64,000 nt of DNA. Source: Acidobacteriota bacterium. GTDB taxonomy: Bacteria; Acidobacteriota; Terriglobia; Bryobacterales; Bryobacteraceae. The stretch lies in contig JANXSF010000087.1 in NCBI GenBank assembly GCA_025352795.1, positions 1-64,000 of the forward strand, in the 5' to 3' direction. Below are positions 1-64,000 of the stretch, one piece after another. How positions within the stretch are numbered: position 1 is the first letter of the stretch; each line of letters starts with the position of its first letter. The translations under genes were made by a program, and so were the position numbers. The notes under the pieces were generated by a model. That model did no database searches. It saw nothing but the letters and a program-made list of their open reading frames with translations, and was not told where the DNA came from.

Positions 1-717
1 GTAGTTCAGAACTCCATTCGAGGAGCGACCGAATTCTGCGGAGTAGGCGGAGGTTTGCACCTTGAACTCTTCGACGGCTTCGGCGCTGACTACGCGCATT
101 TGTGGATCGTTGCGGCGTTCGCTCATCGACTCTGCGCCGTCGACGAGAAGGCTAGCCCCGTTGGCTTGGCCACCCGCAATTCGGGGGGCACCACCGGTGG
201 TGTCAGGGTCGGCCGTCAGACTCAACGTCACTCCTGGAGCAAGGCCGGCGAAGGCAAGGTTACTGCGCAGGCCTCCATTGATGAACAGCGGCAACTGTTG
301 AATGGCTTTATTATCCACCACTGTACCCAGGTCACTGCGATCAGTCTGAAGGAGCGGGGTGGTGGATTGCACCTGGATCGTTTCTTGAACTGTGCCCAGT
401 TGCATACTGATGTCCAGACGTGAAGTTGTGCTGACCTGAACGATGACGTTGGAAGCTTGCGCCTTGCGGAAACCCTCTTTTTCAGCGATGACGTTATAAC
501 GGCCCGCGGTTAGTGAAAGGAAGGTGTAAGTGCCTTCAGCGTTAGTTTCCACAGTTACGTTTTGACCGGTGGATGGGTTGGCCAGGGTAACCTTCGCAGC
601 GGGTACCACCGCGCCGGTGGTGTCAAGCACTTGCCCAGTGATCGTTCCGCGGTCTTGCGCATTGAGTAAGGCGCCGCATCCCAACATCAGAAAAACGACA
701 AGTTTTCTTAAATTCAC
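1..717 (-). CDS. TonB-dependent receptor with carboxypeptidase-regulatory N-terminal domain (partial)
   Basis: Reading the reverse strand from a GTG at 717-715 gives 239 codons with no stop before the window edge, so only the N-terminus is present. The start is chosen because AGGAG lies 7 nt upstream and a signal peptide follows at once (MNLRKLVVFLMLGCGALLNA). Next comes a CarboxypepD_reg/Cna-B-like beta-sandwich (about residues 20-110; GTITGQVLDTTGAVVP, then SLTAGRYNVIAEKEGF). After that is a TonB plug-like part with LLVDGAESMSERR and EEFKVQTSAYSAEFGRSSNG. This architecture is the large oar-like or SusC-like outer-membrane receptor family common in Acidobacteriota, expected to import oligosaccharides or peptides. 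The barrel lies outside the window, so the substrate is unknown. Confidence 0.85.
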   Translation of the reverse strand, partial: MNLRKLVVFLMLGCGALLNAQDRGTITGQVLDTTGAVVPAAKVTLANPSTGQNVTVETNAEGTYTFLSLTAGRYNVIAEKEGFRKAQASNVIVQVSTTSRLDISMQLGTVQETIQVQSTTPLLQTDRSDLGTVVDNKAIQQLPLFINGGLRSNLAFAGLAPGVTLSLTADPDTTGGAPRIAGGQANGASLLVDGAESMSERRNDPQMRVVSAEAVEEFKVQTSAYSAEFGRSSNGVLNY

Positions 718-1038
718 AATGATCTCCTAGTACTTGCTACACAGCTCCCAAGGAGGTTAGCTCGAATAAGCATATCAGTTTATTCACCAACAATTAAAAA
801 TCCGAAATCCTTGGTCCACAAGCCCTATGAGCATCCTTAAATCAAACATATAAAGAGGGTAATATCGATATGAGCGATAATTTGGTTATTCCCTTTGTTC
901 CGTTAAGAATGACCCGAAAGGACGACCATGAAGATCGAATGAGATGCTATTTACTTCTTCGTGATGGGACTGTATCGTTCATACTAAACGGAAGGCTGGC
1001 TGGTTGATTAACCGCAACGTGAAAGTGAAGGAGCTCAA
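718..1038. other. Intergenic region between divergent genes
   Basis: AT-richer spacer of about 320 bp between the reverse receptor gene and the forward isomerase gene; it should carry both promoters. The receptor's SD (AGGAG) sits at its left end and GAAGGAG for the isomerase at its right end. A 45-codon forward ORF (870-1007) is present but resembles nothing I know and lacks a convincing ribosome site. No tRNA-like fold or strong hairpin was seen. Confidence 0.5.
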
Positions 1039-1944
1039 ATGATACGCCGCAGAGACTTGGTACTTGGCCCCGCACTTGCGCCATCGCTGCTGGCCGCTTC
1101 GGGTAAGGCCAGTAAATTTCAGCTCGGTTGCATGACTCTGCCGTATGCGCAGTTCTCACTGGAACGAGCACTGACGGGGATCAAGTCCGCCGGTTATGAA
1201 TATGTCGCCTGGGGAGTTACCCACAAAGATACCAACGGGGTGCAAAAACCCGCGCTTGCGGTACGCGCTTCATTGGCAGAGTCGGCCCAACTGGCGACCC
1301 GTTGCAGAAGCATGGGACTGGAACCTGTAATGATGTTCGCCACTGTCCAGCTTGAATCGTCTGACGCCAGAGATGTCCATTTGCGGCGCATCGAACAGGC
1401 TGCTGCGGCTGGCATCCCTTTTTTGTTGACCTTCGGCAAGACTAACCCTGGGCAGTATTCCGTGTTCGTCGAGAATTTAAAAGCGATTGCACCTGTCGCG
1501 CAAAAGGCGGGCGTGATGATTGTGATTAAACAACACGGTGGCAACACCGCCACTGGAGCAGACTGCTCGCGTATCGTAAAGGAAGTAGGGCATGAGGCGG
1601 TTCGGATCTGCTACGACGCGGGTAACGTTCTGGACTACGAGAATCGCGATCCGATTGCGGACATACAGACATGCTGGCGAGACATCCGCGCGTTCAACAT
1701 TAAGGACCACCGAAATACCCCAAAAGATGAAGATTGCGGTCCAGGCTTCGGTGAAATCGATCACTACAAGTTATTCGCTCCGGTGATGCAAACGGGATTT
1801 AAGATCCCGCTGACTTTTGAAAATATCTTCGAGCCCTTACTTCCCCGCCCTGCTTCTGCTGAGGCTGTTGACGCGTTAGCACACCGCTCGCGTGAATACA
1901 TCGAAACCGTTTTGCGGGGTCTGCAAGCACAGCAGGCCCTCTAG
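1039..1944 (+). CDS. Secreted sugar phosphate isomerase/epimerase-like TIM-barrel protein
   Basis: The 301-residue product begins MIRRRDLVLGPALAPSLLAA, a twin-arginine-like leader, so it is probably exported folded. The body reads as an AP-endonuclease-2/xylose-isomerase-like TIM barrel: GIKSAGYEYVAWGV near the start, metal-ligand-type segments KQHGG and YDAGNVLDY, then FNIKDH and GFGEIDHYKLF near the C-terminus. Family members isomerise or epimerise sugars or inositols using a divalent metal; the substrate cannot be told from sequence. GAAGGAG lies 6-7 nt before the ATG. The next gene, a Gfo/Idh/MocA oxidoreductase with its own leader, follows after 11 nt, so the two are probably cotranscribed and act on the same carbohydrate. 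Confidence 0.85.
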   Translation: MIRRRDLVLGPALAPSLLAASGKASKFQLGCMTLPYAQFSLERALTGIKSAGYEYVAWGVTHKDTNGVQKPALAVRASLAESAQLATRCRSMGLEPVMMFATVQLESSDARDVHLRRIEQAAAAGIPFLLTFGKTNPGQYSVFVENLKAIAPVAQKAGVMIVIKQHGGNTATGADCSRIVKEVGHEAVRICYDAGNVLDYENRDPIADIQTCWRDIRAFNIKDHRNTPKDEDCGPGFGEIDHYKLFAPVMQTGFKIPLTFENIFEPLLPRPASAEAVDALAHRSREYIETVLRGLQAQQAL

Positions 1945-1955
1945 GAGAGACTGGA

Positions 1956-3062
1956 ATGAACAGACGAAATTTTCTTATGAGCTCTGCCGTTGCTGCTCAG
2001 GCGGTCGTCGGCCAATCCCCCAACAGCCAAGTTGGGACTGCTATCATCGGCGTCGGTAACCGCGGCAGTTACCTCTTAACTGGCGTAATGGCACAACCGA
2101 ACACGCGTGTAGTGGCATTGTGCGACACCAAGCCCGATCGACTGGATAAGGCAGCGACGGCAACGGCGAAATCTAACCCGGCGACCACCGCCGACTGGCA
2201 CAAAATCTTAGAACGAAAAGATGTGGACGCTGTCTTCATTGCCACTCCGCCATACCTGCACGCGGAGATGGCGGTGGCCGCTCTCAAGGCGGGCAAGCAC
2301 GTCTATTGCGAAAAGCCAATTGGATTGACGGCGTCAGCCGTTCGCGACGTGGTCAAAGCTGCAAAACAGAGCAGCAGCGTTTTTCAATCCGGGCAACAGA
2401 TGCGCTCCTTTCGCCAGATGGGTGAGGCGGTGCGCAAGATTCATGAAGGTGCAATCGGCGACGTACTATTCGTCAAGGCCCAGAGGCACGGGTCCGCCGA
2501 TCTCGATCATAATGGCCCTTCCGCCGATTGGTACTTCGACGTGAATAAGTCTGGTGGCTACTTAATTGAAATGTCGGTTCACAACCTGGACGCCTGCAAC
2601 TGGGCAATCGGGCAGCACCCCATACGGGCAGCCGGATTCGGGGGCGTCAACCTTTATAAGAACAGCCCAGTGGGCCGGGACATTATGGACCACTGCAGCA
2701 TTACGTACGAATATCCCAATGGTGTGAAAATGTCGTTCACCCAGCTTGTCTACCATCCAGGCAGTTTGCCTTCCGGCGGGCAAATGATTCACGTCTATGG
2801 CAGCAAAGGGGCTGTGGAACTTCTGAATACCACCACGTTCTATCCGCTGGACAAGAACAGCAAGCCATCCATCCTGGCTGAGAAAGTTGATGAACCCTCC
2901 GACGCACACATCACTGCTTTTTACAACTGCATTCAAAAGGGCGAAAAGTCTCCCGCCGACGTCGTCGTGGGTGCTACCGCAGCGCTGACCGCCATTCTGG
3001 GACACGAAGCTTGCCGCCAGGAGAAAGTAGTCAACTGGAGCAGCTTTGGAGTGGACATCTAA
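1956..3062 (+). CDS. Gfo/Idh/MocA family oxidoreductase, Tat-type leader
   Basis: 368 residues. It starts MNRRNFLMSSAVAAQAVVG, a typical leader of secreted GFO/IDH proteins in Acidobacteriota and Planctomycetota. A Rossmann fold follows (VGTAIIGVGNRGSYL, then VVALCDTKPDR) with the family signature HVYCEKPIGLTASAVRDVV at about residues 113-130. The C-terminal alpha/beta domain includes GGYLIEMSVHNLDACNWAIG. Such enzymes oxidise, reduce or hydrolyse glycosides via NAD(P)-dependent sugar oxidation. AGGAG precedes the ATG. It is 11 nt downstream of the TIM-barrel isomerase, supporting a joint sugar-processing role. Confidence 0.9.
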   Translation: MNRRNFLMSSAVAAQAVVGQSPNSQVGTAIIGVGNRGSYLLTGVMAQPNTRVVALCDTKPDRLDKAATATAKSNPATTADWHKILERKDVDAVFIATPPYLHAEMAVAALKAGKHVYCEKPIGLTASAVRDVVKAAKQSSSVFQSGQQMRSFRQMGEAVRKIHEGAIGDVLFVKAQRHGSADLDHNGPSADWYFDVNKSGGYLIEMSVHNLDACNWAIGQHPIRAAGFGGVNLYKNSPVGRDIMDHCSITYEYPNGVKMSFTQLVYHPGSLPSGGQMIHVYGSKGAVELLNTTTFYPLDKNSKPSILAEKVDEPSDAHITAFYNCIQKGEKSPADVVVGATAALTAILGHEACRQEKVVNWSSFGVDI

Positions 3063-3108
3063 GCCACCTTTCACACCACATTGGGACTGCAAGCATCGCG
3101 GCCCTAGC

Positions 3109-3114
3109 TATAAT
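3109..3114 (+). promoter_or_regulatory. -10 element TATAAT, leaderless-type, before the kinase gene
   Basis: A perfect TATAAT ends 9 nt before the ATG at 3124, and there is no SD in between. Transcription would begin at or within about 2-3 nt of the start codon. No good -35 hexamer is visible (CTGCAA at 3087-3092 is the best). Confidence 0.5.
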
Positions 3115-3123
3115 AACGTCGCA

Positions 3124-5685
3124 ATGCAAATTGAGCCCAGCCATTGGGAGCGCATCCAGCAGCTATTCCACGACGCACTCGAATTGGATTCCGCGCAAAG
3201 GTCCGCCTGGCTAAATGCTCAATGCACGAATGACACCGCTCTGTTAGGAGAAGTGCAGTCTCTGCTTATTGCCTACGAAGAGCAGGAACGATTCGTCGCG
3301 CAGCCCTCAGAAGCCAGCACCGTGCTGGTACGGCCCACGAGCTCCGGTGAGCAAGCAAGTTCATCAGAAGGCACGGATCCATTGCGGTTCGGTCCATATG
3401 CCGTTGTCCGGAAGATTGGCGAAGGCGGTATGGGTGCCGTCTATTTGGCCGATAGGGCCGACGGTCAATTTGAGCAGCGCGTGGCCATTAAAGTTGGCGC
3501 AAGGCAAGCTCATGGAGAGTTATTTCTACAGTCGTTCCGGGCGGAACGTCAAATTCTAGCGAGTCTGAATCATCCAGGCATCGCGCGCCTGCTTGATGGA
3601 GGCGCGGCTGACGATGGTGCATTGTACTTGGCGATGGAGTATGTCGAAGGTACGCCTATAGACAGCTACTGCAATGAGCACAGCTTGTCTTTGCCAGAGC
3701 GTTTGCGCCTGTTCCAATCCATCTGTCTGGCAGTTCAATATGCGCATCGCAATCTGGTGATTCATCGTGATTTAAAACCGGACAATATTCTTGTACAGGC
3801 TGATGGCAGCGCTAAGCTTCTTGACTTTGGCACCGCCAAGTTGATATCCCCGGCGGCTGAAATCGCGGAGTCTGCCCTGACTAGTGCAGGATTTCACGCC
3901 TATACGCCGGCATACGCAAGCCCTGAACAAATACTGGGGAATCCGGTCACCACTGCTTCCGACGTCTACTCTTTGGGCGTGATCCTTTACCGTCTGCTTA
4001 CCGGCCGCCCTCCCTACGAATTGAAGGACTATCGGACGGCCGAGTTGATCGCAGTGGTCTGCGAAAGTGAACCTGAACCGACCGCGCTCAATCCCGAGCT
4101 GAACGCGATCCTCCTCAAGTGTCTACGCAAAACTCCCGAGGATCGTTACCGTTCGGTGGACGAATTGCATGACGACATTTCTTTCTATCTGCAGGGGCGT
4201 CCCGTGTTGGCGCGCCACGCTTCAACCCGCTATCGGGCATGGAAATTCATTAAGCGAAACAATGTTGGAGCGGGTGTTGCCATGCTGTTGGCCGCTACGA
4301 TTGTGCTTGGCGTGGCTGGTATCTTATGGCAGGCACGAATAGCCAGGTCGCGTTATAACGATTTGCTGGTCACCGACCGTTTCCTGGCTGAGCTTATCCA
4401 GCTCATTCAGTCGGACCTGCTTGAAGCGTATCTCAAAATGGGCAATTTACAAGGCAACCCATACGAGCAGAATCTGGGCGATTCGCCAGGCGGGATGGCC
4501 ACTCTACAGAAAGCCTTAGCCATAAGCCAGCGGTTGGTTAGCCAGCAGCCTTCCGACGCACACGCTATTCGCATCAACGCCTTCTTGCGCCAATCCATCG
4601 GCGACGTTCACTATGGAATGGGACAGGCGAAAGAAGCGATTGAAATGGGGACTGCAGCGGCTACGATGTTGGAAGGACTGGCCGGGCCAAAGGCTCCCGC
4701 TAACGTCATCATGGAAGCCGCGGTAAGCCACGAAACGTTAGGCGACGAATATGGGCAATCCGGAAGAGGAAGCATGGGGGATCAGAAATCCGCTCTGGCT
4801 GAATACCAAAAAGCCTTGGCCCTGGTGGAGCGTGCACTATCGGTTGACCCGTCTTATTTCCGGGCGCGGCGAGGCATTGCCATGATTCAGTTCAAAATCG
4901 GCGGCCAGCAGTTGGAAGCCGATCCGCAAGTGGCCTTAACCAGCTTTCTGACGGCGATCCGGACCTTCGACGCACTGCCGGAAAAAGAGACCGCAACGTT
5001 GGGCAACCGTCGCGTTCGAAGCAACTTTCTGCGCAAGGCCGGAGACGCCTATGAGGCGCTGGAAGATTGGGACGCCGCATTGGCTTATTACACGAAGTGT
5101 CTACGCATGGCGGAGTCATTTGCCATTGTCGATCCCGATGACCATCGAGCCCAGTTTGAACTGGCCATCGTGCTTAACCATATTTCGATCATTCAACAGG
5201 CGAAGGGTGACCGGCAGGCTGCCTACGAAACTTCCGACCGGGTGAGGGCAGCCCTGGAAGGGCTGCTACGGCGCGACCCGCAAAATTCTATCTGGCGCGG
5301 ACACCTTTCCGACGTTCAACTGCGCATGCTTGGGATTCTTCGGGCAAAGGGAGCCGCTGCGGAAGCGGAGCGGTTGCGGTCCAGTGCAATGGCGGCAGTC
5401 CGCGCGCTCGCCTCCCGCCCGGATGCTTCGGTGTTGGATCTATGCCGGGCAGGCGGTGCAATGGTTGAAACGGAGCCGGAATTGGCGGCCGGATACGCGG
5501 AAAAGTGTGTGGAAGGGACTGGCTATCGAAGTCCCAACGCGTTCATCCAACTTGTCGCCGCGCGGCGTGCATTGGGGCGTTGGGAGGAGGCCCGCCAAGC
5601 CGCAAAGGAAGGCTTGGCCCTTTTACCGCCCAGTTCTGGAAGGCCCGGCACCACTCGCCGCCAGTTGGAGGAATTGCTAAATTAA
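3124..5685 (+). CDS. Transmembrane serine/threonine protein kinase with C-terminal TPR domain
   Basis: Start taken at ATG 3124 (853 residues) because homologues begin with a segment like HWERIQQLFHDALELD; the upstream in-frame ATG overlaps the previous gene. After a kinase-associated N-terminal helix region (1-90) comes a complete Hanks-type kinase: glycine loop GEGGMGAVY at about 99-107, VAIK lysine 123, HRDLKPDN with catalytic D216, DFGTAK with D234, and SPEQ activation-segment end. One membrane segment (about 382-402) separates it from an extracytoplasmic TPR-rich region. All catalytic residues are present, so it should be active. It precedes a PsbP-like/PDZ gene, an ECF sigma gene and a PsbP-like lipoprotein gene, suggesting a signalling cluster; targets are unknown. 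Confidence 0.93.
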   Translation: MQIEPSHWERIQQLFHDALELDSAQRSAWLNAQCTNDTALLGEVQSLLIAYEEQERFVAQPSEASTVLVRPTSSGEQASSSEGTDPLRFGPYAVVRKIGEGGMGAVYLADRADGQFEQRVAIKVGARQAHGELFLQSFRAERQILASLNHPGIARLLDGGAADDGALYLAMEYVEGTPIDSYCNEHSLSLPERLRLFQSICLAVQYAHRNLVIHRDLKPDNILVQADGSAKLLDFGTAKLISPAAEIAESALTSAGFHAYTPAYASPEQILGNPVTTASDVYSLGVILYRLLTGRPPYELKDYRTAELIAVVCESEPEPTALNPELNAILLKCLRKTPEDRYRSVDELHDDISFYLQGRPVLARHASTRYRAWKFIKRNNVGAGVAMLLAATIVLGVAGILWQARIARSRYNDLLVTDRFLAELIQLIQSDLLEAYLKMGNLQGNPYEQNLGDSPGGMATLQKALAISQRLVSQQPSDAHAIRINAFLRQSIGDVHYGMGQAKEAIEMGTAAATMLEGLAGPKAPANVIMEAAVSHETLGDEYGQSGRGSMGDQKSALAEYQKALALVERALSVDPSYFRARRGIAMIQFKIGGQQLEADPQVALTSFLTAIRTFDALPEKETATLGNRRVRSNFLRKAGDAYEALEDWDAALAYYTKCLRMAESFAIVDPDDHRAQFELAIVLNHISIIQQAKGDRQAAYETSDRVRAALEGLLRRDPQNSIWRGHLSDVQLRMLGILRAKGAAAEAERLRSSAMAAVRALASRPDASVLDLCRAGGAMVETEPELAAGYAEKCVEGTGYRSPNAFIQLVAARRALGRWEEARQAAKEGLALLPPSSGRPGTTRRQLEELLN

Positions 5686-5694
5686 AATTTCCGA

Positions 5695-5733
5695 TGAGGC
5701 ATTTTTCCCTGGCTTGCGCAGTATAGGCAGGAG
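5695..5733 (+). repeat. Leader repeat copy 1 (5' region of the PsbP-like/PDZ gene)
   Basis: The stretch from TGAGGCATT through CTTGCGCAGTA to GGCAGGAG closely matches 7203-7243 upstream of the lipoprotein gene at 7254. Both copies end in the ribosome-binding site of the next gene. They look like a duplicated 5' regulatory region. Confidence 0.6.
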
Positions 5734-5739
5734 AGAATC

Positions 5740-6562
5740 ATGCTAACCCAACGTATCCTTGACTGCGGCCATCGCTACTGCATTTTTAAGCACGGCGACC
5801 TGGGCCGCAACCTATCACGATCCGCAGCACCGGTTTCAAATCAGTATCCCCGTCGGCTGGGAGGCGGAACCATTTGGCGAAGGTGTGAAGTTTGCGGCTG
5901 GCAATGCCTATTGCCTGGTGCTGGAGGGGCAGGCCGAATCCCCCAGCGCGCTGCTGAAACACCTGGTCAGCCAATTTGCCGGCCAATGGACCGGGCTGCA
6001 GTAATTGAAACGTGGTACTGCCACCATCAGCGGCCTGCAGGCTCCTTTCAGCTTTCATTCCGGAATTAACGTAAAGGGAGTCGCCTCCTTCATAAAGGTG
6101 GTTGAAGTGGACGTGCGCGGCCGGGTTTTCGCCATCATCGAATCGTCACCCCAGAACGAATTTACCGAAAGGAAAGCAGGTTTTGACCAAATCGAGCAAA
6201 GCTTCCGTGGCGGCTCAGGCGGGCCCGCGACTGGAACCGGTCAAGCGGAGCCCGACCAACCCTCCAACTCCTATGCAAGACCAGCGCCGGGCGCACCCTT
6301 CATCGGCATCGCGATCGATCCAGGGCAATCCGGTCAAGGGGCGCTGATTCGGCAGTTGGCCCCCGGTGGTCCGGCGCAGCAAGCTGGACTGCGTCCGGGA
6401 GACGTGATTATCGGCATCAACCGGAACCAAGTATCCAAACCTTCCGACATTCCTGCCGCTATTAGCAAGTGCAAACCAGGAGACTTAATTGAGCTGACTT
6501 TGATTCGTGACGGGCGGCAAGGTAAGGTGCAGGTGAAAGTGGCCACCGCCCCCGGACAGTAA
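5740..6562 (+). pseudogene. Secreted PsbP-like + PDZ protein, broken by a frameshift and an in-frame stop
   Basis: An SD (CAGGAGAG) precedes ATG 5740, whose frame reads MLTQRIL and then loses sense. Dropping one base near 5761 (CTT-G-ACT) joins it to TAAIATAFLSTATWAA, making a perfect signal peptide. The frame then encodes a PsbP-like domain (FQISIPVGWEAEPFGEGV) but meets TAA at 6002-6004 in mid-domain. The same frame continues without another stop to 6562, giving the rest of the domain (KVVEVDVRGRVFAIIESSPQ) and a PDZ domain (FIGIAIDPG, APGGPAQQAGLRPGDVIIGI). Two lesions in a gene of about 273 codons suggest recent inactivation or sequence error. A TTG directly after the stop (6005) could in principle restart translation. 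Function when intact: envelope protein of unknown role, probably linked to the neighbouring kinase. Confidence 0.8.
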
Positions 6563-6605
6563 GGAGCTGTGACACATACAACAAAATCCACAAAATACTC
6601 TGTGA

Positions 6606-6611
6606 TAGAAT
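6606..6611 (+). promoter_or_regulatory. -10 element TAGAAT, leaderless-type, before the ECF sigma gene
   Basis: TAGAAT ends 6 nt before GTG 6618, with no SD between. higB shows the same arrangement (TAGAAT, 6 nt, GTG). No clear -35 is seen. Confidence 0.45.
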
Positions 6612-6617
6612 CCCAGT

Positions 6618-7205
6618 GTGCCGGACGCCCCGCAAGATATAACCTGGCTGCTCCACCAGTGGCGGGAAGGCAATCAGGACGCGTTCGCCAAACTGATGCC
6701 GTTGGCTTATCCTCAGCTTCGTAAGCTGGCGGCCAGTTGCCTTCATTTTGAACGTCGGGAACAGATTCAGGCCACGGAACTGGTGCATGAACTTTTTCTT
6801 CGATTGGTGCAACAAAGAAATGCGGATTGGCACGACCGTGGTCATTTCTATACTTTCGCAGCCAAGTTGATGCGCATGATCCTGATTGACAATGCTCGTC
6901 GTGAGCATGCAGAAAAGCGCGGTAGCGGTGCGGTCCGCGTTCCCCTTAGCGACGACATGGCCTGGATCGACGCCGCTTCACCTGAGTTGCTCAGCCTGGA
7001 TATCGCTCTCGATGAACTGAACAAATTGGATCCACGCAAGGTTCAACTCCTGGAATTGCGCTATTTTCTGGGTTGCACAACCGATGAGGCCGCCGAAGTG
7101 TTGAAAATCTCAAAAGCGACCGCTGATCGTGAGCTCAAAGTGGTCAAGAGCTGGCTGTATCGCCATATAAAAGGAACTCCTCAAAACAATTCTGGAAAAA
7201 GCTGA
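6618..7205 (+). CDS. ECF-type sigma-70 factor (TIGR02999-like)
   Basis: 195 residues from GTG 6618. Region 2 covers DITWLLHQWREGNQDAFAKL to NARREHAEKRGSG and region 4 spans SLDIALDELNKLDPRKVQLL to ATADRELKVVKSWLYRHIKG with its helix-turn-helix (DEAAEVLKISKATADREL). This matches the acidobacterial/planctomycete ECF group that is usually encoded next to Hanks-type kinases rather than an anti-sigma factor. It would direct RNA polymerase to a small regulon. Its stop codon is the first base of leader repeat copy 2, so the downstream lipoprotein is a likely target or partner. No anti-sigma gene is adjacent. Confidence 0.9.
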   Translation: MPDAPQDITWLLHQWREGNQDAFAKLMPLAYPQLRKLAASCLHFERREQIQATELVHELFLRLVQQRNADWHDRGHFYTFAAKLMRMILIDNARREHAEKRGSGAVRVPLSDDMAWIDAASPELLSLDIALDELNKLDPRKVQLLELRYFLGCTTDEAAEVLKISKATADRELKVVKSWLYRHIKGTPQNNSGKS

Positions 7206-7243
7206 GGCATTCTTATTTGATCTTGCGCAGTAATGGGCAGGAG
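7203..7243 (+). repeat. Leader repeat copy 2 (5' region of the PsbP-like lipoprotein gene)
   Basis: Begins at the stop codon of the ECF sigma gene and ends with GGCAGGAG, the ribosome-binding site of ATG 7254. It matches 5695-5733 over TGAGGCATT, CTTGCGCAGTA and GGCAGGAG, with small indels. Confidence 0.6.
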
Positions 7244-7253
7244 GCAAATCAAC

Positions 7254-8915
7254 ATGACCAAAGCCATCGCTACCTTAACCATCTCGATAAGTTTGCTCTT
7301 TTTTCCAGCGTGCGGGCAGAGCAATCTCTCCCCGAATGGCGCAGCGCCATCGCAAACAGGCGCATCCCCGCGCGTTGACGGCAATCAGCTCTCTGCCCTG
7401 GAAATCGCTTACAAGGCAGGAGTCTTGAACAAGGAAGAATTCGACGCCAAAAAACGCGAACTCGATCGGACTGCCACCCCGCAAGGCCCTACGGTTGCGG
7501 GGTGGCAATCCGGCTGGGAACGCCACCGCAACCCGGCCGGTTTCGAGATTGAGCATCCAGCGGGCTGGGCAGTGCAGGCCTTGGGGCAGATGCGTATCGT
7601 AGTGCGCAGCCCAGACGGCCGGTCGATTGCAGCCATTACCCCATTCGTTCGTGCTCGCGGTGGTTGCCGGGAATACGTGAAGGAAGCCTTCGATGGCCAA
7701 TCTGGTGCAACCCCGTTTCCTCAAGCCGTGATCGAAAATGCTGCTCAACGCCGTCAGCAACCTGATGAAGTAGTAGCAGGGCTTACGCTTGAAGGTGGCT
7801 CCTCGCGGGGTGCCGTGCTTTGTTCTTTGGATCGAGGCAGCGGTATGCTTTTCGTTATCGCAGCACCTGCGGCCCAGTATGAACAGCAGAAGGCCGGGCT
7901 GGTTCGAACCGTCAAGAGCCTGCACTTCGGTTCACCCACTGGGCAATCTGATGGCCCGCGGCAGCAGGTCCGCCGACCCTTGCAGTATTCCCGTTGGACC
8001 GATCCTAGCGAGGGGGCTTTTTTTCTTGATGTCCCCACCGGTTGGCGAGTGGCGGGAGGCTTGGTCAGACGTTCAAATATAGATCTGACCGGATCAGTAA
8101 AAATGTCTTCGCCGGACGGCGCAAGCGCCATCTTTCTTGGCGATGAGCGTTTATATAATTGTGTGACTCCGGGAGTGGTCGGGGGCAGTATGAAAGAAGG
8201 CGAAACGTATAGGAACCAGGCCACTGCTCTGGTGGTTTTGAGATATCAGCCACCTTTGACTTTTGCTAGTAACTACTTGGACGAATTGCAGCGGACTTAT
8301 GGGCTGAGTGGTATTCAGGTGCGGGACCAGCACCAACCGCCCCCGGAAAATTCTGGGACGTTCCGCGTTTCTTACGTTGAGCTGTCGTTTACGGCACAAC
8401 GCAATGGCCGGCAAATGGCTGGGCTTCTTGCCGACGGGATTTCCGTGAATCCGGTTCAGGGTGGACAATATTGGACCCCAGGAGTAGCCGGCTTCATCAG
8501 TCCAATTGAAGACGCCGGCCAGATCATGACGGCGTTTCGGCATTCGATAGCAACGGGCCAAAAAGGTCCTGTCTGGGCACGGCGGCAAGGCGAGACTACC
8601 GTCGCAACTTCTAAGGCGTTTACGGCCAGTTCCGCGAATACAAGCGATGCCATCTCCAAATCGTACTGGGCCAGGCAACAATCTTCGGATCGTTCCACGG
8701 ATCGTAGCTCCGCAGATCGTTCCTCGACAAACTATTCCGATGCACAGCGCGATCAAGTCCGTCTTCGCGATCCCAATGCGGGGGAGGAATTCACCGCGAC
8801 ATCGGGCCACAATTACTATTACCGTCCTGCCGCCGGAGACGAGCGTCACGTCTTCGGAACTGACAACACCGACCGCCCAAACATTGACGCCACCGAATTA
8901 TTGAGGGTCCGCTAA
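7254..8915 (+). CDS. Lipoprotein with SHOCT-like segment and PsbP-like repeats
   Basis: Start placed at ATG 7254 (553 residues), because the ATG at 7233 lies inside the leader repeat and the SD GGCAGGAGG sits between. The leader MTKAIATLTISISLLFFPAC ends in a lipobox-like cysteine, so it is probably lipid-anchored. A SHOCT-like helix pair follows (ALEIAYKAGVLNKEEFDAKK), then two PsbP-like modules: one from about residue 85 (GFEIEHPAGWAVQALGQMRI) and one from about 245 (GAFFLDVPTGWRVAGGLVRR). The C-terminal 100 residues are Ser/Asp/Arg-rich and low complexity. PsbP-like domains recur in envelope proteins of this phylum with unknown ligand. Shared leader and domain link it to the broken gene at 5740. 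Confidence 0.75.
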   Translation: MTKAIATLTISISLLFFPACGQSNLSPNGAAPSQTGASPRVDGNQLSALEIAYKAGVLNKEEFDAKKRELDRTATPQGPTVAGWQSGWERHRNPAGFEIEHPAGWAVQALGQMRIVVRSPDGRSIAAITPFVRARGGCREYVKEAFDGQSGATPFPQAVIENAAQRRQQPDEVVAGLTLEGGSSRGAVLCSLDRGSGMLFVIAAPAAQYEQQKAGLVRTVKSLHFGSPTGQSDGPRQQVRRPLQYSRWTDPSEGAFFLDVPTGWRVAGGLVRRSNIDLTGSVKMSSPDGASAIFLGDERLYNCVTPGVVGGSMKEGETYRNQATALVVLRYQPPLTFASNYLDELQRTYGLSGIQVRDQHQPPPENSGTFRVSYVELSFTAQRNGRQMAGLLADGISVNPVQGGQYWTPGVAGFISPIEDAGQIMTAFRHSIATGQKGPVWARRQGETTVATSKAFTASSANTSDAISKSYWARQQSSDRSTDRSSADRSSTNYSDAQRDQVRLRDPNAGEEFTATSGHNYYYRPAAGDERHVFGTDNTDRPNIDATELLRVR

Positions 8916-8967
8916 ATCGGGGCACTCACTGGGCATCGTGAAACATGACTAAACCGTAGAGAGAAAA

Positions 8968-9486
8968 ATGGATGTCTACAAAATGCAAGAACCAGTTCCA
9001 GAAGTAAAATTACTTCGACCAGATCTTGAGTCTCTATTGCTCACGCCAGCGGCTCTATTGGCGGGACAGAGTCAAGCCAGCGCCGTATCGATCATGACTT
9101 GCATCATTGTTGCTTGCGGCGTGGTGTTACTGGCGTTTCTATGGGGGGCAAAGGTCTTTCTCACGGTCACGTTGGTCATTGGAATCTTTGGTGTGTTCTA
9201 TTGGTTGCTCTATCGCGAGGTGAAGCGGCGCGGGCTGTCGGACAATTTCGTGATCTTCGGATTCACGCCAGTCACAATCATTCCGTGCTTACTGTACGTG
9301 CTAGCTCTTCCGGACAAACAAAAGCAAGCCGAACCCGGCAGTACCGGTTTCGAAACGGTCAACAACAGCGCCCTGGAGAATATGGGCGTGGTTTGGTCTG
9401 TAGCTCTTTTGGGTTGGATCCCTTTTCCGCCGTTTGTGATGAATATCACATACATGGCTTCGTCCCAGGTTTGTGATTCAGCCTGA
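8968..9486 (+). CDS. Hypothetical membrane protein with four predicted membrane segments
   Basis: 172 residues, not recognised. A charged N-terminus (MDVYKMQEPVPEVKLLRPDL) is followed by hydrophobic segments at about residues 40-62, 66-85, 95-113 and 138-158. GAGAG lies upstream of the ATG. The last 10 residues (MASSQVCDSA) are encoded on the back of what looks like the 5' remnant of a reverse-strand glycosyltransferase gene (9456-9560). The natural C-terminus may therefore have been replaced by a rearrangement. No function can be assigned. Confidence 0.55.
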   Translation: MDVYKMQEPVPEVKLLRPDLESLLLTPAALLAGQSQASAVSIMTCIIVACGVVLLAFLWGAKVFLTVTLVIGIFGVFYWLLYREVKRRGLSDNFVIFGFTPVTIIPCLLYVLALPDKQKQAEPGSTGFETVNNSALENMGVVWSVALLGWIPFPPFVMNITYMASSQVCDSA

Positions 9487-9560
9487 ATTGAAGAAATCGC
9501 CATCCAAGCCATGCAGCTCAGTAATACAGCAACAATGGCAAGGAAATTGCGATTTGTCAT
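9456..9560 (-). pseudogene. 5' remnant of a GT39/ArnT-type glycosyltransferase gene
   Basis: The reverse ORF from ATG 9560, 6 nt after the purA stop, encodes a signal-anchor (NFLAIVAVLLSCMAWMAI) and then QAESQTWDEA. The ES-x-TWDE motif directly after the first membrane segment is the hallmark N-terminus of dolichol-phosphate-mannose/ArnT-like glycosyltransferases. After residue 35 the similarity stops, the frame becomes nonsense and it runs antisense through the 8968-9486 gene. I read this as a deletion scar: a former purA-glycosyltransferase operon cut after about 105 bp. Confidence 0.5.
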
Positions 9561-9566
9561 CGGACC

Positions 9567-10886
<1,320 letters not shown>

Positions 10887-10911
10887 CAGTCTACCGCATG
10901 GAGCACCCCCT

Positions 10912-13029
10912 ATGCTTTTTAAATCGCACCTGCTCCGTTTAAGCATCACCCTTTTCGCCTCAGCCACCGCCAGTTGGGCGCAAGCTCCTGACCCACTCCG
11001 CATCAGCAGCCCCACCTTCATCACCATTCCTCAAGCAACTTTTTTCACCACCAACATCAACGTCACCGGTGGTCGTCCACCCTATCAATTTACAGTGCAA
11101 TCCGGAACTCTGCCCTTGGGCGTGTTTCTCAATCATGTCGGAACTCTTTCCGGAATTTCAGGAATTTTCGGTGATTCCTTCGCTGTCATTCAAGCAACCG
11201 ATGCCGACGGTCGCATTGCGACAGCTTCCTTTCAAATTAGAATCGTGCAGGCGCTTGCCATTATTACCGACACACTGGGAACAGGCCGCGTCGCTAGTCC
11301 CTATCAACAGACCCTCCGGGGTGTCGGCGGCTTCTTGCCGCTATTCGGAAACTATACCTGGGCGCTGTCCAGTGGGGCACTTCCACCCGGCCTCAACCTC
11401 ACTTTATCCGGTGATATTGTAGGCACTCCTCTGCCCCCTCCCGGCAATTACAACGTCACCATCAAGATGACCGACGGATCCAATAACTCCGTTCTAAAGC
11501 CTTTCACATTGCGCATTGATGGGCCTATAATTATCACCGACCGCTTGCCACCCGGCCGCGTCAACCAGCCTTATAACCAGGGTATTGTCGCCATTGGTGG
11601 CATCGGACTCTATTCCTGGTCTGTGAAAACCGGCCCCATCCCTCCAGGAATTTCCTTGACCCAAGCCGGTGTCTTAACCGGTACACCCTTCGTTCCCGGA
11701 ACCTACACTTTCGAAATCCGCGTGTCCGATTCGGTGGGTGCCTACTTCGATAAAACCTACACCTTACCCGTCGATCAATTCTCTTCTGGCATCATCTTCT
11801 TCACTGACACAATCGCCGACGCTTCTGTCGGGCTGCCCTTCGCCCAACTCCTGCAAGCCAGTGGAGGTCGTGATCCTTACACCTTCAGCATCTCTTCCGG
11901 AGCATTGCCTGCTGGAATCACTCTCAGCTTGAATGGCGGGTTAAGTGGTACACCAACAGTCGATGGCGCCTTCGGCTTTACCGTATTGGCAGTAGACGCA
12001 TCGGGCCTGCAAGCAAGCAAGAACTTCAGCATCAACGTGCGCAGCAATATCTTCATTGTTCGGACAGACCTTGCCCGTGCCATTATCGGCGTCCCCTACA
12101 GCCAGCAGCTTGTCGTGCAAGGTGGCACCGCACCTTATCTTTGGACTCCCTTTGGAAACCCCGTTCCAGAAGGCCTATTTCTAAATCCAACAACTGGGAC
12201 CATTTCCGGCACTCCCACCACAATCGGCGATTATTTCTTTGCAGTCAAAGTCACCGACGCACGCAATCGAACCGCACAGGCGTCCTACTCACTCACCATC
12301 TCCCCGGCCGTTCCCATTTTTTCCAACACTGGGGTGTTGAACGGTGCAAGCTTCAAAGCCGGATCTGTTTCACCCGGAGCCATCATCAATATCTTCGGCA
12401 TCGGATTCGGACCTGGCGAATTGGCCGCTATTCAAATTCAAAATGGAATTGCCGCAACCCAACTGGCCTCCACTCGAGTTTTGTTTGACGAAATCGCTGC
12501 CCCACTTCTGTTCTCTACGTTGAATCAGGTGGGTCTTGTGGTGCCTTATGAAATTGCTGGAAGGCCATCTGTGAATGTTGTAGTGGAATACAAGGGCCTC
12601 CGCTCCGCGCCGATTCGAGTAAACATCGCCCCGTCAGCACTAGGCATATTCACTGCTGATTCTTCGGGCAAAGGGCAGGCCGCCGCATTGAATAGCGATG
12701 GTCGACTGAATAGCCCGCAAAATCCAGCAAAGCCCGGTTCTATTGTGGTGCTCTACGCCACAGGTGAAGGTCAAACCGATCCTTTCGGCATCAGTGGAAA
12801 ATTGGCCACTGACGTTTATCCAAAACCGCAATTACCGGTTAACGTAATCATCAATGGCCAATCGGCAGAAGTTCTCTACGCCGGGGCAGCCCCCAATCTT
12901 ATCGCCGGATTGCTACAAGTGAACGTCCGCATTCCTGACACGATTACCGCCGTAGGCAGCCTGCCCTTGCTGATCATTGTGGGCGATATTCCCAGCCAGG
13001 AACAGGTGACCATTTCCGTTGCCCCCTGA
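10912..13029 (+). CDS. Secreted Ig-like repeat protein with Solibacter-type C-terminal domain (TIGR03437)
   Basis: Start at ATG 10912 (705 residues), where a signal peptide begins (MLFKSHLLRLSITLFASATA); the longer ORF would overlap purA. Five tandem putative-Ig (He_PIG-like) repeats of about 90 residues follow, each with a core like ALPPGLNLTLSGDIVGTP. The C-terminal 220 residues, from GVLNGASFKAGSVSPGAIIN to the end, match the Solibacter-specific C-terminal domain TIGR03437 (AAALNSDGRLNSPQNPAKPG, then VVLYATGEGQTDPFG). That domain is nearly restricted to Solibacteres/Bryobacterales and is the best taxonomic pointer in the window. It is a surface or secreted, possibly adhesive protein; ligand unknown. 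Confidence 0.88.
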   Translation: MLFKSHLLRLSITLFASATASWAQAPDPLRISSPTFITIPQATFFTTNINVTGGRPPYQFTVQSGTLPLGVFLNHVGTLSGISGIFGDSFAVIQATDADGRIATASFQIRIVQALAIITDTLGTGRVASPYQQTLRGVGGFLPLFGNYTWALSSGALPPGLNLTLSGDIVGTPLPPPGNYNVTIKMTDGSNNSVLKPFTLRIDGPIIITDRLPPGRVNQPYNQGIVAIGGIGLYSWSVKTGPIPPGISLTQAGVLTGTPFVPGTYTFEIRVSDSVGAYFDKTYTLPVDQFSSGIIFFTDTIADASVGLPFAQLLQASGGRDPYTFSISSGALPAGITLSLNGGLSGTPTVDGAFGFTVLAVDASGLQASKNFSINVRSNIFIVRTDLARAIIGVPYSQQLVVQGGTAPYLWTPFGNPVPEGLFLNPTTGTISGTPTTIGDYFFAVKVTDARNRTAQASYSLTISPAVPIFSNTGVLNGASFKAGSVSPGAIINIFGIGFGPGELAAIQIQNGIAATQLASTRVLFDEIAAPLLFSTLNQVGLVVPYEIAGRPSVNVVVEYKGLRSAPIRVNIAPSALGIFTADSSGKGQAAALNSDGRLNSPQNPAKPGSIVVLYATGEGQTDPFGISGKLATDVYPKPQLPVNVIINGQSAEVLYAGAAPNLIAGLLQVNVRIPDTITAVGSLPLLIIVGDIPSQEQVTISVAP

Positions 13030-13035
13030 CCGACA

Positions 13036-13041
13036 TATAAT
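13036..13041 (+). promoter_or_regulatory. -10 element TATAAT, leaderless-type, before the cytochrome c gene
   Basis: TATAAT ends 9 nt before ATG 13051; no SD-like purine run lies between them. It is only 6 bp past the stop of the upstream gene, so the cytochrome/PQQ pair appears to have its own promoter. Confidence 0.5.
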
Positions 13042-13050
13042 AGTCCGATC

Positions 13051-13863
13051 ATGCGACGACTCTTGATTGCAGCCACACTGCTGGTTCCTCTATTCGGCCA
13101 GCACGAAAAAGATGGAGAAGAATCGAAGAACCCGGCTATTGGAGATCCCAAAGCGATTGAAGCAGGAGCGAAAATATTCGCTGGCGGTTGTGGCGCGTGT
13201 CATGGGCCAGATGGTCAAGGTGGGCGCGGCCCCAATTTGCGGCAACGTGTGTTCTGGCATCCGCTCGATCCAAAGACCATGTACAAAGCCATTCAAGAAG
13301 GCGTCGGCGGTGCAATGCCTGCCGCCAATCTTCCTGAAGATCAGGCCTGGCAAGTGGTGGCGTTTGTAGTTTCCCTCACTTCTCCAGCCATTGAAAATCC
13401 AGTCAGTGGCGATGTTGAAAACGGGCGCACCCTGTTCATCGGCAAAGGCGGCTGCGCCAATTGCCACGCCATCAATAATCAGGGCGGCAAGCTGGGTCCA
13501 GATTTATCGAACATCGCTTCCGTGCAAGCGACGCTGGCCATCCGCGAGTCGATTGTTGACCCCGATGCCGATGGAGCTGTCGGCTATCATGCCGTCACTG
13601 TCACCTTAAAGAACGGCAAAACCATCAGCGGTGTCGCCCGCAATCGATCCAATTATTCATTACAACTGCAAGACCGCACCGGCAACCTGCATTTGATCGA
13701 TATGGCCGACGTCACTCAGATGACCTTATCGAAGGGATCACCCATGCCTAAAGATTACGCCAAACGATTTTCCCCCAAAGAATTGGACGACCTGGTAGCC
13801 TACCTTTCCCGCCAAAGTGTTCGGCCTTATGAAAAAGAAAAAGACAAGGAGAAGAAGAACTAA
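13051..13863 (+). CDS. Dihaem c-type cytochrome
   Basis: 270 residues with a signal peptide (MRRLLIAATLLVPLFGQ). Two haem-attachment sites are seen: C47-GA-C50-H51 in an N-terminal cytochrome c domain and C135-AN-C138-H139 in a second domain. The second resembles the haem-binding domain found in Planctomycetota/Acidobacteriota membrane-bound dehydrogenases (ESIVDPDADGAVGYHAVTVT). The tail is very Lys/Glu-rich. It ends immediately before the start of the PQQ-propeller gene with no gap, so it is almost certainly the electron acceptor of that dehydrogenase in the periplasm. Confidence 0.9.
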   Translation: MRRLLIAATLLVPLFGQHEKDGEESKNPAIGDPKAIEAGAKIFAGGCGACHGPDGQGGRGPNLRQRVFWHPLDPKTMYKAIQEGVGGAMPAANLPEDQAWQVVAFVVSLTSPAIENPVSGDVENGRTLFIGKGGCANCHAINNQGGKLGPDLSNIASVQATLAIRESIVDPDADGAVGYHAVTVTLKNGKTISGVARNRSNYSLQLQDRTGNLHLIDMADVTQMTLSKGSPMPKDYAKRFSPKELDDLVAYLSRQSVRPYEKEKDKEKKN

Positions 13864-15471
13864 ATGACACGTTTTTGTTTCCTCACCATTGCTTGTCTAG
13901 CGTCCATCAGCTCAGCCCAAGTTACCTTTGAAGATCTGAAGAAAAGCCCTGGAGCCAACTGGCTTACGGTTGCAGGCGATTATCAAGGCAAGCGTCACAG
14001 CCCGTTAACCCAAATCAACACCAGCAACGCGGCCAACATGGTTGCCAAGTGGGTCTATCGCATGCCCAAAGCTGGTGGCCTGCGCACCAATCCCATCGTG
14101 CATGACGGAGTAATGTACGTCACCAACACCAATGAAATTCGCGCCCTTGATGCTGCGTCAGGGCGGCTGATTTGGGCCTACAAAGACACCCGTGCGAAGA
14201 AGGAAGCCGTGAATCGTGGAGCGGCAATTTACGGGGATCGTGTGTATTTTGTGACGTCTGACGTGTACCTCGTCGCACTGGATCGACGAACTGGTGCGGT
14301 GCAGTGGCAGCATAAGTACGGCAAGATTGAAGAAGGCATTTTCGCATCAGCCGCCCCGTTAGTTGTGCGCGATAAAGTGATGGTCGGCGTGGCTGGTGGC
14401 GATACTGGGATGCGCGGATACATTTCAGCACTTTCGGCATCCACAGGCGAAGAGTTGTGGCGCACGTATACGATTCCAGCGAAGGGCGAAAAAGGGTCGG
14501 AATCCTGGGGCAAGTACGTCGATTACGGCGGCGGCGGTACCTGGCTCAGCGGGACCTATGATCCCGATACCAACACTCTCTATTGGACCACTGGAAATCC
14601 CTGGCCCGATTTCTATGGCGGTGATCGTGGTGGCGACAATTTATTCAGTTGCTCACTTCTGGCACTGGACGCCGACACCGGAAAAATGAAATGGTATTTC
14701 CAGTTCACACCCCACGACGTTCACGATTGGGATGCCCAAGCCTGGCCAGTCTTAGTGGATCTGCCCTTGGATGGTAAGATGCGCAAGCTGGTGCTACACG
14801 CTAATCGCAATGGATTCTTCTACGCATTGGACCGCATCACCGGAGAGTTCATCCGAGCGACCAAGCTGGTGGACAAACTGGATTGGGCCAGCGGCATAGA
14901 TGCAAAAGGTCGCCCAGTGGAGCTTCCCGATAAAGGTCCAACACCAAGCGGAAATCTGGTATGCCCAGGGGTACGCGGTGCCACCAATTGGATGTCGCCT
15001 TCGTACAACCCAGCCACTGGTCTGTTTTATGTGGTGACCTTGGAACAATGTGATATATTCACCTCATCGTCAAAGACGCCCATCCCCGATAAGAATTTTT
15101 CCGGCGGTGGCGCAGGAACAAAGCCGAAAGATCTAGGCCAGTTTTTCCTCCGCGCTTTTGATCCCAAAACAGGTAAAAAAGTTTGGGAATATCCCATGAC
15201 AGGACCCGCTGAAAGTTGGTCCGGAACCGTCTCCACAGCAGGAGGCATCGTGTTTGTAGGCGATGACGATGGTCAGTTAGTAGGAGTAGATGCCCGCTCC
15301 GGCAAACACCTTTGGCACTTCAATATAGGAGAAGGATTGCTGGCATCGCCAATTACATATGCAGTGAATGGCAAGCAGTATGTTTCCATAGCCTCTTCCA
15401 CGGCCATTTACTCGTTCGGATTGCATGAACCTGTTCAAGCAGTACGGCTACCCAAGATCGAACTGAAATAA
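13864..15471 (+). CDS. PQQ-dependent (quinoprotein) alcohol/glucose dehydrogenase-like beta-propeller
   Basis: 535 residues with a signal peptide (MTRFCFLTIACLASISSA). Typical quinoprotein blades: NWLTVAGDYQGKRHSPLTQI at the N-terminus, ALDAASGRLIWAY, ALDRRTGAVQWQHKYG, WTTGNPWPDFYGGDRGGDN, ALDADTGKMKWYFQFTPHDV, VHDWDAQAWPVLVD and AFDPKTGKKVWEY. The Trp-docking repeats and the DVHDWD segment fit type I/II alcohol dehydrogenases; length (about 530) is near the short end. The substrate is not predictable. It directly abuts the dihaem cytochrome gene. Its last 54 bp (15418-15471) are repeated at 18161-18214. Confidence 0.9.
   Translation: MTRFCFLTIACLASISSAQVTFEDLKKSPGANWLTVAGDYQGKRHSPLTQINTSNAANMVAKWVYRMPKAGGLRTNPIVHDGVMYVTNTNEIRALDAASGRLIWAYKDTRAKKEAVNRGAAIYGDRVYFVTSDVYLVALDRRTGAVQWQHKYGKIEEGIFASAAPLVVRDKVMVGVAGGDTGMRGYISALSASTGEELWRTYTIPAKGEKGSESWGKYVDYGGGGTWLSGTYDPDTNTLYWTTGNPWPDFYGGDRGGDNLFSCSLLALDADTGKMKWYFQFTPHDVHDWDAQAWPVLVDLPLDGKMRKLVLHANRNGFFYALDRITGEFIRATKLVDKLDWASGIDAKGRPVELPDKGPTPSGNLVCPGVRGATNWMSPSYNPATGLFYVVTLEQCDIFTSSSKTPIPDKNFSGGGAGTKPKDLGQFFLRAFDPKTGKKVWEYPMTGPAESWSGTVSTAGGIVFVGDDDGQLVGVDARSGKHLWHFNIGEGLLASPITYAVNGKQYVSIASSTAIYSFGLHEPVQAVRLPKIELK
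15418..15471 (+). repeat. 54-bp direct repeat, copy A (3' end of the PQQ gene)
   Basis: Encodes the last 17 residues of the dehydrogenase and its stop. It aligns without gaps to 18161-18214 with five or fewer mismatches, mostly synonymous. The two copies bracket the ADOP permease. Confidence 0.85.
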
Positions 15472-15606
15472 CGTTTTGGTAGCACTGAATATGACGATGT
15501 TACGAACGTCAGAAAACGAAAGATTTCCTGAATGTTCGAGCGACAAAACCGCAAGCACTTGTTCGGCAAGGAGGGGGTAGTGGATGCGGGCTCGCTCACG
15601 TAGCTG

Positions 15607-18088
15607 GTGCCGCGCCATACTCTGCTGAAGTTGACAAATATTATCCATGACCTCCAATATGCGTGGCGAGTGCTCGCGAAGCGACCAGCAGCGACTGCTA
15701 TTGCCATCGTGTCCCTGGCACTCGGCATAGGGGCCAACACGACCGTATTCAGTATTATTGAGACACTCGTTTTACGACCCTTATCCGTAACACGACCCAA
15801 TGAGCTTGTTTGGATTTCAATCACGCGTCCAGATAGTCACTCTCCGCGAGAGGAAATGACCTGGAGCTTGTTTCTGGAAATCCAGAAACGCCAAAAGGTG
15901 TTTTCCGGATTGTTCGGTCATCGAGACAGCGGATTAAGGAAGCTTGGCGGGTATGGCGACGCGTATGTGGGCGTCGTGGATGCGGTAAGTAGCGAGTACT
16001 TTTCAACTCTCGGAGTTCGAAATGCTGCTTGGCCGTCGTATTATCTCAGACGATGTGGACACCGAAAAAGGATCGGCGCGGGTGGCAGTCTTGAGCTACA
16101 GATGCTGGCAGGAGCGATATCAAGGCGATCCTGGAATACTTGGCAAAATATTTACGCTTGACGATTTGCCACTGGAGATTGTCGGAGTAACAGGTAGGGA
16201 TTTCACGGGTCTGAGTATTGAGGGTGCCATGGAGGCGACCGTCCCCCTTGGACTAAAGGACAATTCAAATACTCCGCTTCCCGCAACCATCCCGTCCGTA
16301 TTCGTTGCCGCGAGGCTCAAGCAAGGGACCAGCTTGGGGCAGGCCAGATCACAGCTTTTGGTAGCGTGGCCGGCAATACAGGCAGCACTGATAGAAAGCA
16401 AAGCGGAGCCACCAGACTCCCAGTTACCAGCGCGAAGAATTCAGATTGAGTCGGCGAGCACCGGAGATTCGTTCCTGCGGGACCGGCTTTCCCGACCTTT
16501 GACGATCATGATGGCTCTGGCTGCTGCGCTTCTTCTAATTGCATGTGTCAATTTAGCCAATCTGCTGCTTGCGTGGACATTTTCCCGCCGTCAGGAGCTT
16601 GCAGTTCGTGTTGCTCTCGGCGCGCGACTTATTCACCTTCTCCGAGCCTTGTTGTCAGAGAGTATGTTGCTTTCCGGTATAGGAGCCGCTGCGGGAGTCG
16701 TACTCTCTTACTGGAGCACCAATTTCTTTTTGAACTTGATCTGGTTTGGGTATTATCCGAATATCGCCAACCGCACAATTGACACTATTCTGGGCGGGCG
16801 TGTTGCGGCCTTTTCGGTTCTCGTAATGCTATTAACTGCCGTGACGGTTGGAGCAGTGCCCGCCCGCATGATCGGAGGAACCGATCCTCGGAGCGCAATC
16901 CAGCATGGATCAAGGACTATACGCGATGGTATTGGCCTTCTTACCAAAGCCCTGGTGGTTTCTCAGATAGCTCTGTCGCTCGTGCTAGTCACGATGGCGC
17001 TGCTTTTTTCCAACACCATTCACGGCATTCGATCCGCCGACTTGGGCTATTGCAGGGATGGCGTGATGATTCTGCAATTGTTCCCGACAACTTCAAAGCC
17101 GATCCCAAACCGCTCAATCTATTACCAGGAACTCGCGATTCGCTTAGCTTCTCAACCCGGCGTAAGGTCAGTCAGTTATTCTAATTTCGGGCCTGTCAGT
17201 GGGTATGAGCGCAAAGAGACGGTTTCAAGCAGCTCGCTTGCAACTCCACCCATTCGAGTTGCACTGGAAGTCATCGGACCTGATTTTTTTCGGTTGTTTA
17301 GTATAAAACTAAAGGCAGGAAGAGACTTCAATTGGAGTGATAGCGAACAGACCAAGTGGGTTGTGATTGTGAGCGATGGATTGGCTCACCGACTTTTTCC
17401 CGGCGAGAACCCTATCGGCAGGATTGTGAATTTCGCTCGCAAGGATCGTAAATCGCTCGAAATTGTCGGAGTTGTGAGTACAGCCAGTCTCTGGTTACCA
17501 CAGACTATAGCCCCATTAGCGGTTTACGAACCATTAATGCAGGAGCCCGGCTATGACAACTTGAGGCTGGACATCGGAACCGATGGGGACCCTCGGGCGG
17601 TTGTTGCCGCTGCGCGGAAGACCATAACGGATGGGGGTCATCATGCCGTATTGCGGGCACAAGCCCTTGATCAGCGTCTTGACGGATTGCTGACGAGCGA
17701 AAGAGTACTGGCGATGATTGGATCTTTCGTTGGTGGAATGGCATTACTGCTTGCTGCCATCGGGCTCTATGGATTGATGTCGTTCACTGTGACACTACGG
17801 ATTCCCGAGATCGGAACCAGAATGGCTCTAGCCGGTAGCCGTGCCACAATTCGCTTCATGTTAGTCAAGGACGCTATGTGGCTGGTACTTCCTGGGATAT
17901 CGATAGGGATACCAGCGGCCTTCATGACCACGAGAATCGCTGCTACGTTCATCCCAGGACTCCCGCCGATTGATTCGTCGGCAATCTTTGCAGCATCAAC
18001 AGTATTATTCGCTGTTTCGCTGTGCGCAGTGTTGTTGCCCGCAGAGCAAGCTTCGAGAATTGACCCGATGACTGCCCTCCGGAGCTAG
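15607..18088 (+). pseudogene. ADOP-type FtsX-like ABC permease (MacB family), frameshifted
   Basis: The reading frame from GTG 15607 gives a typical start (DLQYAWRVLAKRPAATAIAI, then LALGIGANTTVFSIIETLVL) and runs to STLGVR at 16020. It then continues in the next frame from 16022 as MLLGRRIISDDVDTEKG, VAVLSYRCWQERYQGDPGIL and onward to 18088. Removing one A from the AAA run at 16020-16022 restores an uninterrupted protein of about 826 residues, the normal length of acidobacterial duplicated permeases: two MacB-periplasmic domains and two FtsX domains with about eight membrane segments. The second FtsX signature is FVGGMALLLAAIGLYGLMSF. Either a recent frameshift or a homopolymer sequence error. 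These permeases lack their own ATPase; role unknown (lipid or peptide efflux). Confidence 0.85.
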
Positions 18089-18160
18089 TAGGTATTGCGC
18101 TTTCCAAAGTCTGGAAAACCTATCGGCGCCCATCTGTAGAACAGGGGCCCTTAGCGCTAT

Positions 18161-18214
18161 GGATTGCATGAGCCTGTTCAAGCAGTACCGCTACCAAAGA
18201 TCGAGCTGAAATAA
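18161..18214 (+). pseudogene. 54-bp direct repeat copy B: C-terminal remnant of a second PQQ dehydrogenase gene
   Basis: Reads GLHEPVQAVPLPKIELK followed by TAA, against GLHEPVQAVRLPKIELK in the intact gene. Differences at codon third positions (GAA/GAG, CCC/CCA, GAA/GAG) show this is a diverged paralogue's end, not a fresh copy. No similarity continues on either side. It is probably all that remains of a tandem PQQ gene displaced by the ADOP segment. Confidence 0.75.
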
Positions 18215-18362
18215 CAATCGGCGACAGGCTGTTTCGCCGGTGATCCCATGTTTTCTTAACAGACTATCGCCGAGTAGAAGATAGCAAAGCAATGCTCGTT
18301 GGATTGTGCAATTAGTGCCGTGCCTAAGTTCCTGTCAGCGTGCAAATCTGGAATCGAAGCTG

Positions 18363-18379
18363 GTATGAATGTGTCATAC
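18363..18379 (+). promoter_or_regulatory. Palindromic operator candidate upstream of the ParD-like gene
   Basis: GTATGA, 5 nt, TCATAC is a perfect inverted repeat just upstream of a CATAAT -10-like hexamer (18387-18392). The position suits autorepression by the ribbon-helix-helix antitoxin encoded downstream. Confidence 0.45.
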
Positions 18380-18412
18380 TCTTGGGCATAATTCTGCGAG
18401 GAGGGCCAAGCC

Positions 18413-18694
18413 ATTCAATCACCGAAAAAGCGAACTATTAGCTTGCCCGTGGATCAATCTAGCTACATCGACACCCTCGTCACCACAGGCACTTATGCTT
18501 CCAGTAGCGAGGTTGTTCGTGCTGGACTGAGGGCACTGCAAGAGCGTGATGCTGCGGTGGAGAAGTGGCTGTGTGAAGAAGTTGTCGAAGTCTGTGATGC
18601 AATGCGATCAGACGCCGGTCGAGCCATTCCAGCAGAACAAATATTTGCTACCATCCGTGCGCGCCATACTGACAATCTGAAAAAGAAGCAGTGA
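18413..18694 (+). CDS. ParD-like antitoxin (ribbon-helix-helix), orphan
   Basis: The protein shows the ParD pattern: a short beta strand (KRTISLPVDQ), then YIDTLVTTGTYASSSEVVRA and GLRALQERDAAVEKWLCEEV. No ATG, GTG or TTG exists in frame upstream of TTG 18443, which would cut off the DNA-binding strand. A strong SD (GAGGAGGG, about 18398-18405) points instead to the ATT codon at 18413, giving 93 residues. ATT is a rare start and usually lowers and autoregulates expression. No ParE toxin follows: the next 240 bp hold only short open frames, so the gene appears orphaned. The start choice is inference. Confidence 0.65.
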   Translation: MQSPKKRTISLPVDQSSYIDTLVTTGTYASSSEVVRAGLRALQERDAAVEKWLCEEVVEVCDAMRSDAGRAIPAEQIFATIRARHTDNLKKKQ

Positions 18695-18870
18695 ACCACC
18701 TAAATGGTGAAAGCGTACCAGGGAGCGGTCATAACTATCGCATCAAAGCTCGTCGGCGATGAACAGCGCTAAGGGCTTACCTTAAACACAGCGGTCGCAC
18801 AGATTTCTAAGATTCCCTTGCATTTCAACGAATCTAACCCTTAAAAACTCCCACACCCAGTTGTTACCAT

Positions 18871-18898
18871 TTGCGCGCAGCATTCGCTAGAATATAAT
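18871..18898 (+). promoter_or_regulatory. Promoter for aceE
   Basis: TTGCGC (18871-18876), 16-bp spacer, TATAAT (18893-18898). A start near 18905 would give a leader of about 35 nt with GGGCGAG before ATG 18941. The rest of 18695-18940 shows no gene. Confidence 0.5.
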
Positions 18899-18940
18899 AA
18901 GCTACAGTACTGCCCACCGGCGTACTGGGCGAGAACATAC

Positions 18941-21607
18941 ATGCTGAAACCCAAGGCAGACCTTCAAGAAGATCTCAACCCCCAAGAAACAAGTGAATGG
19001 CTAGAGGCTCTCGATCAAATTATCGATGAGTCTGGACCGGATCGGGCTCAATACCTGCTCCAAGCCGTTCAAAGACGAGCCGCCTTACATGGCGCTTCTC
19101 CTCAACCACAGATAACCACCCCGTACGTCAACACGCTCCCATTGGAACGCGAAGTTGCCTATCCTGGTGATCGGGAAATTGAGCGTCGCATCAAGGCTGT
19201 TGTGCGCTGGAATGCGCTGGCCATGGTGGTGCGTGCGAACAAATACGATCCCGGTATTGGCGGTCACATTGCCACCTATGCGTCATCAGCATCGTTGATG
19301 GAAGTTGGCTATAACCATTTCTTCCGCGGCAGTATTGGCGGTCAACCTGGCGATTTGATTTATTTCCAGGGCCACGCGTCGCCTGGCATGTATTCACGAG
19401 CTTTTGTTGAAGGTCGCCTTACCACCCAGCATCTGGAAAACTTCCGCCACGAACTACGCGATACTCCCGGATTGTCGTCCTATCCGCATCCCTGGTTGAT
19501 GAAAGATTTCTGGCAGTTCCCAACGGTTTCCATGGGCCTGGGCCCTCTCAATTCCATCTATCAGGCGCGCTTCATGCGCTATTTGGAAAACAGAGGACTG
19601 ATTGCACAAACTGACCGTAAAATTTGGGCCTTTCTCGGTGACGGCGAAACGGATGAAGTGGAATCACTCGGTGCACTCACCCTCCCTTGCCGCGAAAAGC
19701 TGGACAACCTGATTTTTGTAGTGAACTGTAACTTGCAGCGCCTGGATGGACCAGTGCGTGGCAACGGCAAGATCATTCAGGAACTGGAAGGTGTTTTCAG
19801 AGGCGCAGGCTGGAATGTAATTAAATTGATTTGGGGCGGTCAGTGGGATTCCCTACTGGCGCGCGATACCAGCGGACTGCTAATGAAGCGCATGGCCGAA
19901 TGCGTCGATGGGGAATATCAAGCCTATAAAGCCAAAGACGGTGCTTATGTCCGTCGGGAATTTTTCGGCAAATATCCCGAACTGTTGGAACTGGTAAAAG
20001 ACCTGTCCGATACAGATTTAGAACAACTGCGTCGCGGTGGTCATGATCCGGTAAAGATTTACAACGCCTATAAATCAGCCTACGAGCATCGTGGTGGGCC
20101 TACCGTTATTTTGGCCAAGACTGTCAAAGGGTATGGCATGGGCGCAGCCGGTGAGGCACGCAACGCCACTCACCAACAAAAAAAGATGGATGAAGATCAG
20201 TTGATCTCTTTCCGCAATCGTTTCAAGGTACCGATTTCTGACGATCAGGCAACGCATTGCGCATTCATCAAACCAGAAGGTCAGGATCTGAAGTATCTGG
20301 AAGACAGACGCGCAGCGCTAGGCGGTCCTGTTCCCTCGCGGCATCCATTGCCCATTACTGTGAAGTCGCCTCCATTGGAAAAGTTCGCCGATGCACTTGG
20401 CGGATCGCAAGGGCGCGCCGTGTCTACCACCATGGCGTTTGTCAGAATTCTGACGAGCTTGCTGAAAGATCCGGAACTGGGCAAGTTGGTGATCCCCATT
20501 GTTCCTGATGAGGCGCGGACGTTTGGTATGGAATCGTTGTTCCGGCAGATCGGGATTTACGCCAGCCAGGGGCAGTTGTACAACCCTGTGGACGCCGAAC
20601 AATTCCTGTTCTATCACGAATCCAAATCGGGCCAAATTTTAGAAGAAGGCATTACCGAAGCCGGTTCCATGGGCAGTTTCACCGCAGCCGGGACCAGCTA
20701 TGCCAATTATGGAATCCCGCTGATTCCCTTCTATATTTACTATTCCATGTTCGGCTTCCAGCGCGTCGGCGATATGGCCTGGGCGTTTGCCGATTCTCGT
20801 GGCAAGGGCTTTCTATTGGGTGCCACTGCTGGCCGCACTACACTGGCTGGCGAGGGCTTGCAGCACCAGGACGGCCACAGCCATGTGTTGGCTTCCACCG
20901 TGCCCACCTGCGCCGCGTATGATCCTACATTCGCCTATGAAATTGCCGTCATTATTCAGGACGGAATTAAACGCATGTATGAACAGAACGAAGACCTGTT
21001 CTACTATCTGACAGTTTCCAATGACGATTACGTGCAGCCGGCAATGCCTGCTGGGGTGGAACAGGGTATTGTAAAGGGAATTTATCGTTACAAGGCAGCC
21101 GAATCTGGCGATCCAAAAGCTTTACTGTTCGGCAGTGGTGCAATCTTCAATGAAGCCCTAAAAGCGTCTGAGATTCTGCAAAGCAAGTACGGCGTAGCTA
21201 CCGACGTTTATAGCGTAACCAGCTACAACGAATTGCGGCGGGATGCGCTTGCCACGGAACGTTGGAATCGCTTGCATCCAGATCAGCCGGTACGAAAGGC
21301 TTATATAGAGCAGGTTCTTTCCAGTTCTAATCTGCCCATTATTGCCGCAACCGATTACATGAAAATCGTGCCTGATCAATTGGCACCCTGGTTGACCGGA
21401 CGTTTGGTCTCGCTGGGTACAGACGGATTCGGACGGAGTGACAATCGCGAACATTTGCGTCGTCATTTTGAAGTGGATGCGGCGAGCATTGTGGCAGCAA
21501 CCCTTTCGCGATTAGCTCGTGATGGTAAGTTTGACGCAGGTCAGGCACGGGCAGCGATGGCTGAATTGGGTATCCAAACAGAAAGTGGCGATCCGGCTCG
21601 GGCCTAA
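18941..21607 (+). CDS. aceE: Pyruvate dehydrogenase E1 component, homodimeric type
   Basis: 888 residues, full length for the single-chain E1. It decarboxylates pyruvate with thiamine diphosphate and acetylates the lipoyl group of E2. Visible landmarks: NKYDPGIGGHIATYASSASL and GHASPGMYSRAFVEGRL near the N-terminus, the ThDP motif GDGETDE at about 233-239 ending in VVNCNLQRLDGPVRGNG, and RTTLAGEGLQHQDGHSHVLA in the pyrimidine-binding half. E2, lipoamide dehydrogenase and lipB lie 16-22 kb away (37982-41328) rather than beside it. The ornithine cyclodeaminase-like gene begins 5 nt after its stop. Confidence 0.97.
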   Translation: MLKPKADLQEDLNPQETSEWLEALDQIIDESGPDRAQYLLQAVQRRAALHGASPQPQITTPYVNTLPLEREVAYPGDREIERRIKAVVRWNALAMVVRANKYDPGIGGHIATYASSASLMEVGYNHFFRGSIGGQPGDLIYFQGHASPGMYSRAFVEGRLTTQHLENFRHELRDTPGLSSYPHPWLMKDFWQFPTVSMGLGPLNSIYQARFMRYLENRGLIAQTDRKIWAFLGDGETDEVESLGALTLPCREKLDNLIFVVNCNLQRLDGPVRGNGKIIQELEGVFRGAGWNVIKLIWGGQWDSLLARDTSGLLMKRMAECVDGEYQAYKAKDGAYVRREFFGKYPELLELVKDLSDTDLEQLRRGGHDPVKIYNAYKSAYEHRGGPTVILAKTVKGYGMGAAGEARNATHQQKKMDEDQLISFRNRFKVPISDDQATHCAFIKPEGQDLKYLEDRRAALGGPVPSRHPLPITVKSPPLEKFADALGGSQGRAVSTTMAFVRILTSLLKDPELGKLVIPIVPDEARTFGMESLFRQIGIYASQGQLYNPVDAEQFLFYHESKSGQILEEGITEAGSMGSFTAAGTSYANYGIPLIPFYIYYSMFGFQRVGDMAWAFADSRGKGFLLGATAGRTTLAGEGLQHQDGHSHVLASTVPTCAAYDPTFAYEIAVIIQDGIKRMYEQNEDLFYYLTVSNDDYVQPAMPAGVEQGIVKGIYRYKAAESGDPKALLFGSGAIFNEALKASEILQSKYGVATDVYSVTSYNELRRDALATERWNRLHPDQPVRKAYIEQVLSSSNLPIIAATDYMKIVPDQLAPWLTGRLVSLGTDGFGRSDNREHLRRHFEVDAASIVAATLSRLARDGKFDAGQARAAMAELGIQTESGDPARA

Positions 21608-21612
21608 ATATA

Positions 21613-22569
21613 ATGTTGTTCTTTGACGAAGCAGCGGTCCGCCGTCTTTTGCCGATGGGCAAGGCGGTGGAACTGCTTCGTTCCATGTTCGACGATTTGG
21701 CCGCAGGCAAAGCCCAAAATCAACCCCGACGACGATTAAACACCCCTTTCAACACAACTCTGCACTCCATGGCTGGCACTTGGGGCTCTTATCTAGGGAC
21801 CAAGGTCTATTCCACTAATCCTAAACATGGGGCTTGGTTTCTGTTTTGGCTTCTCGATGCGGAAACTGGCAAACCACTGGCACTGTTTGAAGCCAACACG
21901 CTCGGGCAACTGCGCACAGGGGCGGCTTCTGGCGTGGCGACGGCGCTGCTATCCAGAAAGGATTCGGCGGTAGTCGGCATCATCGGAAGTGGGTTCCAGG
22001 CCAGGGCACAACTGGAGGCCATGTTGGCCGTTCGGGACGTCAAAAGTGTGCGAATTTGGAGCCGAAATCGCGACAAATGTGACATTTTTGCTGCAGAATG
22101 CGCACATTGGGCGTCAATTTGCATCACAAAATCGCCTTCTGAGGCGCTTTTTGGAGCCGATATTGTCGTTACAGCCACTAGTTCTAAGGATCCGGTATTC
22201 GATGCGGCAGACATTGCTGAAGGCACCCACATCAACGTGATGGGATCAAATCACCCGGCTCGGCGCGAGGTGTCCGCAGAAACTTTGCTTCGATGCTCGC
22301 GCATTGTGGCTGATTCTGTGGAAGCTTGTCGAATTGAAGCTGGCGACTTGCTGCTTGGTCTGGATGAACAAGGCTGGGCGCGGGTAGAAGACTTGGCGGG
22401 TGCCCATGCTAGAAAAAATGCCCATGAAATCACGTTGTTCAAGAGTGTGGGACTAGGTCTTGAAGACGTGGCAGTTGCCGGTTATATCTATGAGCAGGCG
22501 AAAGCTTTAGAGGAATCTGAAACTTTACCAATGTTCCAGGATATAATCAGGAGTTCCGTCCGGTTGTAA
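21613..22569 (+). CDS. Ornithine cyclodeaminase/mu-crystallin family protein
   Basis: 318 residues. The N-terminus LFFDEAAVRRLLPMGKAVEL and the Rossmann segment AVVGIIGSGFQARAQLEAML with VRIWSRN identify the family, which includes ornithine cyclodeaminase, alanine dehydrogenase, ketimine reductase and lysine cyclodeaminase. GTHINVMGSNHPARREV and ADSVEACRIEAGDLLLG are the usual late motifs. NAD(P)-dependent; the exact substrate cannot be chosen from sequence. It starts 5 nt downstream of aceE without an SD, so it may be translated by coupling. Confidence 0.88.
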   Translation: MLFFDEAAVRRLLPMGKAVELLRSMFDDLAAGKAQNQPRRRLNTPFNTTLHSMAGTWGSYLGTKVYSTNPKHGAWFLFWLLDAETGKPLALFEANTLGQLRTGAASGVATALLSRKDSAVVGIIGSGFQARAQLEAMLAVRDVKSVRIWSRNRDKCDIFAAECAHWASICITKSPSEALFGADIVVTATSSKDPVFDAADIAEGTHINVMGSNHPARREVSAETLLRCSRIVADSVEACRIEAGDLLLGLDEQGWARVEDLAGAHARKNAHEITLFKSVGLGLEDVAVAGYIYEQAKALEESETLPMFQDIIRSSVRL

Positions 22570-22629
22570 ACGTCTCCCCCCAGAAGCGAAGAGTAATTTT
22601 AAAGCGCCTTATTGGAGGATACCGGATTC

Positions 22630-23298
22630 ATGCCCAATCGGATGGTCCCCGCGTTGGGGCTACTTGCCCTGGTCGCGCTATGTTTTTTCTGCGTGAGCCA
22701 TCATGCTCAGGCTATTCCCATTGATCTTAAGAACCGGTCCATCCGTGCCATGCAATCGGCCCCCTTCCCTACAACTGGTATAGAGTTTGATGGACGGATT
22801 GCTACCTTGAAAGGATATTCGGATTCCCCTGAAGTGAGCGCCAAAGCGATTCAAACCGTGCGCGACGTGCACGGAGTATTCGACGTCAAAACCATCATTA
22901 TTCCCGGATCAAAAGACAGTGTGGAAGCAACCCAGTTGGAAACAAAGTTGCAAGACGTGATTGCCGGAAAAGTAGTGGAGTTTACTACCGGAAGCGCGGA
23001 GCTTACGGCCAAGGGAAAGGTCGTTTTGGACCAAATGGTAGCCCTGTTGAAAGAATATCCTCAAAAGCCGGTTGAAGTTTCCGGACACACCGATGCGGAG
23101 GGCGATCACCGCATGAACATTACATTGAGTAAGGAACGCGCCGAATCAGTACGCGCCTACTTGATTACCCAAGGCATTGATGCCCGAAGGTTATTTGCAG
23201 CCGGCCACGGACCAGACAATCCAGTGGCTGATAACAACACGGAAGACGGACGGCAGAAAAACCGTCGCATTGAGTTCCACGTGAAGGAGACTCGTTAG
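22630..23298 (+). CDS. OmpA-family protein with BON-like domain
   Basis: Start set at ATG 22630 (222 residues), preceded by GGAGG; the 22612 TTG overlaps this SD. Hydrophobic leader (VPALGLLALVALCFFCVSHH), a BON-like segment (GRIATLKGYSDSPEVSAKAI), then an OmpA C-terminal peptidoglycan-binding domain from about residue 115: VEFTTGSAELTAKGKVVLDQ, VEVSGHTDAEGDHRMNITLS, KERAESVRAYLITQGIDARR and NRRIEF. It should tether the outer envelope to the cell wall. The coiled-coil gene follows 2 nt later, forming an operon. Confidence 0.9.
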   Translation: MPNRMVPALGLLALVALCFFCVSHHAQAIPIDLKNRSIRAMQSAPFPTTGIEFDGRIATLKGYSDSPEVSAKAIQTVRDVHGVFDVKTIIIPGSKDSVEATQLETKLQDVIAGKVVEFTTGSAELTAKGKVVLDQMVALLKEYPQKPVEVSGHTDAEGDHRMNITLSKERAESVRAYLITQGIDARRLFAAGHGPDNPVADNNTEDGRQKNRRIEFHVKETR

Positions 23299-23300
23299 TC

Positions 23301-24272
23301 ATGGGGTATGGATACCTGATAACAGAAATAATTGTCTGCTTGTTGGCTGCAGCAGCCCTGGGCGGAGGAATTATTTGGTGGTTGATGCGGCAAAAGCAAA
23401 CAGATTGGGAGACGCAATTGCAATCGTTGCGACAACAGTTAGATGTCTCCAGCGGACAACTTGCTGCGACCACAAAGAATCTAACAGCGGAATCTAAAAA
23501 AGTATCCGAGCTAACGGCAGGTGTGGCCGCCGCTGCTACCAAGCGTTCCGAGTTGGAAACTGCGGTTGCCGGAAAAGAGAAACTTTTGCAGGATTGGGCC
23601 GTGAAGTACGCCAGTCTGGAAGCAGATTTGAAAGTGCGTAGTGCGAGTCTAACGTCCGCCCGCACCGATACCGAAGCGTTGCGTCAGCGCTTGACGGCGT
23701 TGGAGGTCGGCACTCGGGGCAAGGATGAAGCATTGCAATCCCGTGGCAATGAGATGGAGAATTTGCGAGTCCAACTTGCTGTTCGATTAGCAAATGTGAA
23801 GGGTTTGGAAGTCCGTTTAGGAGAGCTGTCCACCTACCCGGAGAAGTTAAAAGATCAGGAAGCGAAGGTCGTTCTGGTTACCAGGCAACTGGATGCGGCA
23901 GTTACAAAATCGACGGCTGAACTGGCTGCTGCGAATATGCGTTTGAAGAGTTTGGAAGAACAGCTTAGAGAAGCAGACAAGGAACGCGATAGCTTCAGTG
24001 CGAAATCAAGTGAACGGGCGGGTGAAATTGCCCGGTTACGCGGACAGTTGGCCGACACGGAAAAACGCATGGCTTCTTTGACTATTGCCCAGCCAGCAAC
24101 TGCAAATGATTCTCTGCTGGCGAGCTTGAAAACTCAAATCAGCGGGTTACAGAATCGGCTGGTAGATGATGAATGCCGTTACCAGGCAATTCTCAAAGCG
24201 CGTGAAGAATTGATTGCTGAAATGCAGGGGAAGAGTACTACTGAAGAGCATGCTCGGGGGCAGTCGGCTTAG
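23301..24272 (+). CDS. Membrane-anchored coiled-coil protein
   Basis: 323 residues. One N-terminal membrane segment (ITEIIVCLLAAAALGGGIIW), then an almost continuous heptad-rich helix to the C-terminus (TDWETQLQSLRQQLDVSSGQ and similar Leu/Ala/Glu/Lys patterns). No catalytic domain. Directly downstream of the OmpA-like gene, so a structural envelope role such as a spacer or scaffold is plausible. Its stop overlaps the end of the reverse-strand TonB receptor gene by 4 bp. Confidence 0.75.
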   Translation: MGYGYLITEIIVCLLAAAALGGGIIWWLMRQKQTDWETQLQSLRQQLDVSSGQLAATTKNLTAESKKVSELTAGVAAAATKRSELETAVAGKEKLLQDWAVKYASLEADLKVRSASLTSARTDTEALRQRLTALEVGTRGKDEALQSRGNEMENLRVQLAVRLANVKGLEVRLGELSTYPEKLKDQEAKVVLVTRQLDAAVTKSTAELAAANMRLKSLEEQLREADKERDSFSAKSSERAGEIARLRGQLADTEKRMASLTIAQPATANDSLLASLKTQISGLQNRLVDDECRYQAILKAREELIAEMQGKSTTEEHARGQSA

Positions 24273-27016
24273 AATTCCCACTGAACGAGAGTCTGAAATT
24301 GCCGACGATTCGAGGATTCCACTGGACCCTTGAAACTATCCGTCAAGTAAGGACTACTGATCACCACGTTTGCACGATTGAGCAGGTTGTACACCTCAAT
24401 GCCGAACTGCAGTTTGGCGCGTTCATGGTGGGTCATAAAAGTCTTCATCAATCGGATATCCACTGAGGCTGTGCCCGGTCCGAAGAATGCATTGCGACCC
24501 GTTCCAACAGGGCGAGCGTTGATGGGGTAAGCACCCGTGCGATAGACATCGGTGGTGAGCAGCCCGTTGATGGGCCTTCCGCTCAAGAAGGAAGCGATGG
24601 GGGCAATGGTGAACCGCTCCAAGGTTTCTCTGGCCCAAACTGGCAGGAAGTTAAGAGCATCATCGGGGATTTCAAAAACGGCGCTGGCGGCAAACCGTTG
24701 GTGCTGGTGAAGCCTGGAATGAGCCCAATCGGCGCGAATGTTTAGGGGATTCAAAGGTTGTTCGTCAAAATCGGAACCATCATCCAGAACACGGCCAAGA
24801 TCGTAGGTAAATAAGTACGCCACTTCTTTGCTCATGCGACGATTGATGGAAATCGACATCCCTCGATACGCCGAGTTCGCTGTCTGTTCCAACAGGAACG
24901 AAGGTGGCAGGGTGCCTGTTGCATTTCGAATGCGAGGGAGGTGTGTTCCTTTCACAAGGTTCGATTCAAAAGTCAACTTAGTGTCTTTGTCAACGGCATA
25001 CTCCACGCCTATGCCTGCTTTGCGGGCGTAGGGGCTGGGGAAGTATTGAGACACCGAATAGATGGAGTGAGCCAAGCCCGGCAGAGGTTCAGCGGCAGTG
25101 CCTCCACGCAGTAGCCGGAACGCTTGCACGGCTGCCCAACCGACGGCATATTGTTCGAAACCTTGGGTGCCGTTTTTCCATGCGGCGTCGTTTAAGTAAG
25201 CCAGTGGATAGCGATCAAAAAACAGTCCTGAACCTAGCCGAACAACTAGCTTCTTCATTGGATTCCAGGCTAAGCCAAGTCTGGGAGCAACATTGGTTGA
25301 GGAAGCTGGAAAGCCCGTGGGCATGGCTTGTTTATCCAGCCTAGCACCAGCTTCCAGAGTCAGACCCTTGCGGATTTGCCAGCGTTCCTGAAAGTAGAAT
25401 CCAACGGGGATGGTGCGCATTTGGACAGAAGGATTTCCGAACGTTTGTATGTAGACATCGGGGCTGGCGGCAAGAAAGGAATCGAGCGTTGGAAAGACGT
25501 AAATTCCTGCTGATCGGTTTGCCAGACGTGCATCCAAGGTGATGGGTTGGATGGTTGCTCCGGCACTCAAGCGATGATGGCCAAGTACAAAATTGAAATT
25601 CTCAGCAACCTCAAAATGTTTTTCAGTGCGATCAGAATTAAGGCGCGGGGATTGCCCAATGCTCACAATGCCTGGGATTTCATACAGCGGGCCATAGCTA
25701 TTCGGGCGCACTTGCTGAGATCGTTCCGAGATTTGCACGCGCAGATCATTGACCACGGTGGGCGTAATTACCCGCAGCCAACTGGCGACAAACGAATGGT
25801 CCGACGTGATGCTGCTGCCGCCAGCGGAGCGATCAGAAAAATTGGAGGACCCCTGAACGTCTCCCAACACGCGGCCGCGAGAATAGGCATAACGGGCTGA
25901 GAAAGAATTGTGTTCATCCGCGAGATGATTCACTTTGAGGGAATATTCTATTCCGCGAGTGGCAGTGCGAAATAAACCGCGGGATGGTTCTTTTACAATT
26001 CCATTGACAAAGGAACTGGATTGCAAAGCTTGACGAATTCTGGAAAGTGAACTGGCTGGAGTCTCTGACCACTCTTCTTCAAAGTCGCGTTCCGTTTCGA
26101 ATGCTGTGGAGAAAAACGTCCGATTCTTTTTGATGGGTCCCATCAGTGATGCACCAGGCTGATAGCGGCTAAGACGTGGATGAAGACCGACATCCACCTC
26201 CGGTTTTCGAGCTCCCAGTGCGCCGTTTTGATAGAAAAAAGTGGCATCGCCGTGCCAAATATTTGTTCCTGGCCGGGTCACCATGTTCACAATGCCACCG
26301 GCTGCGCCGCCCAGTTCTGCACCTACAGACACACCGCCCACCACAAATTCTTCCACCATCTCCAAACCAATGGCCACGCGATTTCCACCAGTTGTTTCAT
26401 CCCGATTATCTACACCGTCAATGCTGATGCTGTTATTGCGACCACGCATGCCGGTGAAGCTAAATCCGCTATCGGCCAAGGGATTGCGAATTCCGGCCAT
26501 GCTCTTTTGCGAACCAGCTTGCGGGGAATTGGAAACTCCTGGTGCCAGCGCAACAAAGCTGATGTAGTTACGACTTTTGGAAGGAGCTTCTTCTATACGG
26601 TCGCTACCAAGGGCGGCGGTGGCGGAGGTTGCAGTGATGTCCAGCGTTCCAGTGCTTTCTGTAACTTCTATGCGACCAGCAACACTAGAAAGAGACAGGG
26701 TAAGCTTTTGTTCCACCAACTGGCCAATAGAAATAGTTAAGGAAGTAGCATCCACGGTGGTGAACCCTTCTTTTTCGATGTGAAGAGTATATTCGCCGGG
26801 GCTCAATTGAGAAAACGTGAAGACACCCTGTGATTCCGTTTTACCGGATCGAGTGCTTCCCGACGACTTATGCCGCAGCAATAAGGCGGCATCGGAGATG
26901 GAAGCTCCGGATGGATCGCTAAGTTGAACACGGATGGTTCCGCTGGAGGTGGCGCTTTGTGCGGAAAGCAGACATTGGCAGAGCGCAGTGAAGACCAGGA
27001 AAATACGACTAATCAC
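24269..27016 (-). CDS. TonB-dependent receptor with carboxypeptidase-regulatory N-terminal domain
   Basis: 915 residues from GTG 27016. Signal peptide (FLVFTALCQCLLSAQSA), then a CarboxypepD_reg-like domain (IRVQLSDPSGASISDAALLL; SQLSPGEYTLHIEKEGFTTV), a plug (MAGIRNPLADSGFSFTGMRG, SISIDGVDNRDETTGG, GGAAGGIVNMVTRPGTN) and a long beta-barrel ending FQTLVQWEF with a terminal Phe. It would import a large solute across the outer membrane using TonB. It is the last gene of a four-gene operon after a secreted metallopeptidase and two thioredoxin-fold proteins; its GTG shares one base with the preceding TAG (TAGTG), implying translational coupling. Confidence 0.92.
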   Translation of the reverse strand: MISRIFLVFTALCQCLLSAQSATSSGTIRVQLSDPSGASISDAALLLRHKSSGSTRSGKTESQGVFTFSQLSPGEYTLHIEKEGFTTVDATSLTISIGQLVEQKLTLSLSSVAGRIEVTESTGTLDITATSATAALGSDRIEEAPSKSRNYISFVALAPGVSNSPQAGSQKSMAGIRNPLADSGFSFTGMRGRNNSISIDGVDNRDETTGGNRVAIGLEMVEEFVVGGVSVGAELGGAAGGIVNMVTRPGTNIWHGDATFFYQNGALGARKPEVDVGLHPRLSRYQPGASLMGPIKKNRTFFSTAFETERDFEEEWSETPASSLSRIRQALQSSSFVNGIVKEPSRGLFRTATRGIEYSLKVNHLADEHNSFSARYAYSRGRVLGDVQGSSNFSDRSAGGSSITSDHSFVASWLRVITPTVVNDLRVQISERSQQVRPNSYGPLYEIPGIVSIGQSPRLNSDRTEKHFEVAENFNFVLGHHRLSAGATIQPITLDARLANRSAGIYVFPTLDSFLAASPDVYIQTFGNPSVQMRTIPVGFYFQERWQIRKGLTLEAGARLDKQAMPTGFPASSTNVAPRLGLAWNPMKKLVVRLGSGLFFDRYPLAYLNDAAWKNGTQGFEQYAVGWAAVQAFRLLRGGTAAEPLPGLAHSIYSVSQYFPSPYARKAGIGVEYAVDKDTKLTFESNLVKGTHLPRIRNATGTLPPSFLLEQTANSAYRGMSISINRRMSKEVAYLFTYDLGRVLDDGSDFDEQPLNPLNIRADWAHSRLHQHQRFAASAVFEIPDDALNFLPVWARETLERFTIAPIASFLSGRPINGLLTTDVYRTGAYPINARPVGTGRNAFFGPGTASVDIRLMKTFMTHHERAKLQFGIEVYNLLNRANVVISSPYLTDSFKGPVESSNRRQFQTLVQWEF

Positions 27017-27600
27017 TAGCCCTTCTTTTTTGGAGCTGGAACTGGTGTTGCGACGGCGGCGGCTTTCTTTGCGACTGGTAGTAACAGCGCTTTGATTTGT
27101 GTGCGCATGTTGGCTTCCTGCTTCACATCGTCAACAAAGAATGGATCATTGCCAGCGAATTGCGCCCGAATCATGCCTTCCCGATCAATGAATGCCAATT
27201 GCGGCATCATCATTGTTTCCATCTCAGAATGTTGCAGAAAGACCAGTGCGCTATCGCGGAGTTGCCAGCCCACAGGAAAAGAAATGCCTAAGTTTTTTAT
27301 GAAATCAGTGACGTACATGTGGGCCATATCATTGATGGCAACAGCCACGGGTGTGAACCCTTGCGAACCAAACTCGTGGTGCATTTTGGTGAGGATCTTG
27401 CAACTTTGCTGGCAATGAGAACAGGTGGTGAGAATGAATTCCAGAGCAACCACCTTGCCCTTATATTTGCTCAATAGCGTTTCCATTCCGCTGGGAGACT
27501 TGATCACCAATTCCGCTGCCTTCCGGGGAAGTTGCGCTGCACTGGACTGATTGGCAACAAGACAGGTGGCAGCAAGGACACTCAGCAAAAATCTGTTCAT
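27016..27600 (-). CDS. Periplasmic thioredoxin-fold (TlpA/peroxiredoxin-like) protein, CSHC
   Basis: Start at ATG 27600 (194 residues), where the signal peptide MNRFLLSVLAATCLVA begins. Thioredoxin fold with GKVVALEFILTTC and the active-site pair C60-SH-C63; the cis-Pro region MPQLAFIDREGMIRAQFAG follows. The C-terminus is a Lys/Ala/Pro tail (VAKKAAAVATPVPAPKKKG), odd for this family. It is a paralogue of the upstream gene at 27637 and probably handles disulfides or peroxide in the periplasm. Operon with peptidase and receptor. Confidence 0.85.
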   Translation of the reverse strand: MNRFLLSVLAATCLVANQSSAAQLPRKAAELVIKSPSGMETLLSKYKGKVVALEFILTTCSHCQQSCKILTKMHHEFGSQGFTPVAVAINDMAHMYVTDFIKNLGISFPVGWQLRDSALVFLQHSEMETMMMPQLAFIDREGMIRAQFAGNDPFFVDDVKQEANMRTQIKALLLPVAKKAAAVATPVPAPKKKG

Positions 27601-27636
27601 GGTCTTCCTATGGTAATCCAAAATAAGCACCATTGA

Positions 27637-28212
27637 TTATTTTTTGGTAACCACGGCGGCCACGGCTTTTTTGACAGGAGCAGCCGTAACCCCAGCGAGC
27701 AATTCCAAAATCTTCTTTCTGGTTTCAGCTTCCTCATCCTTCAAATCCCCGCCCACGTGCTGTTCACGGATGATGCCTTGTTTATCGATGAAAACTGTTT
27801 GGGGCACCATGAAGCTTTGCATATTGGAAATATGCAAATACGGCATAGCCTTTTCACGTTCCGTGTAGCCAACTGGAAAGGTTAGGGCAAACTGTTCAAT
27901 GAACTTCGGAATCAACGGGACATGATCTTCCCCGGCAGCAATGGCCAATGGTTGAAAGCCTTTCGGTCCCAGTTCCTTATACAACTTCTGCAAAATCGCA
28001 ACGGTCTTCTGGCAGTGTGGGCAAGTGGGATTGAAGAATTCAATCACCACAACTTTGCCTCGAAAGGAACTCAACAACCGGTCCTTACTTTCATCTTTAT
28101 GCTTGCCCTCTTTGTCGAGAACCTTCACGATGAACTCGGGCGATTTGCGAGGCAATTCAACCGGGAAAGCCGCCACTGCGGACAATGTCAGGAGCACCAA
28201 TAGCTTTGTCAT
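27637..28212 (-). CDS. Periplasmic thioredoxin-fold (TlpA-like) protein, CPHC
   Basis: Start at ATG 28212 (191 residues), 10 nt after the peptidase stop and opening a signal peptide (MTKLLVLLTLSAVAAFPVEL). Thioredoxin fold: GKVVVIEFFNPTC with C64-PH-C67, the DsbA-type CPHC pair, then MVPQTVFIDKQGIIREQHVG with cis-Pro. It also ends in a short basic Ala/Val/Lys tail. Redox partner or chaperone for exported proteins, perhaps the adjacent peptidase or receptor. Confidence 0.87.
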   Translation of the reverse strand: MTKLLVLLTLSAVAAFPVELPRKSPEFIVKVLDKEGKHKDESKDRLLSSFRGKVVVIEFFNPTCPHCQKTVAILQKLYKELGPKGFQPLAIAAGEDHVPLIPKFIEQFALTFPVGYTEREKAMPYLHISNMQSFMVPQTVFIDKQGIIREQHVGGDLKDEEAETRKKILELLAGVTAAPVKKAVAAVVTKK

Positions 28213-28222
28213 ATTCTTTAGT

Positions 28223-29416
28223 TTACAAAATCCCTTCCAGGCTTGAAACTGTCTGTCCGTTGCGGCGCAATTCAAATCGCCCGGACGCAGTTGAGCCCAA
28301 TACTTCATTTATGACACTAGAACTGTCTTCCCGATAGCCCTTTGATTTCTTAGCCAGTACTATTTTGTAGACCTCAAAGTACTGTTTGGCGCTATCTTCG
28401 GAATCGAATTCCACTGCATGGACCAGAATTGGATGCTTATCCTTTTTCCGCTCCCAGACGGAAAGACGTCCACCCCTCCAATGGGTTCCAATTTTTTCGG
28501 CCATTTCTTTCCCCGCATATTCACGAAGCAGCATGGTGACGTCGAATTCCCCCAATGCTCCATCGGTCACTTGCTTGTAATCTTTTTGACCAACGAACTT
28601 GGCAAGTTTAGGTTCTGTGGGGGACTTCCTATCAAAGTAGGCTTGCGGATGAAGTATTTGTTGGGTGGAGACAGGGGCGTGTTTGAACACTTCCCCAAAT
28701 GCAGATTTACCCATCTTTCGGATGACTTCATTTTGAAACAACATGCCGCTGGTATATGGAAACCGCAATGATTCACGAATGTATAGGGGGGCTTTGGCAA
28801 GTTCGGGATATTGCGCGGCGGAATCATTCATGCTGGCGGCCATGTCTGAAAGCCTGGTGGAATCTACTAAACTTTGTCCTAACTTTTTGGCCATTCGTTC
28901 CATCATCAGCCATTGCGCCTGGCCTTCCATGACGGCTCCGCGGGCAGTGGCGGCGTCGTCTGTGGTGCTTTTCAGGATATATTTTCCGAGGTTAAAATGT
29001 TGGTCGGCAAGGGCGTGGGCCAGTTCGTGAAACAGGGCGATGCGCTGCATTTCTTCATCCTGACCTTCCAGCACAAACATGCGCTTTTTCTTGTAGTCAT
29101 AAAATGCTGCGGCTTGCTCTGTAACTACTGATACGGTGGTTTCCTTCAAATCGAAACCTGCTGGAACAAGACCAAACAATTTCAGTGCCAGTTCTTCGGC
29201 GTGCATCTGGGCAGGGGTGATGGCTTCAGCCACACGACCCTGCATGAACGCTTTGAGTTTGTCGCGATTGATGAAATCTCTCTCCACCCGTTTCAGCGGA
29301 GAAAGCCCTGTAAGTTGGCTTAATTCTGCAATCATGGGTTCAATTTCATCGAATAGTTTAGGGGATGGCTGGGCAAGCAGCGCATTGGCGAGGAGCAAAT
29401 AAAAGAGAGGCTTCAA
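28223..29416 (-). CDS. Secreted HExxH metallopeptidase-like protein
   Basis: 397 residues from TTG 29416; no ATG lies near the leader MKPLFYLLLANALLAQ. The zinc-peptidase motif H130-E-L-A-H134 is followed by E164 (AVMEGQAQW), the spacing of gluzincin-type enzymes. The flanking text FHELAHALADQHFNLGKYIL resembles acidobacterial/actinobacterial putative metallopeptidases of unknown substrate. It is the first gene of the operon to the TonB receptor. Function is inferred from the motif only. Confidence 0.75.
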   Translation of the reverse strand: MKPLFYLLLANALLAQPSPKLFDEIEPMIAELSQLTGLSPLKRVERDFINRDKLKAFMQGRVAEAITPAQMHAEELALKLFGLVPAGFDLKETTVSVVTEQAAAFYDYKKKRMFVLEGQDEEMQRIALFHELAHALADQHFNLGKYILKSTTDDAATARGAVMEGQAQWLMMERMAKKLGQSLVDSTRLSDMAASMNDSAAQYPELAKAPLYIRESLRFPYTSGMLFQNEVIRKMGKSAFGEVFKHAPVSTQQILHPQAYFDRKSPTEPKLAKFVGQKDYKQVTDGALGEFDVTMLLREYAGKEMAEKIGTHWRGGRLSVWERKKDKHPILVHAVEFDSEDSAKQYFEVYKIVLAKKSKGYREDSSSVINEVLGSTASGRFELRRNGQTVSSLEGIL

Positions 29417-29537
29417 ACCCCGATGGTAGCGCTTTTCAAGACAAATATGCTGTACTGGTCTAGGTCTTTTAGGGACAGCTCTTGAAGCGTCGAAATCCTT
29501 TTCTGTTTCCTATTAGCCTGGATTATAAGGAGACAAA

Positions 29538-29963
29538 ATGCCGCAGGCGAAACAAGGCGACGTGGTGGCCATTCACTACAAGGGTCAATTGGATGATGGA
29601 AGCGTATTTGATTCTTCAGAGGGCAGAGAGCCCCTGGAATTTAAAATTGGAGCGAACCAGGTGATTCCAGGATTTGAGGCTGCGGTGCTGGGTCTGGATT
29701 TAGGGCAATCGCGCACAACACGCATTGAGCCAGACCAAGCATATGGTCCACGTCGCGATGAAATGTTGATCACCGTAGGCAAGGAACGATTTCCAGAAGG
29801 CATGGATATTGAATCTGGCCAGGAGTTTCAACTGGATGGTGGCAGTGGCGATATGCCTGTGGTGGTGACTGAGGTCACAGAGACTACCGTGACGCTGGAC
29901 GGCAATCATCCCTTGGCAGGTAAATCGCTGACCTTTCACATTGAACTTGTTTCCGTGAAATAA
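29538..29963 (+). CDS. FKBP-type peptidyl-prolyl isomerase, SlyD-like
   Basis: 141 residues with AAGGAG upstream of the ATG. FKBP core with inserted flap as in SlyD: GDVVAIHYKGQLDDGSVFDS, PLEFKIGANQVIPGFEAAVL, then the insert with RFPEGMDIESGQEF and the closing strand GKSLTFHIELVSV. It catalyses prolyl cis-trans isomerisation in the cytoplasm. The His-rich metal-binding tail of E. coli SlyD is missing, so nickel delivery is unlikely. Followed 32 bp later by an ECF sigma gene. Confidence 0.93.
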   Translation: MPQAKQGDVVAIHYKGQLDDGSVFDSSEGREPLEFKIGANQVIPGFEAAVLGLDLGQSRTTRIEPDQAYGPRRDEMLITVGKERFPEGMDIESGQEFQLDGGSGDMPVVVTEVTETTVTLDGNHPLAGKSLTFHIELVSVK

Positions 29964-29995
29964 TTCATGTGGCTTGGCCGCAGAGCCAGTATGAA

Positions 29996-30556
29996 ATGCA
30001 AGAATCACCTGACGGAGAAATAACGCGTTTACTGCACCAGTGGAGCAACGGTGACCGTGGTGCGGAAGATCGCTTGTTTGAACTGGTTGTGCCCGACCTT
30101 CATAAACTGGCGCAATACCTTACTCGTCGGGAACGGCAAGACAATTCCTTGCAAGCGACAGCGCTGATCAACGAAGCCTACTTGCGTCTGGCGCATGCTC
30201 GAAAGTTGGAGTGGCAAAATCGAAAGCATTTTTTTGCGGTAGCAGCCAGGTCTATGCGGCGGCTATTGATCGACCATGCGCGGGGCCGTCCTTCGGGACA
30301 AAAAGTGGAGTTGGAAGAACTGCTGCAGTTGCTGCCAAGCGAGACAAAGAAACTGGATGAAGCCATTGCCATTGACACGCTGCTTCGCGAAATTGAAGGA
30401 ACGCATCCGGAATGGTGCTCTATCATTGACTTAAAATTCTTTTTGGGCTTAACGGATGAAGAGGCGGCAGAGGCTTTATGCATTTCACTCCGAACGCTAC
30501 AACGGCAATATGGGGATGCGCGTCGCTGGTTGTTTGAAAAACTTTCGCCGGCTTGA
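29996..30556 (+). CDS. ECF-type sigma-70 factor (TIGR02999-like)
   Basis: 186 residues, start at ATG 29996 (29969 GTG also possible). Region 2: GEITRLLHQWSNGDRGAEDR to RRLLIDHARGRPSG; region 4: DEEAAEALCISLRTLQRQYG. Same group as the 6618 gene. The stop and the next start overlap as TGATG, so it is co-translated with a membrane TPR protein that appears to be a kinase-less version of the usual partner. Confidence 0.9.
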   Translation: MQESPDGEITRLLHQWSNGDRGAEDRLFELVVPDLHKLAQYLTRRERQDNSLQATALINEAYLRLAHARKLEWQNRKHFFAVAARSMRRLLIDHARGRPSGQKVELEELLQLLPSETKKLDEAIAIDTLLREIEGTHPEWCSIIDLKFFLGLTDEEAAEALCISLRTLQRQYGDARRWLFEKLSPA

Positions 30557-31752
30557 TGGATAACCAACCTGAATTCGACGAGCTGCTGATGACCGTTGTG
30601 GATGCGGCATTGAAACTGCCATTGACAGAGCGGGAGAAATACCTTTGCTCAGCTTGTGCGAACAACGACCTGCTTTATAGGGAAGCTAAAGAGCGGGTGG
30701 ATTGGGAAGAGCGCATGGGTGGCTTTTTGCATCAGCCGTTACTTGTGCGCAAGGAATTTCCCGAGTCGGTGCAAACTACAAATTCCAACGGGAAGTTTCA
30801 GCCAAAGTTGCTGATGGCGGGCATGGCTGTTGCGCTACTTGTTGCGGGATTGTTTTGGGTAACGCGCGAACCGGAAGCAGTTCGGTTGGCCATTCTTACT
30901 TCTGATGACGATACCTTCGGCGCGCGGTATGACGTCAAGGAAAGGCTTTCCGGTGTACGACGTCGCTTTGAGATTCTGCTGCCCGAGGATCAGGAAGTTT
31001 CAACGCTGGAATCGGCGAAATCTGTTCTTGGAGCGACCCATGTTCTGCGATTGAAAACTGGTTCCCTGACAACGGTGGATGGAAGAGAACTGTTCGTTGC
31101 AAAGGATGATGCCGTTGCAGCCGTAGAAAAAGAATTTCATATATCGGCAAGGCCAGCGGTTTCGGGGGTGGCCTATGACGATTATTTGACGGGGCTACAG
31201 TTACTTCATAATCTACGAGAAGATCCAACGAAAGCACTGGCGGCTTTCGACTTGGCCTTGGAAAAAGATGGGCGGGCAGTTCAGTTGCTAGTTGCTGCAG
31301 CGCAAGCAGAAATGCAAAAGTTTCAAAACGGAGAAGGAAGGGAGTGGCTGGATAGGGCGGGAGCTTCTTTGTCGAAAGCTAAAACTTTGCGGCCTAACTA
31401 TGTTCCGGCGCTGGTGCTGTCTGGCAGGTATCAATTGGAATCGGGAAACTTTGAAGAAGCGACAGTGGAATTGTTGACTGCGGTGAAACTGGACCCAACC
31501 AACAGCGAGGGCTGGCAGGCGTTGGCCGCATCTTACCTGGGCATGCACAATGTAGAGCGCGCGCTGGCAACGTTTGAGGCGGCGATAGCGGCGCAACCGG
31601 AATCCTATTGGCCTTATTTGTTGCGGGGAACTTTCTTTGAGCGAGAGAAGCGATGGACCGAGGCGCAGCGGGATTTCAGCACGGTATGCAAACTTGTTCC
31701 CGGTTGGGACCAAGGGAAAAGAAATTTAGCTGGCGTAGTTTCGGCCAAATAA
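30556..31752 (+). CDS. Membrane TPR protein, kinase-less partner of the ECF sigma factor
   Basis: 398 residues from ATG 30556, overlapping the sigma stop by one base. The first 70 residues (PEFDELLMTVVDAALKLPLT, EREKYLCSACANNDLLYREA) match the N-terminal extension of acidobacterial Ser/Thr kinases, but where the kinase should be there is a membrane segment (about 85-103, LMAGMAVALLVAGLFWV). A TolB-N-like or adenylate-cyclase-partner-like beta region follows (LSGVRRRFEILLPEDQEVST), then four or so TPRs from about residue 205. It may transmit an envelope signal to the sigma factor without phosphorylation. Confidence 0.8.
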   Translation: MDNQPEFDELLMTVVDAALKLPLTEREKYLCSACANNDLLYREAKERVDWEERMGGFLHQPLLVRKEFPESVQTTNSNGKFQPKLLMAGMAVALLVAGLFWVTREPEAVRLAILTSDDDTFGARYDVKERLSGVRRRFEILLPEDQEVSTLESAKSVLGATHVLRLKTGSLTTVDGRELFVAKDDAVAAVEKEFHISARPAVSGVAYDDYLTGLQLLHNLREDPTKALAAFDLALEKDGRAVQLLVAAAQAEMQKFQNGEGREWLDRAGASLSKAKTLRPNYVPALVLSGRYQLESGNFEEATVELLTAVKLDPTNSEGWQALAASYLGMHNVERALATFEAAIAAQPESYWPYLLRGTFFEREKRWTEAQRDFSTVCKLVPGWDQGKRNLAGVVSAK

Positions 31753-31820
31753 AGTTGTTACACAGGTTGCCGAAACCATTCTTGCTGGGTCACACGTCAG
31801 ATGCCCTGAGAGGGAAGAAA

Positions 31821-32012
31821 ATGAGTTCCAAGAAAACCATCATCATTGAAGAAGTGAACGGCAAAGCCTACTGTTATATGTGTACCCACGTTGTGGATGC
31901 ACGAGTATTGGTGGCTGGACGCTATGTTGAAACCAAGCCTGGTCAACGTTGTCCGCGATGCCAGGCAAGTCTGAATGCTGGTTCGGTAATGGAAGCAGCG
32001 AAAGCAGCGTAA
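31821..32012 (+). CDS. Small zinc-ribbon-like protein
   Basis: 63 residues from ATG 31821, chosen because AGGGAAG lies just upstream; the longer frame overlaps the TPR gene. Two cysteine pairs, C18-YM-C21 and C44-PR-C47, make a treble-clef or zinc-ribbon likely. Not recognised as a named family. A second tiny CxxC protein follows at 32059. Confidence 0.7.
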   Translation: MSSKKTIIIEEVNGKAYCYMCTHVVDARVLVAGRYVETKPGQRCPRCQASLNAGSVMEAAKAA

Positions 32013-32058
32013 TTGGTCTATCTACAAATTTGGATTGAGTGTTACGATAGGATTTAAG

Positions 32059-32259
32059 ATGATGAAAGCGAATCCAACTCAATCTGAAGTTACGCCATTG
32101 ATGCCGCCACCAGTTGTGACTTCCGCACCTGCAAAGTGCACCGTTTGTGGAGATCCACAAGCGCCGAACAGTGGTGAAGGTTTGTGTTGGGTGTGCCGTC
32201 GCTTGAAGATCAGTGCATGGCGCGATTCTGATTTGCAGCCTTCTGGTCAACAAGAATAA
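32059..32259 (+). CDS. Small zinc-ribbon-like protein
   Basis: 66 residues (or 65 from ATG 32062) with AGGA upstream. A Pro-rich N-terminus leads to C27-TV-C30 and C43-WV-C46, a compact zinc ribbon. It follows a similar small protein by 46 bp. No function assigned. Confidence 0.65.
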   Translation: MMKANPTQSEVTPLMPPPVVTSAPAKCTVCGDPQAPNSGEGLCWVCRRLKISAWRDSDLQPSGQQE

Positions 32260-32379
32260 TTAACCTAGCCACTGCGCTTTGCAGGCTTTTCATCTGTCCA
32301 CTTCCACCCCTGGGCGTCTGAGGCCCTTTCGATTTTCCGCAAGAACCAACATTCGGTTGAGTTAAAATTAAGGCTAATT

Positions 32380-32541
32380 ATGCGTTGCCCGATCTGCGAA
32401 AAACAAGTAAAATCCAGCGATGCATTGATGCCCTTTTGTTCGGAACGCTGCAAGCTGATTGACCTGGGAAACTGGGCCAGCGAAAAATACGTGATTCCCG
32501 CAACTACGCAAAATATGGATGAAAGTGAAGAAGGCGACTAG
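32380..32541 (+). CDS. yacG: DNA gyrase inhibitor YacG (zinc-binding)
   Basis: 53 residues. MRCPICEKQV supplies C3 and C6, and PFCSERCKLIDLGNWASEKY supplies C20 and C24 with the family signature IDLGxW. YacG binds zinc and GyrB and inhibits gyrase. AAGG lies 6 nt before the ATG. Its 3' end overlaps pgpA by 23 bp, so they are cotranscribed. Confidence 0.9.
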   Translation: MRCPICEKQVKSSDALMPFCSERCKLIDLGNWASEKYVIPATTQNMDESEEGD

Positions 32542-33001
32542 CCCACTTTCCTTTGCGCTAGCCACCTGGTTTGGATGCGGCTTGTCTCCCAAAGCTCCGG
32601 GAACCGTAGGAACGCTAGGCGGATTGATTGTTGCGATTCCTCTAATTACATACGCAAATTTCACTCCATGGCATTTCATTCTGCTGACGGCGGTGGTTAC
32701 ACCAATCGGCATTTGGGCCGCGAACAAGACGATTGAAAGCACTGGCAATCAGGATCCGCAAATTGTGGTGATTGATGAAGTGTTGGGACTGTGGCTGACG
32801 CTGGCTGGTGCGGCTCGCTTCAATTGGCAGAGCTTTCTTTTAGCCTTTGCGCTGTTCCGGATTTTCGACATCACCAAGCCTTGGCCGGTGCGAAATCTGG
32901 AAAAACTGCATGGTGGCACTGGCGTAATTGTTGACGATTTGGGAGCTGGCATCTATGCGGCGGTTGTAATGGCGCTTGCAGGATGGTTCAATCTTTATTA
33001 G
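32519..33001 (+). CDS. pgpA: Phosphatidylglycerophosphatase A
   Basis: 160 residues, full length. It dephosphorylates phosphatidylglycerol phosphate in the inner membrane. Family signatures: LATWFGCGLSPKAPGTVGTL near the N-terminus, IVVIDEVLGLWLTL, FRIFDITKPWPV and the C-terminal LHGGTGVIVDDLGAGIYAAV. Several membrane segments. It starts inside yacG and overlaps the next ORF. Confidence 0.93.
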   Translation: MKVKKATSPLSFALATWFGCGLSPKAPGTVGTLGGLIVAIPLITYANFTPWHFILLTAVVTPIGIWAANKTIESTGNQDPQIVVIDEVLGLWLTLAGAARFNWQSFLLAFALFRIFDITKPWPVRNLEKLHGGTGVIVDDLGAGIYAAVVMALAGWFNLY

Positions 33002-34035
33002 ACATGCAATTTTTTCGTGATTCAGAAGACAAGCCGGAAATCGCCCAGGTGCTGCCCGGTGCTGCCATCGCTGGCGGTGAACTTGAAATTCGTGGGACAG
33101 GATTTCTGCGTGGCGGTCGGGCCAAAGTATTGGTAGGCGACGTGCAGGCCCCGGTTATCATTGGATCGCAATCCTTCATCATCGCCAAAGTTCCCGATGG
33201 TGCGGACAATGGAAATCTGCTGGTGGATAATGGCGAGCGGCTCTCCAGCATTTGGAATTGTGAAATTGGCATTCAACTGGCAGAAGACTTGCATCCAGTA
33301 TCCAGCCCTGCGGTGGATTCGCAAGGAAATATTTTCACAACTTTCAGCGGTACACGCGGTCAGAAGACGCCGGTGTCTGTTTACAAAATTGATTCCAGAA
33401 AAGGGATGACGCCTTTTCTTAGCGACATCATGAATCCTACGGGCCTAGCGTTTGACCGCGAAGGCCTGCTGTATATTTCCAGTCGCAACGATGAAATTGT
33501 GTATCAGTGCACACCAAGTGGTCAGCTTTCTATTTTTGTGGAAGGTATGGGAACGGCCACGGGTCTGGCTTTTGATGACGAAGGCAACCTGTATGTTGGG
33601 GATCGGAGCGGGACCATTTTCAAGGTCAGCCCGACGCGCCAAATTTATGTGTTCGCGACAGTGGAGCCATCCATCGCCGCGTATCACATGACCTTTGGGT
33701 CTGATCAGCACTTGTACATTACTGGACCGACCACTTCCAGTTACGACGTGGTGCATCGTGTTGCGCCGGACGGACAGGTGGAAATTTTCTTCCGCGGCTT
33801 GGGCCGTCCGCAAGGGCTGGCCTTTGATGATGCGGGGAATTTATACGTCAGCTCTTCGCTAGCTGGACGGCGAGGCGTGGTGCGCATTACTCCCAACAAA
33901 GAAGCCAGCCTGTTTCTTTCCGGACCGGGAATAGTAGGGCTTGCCTTCACACCCTCAAAGGCCATGGCCATTGCAACTAACAACGCAATTTTTCGCGTTA
34001 ACGTGGGTATTGCTGGAAGGCCTATCTGGGGATGA
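32983..34035 (+). CDS. IPT/TIG-like plus SMP-30/NHL-type beta-propeller protein
   Basis: 350 residues from ATG 32983, or 343 from ATG 33004; neither has a good SD. No signal peptide. The first about 90 residues look like an IPT/TIG domain (GELEIRGTGFLRGGRAKVLV, DNGNLLVDNG). The rest is a six-bladed propeller with repeated phrases such as NPTGLAFDREGLLYISSRND, TGLAFDDEGNLYVGDRSGTI and PQGLAFDDAGNLYVSS. Gluconolactonase-like fold but no ligand set that I can confirm, so enzymatic role is doubtful. Lies between pgpA and cinA with overlaps at both ends. Confidence 0.75.
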   Translation: MVQSLLDMQFFRDSEDKPEIAQVLPGAAIAGGELEIRGTGFLRGGRAKVLVGDVQAPVIIGSQSFIIAKVPDGADNGNLLVDNGERLSSIWNCEIGIQLAEDLHPVSSPAVDSQGNIFTTFSGTRGQKTPVSVYKIDSRKGMTPFLSDIMNPTGLAFDREGLLYISSRNDEIVYQCTPSGQLSIFVEGMGTATGLAFDDEGNLYVGDRSGTIFKVSPTRQIYVFATVEPSIAAYHMTFGSDQHLYITGPTTSSYDVVHRVAPDGQVEIFFRGLGRPQGLAFDDAGNLYVSSSLAGRRGVVRITPNKEASLFLSGPGIVGLAFTPSKAMAIATNNAIFRVNVGIAGRPIWG

Positions 34036-35276
34036 ACGCGGAAATCATAGCCGTCGGGTCTGAACTTCTTACGCCGACCAAGATCGATACAAATTCCTTG
34101 TGGCTCACCGATCAGTTGAACACATTGGGAATTGAAGTGGTTTTGAAATCCATTGTGGCGGATGATCGGCCTCGTCTAACTGCGCAGATTGCAGCGGCGT
34201 TTGAACGGTCTGATTTGGTGCTGATCACGGGCGGCTTAGGCCCAACGGAAGACGATGTAACTCGCGATGCGGCGGCTGCAGCACTGGGCATTGGACAAAC
34301 GTTTCAGCCGAAAATTGCTGATCAAATTGCTGCCTTGTTTGTACGCTTGGGTCGCAAGACCATGGCGGAAAACAATAAGCGTCAGGCCTTTGTTTTAGAT
34401 GGTGCGGAAGTTTTGGCTAATCCTCGAGGCACGGCCCCAGGACAATGGATTGCGAAGAACGGACGCGTGGTGATTTTGCTGCCTGGACCGCCGCGCGAAA
34501 TGAAGCCGCTGTTCACGGAACAGTGCTGCCCGCGCATCGAAAAGTTGCTGCCGCCCATTGTGATTCGCACTCGTTTCTATCGTGTGGCGGGGATCGGCGA
34601 ATCGGATCTGGATCAGTTGATTGCTCCGGTGTACACGAAATACACGAATCCGGTTACGACAATTCTGGCTTCGCCAGGCGATATTCATATCCATCTGCGA
34701 GCTCGTTGCACCACAGCAGCGGAGGCTGAAACGCTGCTGACCGAAGTAGCCGAACCGATTCTGGAACTGCTTGGGGATCGTGTATATTCCGACGATGGTG
34801 CCGACCTGGAAACAACCGTGGGTCGCAAACTGAAGGCGAAGAACGCTTGGCTGGCTGTGGCCGAAAGCTGCACAGGTGGACTGATAGGGGAACGCATTAC
34901 CAGTGTCGCCGGAAGTTCCAATTATTTCCGTGGCGGATTTCTAACTTACACGGCACAGATGAAACACGAAATGGTTGGTGTCCCACTGGAAATGTTGGCC
35001 CAACACACGGCGGTTAGTGAGCCCGTAGTGAAAGCGATGGCTAGCGGTGCTCGTATTAAAACGAAGGCCGATTACGCACTTTCAGTGACTGGTTACGCCG
35101 GACCGGAAGGTGGTGACGACGGCACTCCTGCTGGCCTGGTCTGGATCGGACTGGCGACTCCTGTTGGCGTGGAAGCGAACAAGTTTCAGTTATGGGGCGA
35201 TCGGGAACGGGTTCGTTCCGTGGCTGGTATTTATGCTTTGGATTGGCTTCGTAAAAAGCTTTCCGAAAGGTCTTAG
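34032..35276 (+). CDS. cinA: CinA-like protein (NMN amidohydrolase / competence-damage protein)
   Basis: 414 residues with ATGA overlap to the previous gene. N-terminal MoCF-binding-like domain (MNAEIIAVGSELLTPTKIDT, ITGGLGPTEDDVTRDAAAAA) and C-terminal PncC domain (LAVAESCTGGLIGERITSVA, YALSVTGYAGPEGGDDGTPA). Two-domain CinA proteins hydrolyse ADP-ribose and deamidate NMN in pyridine nucleotide salvage. Complete length. Confidence 0.95.
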   Translation: MNAEIIAVGSELLTPTKIDTNSLWLTDQLNTLGIEVVLKSIVADDRPRLTAQIAAAFERSDLVLITGGLGPTEDDVTRDAAAAALGIGQTFQPKIADQIAALFVRLGRKTMAENNKRQAFVLDGAEVLANPRGTAPGQWIAKNGRVVILLPGPPREMKPLFTEQCCPRIEKLLPPIVIRTRFYRVAGIGESDLDQLIAPVYTKYTNPVTTILASPGDIHIHLRARCTTAAEAETLLTEVAEPILELLGDRVYSDDGADLETTVGRKLKAKNAWLAVAESCTGGLIGERITSVAGSSNYFRGGFLTYTAQMKHEMVGVPLEMLAQHTAVSEPVVKAMASGARIKTKADYALSVTGYAGPEGGDDGTPAGLVWIGLATPVGVEANKFQLWGDRERVRSVAGIYALDWLRKKLSERS

Positions 35277-36628
35277 TCTTGCGGCGGTGGGACACCTAAA
35301 ATCAGGGGTGCCTTCTTTGGTGCATCGCCCTTAAATTGCAACACGACATCCACAGTCTTGGTCTTCTCATCTAAGTTCAGCTTCGCCTTGGTTTCTTCGC
35401 CAAGATGATCAAACAAGCCCTGCTCCCGAATATCGGCCAGGAATTTACTGGGATATTCCGCATTGAAAGGTTTGCCTTCTTTCATGCCCCACATCTTTCG
35501 GATAGGAGGTTCTGAAAGCAGATCCAGCCCTTCAATCTTCAATGATCGGAAGGTGAATTGCGGCCCGGCAGAGGCAAAGTATTTTACGGCCACCGTTTTT
35601 TTATCATCGTTGTAAGTGCGTTCATACCGGGCTTTGGCTTGCATGTAGCCGCGCCCTTGCATGAACTTCACCATCTTATCCTTACCCTGCTCTACGAGGT
35701 CGAAATTAGCGACTTCGCCAGTTTTCAGTTTGATGTCATCCAGCAATTCTTTGGCCGGATTCCAACCATCCACTTCCACCGCGTTCAGTGCATAGGGCAG
35801 GCCCTCTTCAATCACAATTTTCACGACCAGTCCGGTAACGTCCTTCGCTAGTTCGGTGGTGATTTTGGCCCATTTCACGCGCATTAATCCCTTAGCTTCA
35901 TAGAATGGCCGAATCGCCAGATCCAGAATTTCACGCATCCGGGTTTCAGAATAGGCAGCCCCCACGGCCACTTCCGCAATCTTGTTTCGGAGAACTTCGG
36001 ATCGTAATTCCTTGGCGCCAGTGAATTGTATTTCGGCGATGGTCAGCGGTGCAGCGGCGGATCGGAAGACAATGGTCAGCCGCTCAGCGTTGTCAGCGAC
36101 AACTTTGGCGGCCACGTCGCTGGTATTCATGTAATCTTTCAGGGTCTTGACGTAACGCTTCAAAACGTGCTCAGTTGCAGGAACCAAGGCCCCAAAGAGT
36201 GGATCAGACGCCAACAGCACATCGCGCAATTCGGCGTCAGGACGGGGCAATCCCTCAAAGCGCACTTGATAAACCTGATCCAGTTCCTGCACCTCAAAGG
36301 TGACGGCAAAGGCTTTGCCTGAAGGCGTCGGCTGATAGCGATAGGCAACGGTGGAAAATGTTCCAGCCTCCACCAATCGAGCCTGCGCTTTATCGAAGAT
36401 TTCCTTGGATCCAACATCGCCAACTTTGAGACCGCTGACTTTGCTCACCTGTTCGGGTTTGTAACGTTTGGTGCCTTCGACAGAGATCCGCTCAATTAGG
36501 AAGTCTCTTGTGACGGCTGGCTCTTTGGAAATTGCGATGGGTTTCTTTACAGGAGGTGGCGGGCGTCGTGGGGTTTGAGGCAGGCAGGTGGTGCATACGA
36601 GCAAGCCGGAAATCAAAAGCTTTAGCAT
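35273..36628 (-). CDS. POTRA-repeat protein without an outer-membrane barrel
   Basis: 451 residues with a lead peptide (MLKLLISGLLVCTTCLPQ). Successive POTRA-like units are seen: ERISVEGTKRYKPEQVSKVS, VRFEGLPRPDAELRDVLL, IQFTGAKELRSEVLRNKIAE, VEVDGWNPAKELLDDIKL and LKIEGLDLLSEPPIRKMWG. A BamA/TamA barrel would need another 300 or more residues, yet the gene ends at LILGVPPPQD, 4 bp inside cinA's end. It may be a periplasmic POTRA adaptor or a barrel-less Omp85 relative. It does not look like a recent truncation, since the end is clean. Confidence 0.75.
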   Translation of the reverse strand: MLKLLISGLLVCTTCLPQTPRRPPPPVKKPIAISKEPAVTRDFLIERISVEGTKRYKPEQVSKVSGLKVGDVGSKEIFDKAQARLVEAGTFSTVAYRYQPTPSGKAFAVTFEVQELDQVYQVRFEGLPRPDAELRDVLLASDPLFGALVPATEHVLKRYVKTLKDYMNTSDVAAKVVADNAERLTIVFRSAAAPLTIAEIQFTGAKELRSEVLRNKIAEVAVGAAYSETRMREILDLAIRPFYEAKGLMRVKWAKITTELAKDVTGLVVKIVIEEGLPYALNAVEVDGWNPAKELLDDIKLKTGEVANFDLVEQGKDKMVKFMQGRGYMQAKARYERTYNDDKKTVAVKYFASAGPQFTFRSLKIEGLDLLSEPPIRKMWGMKEGKPFNAEYPSKFLADIREQGLFDHLGEETKAKLNLDEKTKTVDVVLQFKGDAPKKAPLILGVPPPQD

Positions 36629-36643
36629 GTTGGAACTCTATTG

Positions 36644-36663
36644 ATTATAGATACCGCATGCGG
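36644..36663 (-). promoter_or_regulatory. -10 element TATAAT with adjacent palindrome before the POTRA gene
   Basis: On the reverse strand TATAAT (36649-36644) lies 15 nt before the ATG. Just upstream, CCGCATGCGG (36654-36663) is a perfect 10-bp palindrome inside the -35/-10 spacer, a possible repressor site. Confidence 0.4.
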
Positions 36664-36700
36664 GCTTTCGGTTTCATCCTAGTGTCGTGTGCAGGGGGCT

Positions 36701-37021
36701 TTAGGATACGGCCGAAGGGGGTTGAGGAGGATCGAGGAATAACTTGGTGCGCACCTCTAGCATTTGCATTTCAAGCGCCGCTAAACGTCGGGTGGCTGCT
36801 TCGTTAAGATTTCCGGCATCGGCCTAAATTGTGCGTAAGCGAAGATCGCTGCTTTTTGAGTATTCGGAAAATCCGCGAAGCAACTCTGTTTGCATGTCTC
36901 GCATACGCTCAGTCAGCTTGTCGATGATGCGATGTTCCCGGGCATCCATCTTCTGATCGATGCGCTGTTCCAATTCATTCAAATTACCTAATGTCGCTGG
37001 TTGGCCTGTAAGATCGTCCAT
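36701..37021 (-). pseudogene. Small coiled-coil protein interrupted by an in-frame TAG
   Basis: From ATG 37021 the frame reads GNLNELEQRIDQKMDAREHR, then LTERMRDMQTELLRGFSEYS and SSDLRLRTI, where it meets TAG (36826-36824). The same frame then continues ADAGNLNEAATRRLAALEMQ and MLEVRTKLFLDPPQPPSAVS to TAA at 36701. The join RLRTI-E-ADAGNLNEAATRRLAALE is what small coiled-coil proteins of this type normally show, so one change GAG to TAG explains it. Intact length would be about 106 residues. The role is unknown; similar proteins are small and cytoplasmic. Confidence 0.7.
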
Positions 37022-37138
37022 GCTTAAAGTCTACTCGAATTGCCATACATCGTAACCGCGTGGGCGCAAAATAAAACGTTGCCCACTGGAAAACCCTGGC
37101 TCTAGCGGCCAATTCAGGGTGCGGCTAAGGGAGTGACT

Positions 37139-37453
37139 TCAGCACCCCAATTGACTTGCTCGCGGCAAAACTTCCAACTGAATCCGTTTTGCGGCAGAGT
37201 CCCTGGCTGAGTCGAGTTCAAAGTCTTGCTGAAGTCCCAGCCAAAGTTCAGGGGAACAACCGAAATAACGGCCCAGGCGCAATGCCATCATGGCGCTTAT
37301 GCCGCGCTTTTCATTGACGATGCCAGATACGTGACTCGGTGGGACACGCAACGCACGGGCTAATCCATTGATTGACAATGCCAGTGGTATTAGGAATTCC
37401 TCTCGAAGAATCTCGCCGGGATGTACCGGCGGCAATTTGGTTTTACGAGCCAT
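37139..37453 (-). CDS. higA: HigA-type antitoxin (XRE helix-turn-helix)
   Basis: 104 residues. The classic N-terminus VHPGEILREEFLIPLALSIN leads into an HTH (GLARALRVPPSHVSGIVNEK) and the helical end PELWLGLQQDFELDSARD. It neutralises HigB and represses the operon. It lies 10 nt downstream of the toxin gene: toxin first, the usual higBA order. Confidence 0.93.
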   Translation of the reverse strand: MARKTKLPPVHPGEILREEFLIPLALSINGLARALRVPPSHVSGIVNEKRGISAMMALRLGRYFGCSPELWLGLQQDFELDSARDSAAKRIQLEVLPRASQLGC

Positions 37454-37463
37454 TAGTTCTCCT

Positions 37464-37742
37464 TTAATGATAGTCAGTCAATTCCACATCGAACGCGTCA
37501 ACCAGCTCCCAGCGGAAGCAGATCCGGTATTGGTCATTTACGCGGATGCTGTGCTGGCCGTGACGATCACCCTTCAACGGCTCCAGCCGGTTACCGGGTG
37601 GAACACGCAGATCGTCCAATGTCTTTGAGCGATGGATGAGTCTTAACTTGCGTAATGCCGGTCGGGCTATGGAACTCCAAGTTCTCGAGACATAGCGATG
37701 GAATATAAGTTCCGTTTCGCGGTTTCGGAATGATCGGATCAC
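37464..37742 (-). CDS. higB: HigB-type toxin (RelE superfamily mRNA interferase)
   Basis: 92 residues, the normal length, from GTG 37742. Start motif MIRSFRNRETELIF, then LRKLRLIHRSKTLDDLRVPP, GNRLEPLKGDRHGQHSIRVN and the signature DQYRICFRWELVDAFDVELT. HigB cleaves translated mRNAs on the ribosome. There is no SD; a TAGAAT box ends 6 nt before the GTG, so the message is probably leaderless. Confidence 0.92.
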   Translation of the reverse strand: MIRSFRNRETELIFHRYVSRTWSSIARPALRKLRLIHRSKTLDDLRVPPGNRLEPLKGDRHGQHSIRVNDQYRICFRWELVDAFDVELTDYH

Positions 37743-37748
37743 GCTTCT

Positions 37749-37778
37749 ATTCTACTTCTGGTAATACCATGTATGCAA
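37749..37778 (-). promoter_or_regulatory. higBA promoter with palindromic operator
   Basis: On the reverse strand TTGCAT (37778-37773), 18-bp spacer, TAGAAT (37754-37749), then 6 nt to the GTG. Inside the spacer TGGTA-A-TACCA (37759-37769) is a perfect inverted repeat placed where HigA would block polymerase. The rest of 37779-37981 contains no convincing gene. Confidence 0.6.
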
Positions 37779-37981
37779 TAGCCAACAACTCGCTTACCGA
37801 GTCATCGGTCATTGCAAATGCGATTGGGGACCACCCCGGTCACTCAAAGTTGATCTTCTGTATCAGTCATCCCCAATATCAGATGCAGACGCAACCGATC
37901 ACCCTTCGACGGCTATCTCCATCACAAGATCCAGAGAAGTTAAACATAGCTGCCCCTCACGCAATGTTAAACTGAAAATAA

Positions 37982-39376
37982 ATGTCCTACGACCTTGTCA
38001 TCATCGGTAGCGGCCCCGGTGGCTACTCAGCTGCCGTTCGCGCTGGCCAATACGGCCTGAAAACTGCCATCATCGAAAAAGATCCAAAGTTGGGCGGCAC
38101 CTGCCTCCACGTTGGTTGTGTTCCCACTAAAGCCCTTTTACATTCCGCCGAAGTTTGGGATTACTTTGTTCATCCCGGCGATCAGGGAATTAGTTGCGAT
38201 AACCCCACACTCAACTATCCAGCCGTTTTGGACCGCAAAGACAACATTGTCTCTAAACATGCCAAGGGCATTGACTTCCTGATGAAGAAGAACAAAGTGG
38301 AAGTGATCAAGGGTTTTGGAGTTCTCAAAGGCGGCGGGAAAATTGAGATCAAAACTGCCGATGGTGTTCGTGAAATTGAAAGTAAGAACATTATCATCGC
38401 CACTGGAAGCGAGGCGCGCATGTTGCCCGGCCTTACTCCGGACCCCGCTTATCTGCTGACCAATGTAGAAATTCTTAAAATGAACACGGTTCCAAAGTCG
38501 CTGGCTATCATCGGCGCAGGTGCGGTGGGCGTGGAGTTTGGCTCTATTTTTAGTCGTTTTGGAACTCAAGTAACCATTCTTGAAATGCTTCCGCGATTGG
38601 TCCCTGTGGAGGACGAAGAGATCTCCAAGGAATTGGCTCGTAACTTCAAAAAGGCAGGCATTCGTTGTGAAACTGGGGCGAAAGCGGAAAATATTCGCCG
38701 CACTGGCAATGGCGTGGCCCTCACCGTGACCCTTGCCAACGGGACCAAAGAACAACTTGAGGCTGAAAAATTATTGGTGGCAGTGGGTCGCAAACCGAAT
38801 ACAGAAAGCATTGGCTTGGCTAACACCAAAGTGGAAGTAGATCGCGGATTCATCAAAGTAGATGGCTTTCAGCGCACTTCTGAACCGGGCGTTTACGCCA
38901 TTGGCGATGTGGTGGCAGGCACGCCGCAATTGGCCCACGTAGCCACTATGGAAGGCATGGTTGCGGTAGGTCATATGGCGGGCAAAGATGTAAAGCCGAT
39001 TAATAAAAATCGCATTCCAGGTTGCACCTATACTGAACCGGGCATTGGTAGCGTGGGCATGACTGAAGCGCAGGCCAGAGCCGCCGGGCACGATATCAAG
39101 GTTGGTAAATTTCCTTTCTCTGGCAATTCTAAGGCGTCCATTTTGGGCCATCACGAAGGGTTCGTGAAAATTATTGGCGATGCAAAATATGGCGAAATTC
39201 TTGGCGTTCACATCATCGGCCCTCATGGCTATGAACTGATCGCTGAAGCAGTAACAGCAATGGAAGCCGAGGCTACCGTGGAATCCATGATGGCCACCAT
39301 TCACGCCCATCCAACACTTTACGAGGCCGTAGGCGAGGCTTTCAACGCGGTTTACGGACTGGCGATCAATGCATAA
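37982..39376 (+). CDS. lpdA: Dihydrolipoamide dehydrogenase (E3)
   Basis: 464 residues, complete. It reoxidises dihydrolipoyl groups of 2-oxoacid dehydrogenase complexes with NAD. FAD site IIGSGPGGYSAAVRAGQYG, redox disulfide C41-LHVG-C46 in GGTCLHVGCVPTK, NAD site LAIIGAGAVGVEFGSIFSRF, and the C-terminal catalytic HAHPTLYEA (H443, E448). First gene of lpdA-lipB-E2; the lipB start lies inside its end. Confidence 0.97.
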   Translation: MSYDLVIIGSGPGGYSAAVRAGQYGLKTAIIEKDPKLGGTCLHVGCVPTKALLHSAEVWDYFVHPGDQGISCDNPTLNYPAVLDRKDNIVSKHAKGIDFLMKKNKVEVIKGFGVLKGGGKIEIKTADGVREIESKNIIIATGSEARMLPGLTPDPAYLLTNVEILKMNTVPKSLAIIGAGAVGVEFGSIFSRFGTQVTILEMLPRLVPVEDEEISKELARNFKKAGIRCETGAKAENIRRTGNGVALTVTLANGTKEQLEAEKLLVAVGRKPNTESIGLANTKVEVDRGFIKVDGFQRTSEPGVYAIGDVVAGTPQLAHVATMEGMVAVGHMAGKDVKPINKNRIPGCTYTEPGIGSVGMTEAQARAAGHDIKVGKFPFSGNSKASILGHHEGFVKIIGDAKYGEILGVHIIGPHGYELIAEAVTAMEAEATVESMMATIHAHPTLYEAVGEAFNAVYGLAINA

Positions 39377-40034
39377 TTTAGAAGTTCGTCATCTGGGTCG
39401 AATGGGGTTTGGGGAAGCCTACGCACTGCAATGCCAGTTGGTCGATCAGCGTAAGCAGAGCCTAATACCTGATCAATTGCTGCTGGTGGAACATCCGCAC
39501 ACGGTCACGATGGGCCGCAATGGGCATGAGGAAAATATACTGGCGTCGCCAGAAGTTTTAGAAAAAACGGGGATCGCGTTCCATCAGACGGACCGTGGCG
39601 GCGACGTTACTTACCATGGCCCTGGCCAGATCATCGGCTACGGAATCATTGACCTGCGTGATTGGAAGCGGGATGTAGTAGCCTATGTCCGGGGGTTGGA
39701 AGAAGTTGTGATTCGTACGCTAGCCGAATTCGGAATTGAAGGCACCCGCGTGGACAACTGCACAGGCGTTTGGGTAAACGGAAAGAAGATCGCCGCCATT
39801 GGTGTGCACATCAGCCGTTGGGTAACCAGTCATGGTTTTGCCTTGAACCTGGATACCGACCTCAATTATTTTCAATATATCGTTCCCTGTGGATTAACGA
39901 AACCAGTAACCAGTTTTAGAGATCTTGGTTCCGAGGCAAGCCGCGAAGCTGTAGAAAAAGCGCTTGTCCGGCACATGAGTGAAGTGTATAGCCTGTCGCC
40001 GGTAGAACCGGCACTCACAATGGAGAGTGCTTAA
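39369..40034 (+). CDS. lipB: Octanoyl-[acyl-carrier-protein]:protein N-octanoyltransferase
   Basis: 221 residues. It moves octanoate from ACP to the lysine of lipoyl domains, the first step of lipoylation. RGGDVTYHGPGQIIGYGIID, the catalytic-lysine segment GKKIAAIGVHISRWVTSHGF and the active-site cysteine in VPCGL are all present. Sandwiched between E3 and E2, overlapping lpdA by 8 bp and ending 1 nt before the E2 ATG, so cofactor attachment is co-expressed with its target. No lipA in the window. Confidence 0.96.
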   Translation: MHNLEVRHLGRMGFGEAYALQCQLVDQRKQSLIPDQLLLVEHPHTVTMGRNGHEENILASPEVLEKTGIAFHQTDRGGDVTYHGPGQIIGYGIIDLRDWKRDVVAYVRGLEEVVIRTLAEFGIEGTRVDNCTGVWVNGKKIAAIGVHISRWVTSHGFALNLDTDLNYFQYIVPCGLTKPVTSFRDLGSEASREAVEKALVRHMSEVYSLSPVEPALTMESA

Positions 40035-40035
40035 A

Positions 40036-41328
40036 ATGATTGATGTCGTCATGCCCCAAATGGGCGAAAGCATTGTGGAAGGAACGCTCACACGCTGGCT
40101 CAAAAAGCCCGGTGAACGCGTAGAACGCGACGAGCCCCTTTTTGAAATTTCGACCGATAAGGTCGATACGGAAATCCCGTCGCCTACTGCCGGCGTATTG
40201 TCCGAAGTATTGGTGGAAGCGGGAAAGACGGTAGCGATCAACACGGTGGTTGCCCGGATCAGTGACGGCGCTGCTGCACCTGCACCTGCACCTGTGGCTG
40301 CTGCGGATCCTGCTCCGGCTCCGCCTGCACCAGTGGCCCCTGTAGCAGTTGCTGCGCCTGCGCCGACGCCCCCAGCACCTGTTCAACCGCCGGCCCCAGC
40401 CCCTGTGGCTGTAGCTGCGGAAACTCAGGGACCACTTTCCCCACTAGTCAGGAAGATGGCTCGGGAAAATAATGTCGATTTGGGAACGGTATCCGGATCG
40501 GGTGTAGGTGGTCGCATCACGAAGCAAGATGTGGAAGCGCACCTGAGTGGTAGCGTTCCCCAAGCTGCAACGACGCCCGTTGCCGCCCCGCCGCCAGCTC
40601 CGGTTTCAGTACCACCTCCGGCCCGGTCGGAAGCGGCCAAGGTTCGCGTGGAACCACTTTCCACAATGCGGCAAAAAATTGCGGAACACATGGTGATGTC
40701 CAAACGTGTTTCAGCTCATGTCACCACAGTTCACAAGGTGGACATGACCAAAGTGGCTAAGCTGCGGGCCAAGCAGAAGGACGAATTCCAGGCTCGATAT
40801 GGTTTCGGCCTTACGTTCCTGCCTTTCGTCGTAAGTGCCGCCTGCCAGGCCATCCGCTCATTTCCGCTACTCAATGCCTCAATTGATGGGACCAATATTC
40901 TGTTCCACAATGACATCAACATAGGCATTGCCGTTGCGCTTGAAAACGGTCTGATCGTCCCGGTGATTTCTGCTGCCGATGAAAAGAATGTAGTAGGTCT
41001 GCAACGGTCCATAGTCGACCTGGCGGCACGCGCTCGTTCCCGGCAACTGAAGCCAAATGAAGTGACGGGTGGGACATTTTCCATCACCAACTTTGGCAGC
41101 TTCGGAAGCATCTTCGCCACACCGGTGATCAATCAACCGCAGGTTGCCATCTTAGGAGTTGGCGCTGTTGAAAAGGTGCCCGTGGTAATTGACGACGCCA
41201 TTGCCATTCGTAGTGTCGCCCATTTAGCACTTACCTTCGACCATCGATTGATTGACGGCGCACTGGCCGATCAGTTTTGTCAGAAGGTAAAGCAGGTTCT
41301 GGAAGGCTGGTCCGAATCTGTCCTGTAG
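40036..41328 (+). CDS. 2-oxoacid dehydrogenase dihydrolipoyl acyltransferase (E2)
   Basis: Start at ATG 40036 (430 residues), preceded by GGAG; the GTG at 40027 lies within lipB. One lipoyl domain with the lipoylated lysine K42 in STDKVDTEIPS, a long Pro/Ala linker, a peripheral-subunit-binding domain (about 134-170; LVRKMARENNVDLGTVSGSG), a second Pro/Ala linker, and the catalytic core with FDHRLIDGA (H403, D407). Whether it is acetyl-, succinyl- or branched-chain-specific is not certain. aceE elsewhere in the window makes pyruvate likely, although a single lipoyl domain and the MPQMGESI opening are also common in 2-oxoglutarate E2. Confidence 0.93.
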   Translation: MIDVVMPQMGESIVEGTLTRWLKKPGERVERDEPLFEISTDKVDTEIPSPTAGVLSEVLVEAGKTVAINTVVARISDGAAAPAPAPVAAADPAPAPPAPVAPVAVAAPAPTPPAPVQPPAPAPVAVAAETQGPLSPLVRKMARENNVDLGTVSGSGVGGRITKQDVEAHLSGSVPQAATTPVAAPPPAPVSVPPPARSEAAKVRVEPLSTMRQKIAEHMVMSKRVSAHVTTVHKVDMTKVAKLRAKQKDEFQARYGFGLTFLPFVVSAACQAIRSFPLLNASIDGTNILFHNDINIGIAVALENGLIVPVISAADEKNVVGLQRSIVDLAARARSRQLKPNEVTGGTFSITNFGSFGSIFATPVINQPQVAILGVGAVEKVPVVIDDAIAIRSVAHLALTFDHRLIDGALADQFCQKVKQVLEGWSESVL

Positions 41329-41341
41329 CCCTTGTTCAAGG

Positions 41342-41364
41342 ATGGGAGTCGAACCGGCTCCCAT
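41342..41364 (+). terminator. Hairpin after the lpdA-lipB-E2 operon
   Basis: ATGGGAG and CTCCCAT form a 7-bp stem around a 9-nt loop, 14 bp after the E2 stop. Only a weak T-rich tail follows, so termination efficiency is uncertain. Confidence 0.4.
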
Positions 41365-41374
41365 TCATAATTGT

Positions 41375-41405
41375 TTGACAACTTGTCATGCACGATGTGC
41401 ATAAC
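41375..41405 (+). promoter_or_regulatory. Perfect -35 TTGACA with palindrome, no forward gene downstream
   Basis: TTGACA (41375-41380) precedes ATGCAC-GAT-GTGCAT (41388-41402), a palindrome of the LysR T-N11-A type, and a CATAAC -10-like hexamer. The remaining 190 bp up to the reverse LysR gene contain no forward ORF longer than about 27 codons. Could drive a small RNA or an antisense transcript to the LysR gene. Confidence 0.3.
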
Positions 41406-41594
41406 AGCTTTCCGCTAAATCGGATGACCAATTCCAGTGATACTGGTTACAATCGAGTCTGCAACTACTTTGACATGGACTCCAAGCCTCTCAGAGCAGG
41501 GTTGTTAGAGTCGGTTCTTGAGCATCAGAGATTCTCCTTTGCTGGGGGGTTGAGGTGAGTTTTTGGTGAGTAGAACCGGCTCCGAAATTTATTA

Positions 41595-42518
41595 CTACGG
41601 TTTCACTGGTAATATCCCAGGAAACTGAAGCAAACCCTTCCTAATCTCCTGGATGAAAAGTCTAGTTTTCAGGTCCTTGTGTTTAGCCGGGGGCGTCCCA
41701 ATAGAGATAGGAAGCGACACCGGTTCCCACTCTGGCAACACATCACACAAACGACCAGCCTTGATTTCGGGATCTGCCAGCCATCTGGGAAGTACCGTAA
41801 AACCCACTCCCGCAACAGCGGCAGCTTTGGCCACAACAATATTATTTGTAACCATTTTTACTTCACCGGTGATTATGGAACTTTTCCGCTTTCCACTTTT
41901 GAGAAGAATTGAAGATTGAAAGTAAGGGACGACGTGGATGAGTGGGAAAAGATTGAAATCCCGTAGTAATGCCTCGCTGTCGAACTTTTTAGCTAGCTGG
42001 GGACAAGCAACCACAACACACGGTAGGTAGGCCACCACCCTTGTAATCACGGATTGTTCCACAATTCGCCCAACTCTGATTAAACAATCCACGCCGCTAT
42101 CCAGAATGGAAATATGGCCATCGAAAACCTGCCAGTCCAATTGGACATCGGGATACTTTTGGCAGTAGCGCGCGGCGAATTCCACCAGAACAAGCTGACC
42201 TATCCCCAACGACGCAACTACTTTCAACTTTCCACGAGGCCGGGCTTCATCCTGACGGAAGCGTTCTTGCACATCATCCCAATCGCGCACCAGCCTGTGG
42301 CAATCAGCAAGAAATTCGTTTCCTTTTTCAGTCAGGGAAAGCTTGTGTGTCGTGCGATGTACCAGGGAAGTACCAAACAAATCTTCCAACTGTTTCAACT
42401 GCCTGCTAACGGAAGACTGTGCCAGTTGCAGCTCCCGGGCAGCCTTGCTGATGCTGCCCGCCCTGGCAATCCTGATGAACGTCGTCATCAACTGCAGTCG
42501 ATCAAATGAGATGCTCAT
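41595..42518 (-). CDS. LysR-family transcriptional regulator
   Basis: 307 residues. N-terminal winged helix-turn-helix (LQLMTTFIRIARAGSISKAA, RELQLAQSSVSRQLKQLEDL, HKLSLTEKGNEFLADC) and a C-terminal periplasmic-binding-like sensor (GVDCLIRVGRIVEQSVITRV, AAAVAGVGFTVLPRWLADPE). The CrgA/AaeR-like subgroup is suggested by DCLIRVG. It starts 6 bp after the CE15 esterase stop on the same strand, an operon; that a sugar-acid-type effector controls the esterase is inference. Confidence 0.92.
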   Translation of the reverse strand: MSISFDRLQLMTTFIRIARAGSISKAARELQLAQSSVSRQLKQLEDLFGTSLVHRTTHKLSLTEKGNEFLADCHRLVRDWDDVQERFRQDEARPRGKLKVVASLGIGQLVLVEFAARYCQKYPDVQLDWQVFDGHISILDSGVDCLIRVGRIVEQSVITRVVAYLPCVVVACPQLAKKFDSEALLRDFNLFPLIHVVPYFQSSILLKSGKRKSSIITGEVKMVTNNIVVAKAAAVAGVGFTVLPRWLADPEIKAGRLCDVLPEWEPVSLPISIGTPPAKHKDLKTRLFIQEIRKGLLQFPGILPVKP

Positions 42519-42524
42519 AGTAAC

Positions 42525-43886
42525 TTAGTGGGCGAGTGTCCCCAAGTATCGTTGAGCAAATTCAATAAAGGTCGGCCAGTTGGGACCGGGCGTATGACCA
42601 CCACTGTGCTGCCGAAAGCTGATGTCGCCATTGATGAGGGATGTTTCCAAAGCAGGAAATATTTCCGTGGCCATATCTTTCTTGCCTAGTAACTTGTATA
42701 CCGGTCCAGCACCAGCAGCGGCCATGAACATACCCTTGGCATCTACCCAGGCATCGCCCTTGTCCCCTGCACCAATGAACACGGGCCTTGGCGCACAGAG
42801 AGCCACCAATTCATGAGCGTCAACTGGAAGATCGCTCCATTTCAGCGGACCCGCATATTTCATGAAGTTGCCTGCCATCCAATGATATTCGTTGGCCGCA
42901 GCAACATTTTCCACTATCTCCCCAAAATTACGACGATGAATTTTCACACCGCCTTCACCGGAGGAACTGACGTAGGCGATGGCGAAACGGGCATCGTCGG
43001 CCATGGCCACTGCTGTTGCTTTGCCGTATCGCGAATGTCCTTCCAGTCCGATCTTTTTTGCGTCAACCGAATTGTCTGTTTCAAAATAATCAAGCGCCCT
43101 GCTGGCACCCCATCCCCAGGCTCGCAAAGCACCCCAATCATCAACCTTGCGCGATTGGCCCTTATTCACCAATCCGATGATGCCTTGTGTTAAGCCTGCC
43201 CCGTTATCGGCCTGAATGCTGGCCGGAACAATGGTTGCATAACCCCAACCCTTGGCCAGCACCTGTTGCTGCCAAGTGGGACCAGTAACGATTGGTGCGG
43301 GTGGAAGTGGAGGAGCTCCGGCAGGTCGTGGAAATCCGCCAATGAAACCGAATTCCATGATCACTGGGACAGGCACAATGGCATGGGCCGGGGTGGTCAA
43401 CGACACTTTGATTTCAACCACCACTTGCGGGTAAAGGGAATTGTCCACGTGTCCGGTGAGCAGTTTCGTGATCACTGGAGTTGTGCCGTTCATTTCCGTC
43501 TTGGTGCTGGTCACTTCCCACTTTACTTTAGGAGTCACTTTGGGCATGCGACCGTAAACTTCACGATCAAAATCCTCAACAATTTCTGGGCGCCGTTTGT
43601 CCCACCAATCTTTCGCAGACTTCACTTTCTTGCCGTTTTTCAGCGTTAGCGGATCGGGCAAGGTCGGATAAGGATTGGCTTTGGACTCGTCGTAATTCGC
43701 AGCATTCGGAGCTTTATCGTTCCGGCCATCAGCACCACGCCGAAGAGTTGTGATCTTCAGAAGATCCATCATTTTCTTGTGATCCTCTTGGGTGGCCACC
43801 TGGGTGGGGGTTAAGGCAGGGGGAACTGGGGCCTGAAAGGCTAAACTGATCAGGGGAATACAGATTGCGAGGCTGATTTTAAGCAT
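42525..43886 (-). CDS. CE15-like glucuronoyl esterase (alpha/beta hydrolase)
   Basis: Start at ATG 43886 (453 residues), preceded by GGAG; the TTG at 43898 is inside that SD. Leader LKISLAICIPLISLAFQ. The family pattern LTLKNGKKVKSAKDWWDKRR and EIVEDFDREVYGRMP is followed by the nucleophile motif GLEGHSRYGKATAVAM, VSSSGEGGVKIHRRN and the catalytic-His region RQHSGGHTPGPNWPTFIEFA. CE15 enzymes cut ester links between glucuronoxylan and lignin; the canonical GCSR is GHSR here. Secreted plant-biomass role likely. Confidence 0.87.
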   Translation of the reverse strand: MLKISLAICIPLISLAFQAPVPPALTPTQVATQEDHKKMMDLLKITTLRRGADGRNDKAPNAANYDESKANPYPTLPDPLTLKNGKKVKSAKDWWDKRRPEIVEDFDREVYGRMPKVTPKVKWEVTSTKTEMNGTTPVITKLLTGHVDNSLYPQVVVEIKVSLTTPAHAIVPVPVIMEFGFIGGFPRPAGAPPLPPAPIVTGPTWQQQVLAKGWGYATIVPASIQADNGAGLTQGIIGLVNKGQSRKVDDWGALRAWGWGASRALDYFETDNSVDAKKIGLEGHSRYGKATAVAMADDARFAIAYVSSSGEGGVKIHRRNFGEIVENVAAANEYHWMAGNFMKYAGPLKWSDLPVDAHELVALCAPRPVFIGAGDKGDAWVDAKGMFMAAAGAGPVYKLLGKKDMATEIFPALETSLINGDISFRQHSGGHTPGPNWPTFIEFAQRYLGTLAH

Positions 43887-44058
43887 GAAACGCTCCAAAA
43901 ATGTAGCTTAGAAGGCCTTATCATACTCTTATTTACGCTAAACAACGCACTAATTGTGCATTTTACGCCTTCCGCTAGGACATTCCACTTGGAATAGTCT
44001 AAGGCAACTTCCCGATCATGGCGGCCAAGTTTACCGCCGATAAACACTTTATAGCCTC

Positions 44059-44673
44059 ATGCGTTTACTCTGGATCCTGGTTCTTACTCAAATTGTGTCT
44101 GCTTCTGAATTCGTCATTTTGCGCAACGGATCAAAATTGGAAGCGGAATCACGTTCCGATGAAGGGAACACAATTTTCCTGTTGCAAAAAGGCGGCATCA
44201 CGTTGATTTTAGATCGGTCAGAAATCGCCGCACCAGCACCTGCGCCAGGGGTTAAACTGGTTGCCCGCGTTGTGGTGGAACCATCCAGTTTGTTGGTAAA
44301 CAATATGATCAGCAATGCAGCAGCAAAGCATGGAGTTGATGCGGATTTGATTCACGCAGTGGCCGCTATGGAATCTGGCTATCAGCAAAGTGCACGGTCG
44401 AACCAGGGGGCTATTGGGATCATGCAATTGATGCCCGCAACAGCTCGTTACTTGGGTGCAGACCCATCGGATGCGGCTCAAAATATTGATGCGGGCACGC
44501 GTCTGCTGCGGGAATTGCTGTTGAAGTACGAAGGGAATCCCAATCAGGTTGCATTGGCTTTGGCCGCTTATAATGCTGGTCCAAGTGCGGTGGATCGGTT
44601 CGGCGGTATCCCTCCTTATTTGGAAACGCGTCGGTATGTGAACAAAGTAATCCGCCGCTACAACGAACGCTAG
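44059..44673 (+). CDS. Lytic transglycosylase (SLT domain)
   Basis: 204 residues with a signal peptide (MRLLWILVLTQIVSAS). A short beta segment with FVILRNGSKLEAES (DUF-like, found before SLT domains) is followed by the SLT domain: ADLIHAVAAMESGYQQSARS with the catalytic Glu, NQGAIGIMQLMPATARYLGA and ALAAYNAGPSAVDRFGGIPP. It cleaves peptidoglycan with 1,6-anhydro product. All family motifs are complete. Confidence 0.93.
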   Translation: MRLLWILVLTQIVSASEFVILRNGSKLEAESRSDEGNTIFLLQKGGITLILDRSEIAAPAPAPGVKLVARVVVEPSSLLVNNMISNAAAKHGVDADLIHAVAAMESGYQQSARSNQGAIGIMQLMPATARYLGADPSDAAQNIDAGTRLLRELLLKYEGNPNQVALALAAYNAGPSAVDRFGGIPPYLETRRYVNKVIRRYNER

Positions 44674-44740
44674 CGAGCGAGCAACAAAGTGGGTTGAACG
44701 GGTTGACGTTGATGTAGAATACGTGTTCAGACCACTCACT

Positions 44741-46174
44741 ATGAAAACATTCCTCAGCGTTGTCTTCTTGTCCCTGCCCTTATTGGCACAACAACCGTAC
44801 GATATTGTTTTGCAGGGCGGGCGGGTAATTGATCCTGAATCGAAGTTGGACGCCATCCGTCACATAGGCATCCGCCAGGGGAAAATTGCTGCGGTATCGA
44901 ACACGCCCCTAACTGGCAAAATCATTTTAGACGCTACTGGGATGATTGTTTCCCCTGGATTTATCGACCTGCATTCGCACGGGCAAAATGACGAGAATTA
45001 CCGATTGAAGGCGCAGGATGGAGTAACCACCGCGCTGGAACTGGAAATTGGCGTGGCCGATGTGGACAAATATTATCGGGATCGTGAGGCTGGGCAAGTG
45101 GTGAACTTCGGTGCCACCATCGGACATGTTCCCAGCCGTATGCAAATTATGAAGGACCCCAGTCCATCGTTGGTTCCTACATCAGACGGTGCGTATAGAG
45201 CAGCCAGCGACGAAGAGATCACAGCCATGCGTCGTCGCATTGAAACAGGATTGGCACAAGGGGCGCTGGGCTTGGGTTTCGGCATTCAGTACACGCCCGG
45301 AGCATCGGCATGGGAGATCCTGGAAATGTTTCGTGCGGCTGGCAAAGTGAAGGCACCAGCTTTCATTCATGTGAGGGGAATGGGAAGTTCCGGTTCCAAA
45401 TCAGCATTGACAGCATTGGAAGAAATCATTGCCGCAGGGGTGATCACAGGGACTCCTGTGCACATGGTTCACGTTACATCCAGCAGCCTTCGGCAAACGC
45501 CGCAGGTGTTGGCAACCATCGCGGAAGCCCATGCCCGTGGGGTGGATATTACAACGGAATGCTATTCCTATAACGCCGCACTCACAGACTTGGCATCGGC
45601 GATTTTCACCGAAGGCTGGCAGAACACGTTGGGAATTGACTACGGGGCCTTGGAGTGGGTGGCCACTGGGGAACGGCTGACTGAACAGACCTTTAATCAA
45701 TACCGCAAACAAGGCGGTCTGGTGATCATGCACATGATTCCCGATGCAGCCCTGGAGGCAGCAATCAAACATCCACTAGTGATGATTGCCAGTGATGGCG
45801 GTTTGGAAAACGGGAAAGGTCATCCACGCAGCGCTGGAACTTACGCCCGTGTTTTAGGCCTTTATGTTCGCGAAAAGAAGTGGATAGATTGGCCTGAAGC
45901 GATTCACAAAATGACTCTGATGCCTGCCCAACGCCTGGAACAGCGGACCCCCGCAATGCGATTGAAAGGCCGCATCAAGGTTGGTGCTGATGCCGATATC
46001 ACGGTGTTTGACCCCAAGACGGTGTTGGATCAGGCTACCTTTGGCAAGCCCGGAATCCCCAGCGTGGGCATGAAATATGTTTTGGTAAATGGGCAGGCGG
46101 TGGTGCTGGACGGTAAATTGCAGGAAGGCGTAAAGCCAGGGCGGGGAGTGCGCGCGCCCATCACCAACCGCTAA
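44741..46174 (+). CDS. Secreted amidohydrolase (D-aminoacylase/dihydroorotase-like)
   Basis: Start at ATG 44741 (477 residues), where a signal peptide begins (MKTFLSVVFLSLPLLAQ); GTG 44723 is an alternative. Metal motif PGFIDLHSHGQNDENY, then LELEIGVADVDKYY, FIHVRGM, VHMVHVTSSSLRQTP, IASDGGLENGKGHPRSAGTY and a C-terminal composite sandwich (KVGADADITVFDPKTV). These place it with N-acyl-D-amino-acid deacylases of the amidohydrolase superfamily; export and substrate are inferred. A creatininase-family gene follows 9 bp later. Confidence 0.88.
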   Translation: MKTFLSVVFLSLPLLAQQPYDIVLQGGRVIDPESKLDAIRHIGIRQGKIAAVSNTPLTGKIILDATGMIVSPGFIDLHSHGQNDENYRLKAQDGVTTALELEIGVADVDKYYRDREAGQVVNFGATIGHVPSRMQIMKDPSPSLVPTSDGAYRAASDEEITAMRRRIETGLAQGALGLGFGIQYTPGASAWEILEMFRAAGKVKAPAFIHVRGMGSSGSKSALTALEEIIAAGVITGTPVHMVHVTSSSLRQTPQVLATIAEAHARGVDITTECYSYNAALTDLASAIFTEGWQNTLGIDYGALEWVATGERLTEQTFNQYRKQGGLVIMHMIPDAALEAAIKHPLVMIASDGGLENGKGHPRSAGTYARVLGLYVREKKWIDWPEAIHKMTLMPAQRLEQRTPAMRLKGRIKVGADADITVFDPKTVLDQATFGKPGIPSVGMKYVLVNGQAVVLDGKLQEGVKPGRGVRAPITNR

Positions 46175-46183
46175 ACTTTGAAC

Positions 46184-46984
46184 ATGCGTCTTAGCTTTTT
46201 GCTTGTTCTGATTCTGCCAGTTGCCGCGCAATCCACGCGCGAAATGAACGACATCAATTGGATGGAGTTCCGTGAACTGGTGCCTTCTAAAATCAATACA
46301 GTTTTGCTCCCAACAGGGACACTGGAAGCTCACGGTGTGGCCAACAACGGAGCTGACAATACGGCTCCTGTTGCCATTGCCCGTAAGCTGGCACAGGAGC
46401 TGAACGCGATGATTGCCCCAGCGGTGAACTATGGCATTACCGGGTCGTTGGATGCATACGCTGGCTCCATGACGATCAGCGAAAAGGCCTATCGGGCTTA
46501 CTTGGGGGATATTTTAGAGGGCCTGGCAAAGCAGGGCTTCAAGAATATTATTGTGATCAACGGGCATGGCGGCCCGCAAACTGCGGTGCTGAATGAATTG
46601 GCTGAACAGACGGGTCGTGCGCATCAGGTAAGGACGTTGGTGGTGAACTGGTGGAGCTATTGTTCCGATGTGACGCTGAAGATTTTTGGTGAAGACGGGG
46701 GCCATGCCGGTTGGAACGAGAATGCCATGATCCAGGCCATCGACAAGAAGTTGGTGCATCCGGAACGCTATTCCGATGCCCTGGCGACGGCGCGTCCAGC
46801 GGCTGGATCGTGGTCTGCCTACCCCTTCCCTTCCTCGATTATTCTTTACCAGCCAGGGCAAGGTTACGTGAAATTCGACCAGGCGAAGGCCGATCAATAC
46901 TTTGCCGCGGTGACTGAAAAAACTGGCAAGTTGATCAAAGAAACCATTGCCAAGTGGGACCAGGCAGGCCTTTTTGTGCATTAA
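46184..46984 (+). CDS. Secreted creatininase-family hydrolase
   Basis: Start at ATG 46184 (266 residues; TTG 46178 is alternative). Signal peptide MRLSFLLVLILPVAAQ. Metal ligands of creatininase/FAPy deformylase type: LLPTGTLEAHG, NNGADNTAP, IIVINGHGGPQTAVL, and GEDGGHAGWNENAMIQAI. It hydrolyses cyclic amides or amines; substrate uncertain. Likely cotranscribed with the amidohydrolase before it, which makes a joint amide-degrading pair plausible. Confidence 0.88.
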   Translation: MRLSFLLVLILPVAAQSTREMNDINWMEFRELVPSKINTVLLPTGTLEAHGVANNGADNTAPVAIARKLAQELNAMIAPAVNYGITGSLDAYAGSMTISEKAYRAYLGDILEGLAKQGFKNIIVINGHGGPQTAVLNELAEQTGRAHQVRTLVVNWWSYCSDVTLKIFGEDGGHAGWNENAMIQAIDKKLVHPERYSDALATARPAAGSWSAYPFPSSIILYQPGQGYVKFDQAKADQYFAAVTEKTGKLIKETIAKWDQAGLFVH

Positions 46985-47044
46985 GAGCCTGCAATTGTAC
47001 ATTCGCAAACATTTTCATCAGAAGTTGTTTCAAAATTCACGTAC

Positions 47045-47072
47045 TTGAAAACAGGCCGGGTGTATCTATAGT
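47045..47072 (+). promoter_or_regulatory. Promoter for the PAP2 gene
   Basis: TTGAAA (47045-47050), 16-bp spacer, TATAGT (47067-47072), followed almost immediately by two nested ATGs (47073, 47077). Near-leaderless geometry. Confidence 0.4.
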
Positions 47073-47076
47073 ATGT

Positions 47077-47601
47077 ATGGACATCACTTCCATCATCTGT
47101 AGCGTAGACTTCAGTTTGATGCACAAGGTGCAGCGTTGGAGTGCGCCCCGATGGGTGCGTGTGTGGATGATTTGTGCCACCCGCGGAGGGGATGGCTGGT
47201 TGTGGTACGCCATGGCTTTGTGGATTGTGTTGTTTGGAGGCTCTGACAAGTGGCTGGCTCTAGGAGCGATGCTGAGTTCCATTTCCACTGGAACAGCACT
47301 ATATTTGCTGGTCAAAAAAGCAACCAAGCGTAAACGACCTTGCCATATTGAACCCCATTGTTGGTCCACGTTGTTACCCCCAGACCAATTTTCATTCCCT
47401 TCCGGACATACGATTACAGCCTTTGCGGCGACGGTTCCGTTGTGTGCATTTTATCCGGAATTGACTGTTGGCTTGGTATTTTGCGCATTGAGCGTGGCCC
47501 TTTCCCGCATCATTTTAGGAATGCACTTCTTAAGCGATGTGCTTGTGGGCGCAGCTTTCGGCAGTCTTCTGGGCTGGCTAGCTGTCTATATCTGGTACTA
47601 A
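47077..47601 (+). CDS. PAP2-family phosphatase
   Basis: Start at ATG 47077 (174 residues). The three PAP2 motifs are seen: KKATKRKRPC (motif 1), FSFPSGHTITAFA (motif 2) and LSRIILGMHFLSDVLVGAAF (motif 3 with its His). Five membrane segments. Probably dephosphorylates undecaprenyl diphosphate or a phosphatidate-type lipid at the periplasmic face. The DUF1080 gene ends 6 bp away on the other strand. Confidence 0.9.
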   Translation: MDITSIICSVDFSLMHKVQRWSAPRWVRVWMICATRGGDGWLWYAMALWIVLFGGSDKWLALGAMLSSISTGTALYLLVKKATKRKRPCHIEPHCWSTLLPPDQFSFPSGHTITAFAATVPLCAFYPELTVGLVFCALSVALSRIILGMHFLSDVLVGAAFGSLLGWLAVYIWY

Positions 47602-47607
47602 TTTCGA

Positions 47608-48525
47608 TCAACGAACAAGCGGGGTGATGACCAGTTTGCGAATCTCCACTGGTCCGTGATCGCCTTGCACGCTGATGGGGCCGGGCACTGCTTCATTCCA
47701 ATCGTGGGCCATTGCTGTTAAGCCTTCCACTTCGCCTTTGTCGATCACTTTTTCACCATTGACAATAACGGTCACTTGCCGCCCAATCAACGTTACATCG
47801 TAAGTGTTCCATTCGCCAGAGGCGCGACTGGCGTTCTTCGATGCTGCCGTGCGGCTGTAGAGTGCACCTGTGCCGTGAGTATCCGGTGGTTGACCAAAGT
47901 CGTCAATCACTTGAATTTCATAGCGTCCGCGCAGACCAAATCCGCCGTTAGAATCTTTACCAATGCGGAACTCGCAATGCAATTTGAAATTCCAAAACTT
48001 CTGTTCGCTCACCAAATTATTTGAACTGGCTTTATTGCCCATGATGCCGTCTTTCACTTGCCATCCCAAATCCTGACCAGACACCATAGCTGACCAACCC
48101 TGCAGATCCTTACCGTTGAACAAATCAACTGGCTTGCCCTCTTTCCACTTGCCGTCGTCCTTATCCTTGAGCACCGGCGCGCGATGCCCCGTCCAGGTCA
48201 ACTCCGACTTTGGATTCCCACCCACTGTGAAGTTACCTTGCAGCAGCCCTTTTATTAATGTGGCTTTATAGATTCCTTTGTAGTTTGGTCTGGTAAAAAC
48301 AAATTCCAGGGTATTGTTTTTGACCGCAATTTCTGGAATATCGTTCATATCGCCACCGGGGGAGCCGACGAAGCGACCCTTGATTCCAGGCGTACCCGCG
48401 CCACTGACCTCCAGCCACCACACTCTATGACGCGGTTCCTTGGGGACTTCAATGTTCCATCGACCGTTGAAATCTTTGTCGGCAGCAAATAAAGGGAGTG
48501 TTAGAAAGAGCAGAAGGAGTCGCAT
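47608..48525 (-). CDS. Secreted DUF1080 protein (3-keto-disaccharide hydrolase-like)
   Basis: 305 residues with a signal peptide (MRLLLLFLTLPLFAA). After a lipocalin-like N-terminal half (GRWNIEVPKEPRHRVWWLEV, ELTWTGHRAP) comes the DUF1080 concanavalin-like domain: PVDLFNGKDLQGWSAM, FKLHCEFRIGKDSNGGFGLR, GRYEIQVIDDFGQPPDTHGT, GEWNTYDVTLIGRQVTVIVN and PGPISVQGDHGPVEIRKLVI. DUF1080 proteins hydrolyse 3-keto-glycosides made by GFO/IDH-type dehydrogenases, matching the oxidoreductase at 1956. Confidence 0.88.
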   Translation of the reverse strand: MRLLLLFLTLPLFAADKDFNGRWNIEVPKEPRHRVWWLEVSGAGTPGIKGRFVGSPGGDMNDIPEIAVKNNTLEFVFTRPNYKGIYKATLIKGLLQGNFTVGGNPKSELTWTGHRAPVLKDKDDGKWKEGKPVDLFNGKDLQGWSAMVSGQDLGWQVKDGIMGNKASSNNLVSEQKFWNFKLHCEFRIGKDSNGGFGLRGRYEIQVIDDFGQPPDTHGTGALYSRTAASKNASRASGEWNTYDVTLIGRQVTVIVNGEKVIDKGEVEGLTAMAHDWNEAVPGPISVQGDHGPVEIRKLVITPLVR

Positions 48526-48561
48526 ACAAGTGAAGTGATATCTAATATCATAGACCTAATC

Positions 48562-49701
48562 ATGAATGCTCTTTTATTGAGACGTGCGCGATTGGCTGGC
48601 GCGCAAACTGTTGCGACGCAGGCTGGCAGTGACCCATCTTCGGCAGCCATCGCCGATGTGAAACTGTGGCGTTTGCGCGAACCCATTTCACGACGTGTCT
48701 ATTCCGTTATCCGTATTCGAACTCGCGGTGGGTTGCTTGGATTTGGGGAAGCCGGTGCAGTTTCCAGTGAAGAACTGGTGCGTGGTTCACAAATAGTTCA
48801 GGGCAAGGCGGTGACCTCCTTTGAAGTGCTGGATCGTCAGCTAACGGTCACGCCCAATCTGCAACCGGCCATCAATATGGCTCTGCTGGATATCGTGGGG
48901 AAAATCGCCAATGCCCCGGTTTATCAGGTGTTGGGTGGACCCACGCGGCATAAGGCGCGGGTGATAACAATGCTGGAAGGGGCCACGGATGCTGAGTTGG
49001 TCGCATCAATGAAGAGTGCTTCGGCGGCAGGGTATCGTGCATTTATAGTTCCCTTACCTACCGCCCAGTGGCGCAATAATGGCAAGCAGTTTACCGATGC
49101 GGTAACGAATCGATTGAAAGCTCTGCGCGCGGAAAGTCCCAATGCAGATTTTGTATTAGACGCAGCAGCGAAGTTGACTGCGGGAGACGCGGGGATGATC
49201 GCAGCGGCACTGGAACCATTCCATATTCTGTGGTTCGATGAACCGACGCCGGATTGGAATCGTAAAGTGGCGGCGCGAGTCAGCCAGGAAACAGTTACCC
49301 CAGTTGGTTTCGGACGCACGGCACGGGCTGGCGACTTTCAGGAATTGCTACGGGAACAGGCAATTGACGTGCTGCGTCCGGGCTTGCAACAACACGGAAT
49401 TTCCAGGCTGCGTCGACTGGCCGCATTGGCTGAACCCTACTACACGGCGATTGCCCCCTTTCACGACGGAGGTCCAATTGCAACTGTCGCAGCATTGCAC
49501 ATGGCGGCATCTGTTCCTAATTTCTTCATCCAACAAATCCCCCATGCCAACAATGAAAAAGATAGAGCGATGAGGGCTCAACTTTTCAAACGACCAGAAG
49601 TCATGGTTAAAGATGGCTTCACTTCCCTGCCCTCAGGACCTGGGTTGGGAATTCAAGTGGATGAAGATGCGCTAATGCGCTATGAGGAGCGACCTGCATG
49701 A
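48562..49701 (+). CDS. Enolase-superfamily protein, active site degenerate
   Basis: Start at ATG 48562 (379 residues; 48535 also possible). The mandelate racemase/muconate lactonising fold is clear (GLLGFGEAGAVSSEELVRGS, MALLDIVGKIANAPVYQVLG). However the KxK motif is replaced (GYRAFIVPLPTAQ) and the third metal ligand of PIAxGE is lost (GFGRTARAGDF). The Asp after the sixth strand is Gly (DVLRPGLQQHGIS). The first two ligands, D in VLDAAAK and E in WFDEPTPD, remain. Probably non-catalytic or with altered chemistry. It ends in an ATGA overlap with an intact homologue. Confidence 0.8.
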   Translation: MNALLLRRARLAGAQTVATQAGSDPSSAAIADVKLWRLREPISRRVYSVIRIRTRGGLLGFGEAGAVSSEELVRGSQIVQGKAVTSFEVLDRQLTVTPNLQPAINMALLDIVGKIANAPVYQVLGGPTRHKARVITMLEGATDAELVASMKSASAAGYRAFIVPLPTAQWRNNGKQFTDAVTNRLKALRAESPNADFVLDAAAKLTAGDAGMIAAALEPFHILWFDEPTPDWNRKVAARVSQETVTPVGFGRTARAGDFQELLREQAIDVLRPGLQQHGISRLRRLAALAEPYYTAIAPFHDGGPIATVAALHMAASVPNFFIQQIPHANNEKDRAMRAQLFKRPEVMVKDGFTSLPSGPGLGIQVDEDALMRYEERPA

Positions 49702-50963
49702 TGGATCGTAGAACATTTTTGAGCGCCTGCGGCTGCGCGCCAATGGCCATGCAGGTGGCAACAGAAACAGACGCGTTCAAAAGCATTGGAACTAAGGTTC
49801 GCATTACGCGGATGAAAGTGTTTGGCGTATCTCTTACTCCTGATTCTGATCGCCCTTATGTGTTCGTAAAAATTGAAACTAGCGCCGGTGTTGAGGGTTG
49901 GGGGGAAGCCACGTTGGAAGGCAAAGCGGCGGCAGTGATGGCCTGCGTAGTGGATTTTAAGGAGCATATTCTGGGTGCCGATCCGATGATGGTGGAACAC
50001 TTGTGGCAATCGATGTATGTGCACTCCTTCTACCGTGCGGGTCCGGTGATTGGTTCGGCCATTTCGGGCATTGATCAGGCACTGTGGGACATCCGCGGCA
50101 AGCTACTGGGATTGCCAGTGTACAAGCTGCTGGGCGGACCCATGGACCTCAGAGGCGTGCGCGGTTACTATCACATGCGCGGGACAACTCTTGAGGAACT
50201 TCGGGCGCAAAGGGATATTGCAAAGAGTGAGGGGATCACTTGTTTCAAAGGCGGCATTCCAGGCTACTTCGAATGGATTGACACTTCCGCAAAAATCAAA
50301 CAGGCGGTGCAATCCATGGAGCGTTTGCGCGAAGGGCTGGGGCCGGATATCGACATTGGAGTTGACTTTCATGCCAAGACGTCGCCTAGTGTGGCGTCGA
50401 TTTTGGTGAAGGAAGCGGAGCCTTTAAATTTACTATTTATCGAAGAGCCCTGCCCACCAGAAAATGTGAAGGCCATGGCCCGTATCTCAGCGCGAAGCAC
50501 CACTCCCATTGCCACTGGAGAAAGATTGATTGCGTCGTATGGTTGTCGGGAATTGATTGAAGCGGGAGTGGTAGATATTTTGCAACCGGACATTAACCAT
50601 GCGGGCGGCATCACAGCGTTGTGGAAGATTGGGGCAATGGCAGAGTTGGCAGGAATCTCAATGGCGCCACACGCCTGCGAAGGGCCTATTGGCGGCTTGG
50701 CAACGCTTCATGTGGATGCAGCGACTCCGAATTTTCTGGTTCAGGAAATTTGCAGTGGGGTGAAGCCAGAGATGAAAGAAAAAGTATGGGAAGAATGGTT
50801 AGGATTCCCGGCGATGCGCATGGTCAACGGTCGATTTCCGTTACCCGAAAAGCCAGGACTTGGATTCACGTTGGATGAAGGCAAGTTGAAGAAATATCCA
50901 TTTGGCGGCACGCGATCCATGGCCCGCGTATTTCACGAAGACGGATCTGTTGCGGAATGGTAG
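49698..50963 (+). CDS. Enolase-superfamily sugar acid dehydratase (galactonate dehydratase-like)
   Basis: 421 residues. Tat-type leader MMDRRTFLSACGCAPMAMQ. Complete active-site set: K in GITCFKGGIPGYF, metal ligands D (DIGVDFHAK), E (LFIEEPCPPE) and E (IATGERLIASYGC), DILQPDINHAGGI and the His of MAPHACEGPIGG. The length and the APHACEGP motif match D-galactonate dehydratase-type enzymes; exact sugar acid unknown. Coupled to the degenerate paralogue. Its 3' end overlaps the reverse TgpA gene by 31 bp. Confidence 0.87.
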   Translation: MMDRRTFLSACGCAPMAMQVATETDAFKSIGTKVRITRMKVFGVSLTPDSDRPYVFVKIETSAGVEGWGEATLEGKAAAVMACVVDFKEHILGADPMMVEHLWQSMYVHSFYRAGPVIGSAISGIDQALWDIRGKLLGLPVYKLLGGPMDLRGVRGYYHMRGTTLEELRAQRDIAKSEGITCFKGGIPGYFEWIDTSAKIKQAVQSMERLREGLGPDIDIGVDFHAKTSPSVASILVKEAEPLNLLFIEEPCPPENVKAMARISARSTTPIATGERLIASYGCRELIEAGVVDILQPDINHAGGITALWKIGAMAELAGISMAPHACEGPIGGLATLHVDAATPNFLVQEICSGVKPEMKEKVWEEWLGFPAMRMVNGRFPLPEKPGLGFTLDEGKLKKYPFGGTRSMARVFHEDGSVAEW

Positions 50964-53032
50964 GATTCCAATTCGTTTAATTGTGTTAGAAGGGCAAGGC
51001 CTGCTGTGGCGTCATTTCCAAACCGCAGTTTATTGTAATTTTCAGTGGCTTGACGGACAAGATTGGAGATTGGGTGGGGCAATTCATTGCTGAATTCCAG
51101 CGGTGTCAAATTGGGTGCGCGCTGAAATCCTTGCTTCCCCATAATGGATTCAAGCCGCTGATAGAGGCGTGCCGCATCACCTTGGGCCGCTGTTCCTTTG
51201 CGCACGCGTTGTGCTTGTTGCCATTGCTGTAGCTTGCGCCACAATGCCGGGGACAGCACAAGAAGACCGACCAATAGACTGGCCATAGTGATGGTTGGCA
51301 CGAACGATTTGAGCCCATCACCATCGAATTGCGGAGTGCTCCATTTGGGAAGAGTTAGAGAGCGGCCAGCCATTTCCAAACTCAGGGAAAGGGTACCTTG
51401 GCGGTCGCCATCAAAATTCATTACCCAATCCTGCCAGAACAGTTCGGCAGCATCCAGATATTGCGTCATCCTGTGCCAGGCGGCGTTATTGGACTTTGGT
51501 GGGGCACTTGGAGTTGGGTCAAATGCAACCCATCCTTTATTTGAAAACCAAGCTTCCACCCAACTATGAGCGTCTGAAGATCGAACCTGATACCAATCAC
51601 TGACTGGGTTTAATTCGCCACCCAGAAAGCCTGTCACCATGCGTGTGGGAATTCCATTTAATCGCAGCATCACAGCCATGGACGACGCAAAATATTCGCA
51701 ATGACCTTTCTTACGCTCGAATAGAAAATTGGCGATTGGGTCTGCTGCTTCCACCTTTGGAAGTTCCAATGTATAGGGATAAGCTTTGCTGAGCCATTTT
51801 TCAATGGTACTGGCCAGTTCAAGCGGAGATCGGGCAGATGCGGATATCTGCTGGGAGAGCAAAAACACACGGGGATCCATTGCCGGAAGTTCCAAATAAT
51901 CGGCACGTTCGGCCTCATCCAAGCTGGAACTATCACCGCCTGCCGCATCAATGAACGTGTCCACTTCATAGCGGATATGTTCGCCGGTTGGCATGGGAAG
52001 TCGAAAATTTCCACCATTCACGCGATAGATGTAAGTTGCCGGAACACGAAGAAATTCAGGCTCGCCGACCAGGAACAGCGCATCGGAGGAGATGCCGGAT
52101 AGTTGCACTTCGTAATGAAAACGGCGGCCAATACGGTCGGCGTGGCCTTGCATGCCCAACCGCACCAGGCCGTGTTCCAGGTTAAGAATCTGGGCTCGAC
52201 GATTTTTATTGAACCAACGTTTGCCATCGAACTGAGCCAGCGCAGCGCCTCGCCATTTGAGACGGGTGCCATCGATAGGCAGCCCATCAGCAGAGGTGTC
52301 GAACCGCGCGTGAAATACAAGATTTCGACGTTGCTGCAATTCCCCGATTGCACCTAAGCTGACCTCGTTTGAAAAACCGGTAATGTGAAATCCTGCGGGG
52401 ATAAAGCGCAGCACCGCTGCTCTGGCAGTGCGAGGAAGGACGAAGAAAATGAATAGAGCACAGAGCAGAATGGTGCAGGTGGCGGCAATGGTGTGATTGC
52501 GTAATGTTCGTGCAAAACGCGGGTCAATCCCTGCCGCTTGAATGCCCGGTTTTAGCGCCGCCCGTCTGATTTCAGCACTGGCAAACGTAGCGACGGCAAA
52601 GATAACAGAGAGGCCTAAAAAGAATAGGAAACTGAGATTGGCAGATACCAGCGCAGCGGCAAGAATGGTTAGGAAGGAAAGAATTTTGACGAAGAAAAGG
52701 TCTCTGTCTGACTTAGCTGAAATAAACCGTAGCGTTCCCAAAGCAAGCACCAAATGAATGGTAGACAGCATGAAATCTTTGCTTCCGTAAGCCAGGTCGT
52801 ATGGGTAGAGCATGGCGTACAGAACTGTGAGCAGATCTACCAGTGCAGGGGTGAGATGCAGTTTGGTGCGACGCAGGGTTAGGACCAAGCGAAGGAAGAT
52901 TCCAAGGATTGCTACCAGCAGAAAGATATCGGGACTCAGGGACGAGAAACCCAGTGCGGCAACACCGCTGGACCACATTCCCAACAATGCGAGTTCGTGG
53001 AATTGATCAAGCTGGCTGTTGTTTTGTGGCAC
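50933..53032 (-). CDS. TgpA-type membrane transglutaminase-like protein (DUF3488)
   Basis: 699 residues from GTG 53032. N-terminal DUF3488 membrane domain (about 6 segments up to residue 200, ending FVLPRTARAAVLRFIPAGFH), then a periplasmic transglutaminase domain with the Cys-His-Asp triad: ERKKGHCEYFASSMAVMLRL, SSDAHSWVEAWFSNKGWVAF and AFDPTPS. A final membrane segment is followed by a cytoplasmic DUF4129-like tail (GFQRAPNLTPLEFSNELP). Usually encoded with a MoxR ATPase and a DUF58 protein; neither is visible here. Its GTG shares one base with the stop of the upstream lipoprotein (TAGTG). Confidence 0.9.
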   Translation of the reverse strand: MPQNNSQLDQFHELALLGMWSSGVAALGFSSLSPDIFLLVAILGIFLRLVLTLRRTKLHLTPALVDLLTVLYAMLYPYDLAYGSKDFMLSTIHLVLALGTLRFISAKSDRDLFFVKILSFLTILAAALVSANLSFLFFLGLSVIFAVATFASAEIRRAALKPGIQAAGIDPRFARTLRNHTIAATCTILLCALFIFFVLPRTARAAVLRFIPAGFHITGFSNEVSLGAIGELQQRRNLVFHARFDTSADGLPIDGTRLKWRGAALAQFDGKRWFNKNRRAQILNLEHGLVRLGMQGHADRIGRRFHYEVQLSGISSDALFLVGEPEFLRVPATYIYRVNGGNFRLPMPTGEHIRYEVDTFIDAAGGDSSSLDEAERADYLELPAMDPRVFLLSQQISASARSPLELASTIEKWLSKAYPYTLELPKVEAADPIANFLFERKKGHCEYFASSMAVMLRLNGIPTRMVTGFLGGELNPVSDWYQVRSSDAHSWVEAWFSNKGWVAFDPTPSAPPKSNNAAWHRMTQYLDAAELFWQDWVMNFDGDRQGTLSLSLEMAGRSLTLPKWSTPQFDGDGLKSFVPTITMASLLVGLLVLSPALWRKLQQWQQAQRVRKGTAAQGDAARLYQRLESIMGKQGFQRAPNLTPLEFSNELPHPISNLVRQATENYNKLRFGNDATAGLALLTQLNELESYHSATDPSS

Positions 53033-53442
53033 TACTTAATCCACGATTTGAGCGACGCTTCCATGGCTTTGGTGATGATTTCCAGTTCGGCCAGATGGGA
53101 ACCAAGGGACTCTACGACTACGAAATAAGAGCCCTCGTTAACCGCCATTTGGCCCTTGTCGTGTCGCCATTTCTGCGACGCTTCAAAAGCGACAGCATCC
53201 GCAGCAGTTTCGTAAACGGTGATCATGGCACTGCGCGGGCCATTGGAATACTTGGCAGTCCAGGCTTTGGGAATAGTCAAATATCGAATGGATTCGGGGG
53301 CACTGGATGGCTGAAAGGGTTGTTGCGATTGTAGATTCCAGTTCGTAGCAAGGCTTTGCGGAAATACATAGGCGGGCTTCTGCCGTGCGCAGGACCACAA
53401 AGACAGGCAGGCACATAGCAGAGATATCAAAAGTTTTCGCAT
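53032..53442 (-). CDS. Small lipoprotein
   Basis: 136 residues from ATG 53442. Lipoprotein leader MRKLLISLLCACLSLWSC. The mature part (IPKAWTAKYSNGPRSAMITV, EGSYFVVVESLGSHLAELEI) resembles small envelope proteins but no named family is recognised. Coupled to tgpA through the one-base overlap. Divergent from the PGI-like gene by 33 bp. Confidence 0.8.
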   Translation of the reverse strand: MRKLLISLLCACLSLWSCARQKPAYVFPQSLATNWNLQSQQPFQPSSAPESIRYLTIPKAWTAKYSNGPRSAMITVYETAADAVAFEASQKWRHDKGQMAVNEGSYFVVVESLGSHLAELEIITKAMEASLKSWIK

Positions 53443-53475
53443 CTGGACCTTTCTCCCTATGTTAAAACGGTTTGA

Positions 53476-55356
53476 GTGCAACTTAAGATCTATCATGACC
53501 GCCCCGAATCTGAACCAGCTTTCCAGTCCTTTGAAAAAGAAAATATTCTAAGCAGACTGCGCAATATTGATGAACAAGCGCGCACGAAAGGCCTTGATTC
53601 CCTGGACGCCACCACCGAGCCTTTGGTTGCCATTGGGATGGAGCAATCTGCCAATGGGAAGGTGACCAAGAACAGCTACGGCGTATTTCACCTAAGCTGG
53701 CTGGCTGAAGAGAATCTCGAATGGCCCGCGAAAATCGCTAGTGAAGTAGCCGATATCAAGGATCGAATTCAGAAGGCGCACGGCGTACCTCTACGATTCC
53801 TAATTTGGGCGGGCATGGGTGGTTCAGCGGAAGACAAGACGCTTTATCACAAGGCTGGGCTGTTAAAGAAAGGCCCAAAACTTTACGTTCTGGATTCCAC
53901 TGATCCAGCAAAGCTGAAGAACATACTGGCTGACATTACGGCCAGCAGCGGGCTTTCTATCAAAGAAGCTTTGAAGAGCACGTTGGTGATTGCCATGGCA
54001 TTGGGCATGACGTCGTATGAACCGGTGGTCAATCTGGAAATGTTGACGGCACTTTACGATAAGTACAAAATTGATGCCAAGCCGAATTTTCTATACATGA
54101 CATTGCCCGGTTCGATCCTGGATCAATTTGCCGGACCTCGGGGATACACTCGGGTTCCCCTGCAATTAGATGAAGGAAATTCCACATCGGGTCGCCATTC
54201 CAGTCCGCTGACGCGTGGCAGTCTGTATCCATTAGCGCTGGCAAAAGCGGACCTTGGTGCTTGGTTTCAAGGTACGTTTTTGAAGCAGGAAGAAGTGCAA
54301 ACTGCATGGCGATTGTCGGCATTTTTGGATGCACAAGGAAAGGTGGGTCGGGACAAGGTGACTTTGTTATTGGCAAAGCCACTGGCTGCTGCGGGCATCT
54401 GGACCAAACAAAACTTTGAAGAGAGTCTAGGGAAAAGTGAAGAGCTAGGCTTGAAGATGTTGATTGATGAAAAGCCAAAATTATCGAACTATCGTGCTCC
54501 AAAAGATGCTGCGCAAGATCGAGTGTTTTTGGCTGTGATGGTAAAAGGGGCAAGCGACGGAGTTGCTGAAAAGGCCGCCCTGCTGCGTCGCGCGGGATAT
54601 CCGGTGGCCACGGTGATGTTAGATAAGGGTGCGAATCTTTCGCACTATATGCAGTGGATGCACTACGTTGTATTTGGAATTGGTTGGTTGCGAAAGATGA
54701 ATTTTGTGACGCAACCCAGTGTGGAATTGTACAAGCAAATCACCAGCCGCGTTCATTCCGATGAGACTCACAGCGATTGGAACAACCTGATGGGAAGTCC
54801 CAGGCAAATGAAGTGGAAAGGTGGCGTTACGCTTTACTACGACAAACTTTCTGCACAGGAAATCAAAGGGACAAACGCTGCGGAAGTCTACGCGACGATT
54901 CTAAAAGATTTGTTCGTGAACGGTCGAATGCAGTATGGAGAATTTTCCTTTTTTGGCGATTCACGCTATTCCGAACAAGGTCGGGCTGTCCGCAAATTGT
55001 TGGACAAAGCTGGTGAATCCATTTTTCGGGCGAAGTTGAAACTCCCCGTAGATGTTTATGAAGGACCGGCGATGAATCATTCTTTTCACGAAATGATTAT
55101 CGGTCACGGCAAGTGTTTTTCCACCGTATTGCTCAGTGAAAAGGCTGAAAAGCTGGTGGGGGTGGACTATTCACCGGAGTATCATCGAGCTCAGTTTTTA
55201 GCGACTCAAATGGCGCTAGCAGAACGCGGTCGTGATGTGGTGGCCATTGTCTTGAAAGATTTGGAGCCGCCCGCTTTGAAGTCATTGGCCGACTTTTTCG
55301 CGCAGGTAATCCTATATCTGAAAGGCTTTGACCCATTGAAGTGTTACCATCGGTAA
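53476..55356 (+). CDS. Glucose-6-phosphate isomerase-like (double SIS) protein
   Basis: 626 residues from GTG 53476. The SIS signature LIWAGMGGSAEDKTLYHKAG and LYVLDSTDPAKLKNILADIT match the phosphoglucose isomerase half of transaldolase-PGI fusion proteins; the transaldolase part is absent. The C-terminus GVDYSPEYHRAQFLATQMAL also fits. Likely interconverts glucose-6-P and fructose-6-P, but the length (above the usual 450-550) and lack of one or two classic PGI motifs leave doubt. Confidence 0.65.
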   Translation: MQLKIYHDRPESEPAFQSFEKENILSRLRNIDEQARTKGLDSLDATTEPLVAIGMEQSANGKVTKNSYGVFHLSWLAEENLEWPAKIASEVADIKDRIQKAHGVPLRFLIWAGMGGSAEDKTLYHKAGLLKKGPKLYVLDSTDPAKLKNILADITASSGLSIKEALKSTLVIAMALGMTSYEPVVNLEMLTALYDKYKIDAKPNFLYMTLPGSILDQFAGPRGYTRVPLQLDEGNSTSGRHSSPLTRGSLYPLALAKADLGAWFQGTFLKQEEVQTAWRLSAFLDAQGKVGRDKVTLLLAKPLAAAGIWTKQNFEESLGKSEELGLKMLIDEKPKLSNYRAPKDAAQDRVFLAVMVKGASDGVAEKAALLRRAGYPVATVMLDKGANLSHYMQWMHYVVFGIGWLRKMNFVTQPSVELYKQITSRVHSDETHSDWNNLMGSPRQMKWKGGVTLYYDKLSAQEIKGTNAAEVYATILKDLFVNGRMQYGEFSFFGDSRYSEQGRAVRKLLDKAGESIFRAKLKLPVDVYEGPAMNHSFHEMIIGHGKCFSTVLLSEKAEKLVGVDYSPEYHRAQFLATQMALAERGRDVVAIVLKDLEPPALKSLADFFAQVILYLKGFDPLKCYHR

Positions 55357-55365
55357 TTCAAGATC

Positions 55366-55512
55366 ATGGCTAAAATAAAACCGGTTCGCGGCAAGCAAAC
55401 CGTCAGTACAAAATCGTCTATACGCGCGGCGATTCCATGCGCCATTCTGATTCTGGTAGGCACCGGTCTGATGGGCTTGCTATTTTATGCCATGTTGACG
55501 ACACACAAATGA
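55366..55512 (+). CDS. 48-residue single-pass membrane protein
   Basis: ATG 55366 to TGA 55512. A basic N-terminus ([20 protein letters not shown]) is followed by one membrane segment ([20 protein letters not shown]). Its stop overlaps the rph ATG as ATGA, strong support for a real, cotranslated gene. Unrecognised; orientation by the positive-inside rule leaves the basic part in the cytoplasm. Confidence 0.65.
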
Positions 55513-56234
55513 ATTTACGAATAGACAAGCGACAGAACGATGAAATGCGTCGCGTTCAAATTACGAAAGACTACATACAGACGGCCGAAGGATGTGTGCT
55601 GATTGAAGTTGGCAACACCCGTGTGCTGTGCGCTGCGACGCTGGAATCCACTGTTCCGCAGTTTCTGAAAGGAAGCGGCAAGGGCTGGGTTACTGCGGAA
55701 TACGCCATGCTGCCACGAGCCACGGAAACTCGAACTCAGCGCGAGGTGATGAAAGGCAAGCAGACTGGTCGCACCATGGAAATTCAACGACTGGTGGGAC
55801 GATCCTTGCGCGCTGTGGTCGATTTGGCAGCGATGGGCGAACGCTCCATTATTGTGGATTGTGATGTACTCCAAGCGGACGGGGGAACCCGTACGGCATC
55901 CATCACCGGTGCCTTTATTGCAATGGCGCTGGTTATGGAACGGATGGTGAATTTCGGAACATTGCAGAAGCTGCCGTTGTTGGATTATCTGGCTGCAACC
56001 AGTGTGGGCATGGTGGATGGAGCGCCTATGTTGGACCTTTGCTACAGCGAAGATTCCCGCGCGGAAGTGGACATGAATGTGGTTCTGACCGGCGGCGGCA
56101 AATTTGTTGAAGTACAGGCCAGTGCTGAGCAGAAATCATTCGATGATGAGCAGATGGAAGGGATGCTGGCCCTGGCCCGCAGCGGCATTGCATCGTTGGT
56201 AGAAATGCAAAAGACGTTTGTTCGATTGCCGTGA
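55509..56234 (+). CDS. rph: Ribonuclease PH
   Basis: Start at ATG 55509 (241 residues), confirmed by the ATGA overlap; the upstream frame would run through the small gene. Phosphorolytic 3'-trimming of tRNA precursors. Motifs: [20 protein letters not shown]-like ([18 protein letters not shown]), [60 protein letters not shown] and [17 protein letters not shown]. Complete. Followed by rdgB with a GTGA overlap, a common pairing. Confidence 0.97.
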
Positions 56235-56827
56235 AACTTTATTGCGCAACAACGAACCCTGGTAAGCTGCGGGAGTTCCGACTGATTGTGGAACACTTCG
56301 GCGGTGACCGAATCACTGTGGATACGCTGCACAACATTCGGGACATTGAAGCACCTGAAGAAACCGGTTCCACCTTTGAAGAGAATGCGGCTTTAAAGGC
56401 TGTCTACTATTCTCAATTCGCTTCAGGACCACTGTTTGCTGATGATTCAGGGCTTGCTGTGGATGCTTTGCAGGGAGCTCCCGGGGTTTACTCGGCCCGC
56501 TTTGCTGGAGAGCATGCCGGGGACGCTGCCAACAATCAACTTCTATTGGAGCGGATGCACGGGGTCCACAACAGGACAGCACGCTTTGTTTGCGTCATTG
56601 CGCTGGCAGAGGCTGGGGAAGTGAAAGGCATGTGGCGGGGTGAGGTGGAAGGCCGCATCACGGATGACGACGGGGTCGGGACGGAAGGGTTCGGCTATGA
56701 TCCGCTGTTTTACTTCGAACCGTTTAGCGCAACGTTTGGGCAAGTTCCGGCTGAAAAGAAGTTACTGGTTAGCCACCGTAGCAAAGCGCTTGAGGCGATG
56801 ATCAAGGCGTTACGCCTAAATTCCTAA
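56231..56827 (+). CDS. rdgB: XTP/dITP diphosphatase (Ham1/RdgB)
   Basis: 198 residues from GTG 56231, overlapping rph by 4 bp. Removes non-canonical purine nucleotides. [11 protein letters not shown] (nucleotide binding), [80 protein letters not shown] and [13 protein letters not shown] are all present. Ends 12 bp inside the reverse kbl gene. Confidence 0.96.
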
Positions 56828-58000
56828 TTCCGTTTTCACTTCGGCAAACTTAGTTGCCGCAAATTCCAAATCTTCCATGGAATGCGCAGCGGATACTTGC
56901 GTGCGGATGCGAGCTTTTCCCTGGGGAACCACCGGGTAAGAAAAGCCAATCACGTACACACCTTTTTCTAACATCCTATCGGCCATGCGAGCGGCAAGCG
57001 CGGCATCACCCAGCATGATGGGAACAATGGGATGTTCCCCGTGCAATATGTTGAAGCCAAAGCTGGTCATCCGCTGACGGAAGAATCGCGTGTTTTCCCG
57101 AAGCTTGGCAGGAAGCGCAGACGACGTGGTTAACAGTTCCAACACAGCCAGCGAAGCACCAGTGATGGTGGGTGCCAGTGAATTTGAAAACAAATAAGGT
57201 CGCGAACGTTGGCGCAGCAATGCGATGATGTCACCACGTCCGCTGGTGTAGCCGCCACTGGCCCCGCCCAGTGCCTTGCCTAGCGTGCCAGTGATCATAT
57301 CCACTCGACCCATCACGCCACAATGTTCAATGGAGCCTCGGCCTGTAGCGCCTAAAACACCAACAGCGTGCGAATCGTCCACCATCACCAGTGCCTTGTG
57401 CTTGTCGGCCAAGTCGCAAATCGCAGATAGATTGGCGATGTAGCCATCCATGGAAAATACGCCGTCGGTGGCGATCATCCGGTAACGCGCACTAGCGGAT
57501 TCGGCGAGCTTCAATTCAAGATCGACCATGTCACTATTGCGATAGCGCAAGCGCTGCGACTTTGACAGACGCACACCATCAATGATGCTAGCGTGATTTA
57601 ATTCGTCGGAAATAATGGCGTCTTCAGCGCTCAGAAGCGTTTCAAAAAGCCCGCTGTTCGCGTCGAAGCAGGATCCGTACAAGATGGTATCTTCAGTGCC
57701 GAGGAATGCGCTAATGGCCTGTTCCAATTGCTTGTGAACAGCTTGGGTTCCGCAAATGAAGCGAACGGATGCAACGCCGTAGCCCCAACGGTCCAACGCC
57801 TGATGCGCTGCGGCAATCACTGCTGGATTATCGGCCAGACCAAGGTAATTGTTGGCGCAAAGGTTCAATACTTTTTGACCTGACATTGTTTCAATGTGGG
57901 CGCTTTGCGGCGTGCCAATCACCCGCTCTGGTTTGGCCAAGCCCGCGGCGGTAATTTCAGTCAAGGTGTTGCGGACGTGATCCTCAAATTCACCGTACAT
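56816..58000 (-). CDS. kbl: Glycine C-acetyltransferase (2-amino-3-ketobutyrate CoA ligase)
   Basis: 394 residues. It converts 2-amino-3-oxobutyrate plus CoA into glycine and acetyl-CoA. PLP-dependent alpha-oxoamine synthase features: [80 protein letters not shown]-type motif ([19 protein letters not shown]) and the PLP lysine in [17 protein letters not shown]. Its ATG directly follows the stop of tdh, so they form the threonine-degrading operon. Confidence 0.97.
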
Positions 58001-59032
58001 TTACAATTGGCTCCATTCCAGAATTACTTTCCCTGACGTGCCCGACTTCATGGCTGCAAACCCTTGCTCAAATTCTGTCCAGGGATAGCGATGTGTGATG
58101 ACCGGTTCCAGATTCAACCCGCATTCCAGCAGCACGCTCATCTTGTACCAGGTCTCATACATTTCCCGTCCATAGACTCCGCGAATTGTCAGCATATTGA
58201 AAACCACAGTATGCCAATTGATGGCCATTTCACCGGGAGGAATTCCCAGCATGGCGATGCGTCCACCATGGGCCATATTGGCCAGCATGTCGCGAAAAGC
58301 GGCAGCGTTACCCGACATTTCCAGACCCACATCGAACCCTTCGTGCATGTTCAACTTCGCTTGCGCTTCGGCCAAAGTTGCCGTCTTGACGTTCAAGGCA
58401 AGATCCACACCCATCTTGCGAGCCAGCTCTAACCGATGTTCGTTGATATCGGTGATGACCACGTGCCGCGCACCTGCCTGGCGAACCACTGCGGCAGCCA
58501 TGATGCCGATAGGACCAGCGCCAGTGATCAGTACATCTTCACCAAGAACGGGAAACATTAAGGCAGTGTGAACAGCGTTGCCAAAGGGGTCGAAAATAGC
58601 GGCGACGTCCAGGTTGATGCTGTCGTGATGCTTCCAGACATTGGTCATGGGAAGCGCAATATATTCGGCAAAAGCGCCTGCACGATTGACGCCCACGCCT
58701 TGCGTATGGGCACATTGATGGCGTCGGCCTGCCATGCAATTACGGCATCGACCGCAGACCACATGTCCTTCGCCACTGACAATTTCCCCAGCGTGGAAAT
58801 CAATGACGTTCGATCCGGTGGCGACGATTTGTCCGACGAACTCATGGCCGATCACCAGAGGTACGGGAATGGTGCGTTGCGACCATTCGTCCCAATTGTA
58901 AATGTGCAGATCTGTGCCACAAATGCCGGTGCGCAGCACTTTGATGAGGACATCGTTAATGCCAATAGTGGGCTTGGGAACATCTTCTACCCACAGGCCA
59001 ACTTCAGCTTTGCTTTTGACTAAGGCTTTCAT
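58001..59032 (-). CDS. tdh: L-threonine 3-dehydrogenase
   Basis: 343 residues. Oxidises threonine to 2-amino-3-oxobutyrate with NAD. Zinc-dependent MDR: catalytic zinc C38 ([16 protein letters not shown]), H63-E64 (VIGHEFVG), structural zinc C93, C96, C99, C107, and Rossmann motif [19 protein letters not shown]. Complete length. Upstream on its strand TATACT (59046-59041) ends 8 nt before the ATG; GTAGAAG between could be either leader or weak SD. Feeds Kbl. Confidence 0.97.
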
Positions 59033-59065
59033 CTTCTACCAGTATAGAAAGGCGCCGAGCTTTTG

Positions 59066-60208
59066 TTACATCCCTGCTTGAGAAGCGCTCAGTACAACTT
59101 GCTTGCCCGCCTTCTTGTCGATGATGGTTAGCTTCCCATTGCTCAACGTAACATCGTCCACTTTGGTGAAGCCTTTCGGAACCGCCGTGAAAAACATGAG
59201 GAATCGTGATTTAATGGCGGCGCGCGCTGGAAGCCAGCGGTAGGTGGGCACGTCGAACATCCTGGCCATTGCTATGGTCTGGCGACGAGGCACGTCGAAG
59301 GGTTGGGTGCCGAATTCAATGCCCCGGGAAAGAGCACCGGATGCAGGGTAGTTCATCCATTCCTGCAACCAGGGATATTCTTCGCGACGGAAGAAATAGC
59401 CGATCAACATTTCTTTTTCCAGATTCAGGACAGTAACGAATCCGAAGGTGCGGGTGGGATCCACGGTGCAGCCAGTATGATCCAGCGAGTTAGGTGGGTC
59501 GGGAACACCACGCAGGTCTACGGTACCGCCGTCTTTTGTTGGACCCATCGGGTAGGTATACTCTTTGCCTGAAACAAGTCGACGGATGGGTTGGGGATCA
59601 ACTGGGCGTGCCTGGCAACGGCCTACCGATGCGTCGACAACAGTTTTGCCAGGCGCCAAAAACGGTGCTCCGACAGTGGCATGTTCGGCCCAGTTGATGG
59701 GGCGATCAAAAGCTAAAAGATTCTCCAGTGTACTTTCAACAGCCACCACCTGCTCCCCATCAACCACTTCCACTTTGCGAGTGAACAGTTCCTGAACTAA
59801 GGGAAGACGAGTCTGAAATAGGAAACGGTTCAATGGCCCTTGCTTTTCCGAAGCCGTCAGGAGCCACGGCACCGTATGCGCTTCTCCATGACCAGTAAGA
59901 CCCGCTGCGCGTTCCTCTACCGACGTTGGGCCGAAGCCATCCACACAGACGAAATGACCCACGCCACCGCCGCCGCCTCGTCCTGGATTACCGCGCTCGC
60001 GATCCATTCGAGCAGGGTTCCACATGGGGTCAGTCTTAGTGGCATCGCCTTTCAAAGTGAGGCTGGCGAAGGCTCCGCCAGTTGATAGGATCACAAGTTC
60101 CAACTTGTCGTTTTCAAGAATGTGGGCGGGACGACCTTCGAATAAGGTGGGCCGTTGGGCGATGACCGGAAGCAGAATCGCTGCGGTCAGAAAAGTAATT
60201 TTGAACAT
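59066..60208 (-). CDS. Secreted galactose-mutarotase-like protein
   Basis: 380 residues with a signal peptide (MFKITFLTAAILLPVIAQ). The sequence reads like the beta-supersandwich of aldose 1-epimerase relatives: AHILENDKLELVILSTGGAF, DRPINWAEHATVGAPFLAPG and GIEFGTQPFDVPRR near the end. A glycine-rich stretch (GNPGRGGGGGVGHFV) is inserted near residue 80. Enzymatic activity uncertain; a sugar-binding or epimerase role is plausible. It sits between the tdh and mqnE transcripts. Confidence 0.7.
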   Translation of the reverse strand: MFKITFLTAAILLPVIAQRPTLFEGRPAHILENDKLELVILSTGGAFASLTLKGDATKTDPMWNPARMDRERGNPGRGGGGGVGHFVCVDGFGPTSVEERAAGLTGHGEAHTVPWLLTASEKQGPLNRFLFQTRLPLVQELFTRKVEVVDGEQVVAVESTLENLLAFDRPINWAEHATVGAPFLAPGKTVVDASVGRCQARPVDPQPIRRLVSGKEYTYPMGPTKDGGTVDLRGVPDPPNSLDHTGCTVDPTRTFGFVTVLNLEKEMLIGYFFRREEYPWLQEWMNYPASGALSRGIEFGTQPFDVPRRQTIAMARMFDVPTYRWLPARAAIKSRFLMFFTAVPKGFTKVDDVTLSNGKLTIIDKKAGKQVVLSASQAGM

Positions 60209-60223
60209 AACCTAAACACAAAC

Positions 60224-61345
60224 CTAAACCAGGATAGTAAATGCAGCTTCGGTACGTTCCACCGGACGGTAGAGAGTGTCACGTTCAAAGGGGACTCGAC
60301 CCGCTTCCGTGATGAGGCGCAGCAATTCTCCACGTCGTAATGACTGACTTGTTGTAGCACCGGCATCGTGGTAAATTTTTTCTTCTACAACCGTGCCGTC
60401 AATGTCGTCAGCACCAAAACGCTGAGCAATTTGGGCAATTTGTGGTGTCATCATCACCCAATAGGCTTTGATGTGGGGAATGTTGTCGAGCATCAGCCGG
60501 GAGACGGCGATGTTGCGAATATCGTCAAAGCCGGTGGTTTTATCAATGTGTTCCAGCGACGTATTATCAGGATGAAAAGCGAGTGGGATGAAGGTTACAA
60601 AGCCGCCAGTTTCATCTTGCAAATTACGCAACTTTACAAGATGATCTACACGATCCACTTCCGATTCAATATGCCCGTAGAGCATGGTGCAGTTGGTTTT
60701 GAGGCCCAATTCATGGGAGATTCGAGCAATTTCCAACCACTCGCCGCCGTCGATTTTGTGGTCACAAATAATACGTCGCACGCGTTCACTAAAAATTTCC
60801 GCACCGCCACCGGGTTGGGAATCCATACCTGCAGCTTTCAACTTCAACAAGACTTCCCTATGGGAAAGTTTCGTGCGTTGGGCGAAGTAGGAAATCTCTA
60901 CCATGGTGAAGGCTTTCAAGTGCACATCGGGGTAGCGCTGCTTCAATCCGCGAAGCATTTCACAATACCAATCCAGCGTTAGTTCCGGGTGCAATCCGCC
61001 GACAATGTGGAATTCGGAAACAGCTTCTTTATACCCTTCGCCTGCCCGATGCCAGACTTCTTCAAGCGACATGGTATAGCTGTTTTCATTACGTTTCTGT
61101 TTGCCAAAAGCGCAAAGGCGGCACGATGCAACACAAACATCGGTGGGATTAATGTGACGATTGACGTTGAAAAAAGTGATGTCACCATGCAGCCGTTCGC
61201 GCACAAGATTCGCCAGATAGCCGACACCCAAAAGATCTGGAGTGCGGTAAAGCGTTACGCCATCTTCAGACGGGAGCCGTTGACCGGCCTTCACCTTTTC
61301 CAGGATCGGGATCAGTCTTTGGTCATCAAAATTTGGTTGGTTCAT
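60224..61345 (-). CDS. mqnE: Aminofutalosine synthase (radical SAM, menaquinone futalosine pathway)
   Basis: 373 residues. Radical SAM cluster C71-VAS-C75-RL-C78 in INPTDVCVASCRLCAF. MqnE-specific text: SEFHIVGGLHPELTLDWYCE, LKAFTMVEISYFAQRTKLSH, GMDSQPGGGAEIFSERVRRI and the C-terminal DGTVVEEKIYHDAGATTSQS. It joins 3-enolpyruvyl-benzoate to adenosine-derived radical chemistry, forming aminofutalosine. MqnC is similar but has a different cysteine-loop context. The UbiA prenyltransferase gene is 58 bp upstream on the same strand. Confidence 0.92.
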   Translation of the reverse strand: MNQPNFDDQRLIPILEKVKAGQRLPSEDGVTLYRTPDLLGVGYLANLVRERLHGDITFFNVNRHINPTDVCVASCRLCAFGKQKRNENSYTMSLEEVWHRAGEGYKEAVSEFHIVGGLHPELTLDWYCEMLRGLKQRYPDVHLKAFTMVEISYFAQRTKLSHREVLLKLKAAGMDSQPGGGAEIFSERVRRIICDHKIDGGEWLEIARISHELGLKTNCTMLYGHIESEVDRVDHLVKLRNLQDETGGFVTFIPLAFHPDNTSLEHIDKTTGFDDIRNIAVSRLMLDNIPHIKAYWVMMTPQIAQIAQRFGADDIDGTVVEEKIYHDAGATTSQSLRRGELLRLITEAGRVPFERDTLYRPVERTEAAFTILV

Positions 61346-61403
61346 ACTAGTAATTCCAATCTCTTAAAAGGACAGGCCAGGAGGCCTATCCCACAACAAC
61401 ATT

Positions 61404-62285
61404 TTAGGCTTGCCGAAAAACAAAAACATCAGCTGCCCAAAAGATAAAGAATAGCACGCTGACATAGCCATTCATGGTGAAAAAGGCCGCATCCACGCGG
61501 CTGAGATCGTCTGATTTGACCAGACTTTGTTCGTAGATTAGCAGCGATGCTACAGCGGCAATTCCTATTTCAGCCAGCCACCCAAGGTGGAAACTGAAGG
61601 TCAGAATTCCAAGGAAAATAATCATGGCCACATGAAGCAGGCGGGACACCAACAAAGCTCCGGCAATTCCAAGAAGTTTGGGCAGGCTGAACAAGGGCAA
61701 AGAGCTATCGAATTCGTAATCCTGACAGGAATAAATAATGTCGAACCCGGCCGTCCAAAAGGTAACTGCCAGCGTCAGCCAAAGAATGCGAGGGTCCAAC
61801 GAGCCGGTGACGGCAATCCAGGCGGCGGCAGGAGCGATGCCCAGGCAGAGCCCTAAAATCAGATGGGAGAATGATGTGAATCGTTTAGTGAAGCTATAGA
61901 GAAACAGTATCCCCAGGGCCACCGGTGCAAGATAGAGGCACTGTTGACCAAGCTGCCTTGCGGCTAGAAAAAAGATGAAGGATGCTAAGAGGAGAAATGT
62001 CCAGGCGAAAGCTGGAGAAAGCAAGCCTGCGGGTAGATGACGCATGTTTGTTCGAGGATTGAGTCCATCGAAATCGGCGTCCAGTATACGGTTAAAGGTC
62101 ATCCCAGCGGAGCGAGCGGCCACCATTGCGACGATGATTCCCAGCAATTTCGGGAGCAGCAGATCAGCGGGGAAGCCAAGTTGCCGCCAAGCGAGCAAGG
62201 CGCCAGTAAGAGCGAATGGGAGTGCAAAAACAGAGTGCTCGAATTTAATCATTTCGAGCGTTAACAGCAGTCGTCGAAAAAACAT
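61404..62285 (-). CDS. mqnP: UbiA-family prenyltransferase (menaquinone pathway, MqnP-like)
   Basis: 293 residues with eight or nine membrane segments. The UbiA motif 1 is NRILDADFDGLNPRTNMRHL, followed by motif 2 DIIYSCQDYEFDSSLPLFSL. The opening IKFEHSVFALPFALTGALLA is typical of the futalosine-pathway prenyltransferase that attaches the isoprenoid tail to 1,4-dihydroxy-6-naphthoate. Adjacent mqnE supports that over 4-hydroxybenzoate (ubiquinone) specificity. Confidence 0.88.
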   Translation of the reverse strand: MFFRRLLLTLEMIKFEHSVFALPFALTGALLAWRQLGFPADLLLPKLLGIIVAMVAARSAGMTFNRILDADFDGLNPRTNMRHLPAGLLSPAFAWTFLLLASFIFFLAARQLGQQCLYLAPVALGILFLYSFTKRFTSFSHLILGLCLGIAPAAAWIAVTGSLDPRILWLTLAVTFWTAGFDIIYSCQDYEFDSSLPLFSLPKLLGIAGALLVSRLLHVAMIIFLGILTFSFHLGWLAEIGIAAVASLLIYEQSLVKSDDLSRVDAAFFTMNGYVSVLFFIFWAADVFVFRQA

Positions 62286-62292
62286 TGTGCGT

Positions 62293-62298
62293 TACTAT
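62293..62298 (+). promoter_or_regulatory. -10 element TACTAT, leaderless-type, before the DUF192 gene
   Basis: TACTAT ends 8 nt before ATG 62307; no SD between. The only intergenic space from mqnP is 21 bp, so the promoter must lie here or inside mqnP. Confidence 0.4.
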
Positions 62299-62306
62299 TG
62301 TATTCG

Positions 62307-62771
62307 ATGAGCAAAGTTCCACTGTGGGTTCTAGTTCTGTTGATTTTGTTGCTTGCCGCATGCACTGCGGAAAAACAATTCACGATGGCGGATCTTAAAA
62401 AACGTGACGTAAAGCTGCCCGATGGACAGGTGATCCGTTGTGAAACCATGACTGAGAAATTGGAGATGATGCACGGCATGATGTTTCGCGATTCCCTGCC
62501 CCCCAATAACGGCATGCTCTTCATTCACGCCAACGCGGCCAAAGTGCCCTATTGGACCTATCAGGTGAGGATTCCGCTGGACATTTTGTGGTTAGACAGG
62601 CAGCGCAGAATTGTTGAGATTTCCCCTCAATCACAGCCTTGCAATGACAGCCGCAAGGCCAGTGAGTGTCCGCAATATGGCGGCAATGCAATGTCTACTT
62701 TTGTGCTGGAATTGGCTGGCGGCGTGGCCGAAAAGCATGGGTTGAAACTTGGGGATCAGTTGGAGTGGTGA
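62307..62771 (+). CDS. DUF192 lipoprotein
   Basis: 154 residues. Lipoprotein leader MSKVPLWVLVLLILLLAAC. DUF192 body: LEMMHGMMFRDSLPPNNGML, PYWTYQVRIPLDILWLDRQR, RIVEISPQSQPCNDSRKASE and STFVLELAGGVAEKHGLKLG. Members are small envelope proteins of unknown function. larB begins 9 bp later. Confidence 0.88.
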   Translation: MSKVPLWVLVLLILLLAACTAEKQFTMADLKKRDVKLPDGQVIRCETMTEKLEMMHGMMFRDSLPPNNGMLFIHANAAKVPYWTYQVRIPLDILWLDRQRRIVEISPQSQPCNDSRKASECPQYGGNAMSTFVLELAGGVAEKHGLKLGDQLEW

Positions 62772-62780
62772 CGGTTTAAC

Positions 62781-63527
62781 ATGGACGAACAAACTTTACG
62801 CAGTCTTTTGGAGCAAGTGAAGGACGGCGCTGTGGACGTGGCCGCTGCACTGGAACGCTTGCGGCACATGCCATTTGAAGATCTGGGCTTTGCAAAAGTG
62901 GATCATCACAGGGCGCTGCGGCAAGGAATGCCAGAAGTGATCTTTGGACTTGGAAAGACTCCGGAACAGATTATCGGCATCGGTCAAAAGCTGTTGGACC
63001 GCTCCAGCAATCTGCTAATCACCAGGGCGAACGCTGCTGCGGCTGAGGCTGTGCTTGCGGCCATACCGGAGGCGGAATATTTTCCAGCCTGTGGTGCTAT
63101 CCGCGTCTGGCGAGACAGGACCATGCGAGGTCGTGGGAAAATTGTTGTTGTTTGCGCCGGTACCAGCGACATTCCCGTGGCGGAAGAGGCTCGTGTTACG
63201 GCGGAAGTGATGGGTAACGAGGTGGACGCGATTCACGACGTCGGCGTTGCGGGCATTCACCGGCTGATGCAGAATCGGGAAAGGTTGATGCAAGCCAAGG
63301 TCTGCGTGGTTTGTGCAGGAATGGAAGGCGCGCTGCCTAGCGTCGTTGGTGGTTTGGTGGCTGTCCCGGTGATCGCCGTGCCCACCAGCATTGGTTATGG
63401 GGCCAGTTTCCATGGCCTGGCTGCGTTGCTGGGCATGCTGAACAGTTGTTCTTCAAACGTGACCGTGGTGAACATTGACAACGGCTTTGGTGGCGGGTTT
63501 GTGGCCAGCTTGATTAATCGCGAATAG
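62781..63527 (+). CDS. larB: Nickel-pincer cofactor biosynthesis protein LarB (NaAD carboxylase)
   Basis: 248 residues. N-terminal helical part ([20 protein letters not shown]) followed by an AIR-carboxylase (PurE)-like domain: [60 protein letters not shown], and [20 protein letters not shown]. LarB carboxylates and hydrolyses nicotinic acid adenine dinucleotide at the start of nickel-pincer synthesis. larC and larE are not in the window. Confidence 0.93.
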
Positions 63528-63530
63528 CGG

Positions 63531-64000
63531 TTACCAGGTAACCCCGTAGCGTTTCAAATCTTCCTGCAATTTTTCAAATCCCAAAAACTGCTCTGCATTG
63601 AGCCCTGCTTTGCGAGCGCCTTCCACGTAAGCGGGAATGTCATCCGTGAAAAAGCAACGGTCGGCGGGACATTGGGCGTTGGCAATGGCGGCGGCATAAA
63701 TTTTGGGTTCGGGCTTCATAGCACCTACTTCATGAGACAACACCAGATGATGAAAATGTTTCAGGATGGGATAGTTCACACTGACCATTTCAAAGTGGAT
63801 GGCATTGGTGTTCGATAGTACCATCACCCTGTAACGATCTTTCAACTTCTCAATAAACGGTTCGGGAATCAGAATATCGGGTAAAAAGATACAGCTCCAA
63901 ATCTGGCAGAACTGATCATAAGTCAGGTCCGCTTTCAGAATTCGCCGCAGCTCATCGAAAAAGGGAAGCGGTTCGATTTGGCCGCTTTCCAGGCGATTCA
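63531..64000 (-). CDS. HAD-family hydrolase (partial, 5' end outside the window)
   Basis: The reverse frame is open to the right edge, giving 155 C-terminal residues. From the edge: RLESGQIEPLPFFDELRRIL, then RVMVLSNTNAIHFEMV (HAD motif 2, SNTN), EVGAMKPEPKIYAAA (motif 3 Lys) and RCFFTDDIPAYVEGARKAGL (motif 4 DD). The haloacid dehalogenase-like YihX/epoxide-hydrolase N-terminal group is the best match; it probably dephosphorylates a sugar phosphate. Ends 3 bp from larB on the opposite strand. Confidence 0.88.
   Translation of the reverse strand, partial: NRLESGQIEPLPFFDELRRILKADLTYDQFCQIWSCIFLPDILIPEPFIEKLKDRYRVMVLSNTNAIHFEMVSVNYPILKHFHHLVLSHEVGAMKPEPKIYAAAIANAQCPADRCFFTDDIPAYVEGARKAGLNAEQFLGFEKLQEDLKRYGVTW

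Follow-up and report, generated by a model that had tools for sequence, protein, structure and literature searches.

A conserved pair of metallopeptidase and thioredoxin-fold genes, probably serving envelope maintenance, within a four-gene locus of an Acidobacteriota bacterium

On the minus strand of the window, which denotes the whole 64,000-nucleotide stretch of DNA analysed, from a soil bacterium of the Acidobacteriota, the list of open reading frames places four genes between positions 24269 and 29416, in the transcription order peptidase, redoxin 1, redoxin 2 and receptor (Table 1). Gaps of 10 nt (peptidase to redoxin 1) and 36 nt (redoxin 1 to redoxin 2) are followed by a 1-nt overlap between redoxin 2 and the receptor, within TAGTG, which confirms the tight coupling given in the preliminary description. 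Upstream of the peptidase, 121 nt separate it from a divergent FKBP gene. At the opposite end, the receptor gene and a coiled-coil gene on the other strand (23301–24272) overlap tail to tail by four bases (24269–24272).

Table 1. Coordinates of the genes, motifs and domains discussed in the text.
Feature	Positions	Strand	Details
Peptidase gene	28223–29416	minus	397 aa, TTG start (open reading frame)
HELAH motif (HExxH) of the peptidase	29015–29029	minus	residues 130–134, read from sequence
C-terminal domain of the peptidase	28226–28624	minus	about residues 265–397; predicted PknH/TiME/PsbP-like alpha-beta fold
Redoxin 1 gene	27637–28212	minus	191 aa from ATG at 28212 (open reading frame)
Redoxin 1 active site, CPHC	28012–28023	minus	read from sequence
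Redoxin 2 gene	27016–27600	minus	194 aa from ATG at 27600 (open reading frame)
Redoxin 2 active site, CSHC	27412–27423	minus	read from sequence
Receptor gene	24269–27016	minus	915 aa, GTG start (open reading frame)
POTRA-only BamA-like protein	35273–36628	minus	451 aa; window ortholog

The identical four-gene order with tight junctions was found in one congener (G001), with a first gap of 11 nt and the sequence TAAGTG, without overlap, before the receptor; the tightness of the junctions is conserved between the two genomes, TAGTG itself is not. The four proteins are 62–76% identical between the genomes, and the four genes, with pN values of 0.15–0.25 and pS values of 0.76–0.81 (saturated), are all under purifying selection within the genus. 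Promoter-like matches at the locus numbered 7 (4.0 in shuffled sequences, sd 2.0) and terminator-like matches 6 (6.1 in shuffled sequences, sd 2.4), counts that are uninformative on a single transcript, neither for nor against, and it is the spacing that suggests that the four genes are transcribed together. Signal-like N-termini, read by eye, point to export of the peptidase and the redoxin.

The first gene encodes a putative zinc metallopeptidase, presumably with protease activity. Residues H130, E131, H134, D138 and E164 are invariant among 43 of 43 aligned homologs and, with E164 as the presumed third zinc ligand, the sequence carries the HExxH motif and downstream glutamate that characterise gluzincin zinc metallopeptidases. 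Against the NCBIfam model of the Hvo_1808 family (NF038145) it scored 98.7 bits over residues 42–264 (E 4.3e-28), below the cut-off of 200, and it is a relative of that family rather than a member. Hvo_1808 was found to be processed and mainly cell-associated in Haloferax (PMC2945643); unlike it, the window protein has no cysteine anywhere in its sequence, and hence no N-terminal lipobox. Pfam returned weak matches only (DUF6782 and M78), and when 43 members were scanned at E up to 0.1, Peptidase_M48 was not one of the 17 Pfam families that they matched.

A PDB sequence search with the peptidase gave nothing at E 1, whereas its profile gave two IrrE-type proteins (E 0.03–0.05), titin (E 1.1) and nothing else. 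The full AlphaFold2 model, built from three sequences, was weak, with a mean pLDDT of 61.4, and Foldseek with this model returned nothing at E 0.001. The N-terminal, catalytic domain modelled alone, also with low confidence (mean pLDDT 59.7), matched best a putative hydrolase of Chloroflexus (3cmn; Z 10.0, 5.9 Å, 204 residues), followed by M1 zinc peptidases (Z 6.0–8.1) and the M30 peptidase 7bb8 (Z 5.7), all of these lying below the Z of about 13 recommended with this tool when models are helical. The C-terminal domain, with a pLDDT of about 67–91, was aligned by VIA-align to the extracellular domain of PknH (4esq, Z 8.4), to TiME (7cu8/7cu9, Z 7.9) and to PsbP (Z 4.9), where Z values near 8 can mean merely a common arrangement. 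Taken with the motif, the models lend fair support to a gluzincin assignment, not proof.

Both redoxins are assigned by sequence to a TlpA/ResA-like fold. Redoxin 1 scored 54.2 bits against AhpC-TSA (cut-off 26), with ResA (4nmu, E 1.5e-11) as the nearest solved chain by sequence, and redoxin 2, which is 41% identical to it, scored 46.0 bits against Redoxin (cut-off 26.6) and 41.5 against AhpC-TSA (cut-off 26). Among 42 aligned redoxins, both cysteines and the cis-proline are invariant, and 38 have a CxHC site (30 CPHC, 5 CSHC, 2 CTHC and 1 CAHC, the others being 2 CPTC and 2 CPSC); the residue preceding the cis-proline is M in 15, V in 14, Y in 12 and F in 1. A division of labour between CPHC and CSHC was considered and rejected: redoxin 2, which has CSHC in the window, has CPHC in the congener, where both redoxins thus share one site.

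The redoxins were compared with two known groups. With TlpA, ResA and CcmG they share the fold family by sequence, the CxxC site and the cis-proline, but they are mostly CPHC, bear in one family of genomes a basic Ala/Lys tail, and fall below the cut-offs of all the NCBIfam models for ResA, TlpA and DsbE (best 59.4 against 170, for ResA). With the DsbA oxidases they share CPHC (30/42) and valine before the cis-proline (14/42). The redox potential is said to be governed by the XX dipeptide together with the residue ahead of the cis-proline; CPHC is the commonest DsbA motif, and with valine at that position it forms the commonest DsbA pair (PMC4460558). Unlike DsbA, however, neither window redoxin matched the DSBA domain (PF01323; Pfam, E 0.1), and the genome itself, which is 96.58% complete, gave no match to DsbB (PF02600) or VKOR (PF07884) at E 0.001. 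One DsbD_TM match was found in this genome, and cysteine counts in its exported proteins had no even-number bias, a crude test that is not used as main evidence. Because DsbB and VKOR matches are lacking, DsbD_TM is matched once and even cysteine numbers are not favoured, there is no clear sign of an oxidising periplasm. The active sites and the genome thus pull in different directions, and the redoxins may act as oxidases or as reductases. Reduction, the role first proposed for them, does not hold as a default, since CPHC, their prevailing site, is also the one found most often in the DsbA oxidases (PMC4460558).

The relation to ResA and TlpA also bears on a very improbable alternative, in which the redoxins would act on copper or haem proteins in metallation or cytochrome maturation, as TlpA, ResA and CcmG do, while the peptidase would clear failed apoproteins. 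The nearest solved chains by sequence include both ResA and TlpA, and the one DsbD_TM protein could supply electrons. Scores far below the ResA, TlpA and DsbE cut-offs speak against it, as does the lack of a cytochrome or copper gene among the four. The active sites of ResA and TlpA are CEPC/CVPC, from which the CPHC of the redoxins differs, and this was also counted against metallation.

The basic Ala/Lys tails pointed out in the preliminary description are real in both redoxins, but they are not specific to the operon. By a fixed rule for the C-terminal 15 residues (3 or more K/R, no D/E, and 12 or more drawn from A, K, P, T, R, S, V, G and Q), which redoxin 1 and redoxin 2 both satisfy, such a tail occurs in 12 of 315 other mechanical gene calls (409 kb) of the same genome. 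Among redoxins of the clade it occurs in 26 of 48 from genome family f1 (one of the 48 being cut by a contig end), in 0 of 1 from f2 and in 0 of 22 from f3. Within f1 it is found in 15 of 29 peptidase-linked and 11 of 19 unlinked redoxins, and the tails, rejected as a mark of the operon, are a trait of the redoxin clade in this one family.

Conservation of the gene order was followed across 61 genomes, the window's own (G000) included, with gene calls made mechanically in the controls; a degenerate-pattern scan of genome contigs found two relatives. The peptidase is present in 53 of the 61 genomes, own included; 52 of these carry one copy, and the exception, G030, has a second, distant one. 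The DNA surrounding this second copy and all 53 primary loci was read, and three loci that stop at a contig end were left out, giving 50 loci for counting. At 36 of these 50 loci the peptidase is immediately followed, on its own strand, by a redoxin belonging to one clade, either as a single gene (27 loci), as a tandem pair (8) or sharing one open frame with the peptidase (1). Counted by genus, the pair occurs in 24 of 38, and within the order at 36 of 47 loci. Two further loci have a redoxin 1.3 and 4.6 kb downstream of the peptidase; at the other 12, 3 of which are outside the order, it was absent from the DNA read. Outside the order, none of 28 loci (the best-scoring 28 of 110 genomes with a match) had the redoxin closer to the peptidase than about 1.5 kb. 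The linker in the single-frame case (G017, locus L085, contig 555; 613 codons) still resembles a signal peptide, so that a true fusion is no more likely than a lost stop codon or a misassembly.

The conserved element is therefore smaller than the four-gene set and consists of the peptidase and a thioredoxin-fold gene; that these two belong together, as had been suggested from the window, is borne out by the 36 of 50 loci. The receptor gave a different picture. The receptor matched OMP_b-brl_4 (PF25183) with 242.7 bits (cut-off 30) and CarboxypepD_reg (PF13620) with 57.4 bits (cut-off 32.3), and by these domains it is classed as an outer-membrane protein of the TonB-dependent-receptor type, with an OMP_b-brl_4 barrel and an N-terminal CarboxypepD_reg domain. 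The full four-gene order was found at 2 of the 50 peptidase loci, those of the window genome and its congener in one genus; at three of the 50 (G013, G016 and G017), less than 0.8 kb of contig remained downstream and a receptor could not be seen. Orthologs in other genera, identified from 14 candidates scored per genome, so that there may be more, were found in G004, G010, G019, G023 and G044 with 47–52% identity over most of their length, and 0 of these 5 had a redoxin or peptidase beside them. The clean case is G019, in which the peptidase and tandem redoxins lie on one contig and the receptor on another; in G010, the upstream side of the receptor is cut by a contig end and the peptidase and redoxin lie inside other contigs (L071, L140). 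Neighbours of the orthologs that Pfam could name were mutually unrelated (DUF1501, Kelch, metallophosphoesterase and AP-endonuclease-like), and 6 of the 10 scanned were without a Pfam match. Near the peptidase of G035, a weak receptor-like match (29%, 47 bits) lies upstream on the opposite strand; the downstream side of this locus is cut by a contig end.

These results bear on the system that had been proposed from the window, in which the peptidase would release disulfide-containing peptides or metal-peptides, the redoxins would reduce them and the receptor would import the product. The pairing of peptidase and redoxin stands; the four-part system, expected to stay together in relatives, was found in one genus only and was rejected as a general system. 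The import reading is quite improbable; in its favour are the tight order kept in two species of the genus and the purifying selection on all four genes. Besides the missing linkage in other genera, at least 65 further receptors with this fold are encoded in the genome (65 of 120 candidates scored), which makes a receptor beside the operon a weak sign. Pfam (E 0.1) gave no SusD-like gene in the four-gene set or in either of the two genes adjoining the receptor. Bacteroidota have receptor loci of the SusCD/RagAB type with peptidase or TlpA-like genes. The window resembles them in the TonB-dependent receptor adjoining a peptidase gene, but differs in lacking a SusD-like gene and in keeping the receptor with the pair in one genus only. 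For Prevotella intermedia, a receptor–peptidase gene group is listed in one table of PMC10434189. On the best reading, the receptor is a lineage-specific passenger, which joined the transcription unit within this genus and may well have a substrate of its own. It is thus not usable as an argument for peptide import, and a false lead is removed.

What lies upstream of the peptidase varies by lineage. An MFS_3-family gene is directly upstream at 11 loci of families f1 and f2 (L036, L057, L058, L059, L061, L062, L067, L069, L071, L072 and L085), several of these genes overlapping the peptidase start; L036, L057, L062 and L072 were assigned by Pfam scan and the others as blastp relatives. An unnamed family, one member of which was scanned and had no Pfam match, takes this place at 10 f3 loci, and a POTRA protein in four f3 genomes of two genera (G048, G049, G050 and G053). 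The window's ortholog of the latter is barrel-less, matching positions 1–379 of 741 in the BamA model, and its gene lies about 6 kb upstream of the peptidase on the same strand. The POTRA protein occurs in 56 of 61 genomes, with one match each except in G018, and is unlinked from the peptidase in most of them; the position of the gene is a weak pointer to outer-membrane assembly.

The MFS_3 genes bring in a further, remote alternative, namely that the pair matures a small exported disulfide peptide or metallophore, which in the relatives the MFS protein would export and in the window's genus the receptor would re-import. Two MFS_3 proteins scanned by NCBIfam scored 136 and 146 bits against EntS, a resemblance in keeping with such a route although both values are below the cut-off of 324. 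Moreover, the window and G001 both lack an MFS gene upstream of the peptidase, and the gaps of 10 and 36 nt, together with the 121 nt before the FKBP gene, leave little room for a precursor gene.

The leading rival is that the operon is shared and the substrate is not, the redoxin being a thiol enzyme of general use in the periplasm, whose gene is often transcribed together with those of exported hydrolases, this peptidase included, and with other genes. We regard this as possible, though doubtful. Redoxins of the clade were also found directly behind PhoD-like phosphatases, a PQQ/BamB-like protein, an amino-acid permease and an aldose-epimerase-like protein, for which reason they may be generalists, and an S9 peptidase lies near one redoxin that is unlinked from the peptidase. 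Presence across the 61 genomes, with a redoxin counted at E 1e-25, was both in 46, peptidase only in 7, redoxin only in 6 and neither in 2, so that the two are hardly correlated; this weak co-occurrence, and the window peptidase being without cysteine, also favour a general enzyme. Against this stands the direct order of peptidase and redoxin, which spans 24 genera at 32–76% peptidase identity and is commoner than any other neighbour seen (MFS at 11 loci, the unnamed f3 family at 10 and POTRA at 4).

The history of the linkage was read from a redoxin tree of 70 rows, which requires 12 changes between rows taken from peptidase loci and rows taken from other places. All of 500 shuffles required more (mean 19.4); the linkage therefore changed repeatedly, but not at random. 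A single ancestral tandem duplication of the redoxin was not supported, the copies of G024 being mutual nearest relatives and those of the window not. In G018, which is without the peptidase, the two redoxin copies are also each other's nearest relatives. A second redoxin of this clade, unlinked from the peptidase, lies directly behind a large gene at three loci (L150, L151 and L152); that gene is a PhoD-like phosphatase in L150 and L151, and the L150 redoxin lies ahead of an alpha/beta hydrolase.

A direct action of the redoxins on the peptidase was set aside. The window peptidase has no cysteine and hence offers the redoxins no disulfide to act on, and it is unlikely to be their client here; across 54 homologs, no cysteine is among the columns kept in 90%, while some subgroups share one or two. 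The simplest task that an exported peptidase and an exported thiol enzyme could have in common is the fate of cysteine-bearing exported proteins, from folding and reshuffling to the clearing of those that fail.

The locus is thus probably an envelope-maintenance unit rather than a dedicated import system. The reading we prefer, at a rough probability of 0.42, is a two-part envelope module in which peptidase and redoxin act on the same exported proteins in quality control. Its parts would be an exported gluzincin-type zinc metallopeptidase and an exported thiol-disulfide oxidoreductase of TlpA/ResA fold with a DsbA-like CxHC site, present twice in the window's genus. The redoxin would make, break or reshuffle disulfides in envelope proteins, and the peptidase would remove those that fail to mature or trim them once opened; the receptor would have joined the transcription unit in the window's genus, and its substrate need not be common to the pair. 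Such a shared substrate and quality-control role are suggested by the conserved order; the invariant active-site residues, the purifying selection, the POTRA gene as a weak pointer and the processed, cell-associated Hvo_1808 were also counted in favour. Counted against them are the 12 of 50 loci without a redoxin in the DNA read and the 2 with a distant one, the lack of the pair at the 28 loci outside the order, the weak co-occurrence across genomes, the other genes that redoxins of the clade follow, the lack of signs of an oxidising periplasm, the cysteines of some peptidase subgroups, the low confidence of the structure models, the mostly unlinked POTRA gene and the commoner upstream neighbours, which are MFS_3 and the unnamed family and not assembly factors.

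The arrangement would be somewhat like that of BepA bearing on the disulfide-rearranging LptD in E. coli. BepA is an exported HExxH zinc metallopeptidase that degrades this outer-membrane protein when its assembly stalls (PMC8423444), and it is the closest worked case among those consulted. The window peptidase resembles BepA in being an HExxH metallopeptidase that is also, on its N-terminus, presumably exported; unlike BepA, it belongs to a group of 43 members without an M48 Pfam match (E up to 0.1) and has a thiol enzyme encoded beside it.

A bolder form of quality control, which we consider unlikely, would be an undescribed proteostasis unit in which one locus runs both the disulfide handling and the proteolysis of outer-membrane proteins in a genome where neither DsbB nor VKOR is recognisable. 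There, enzymes of TlpA fold with a DsbA-like CPHC site would work alongside a metallopeptidase related to Hvo_1808, whose PknH/PsbP-like domain would serve as a sensor or bind substrate. No report of this gene set appeared among the matches listed in the open-licence literature (titles and abstract beginnings). In an organism without a DsbB or VKOR match, the conserved peptidase–redoxin pair provides a concrete and testable set of genes for studying how disulfides are handled in the envelope.
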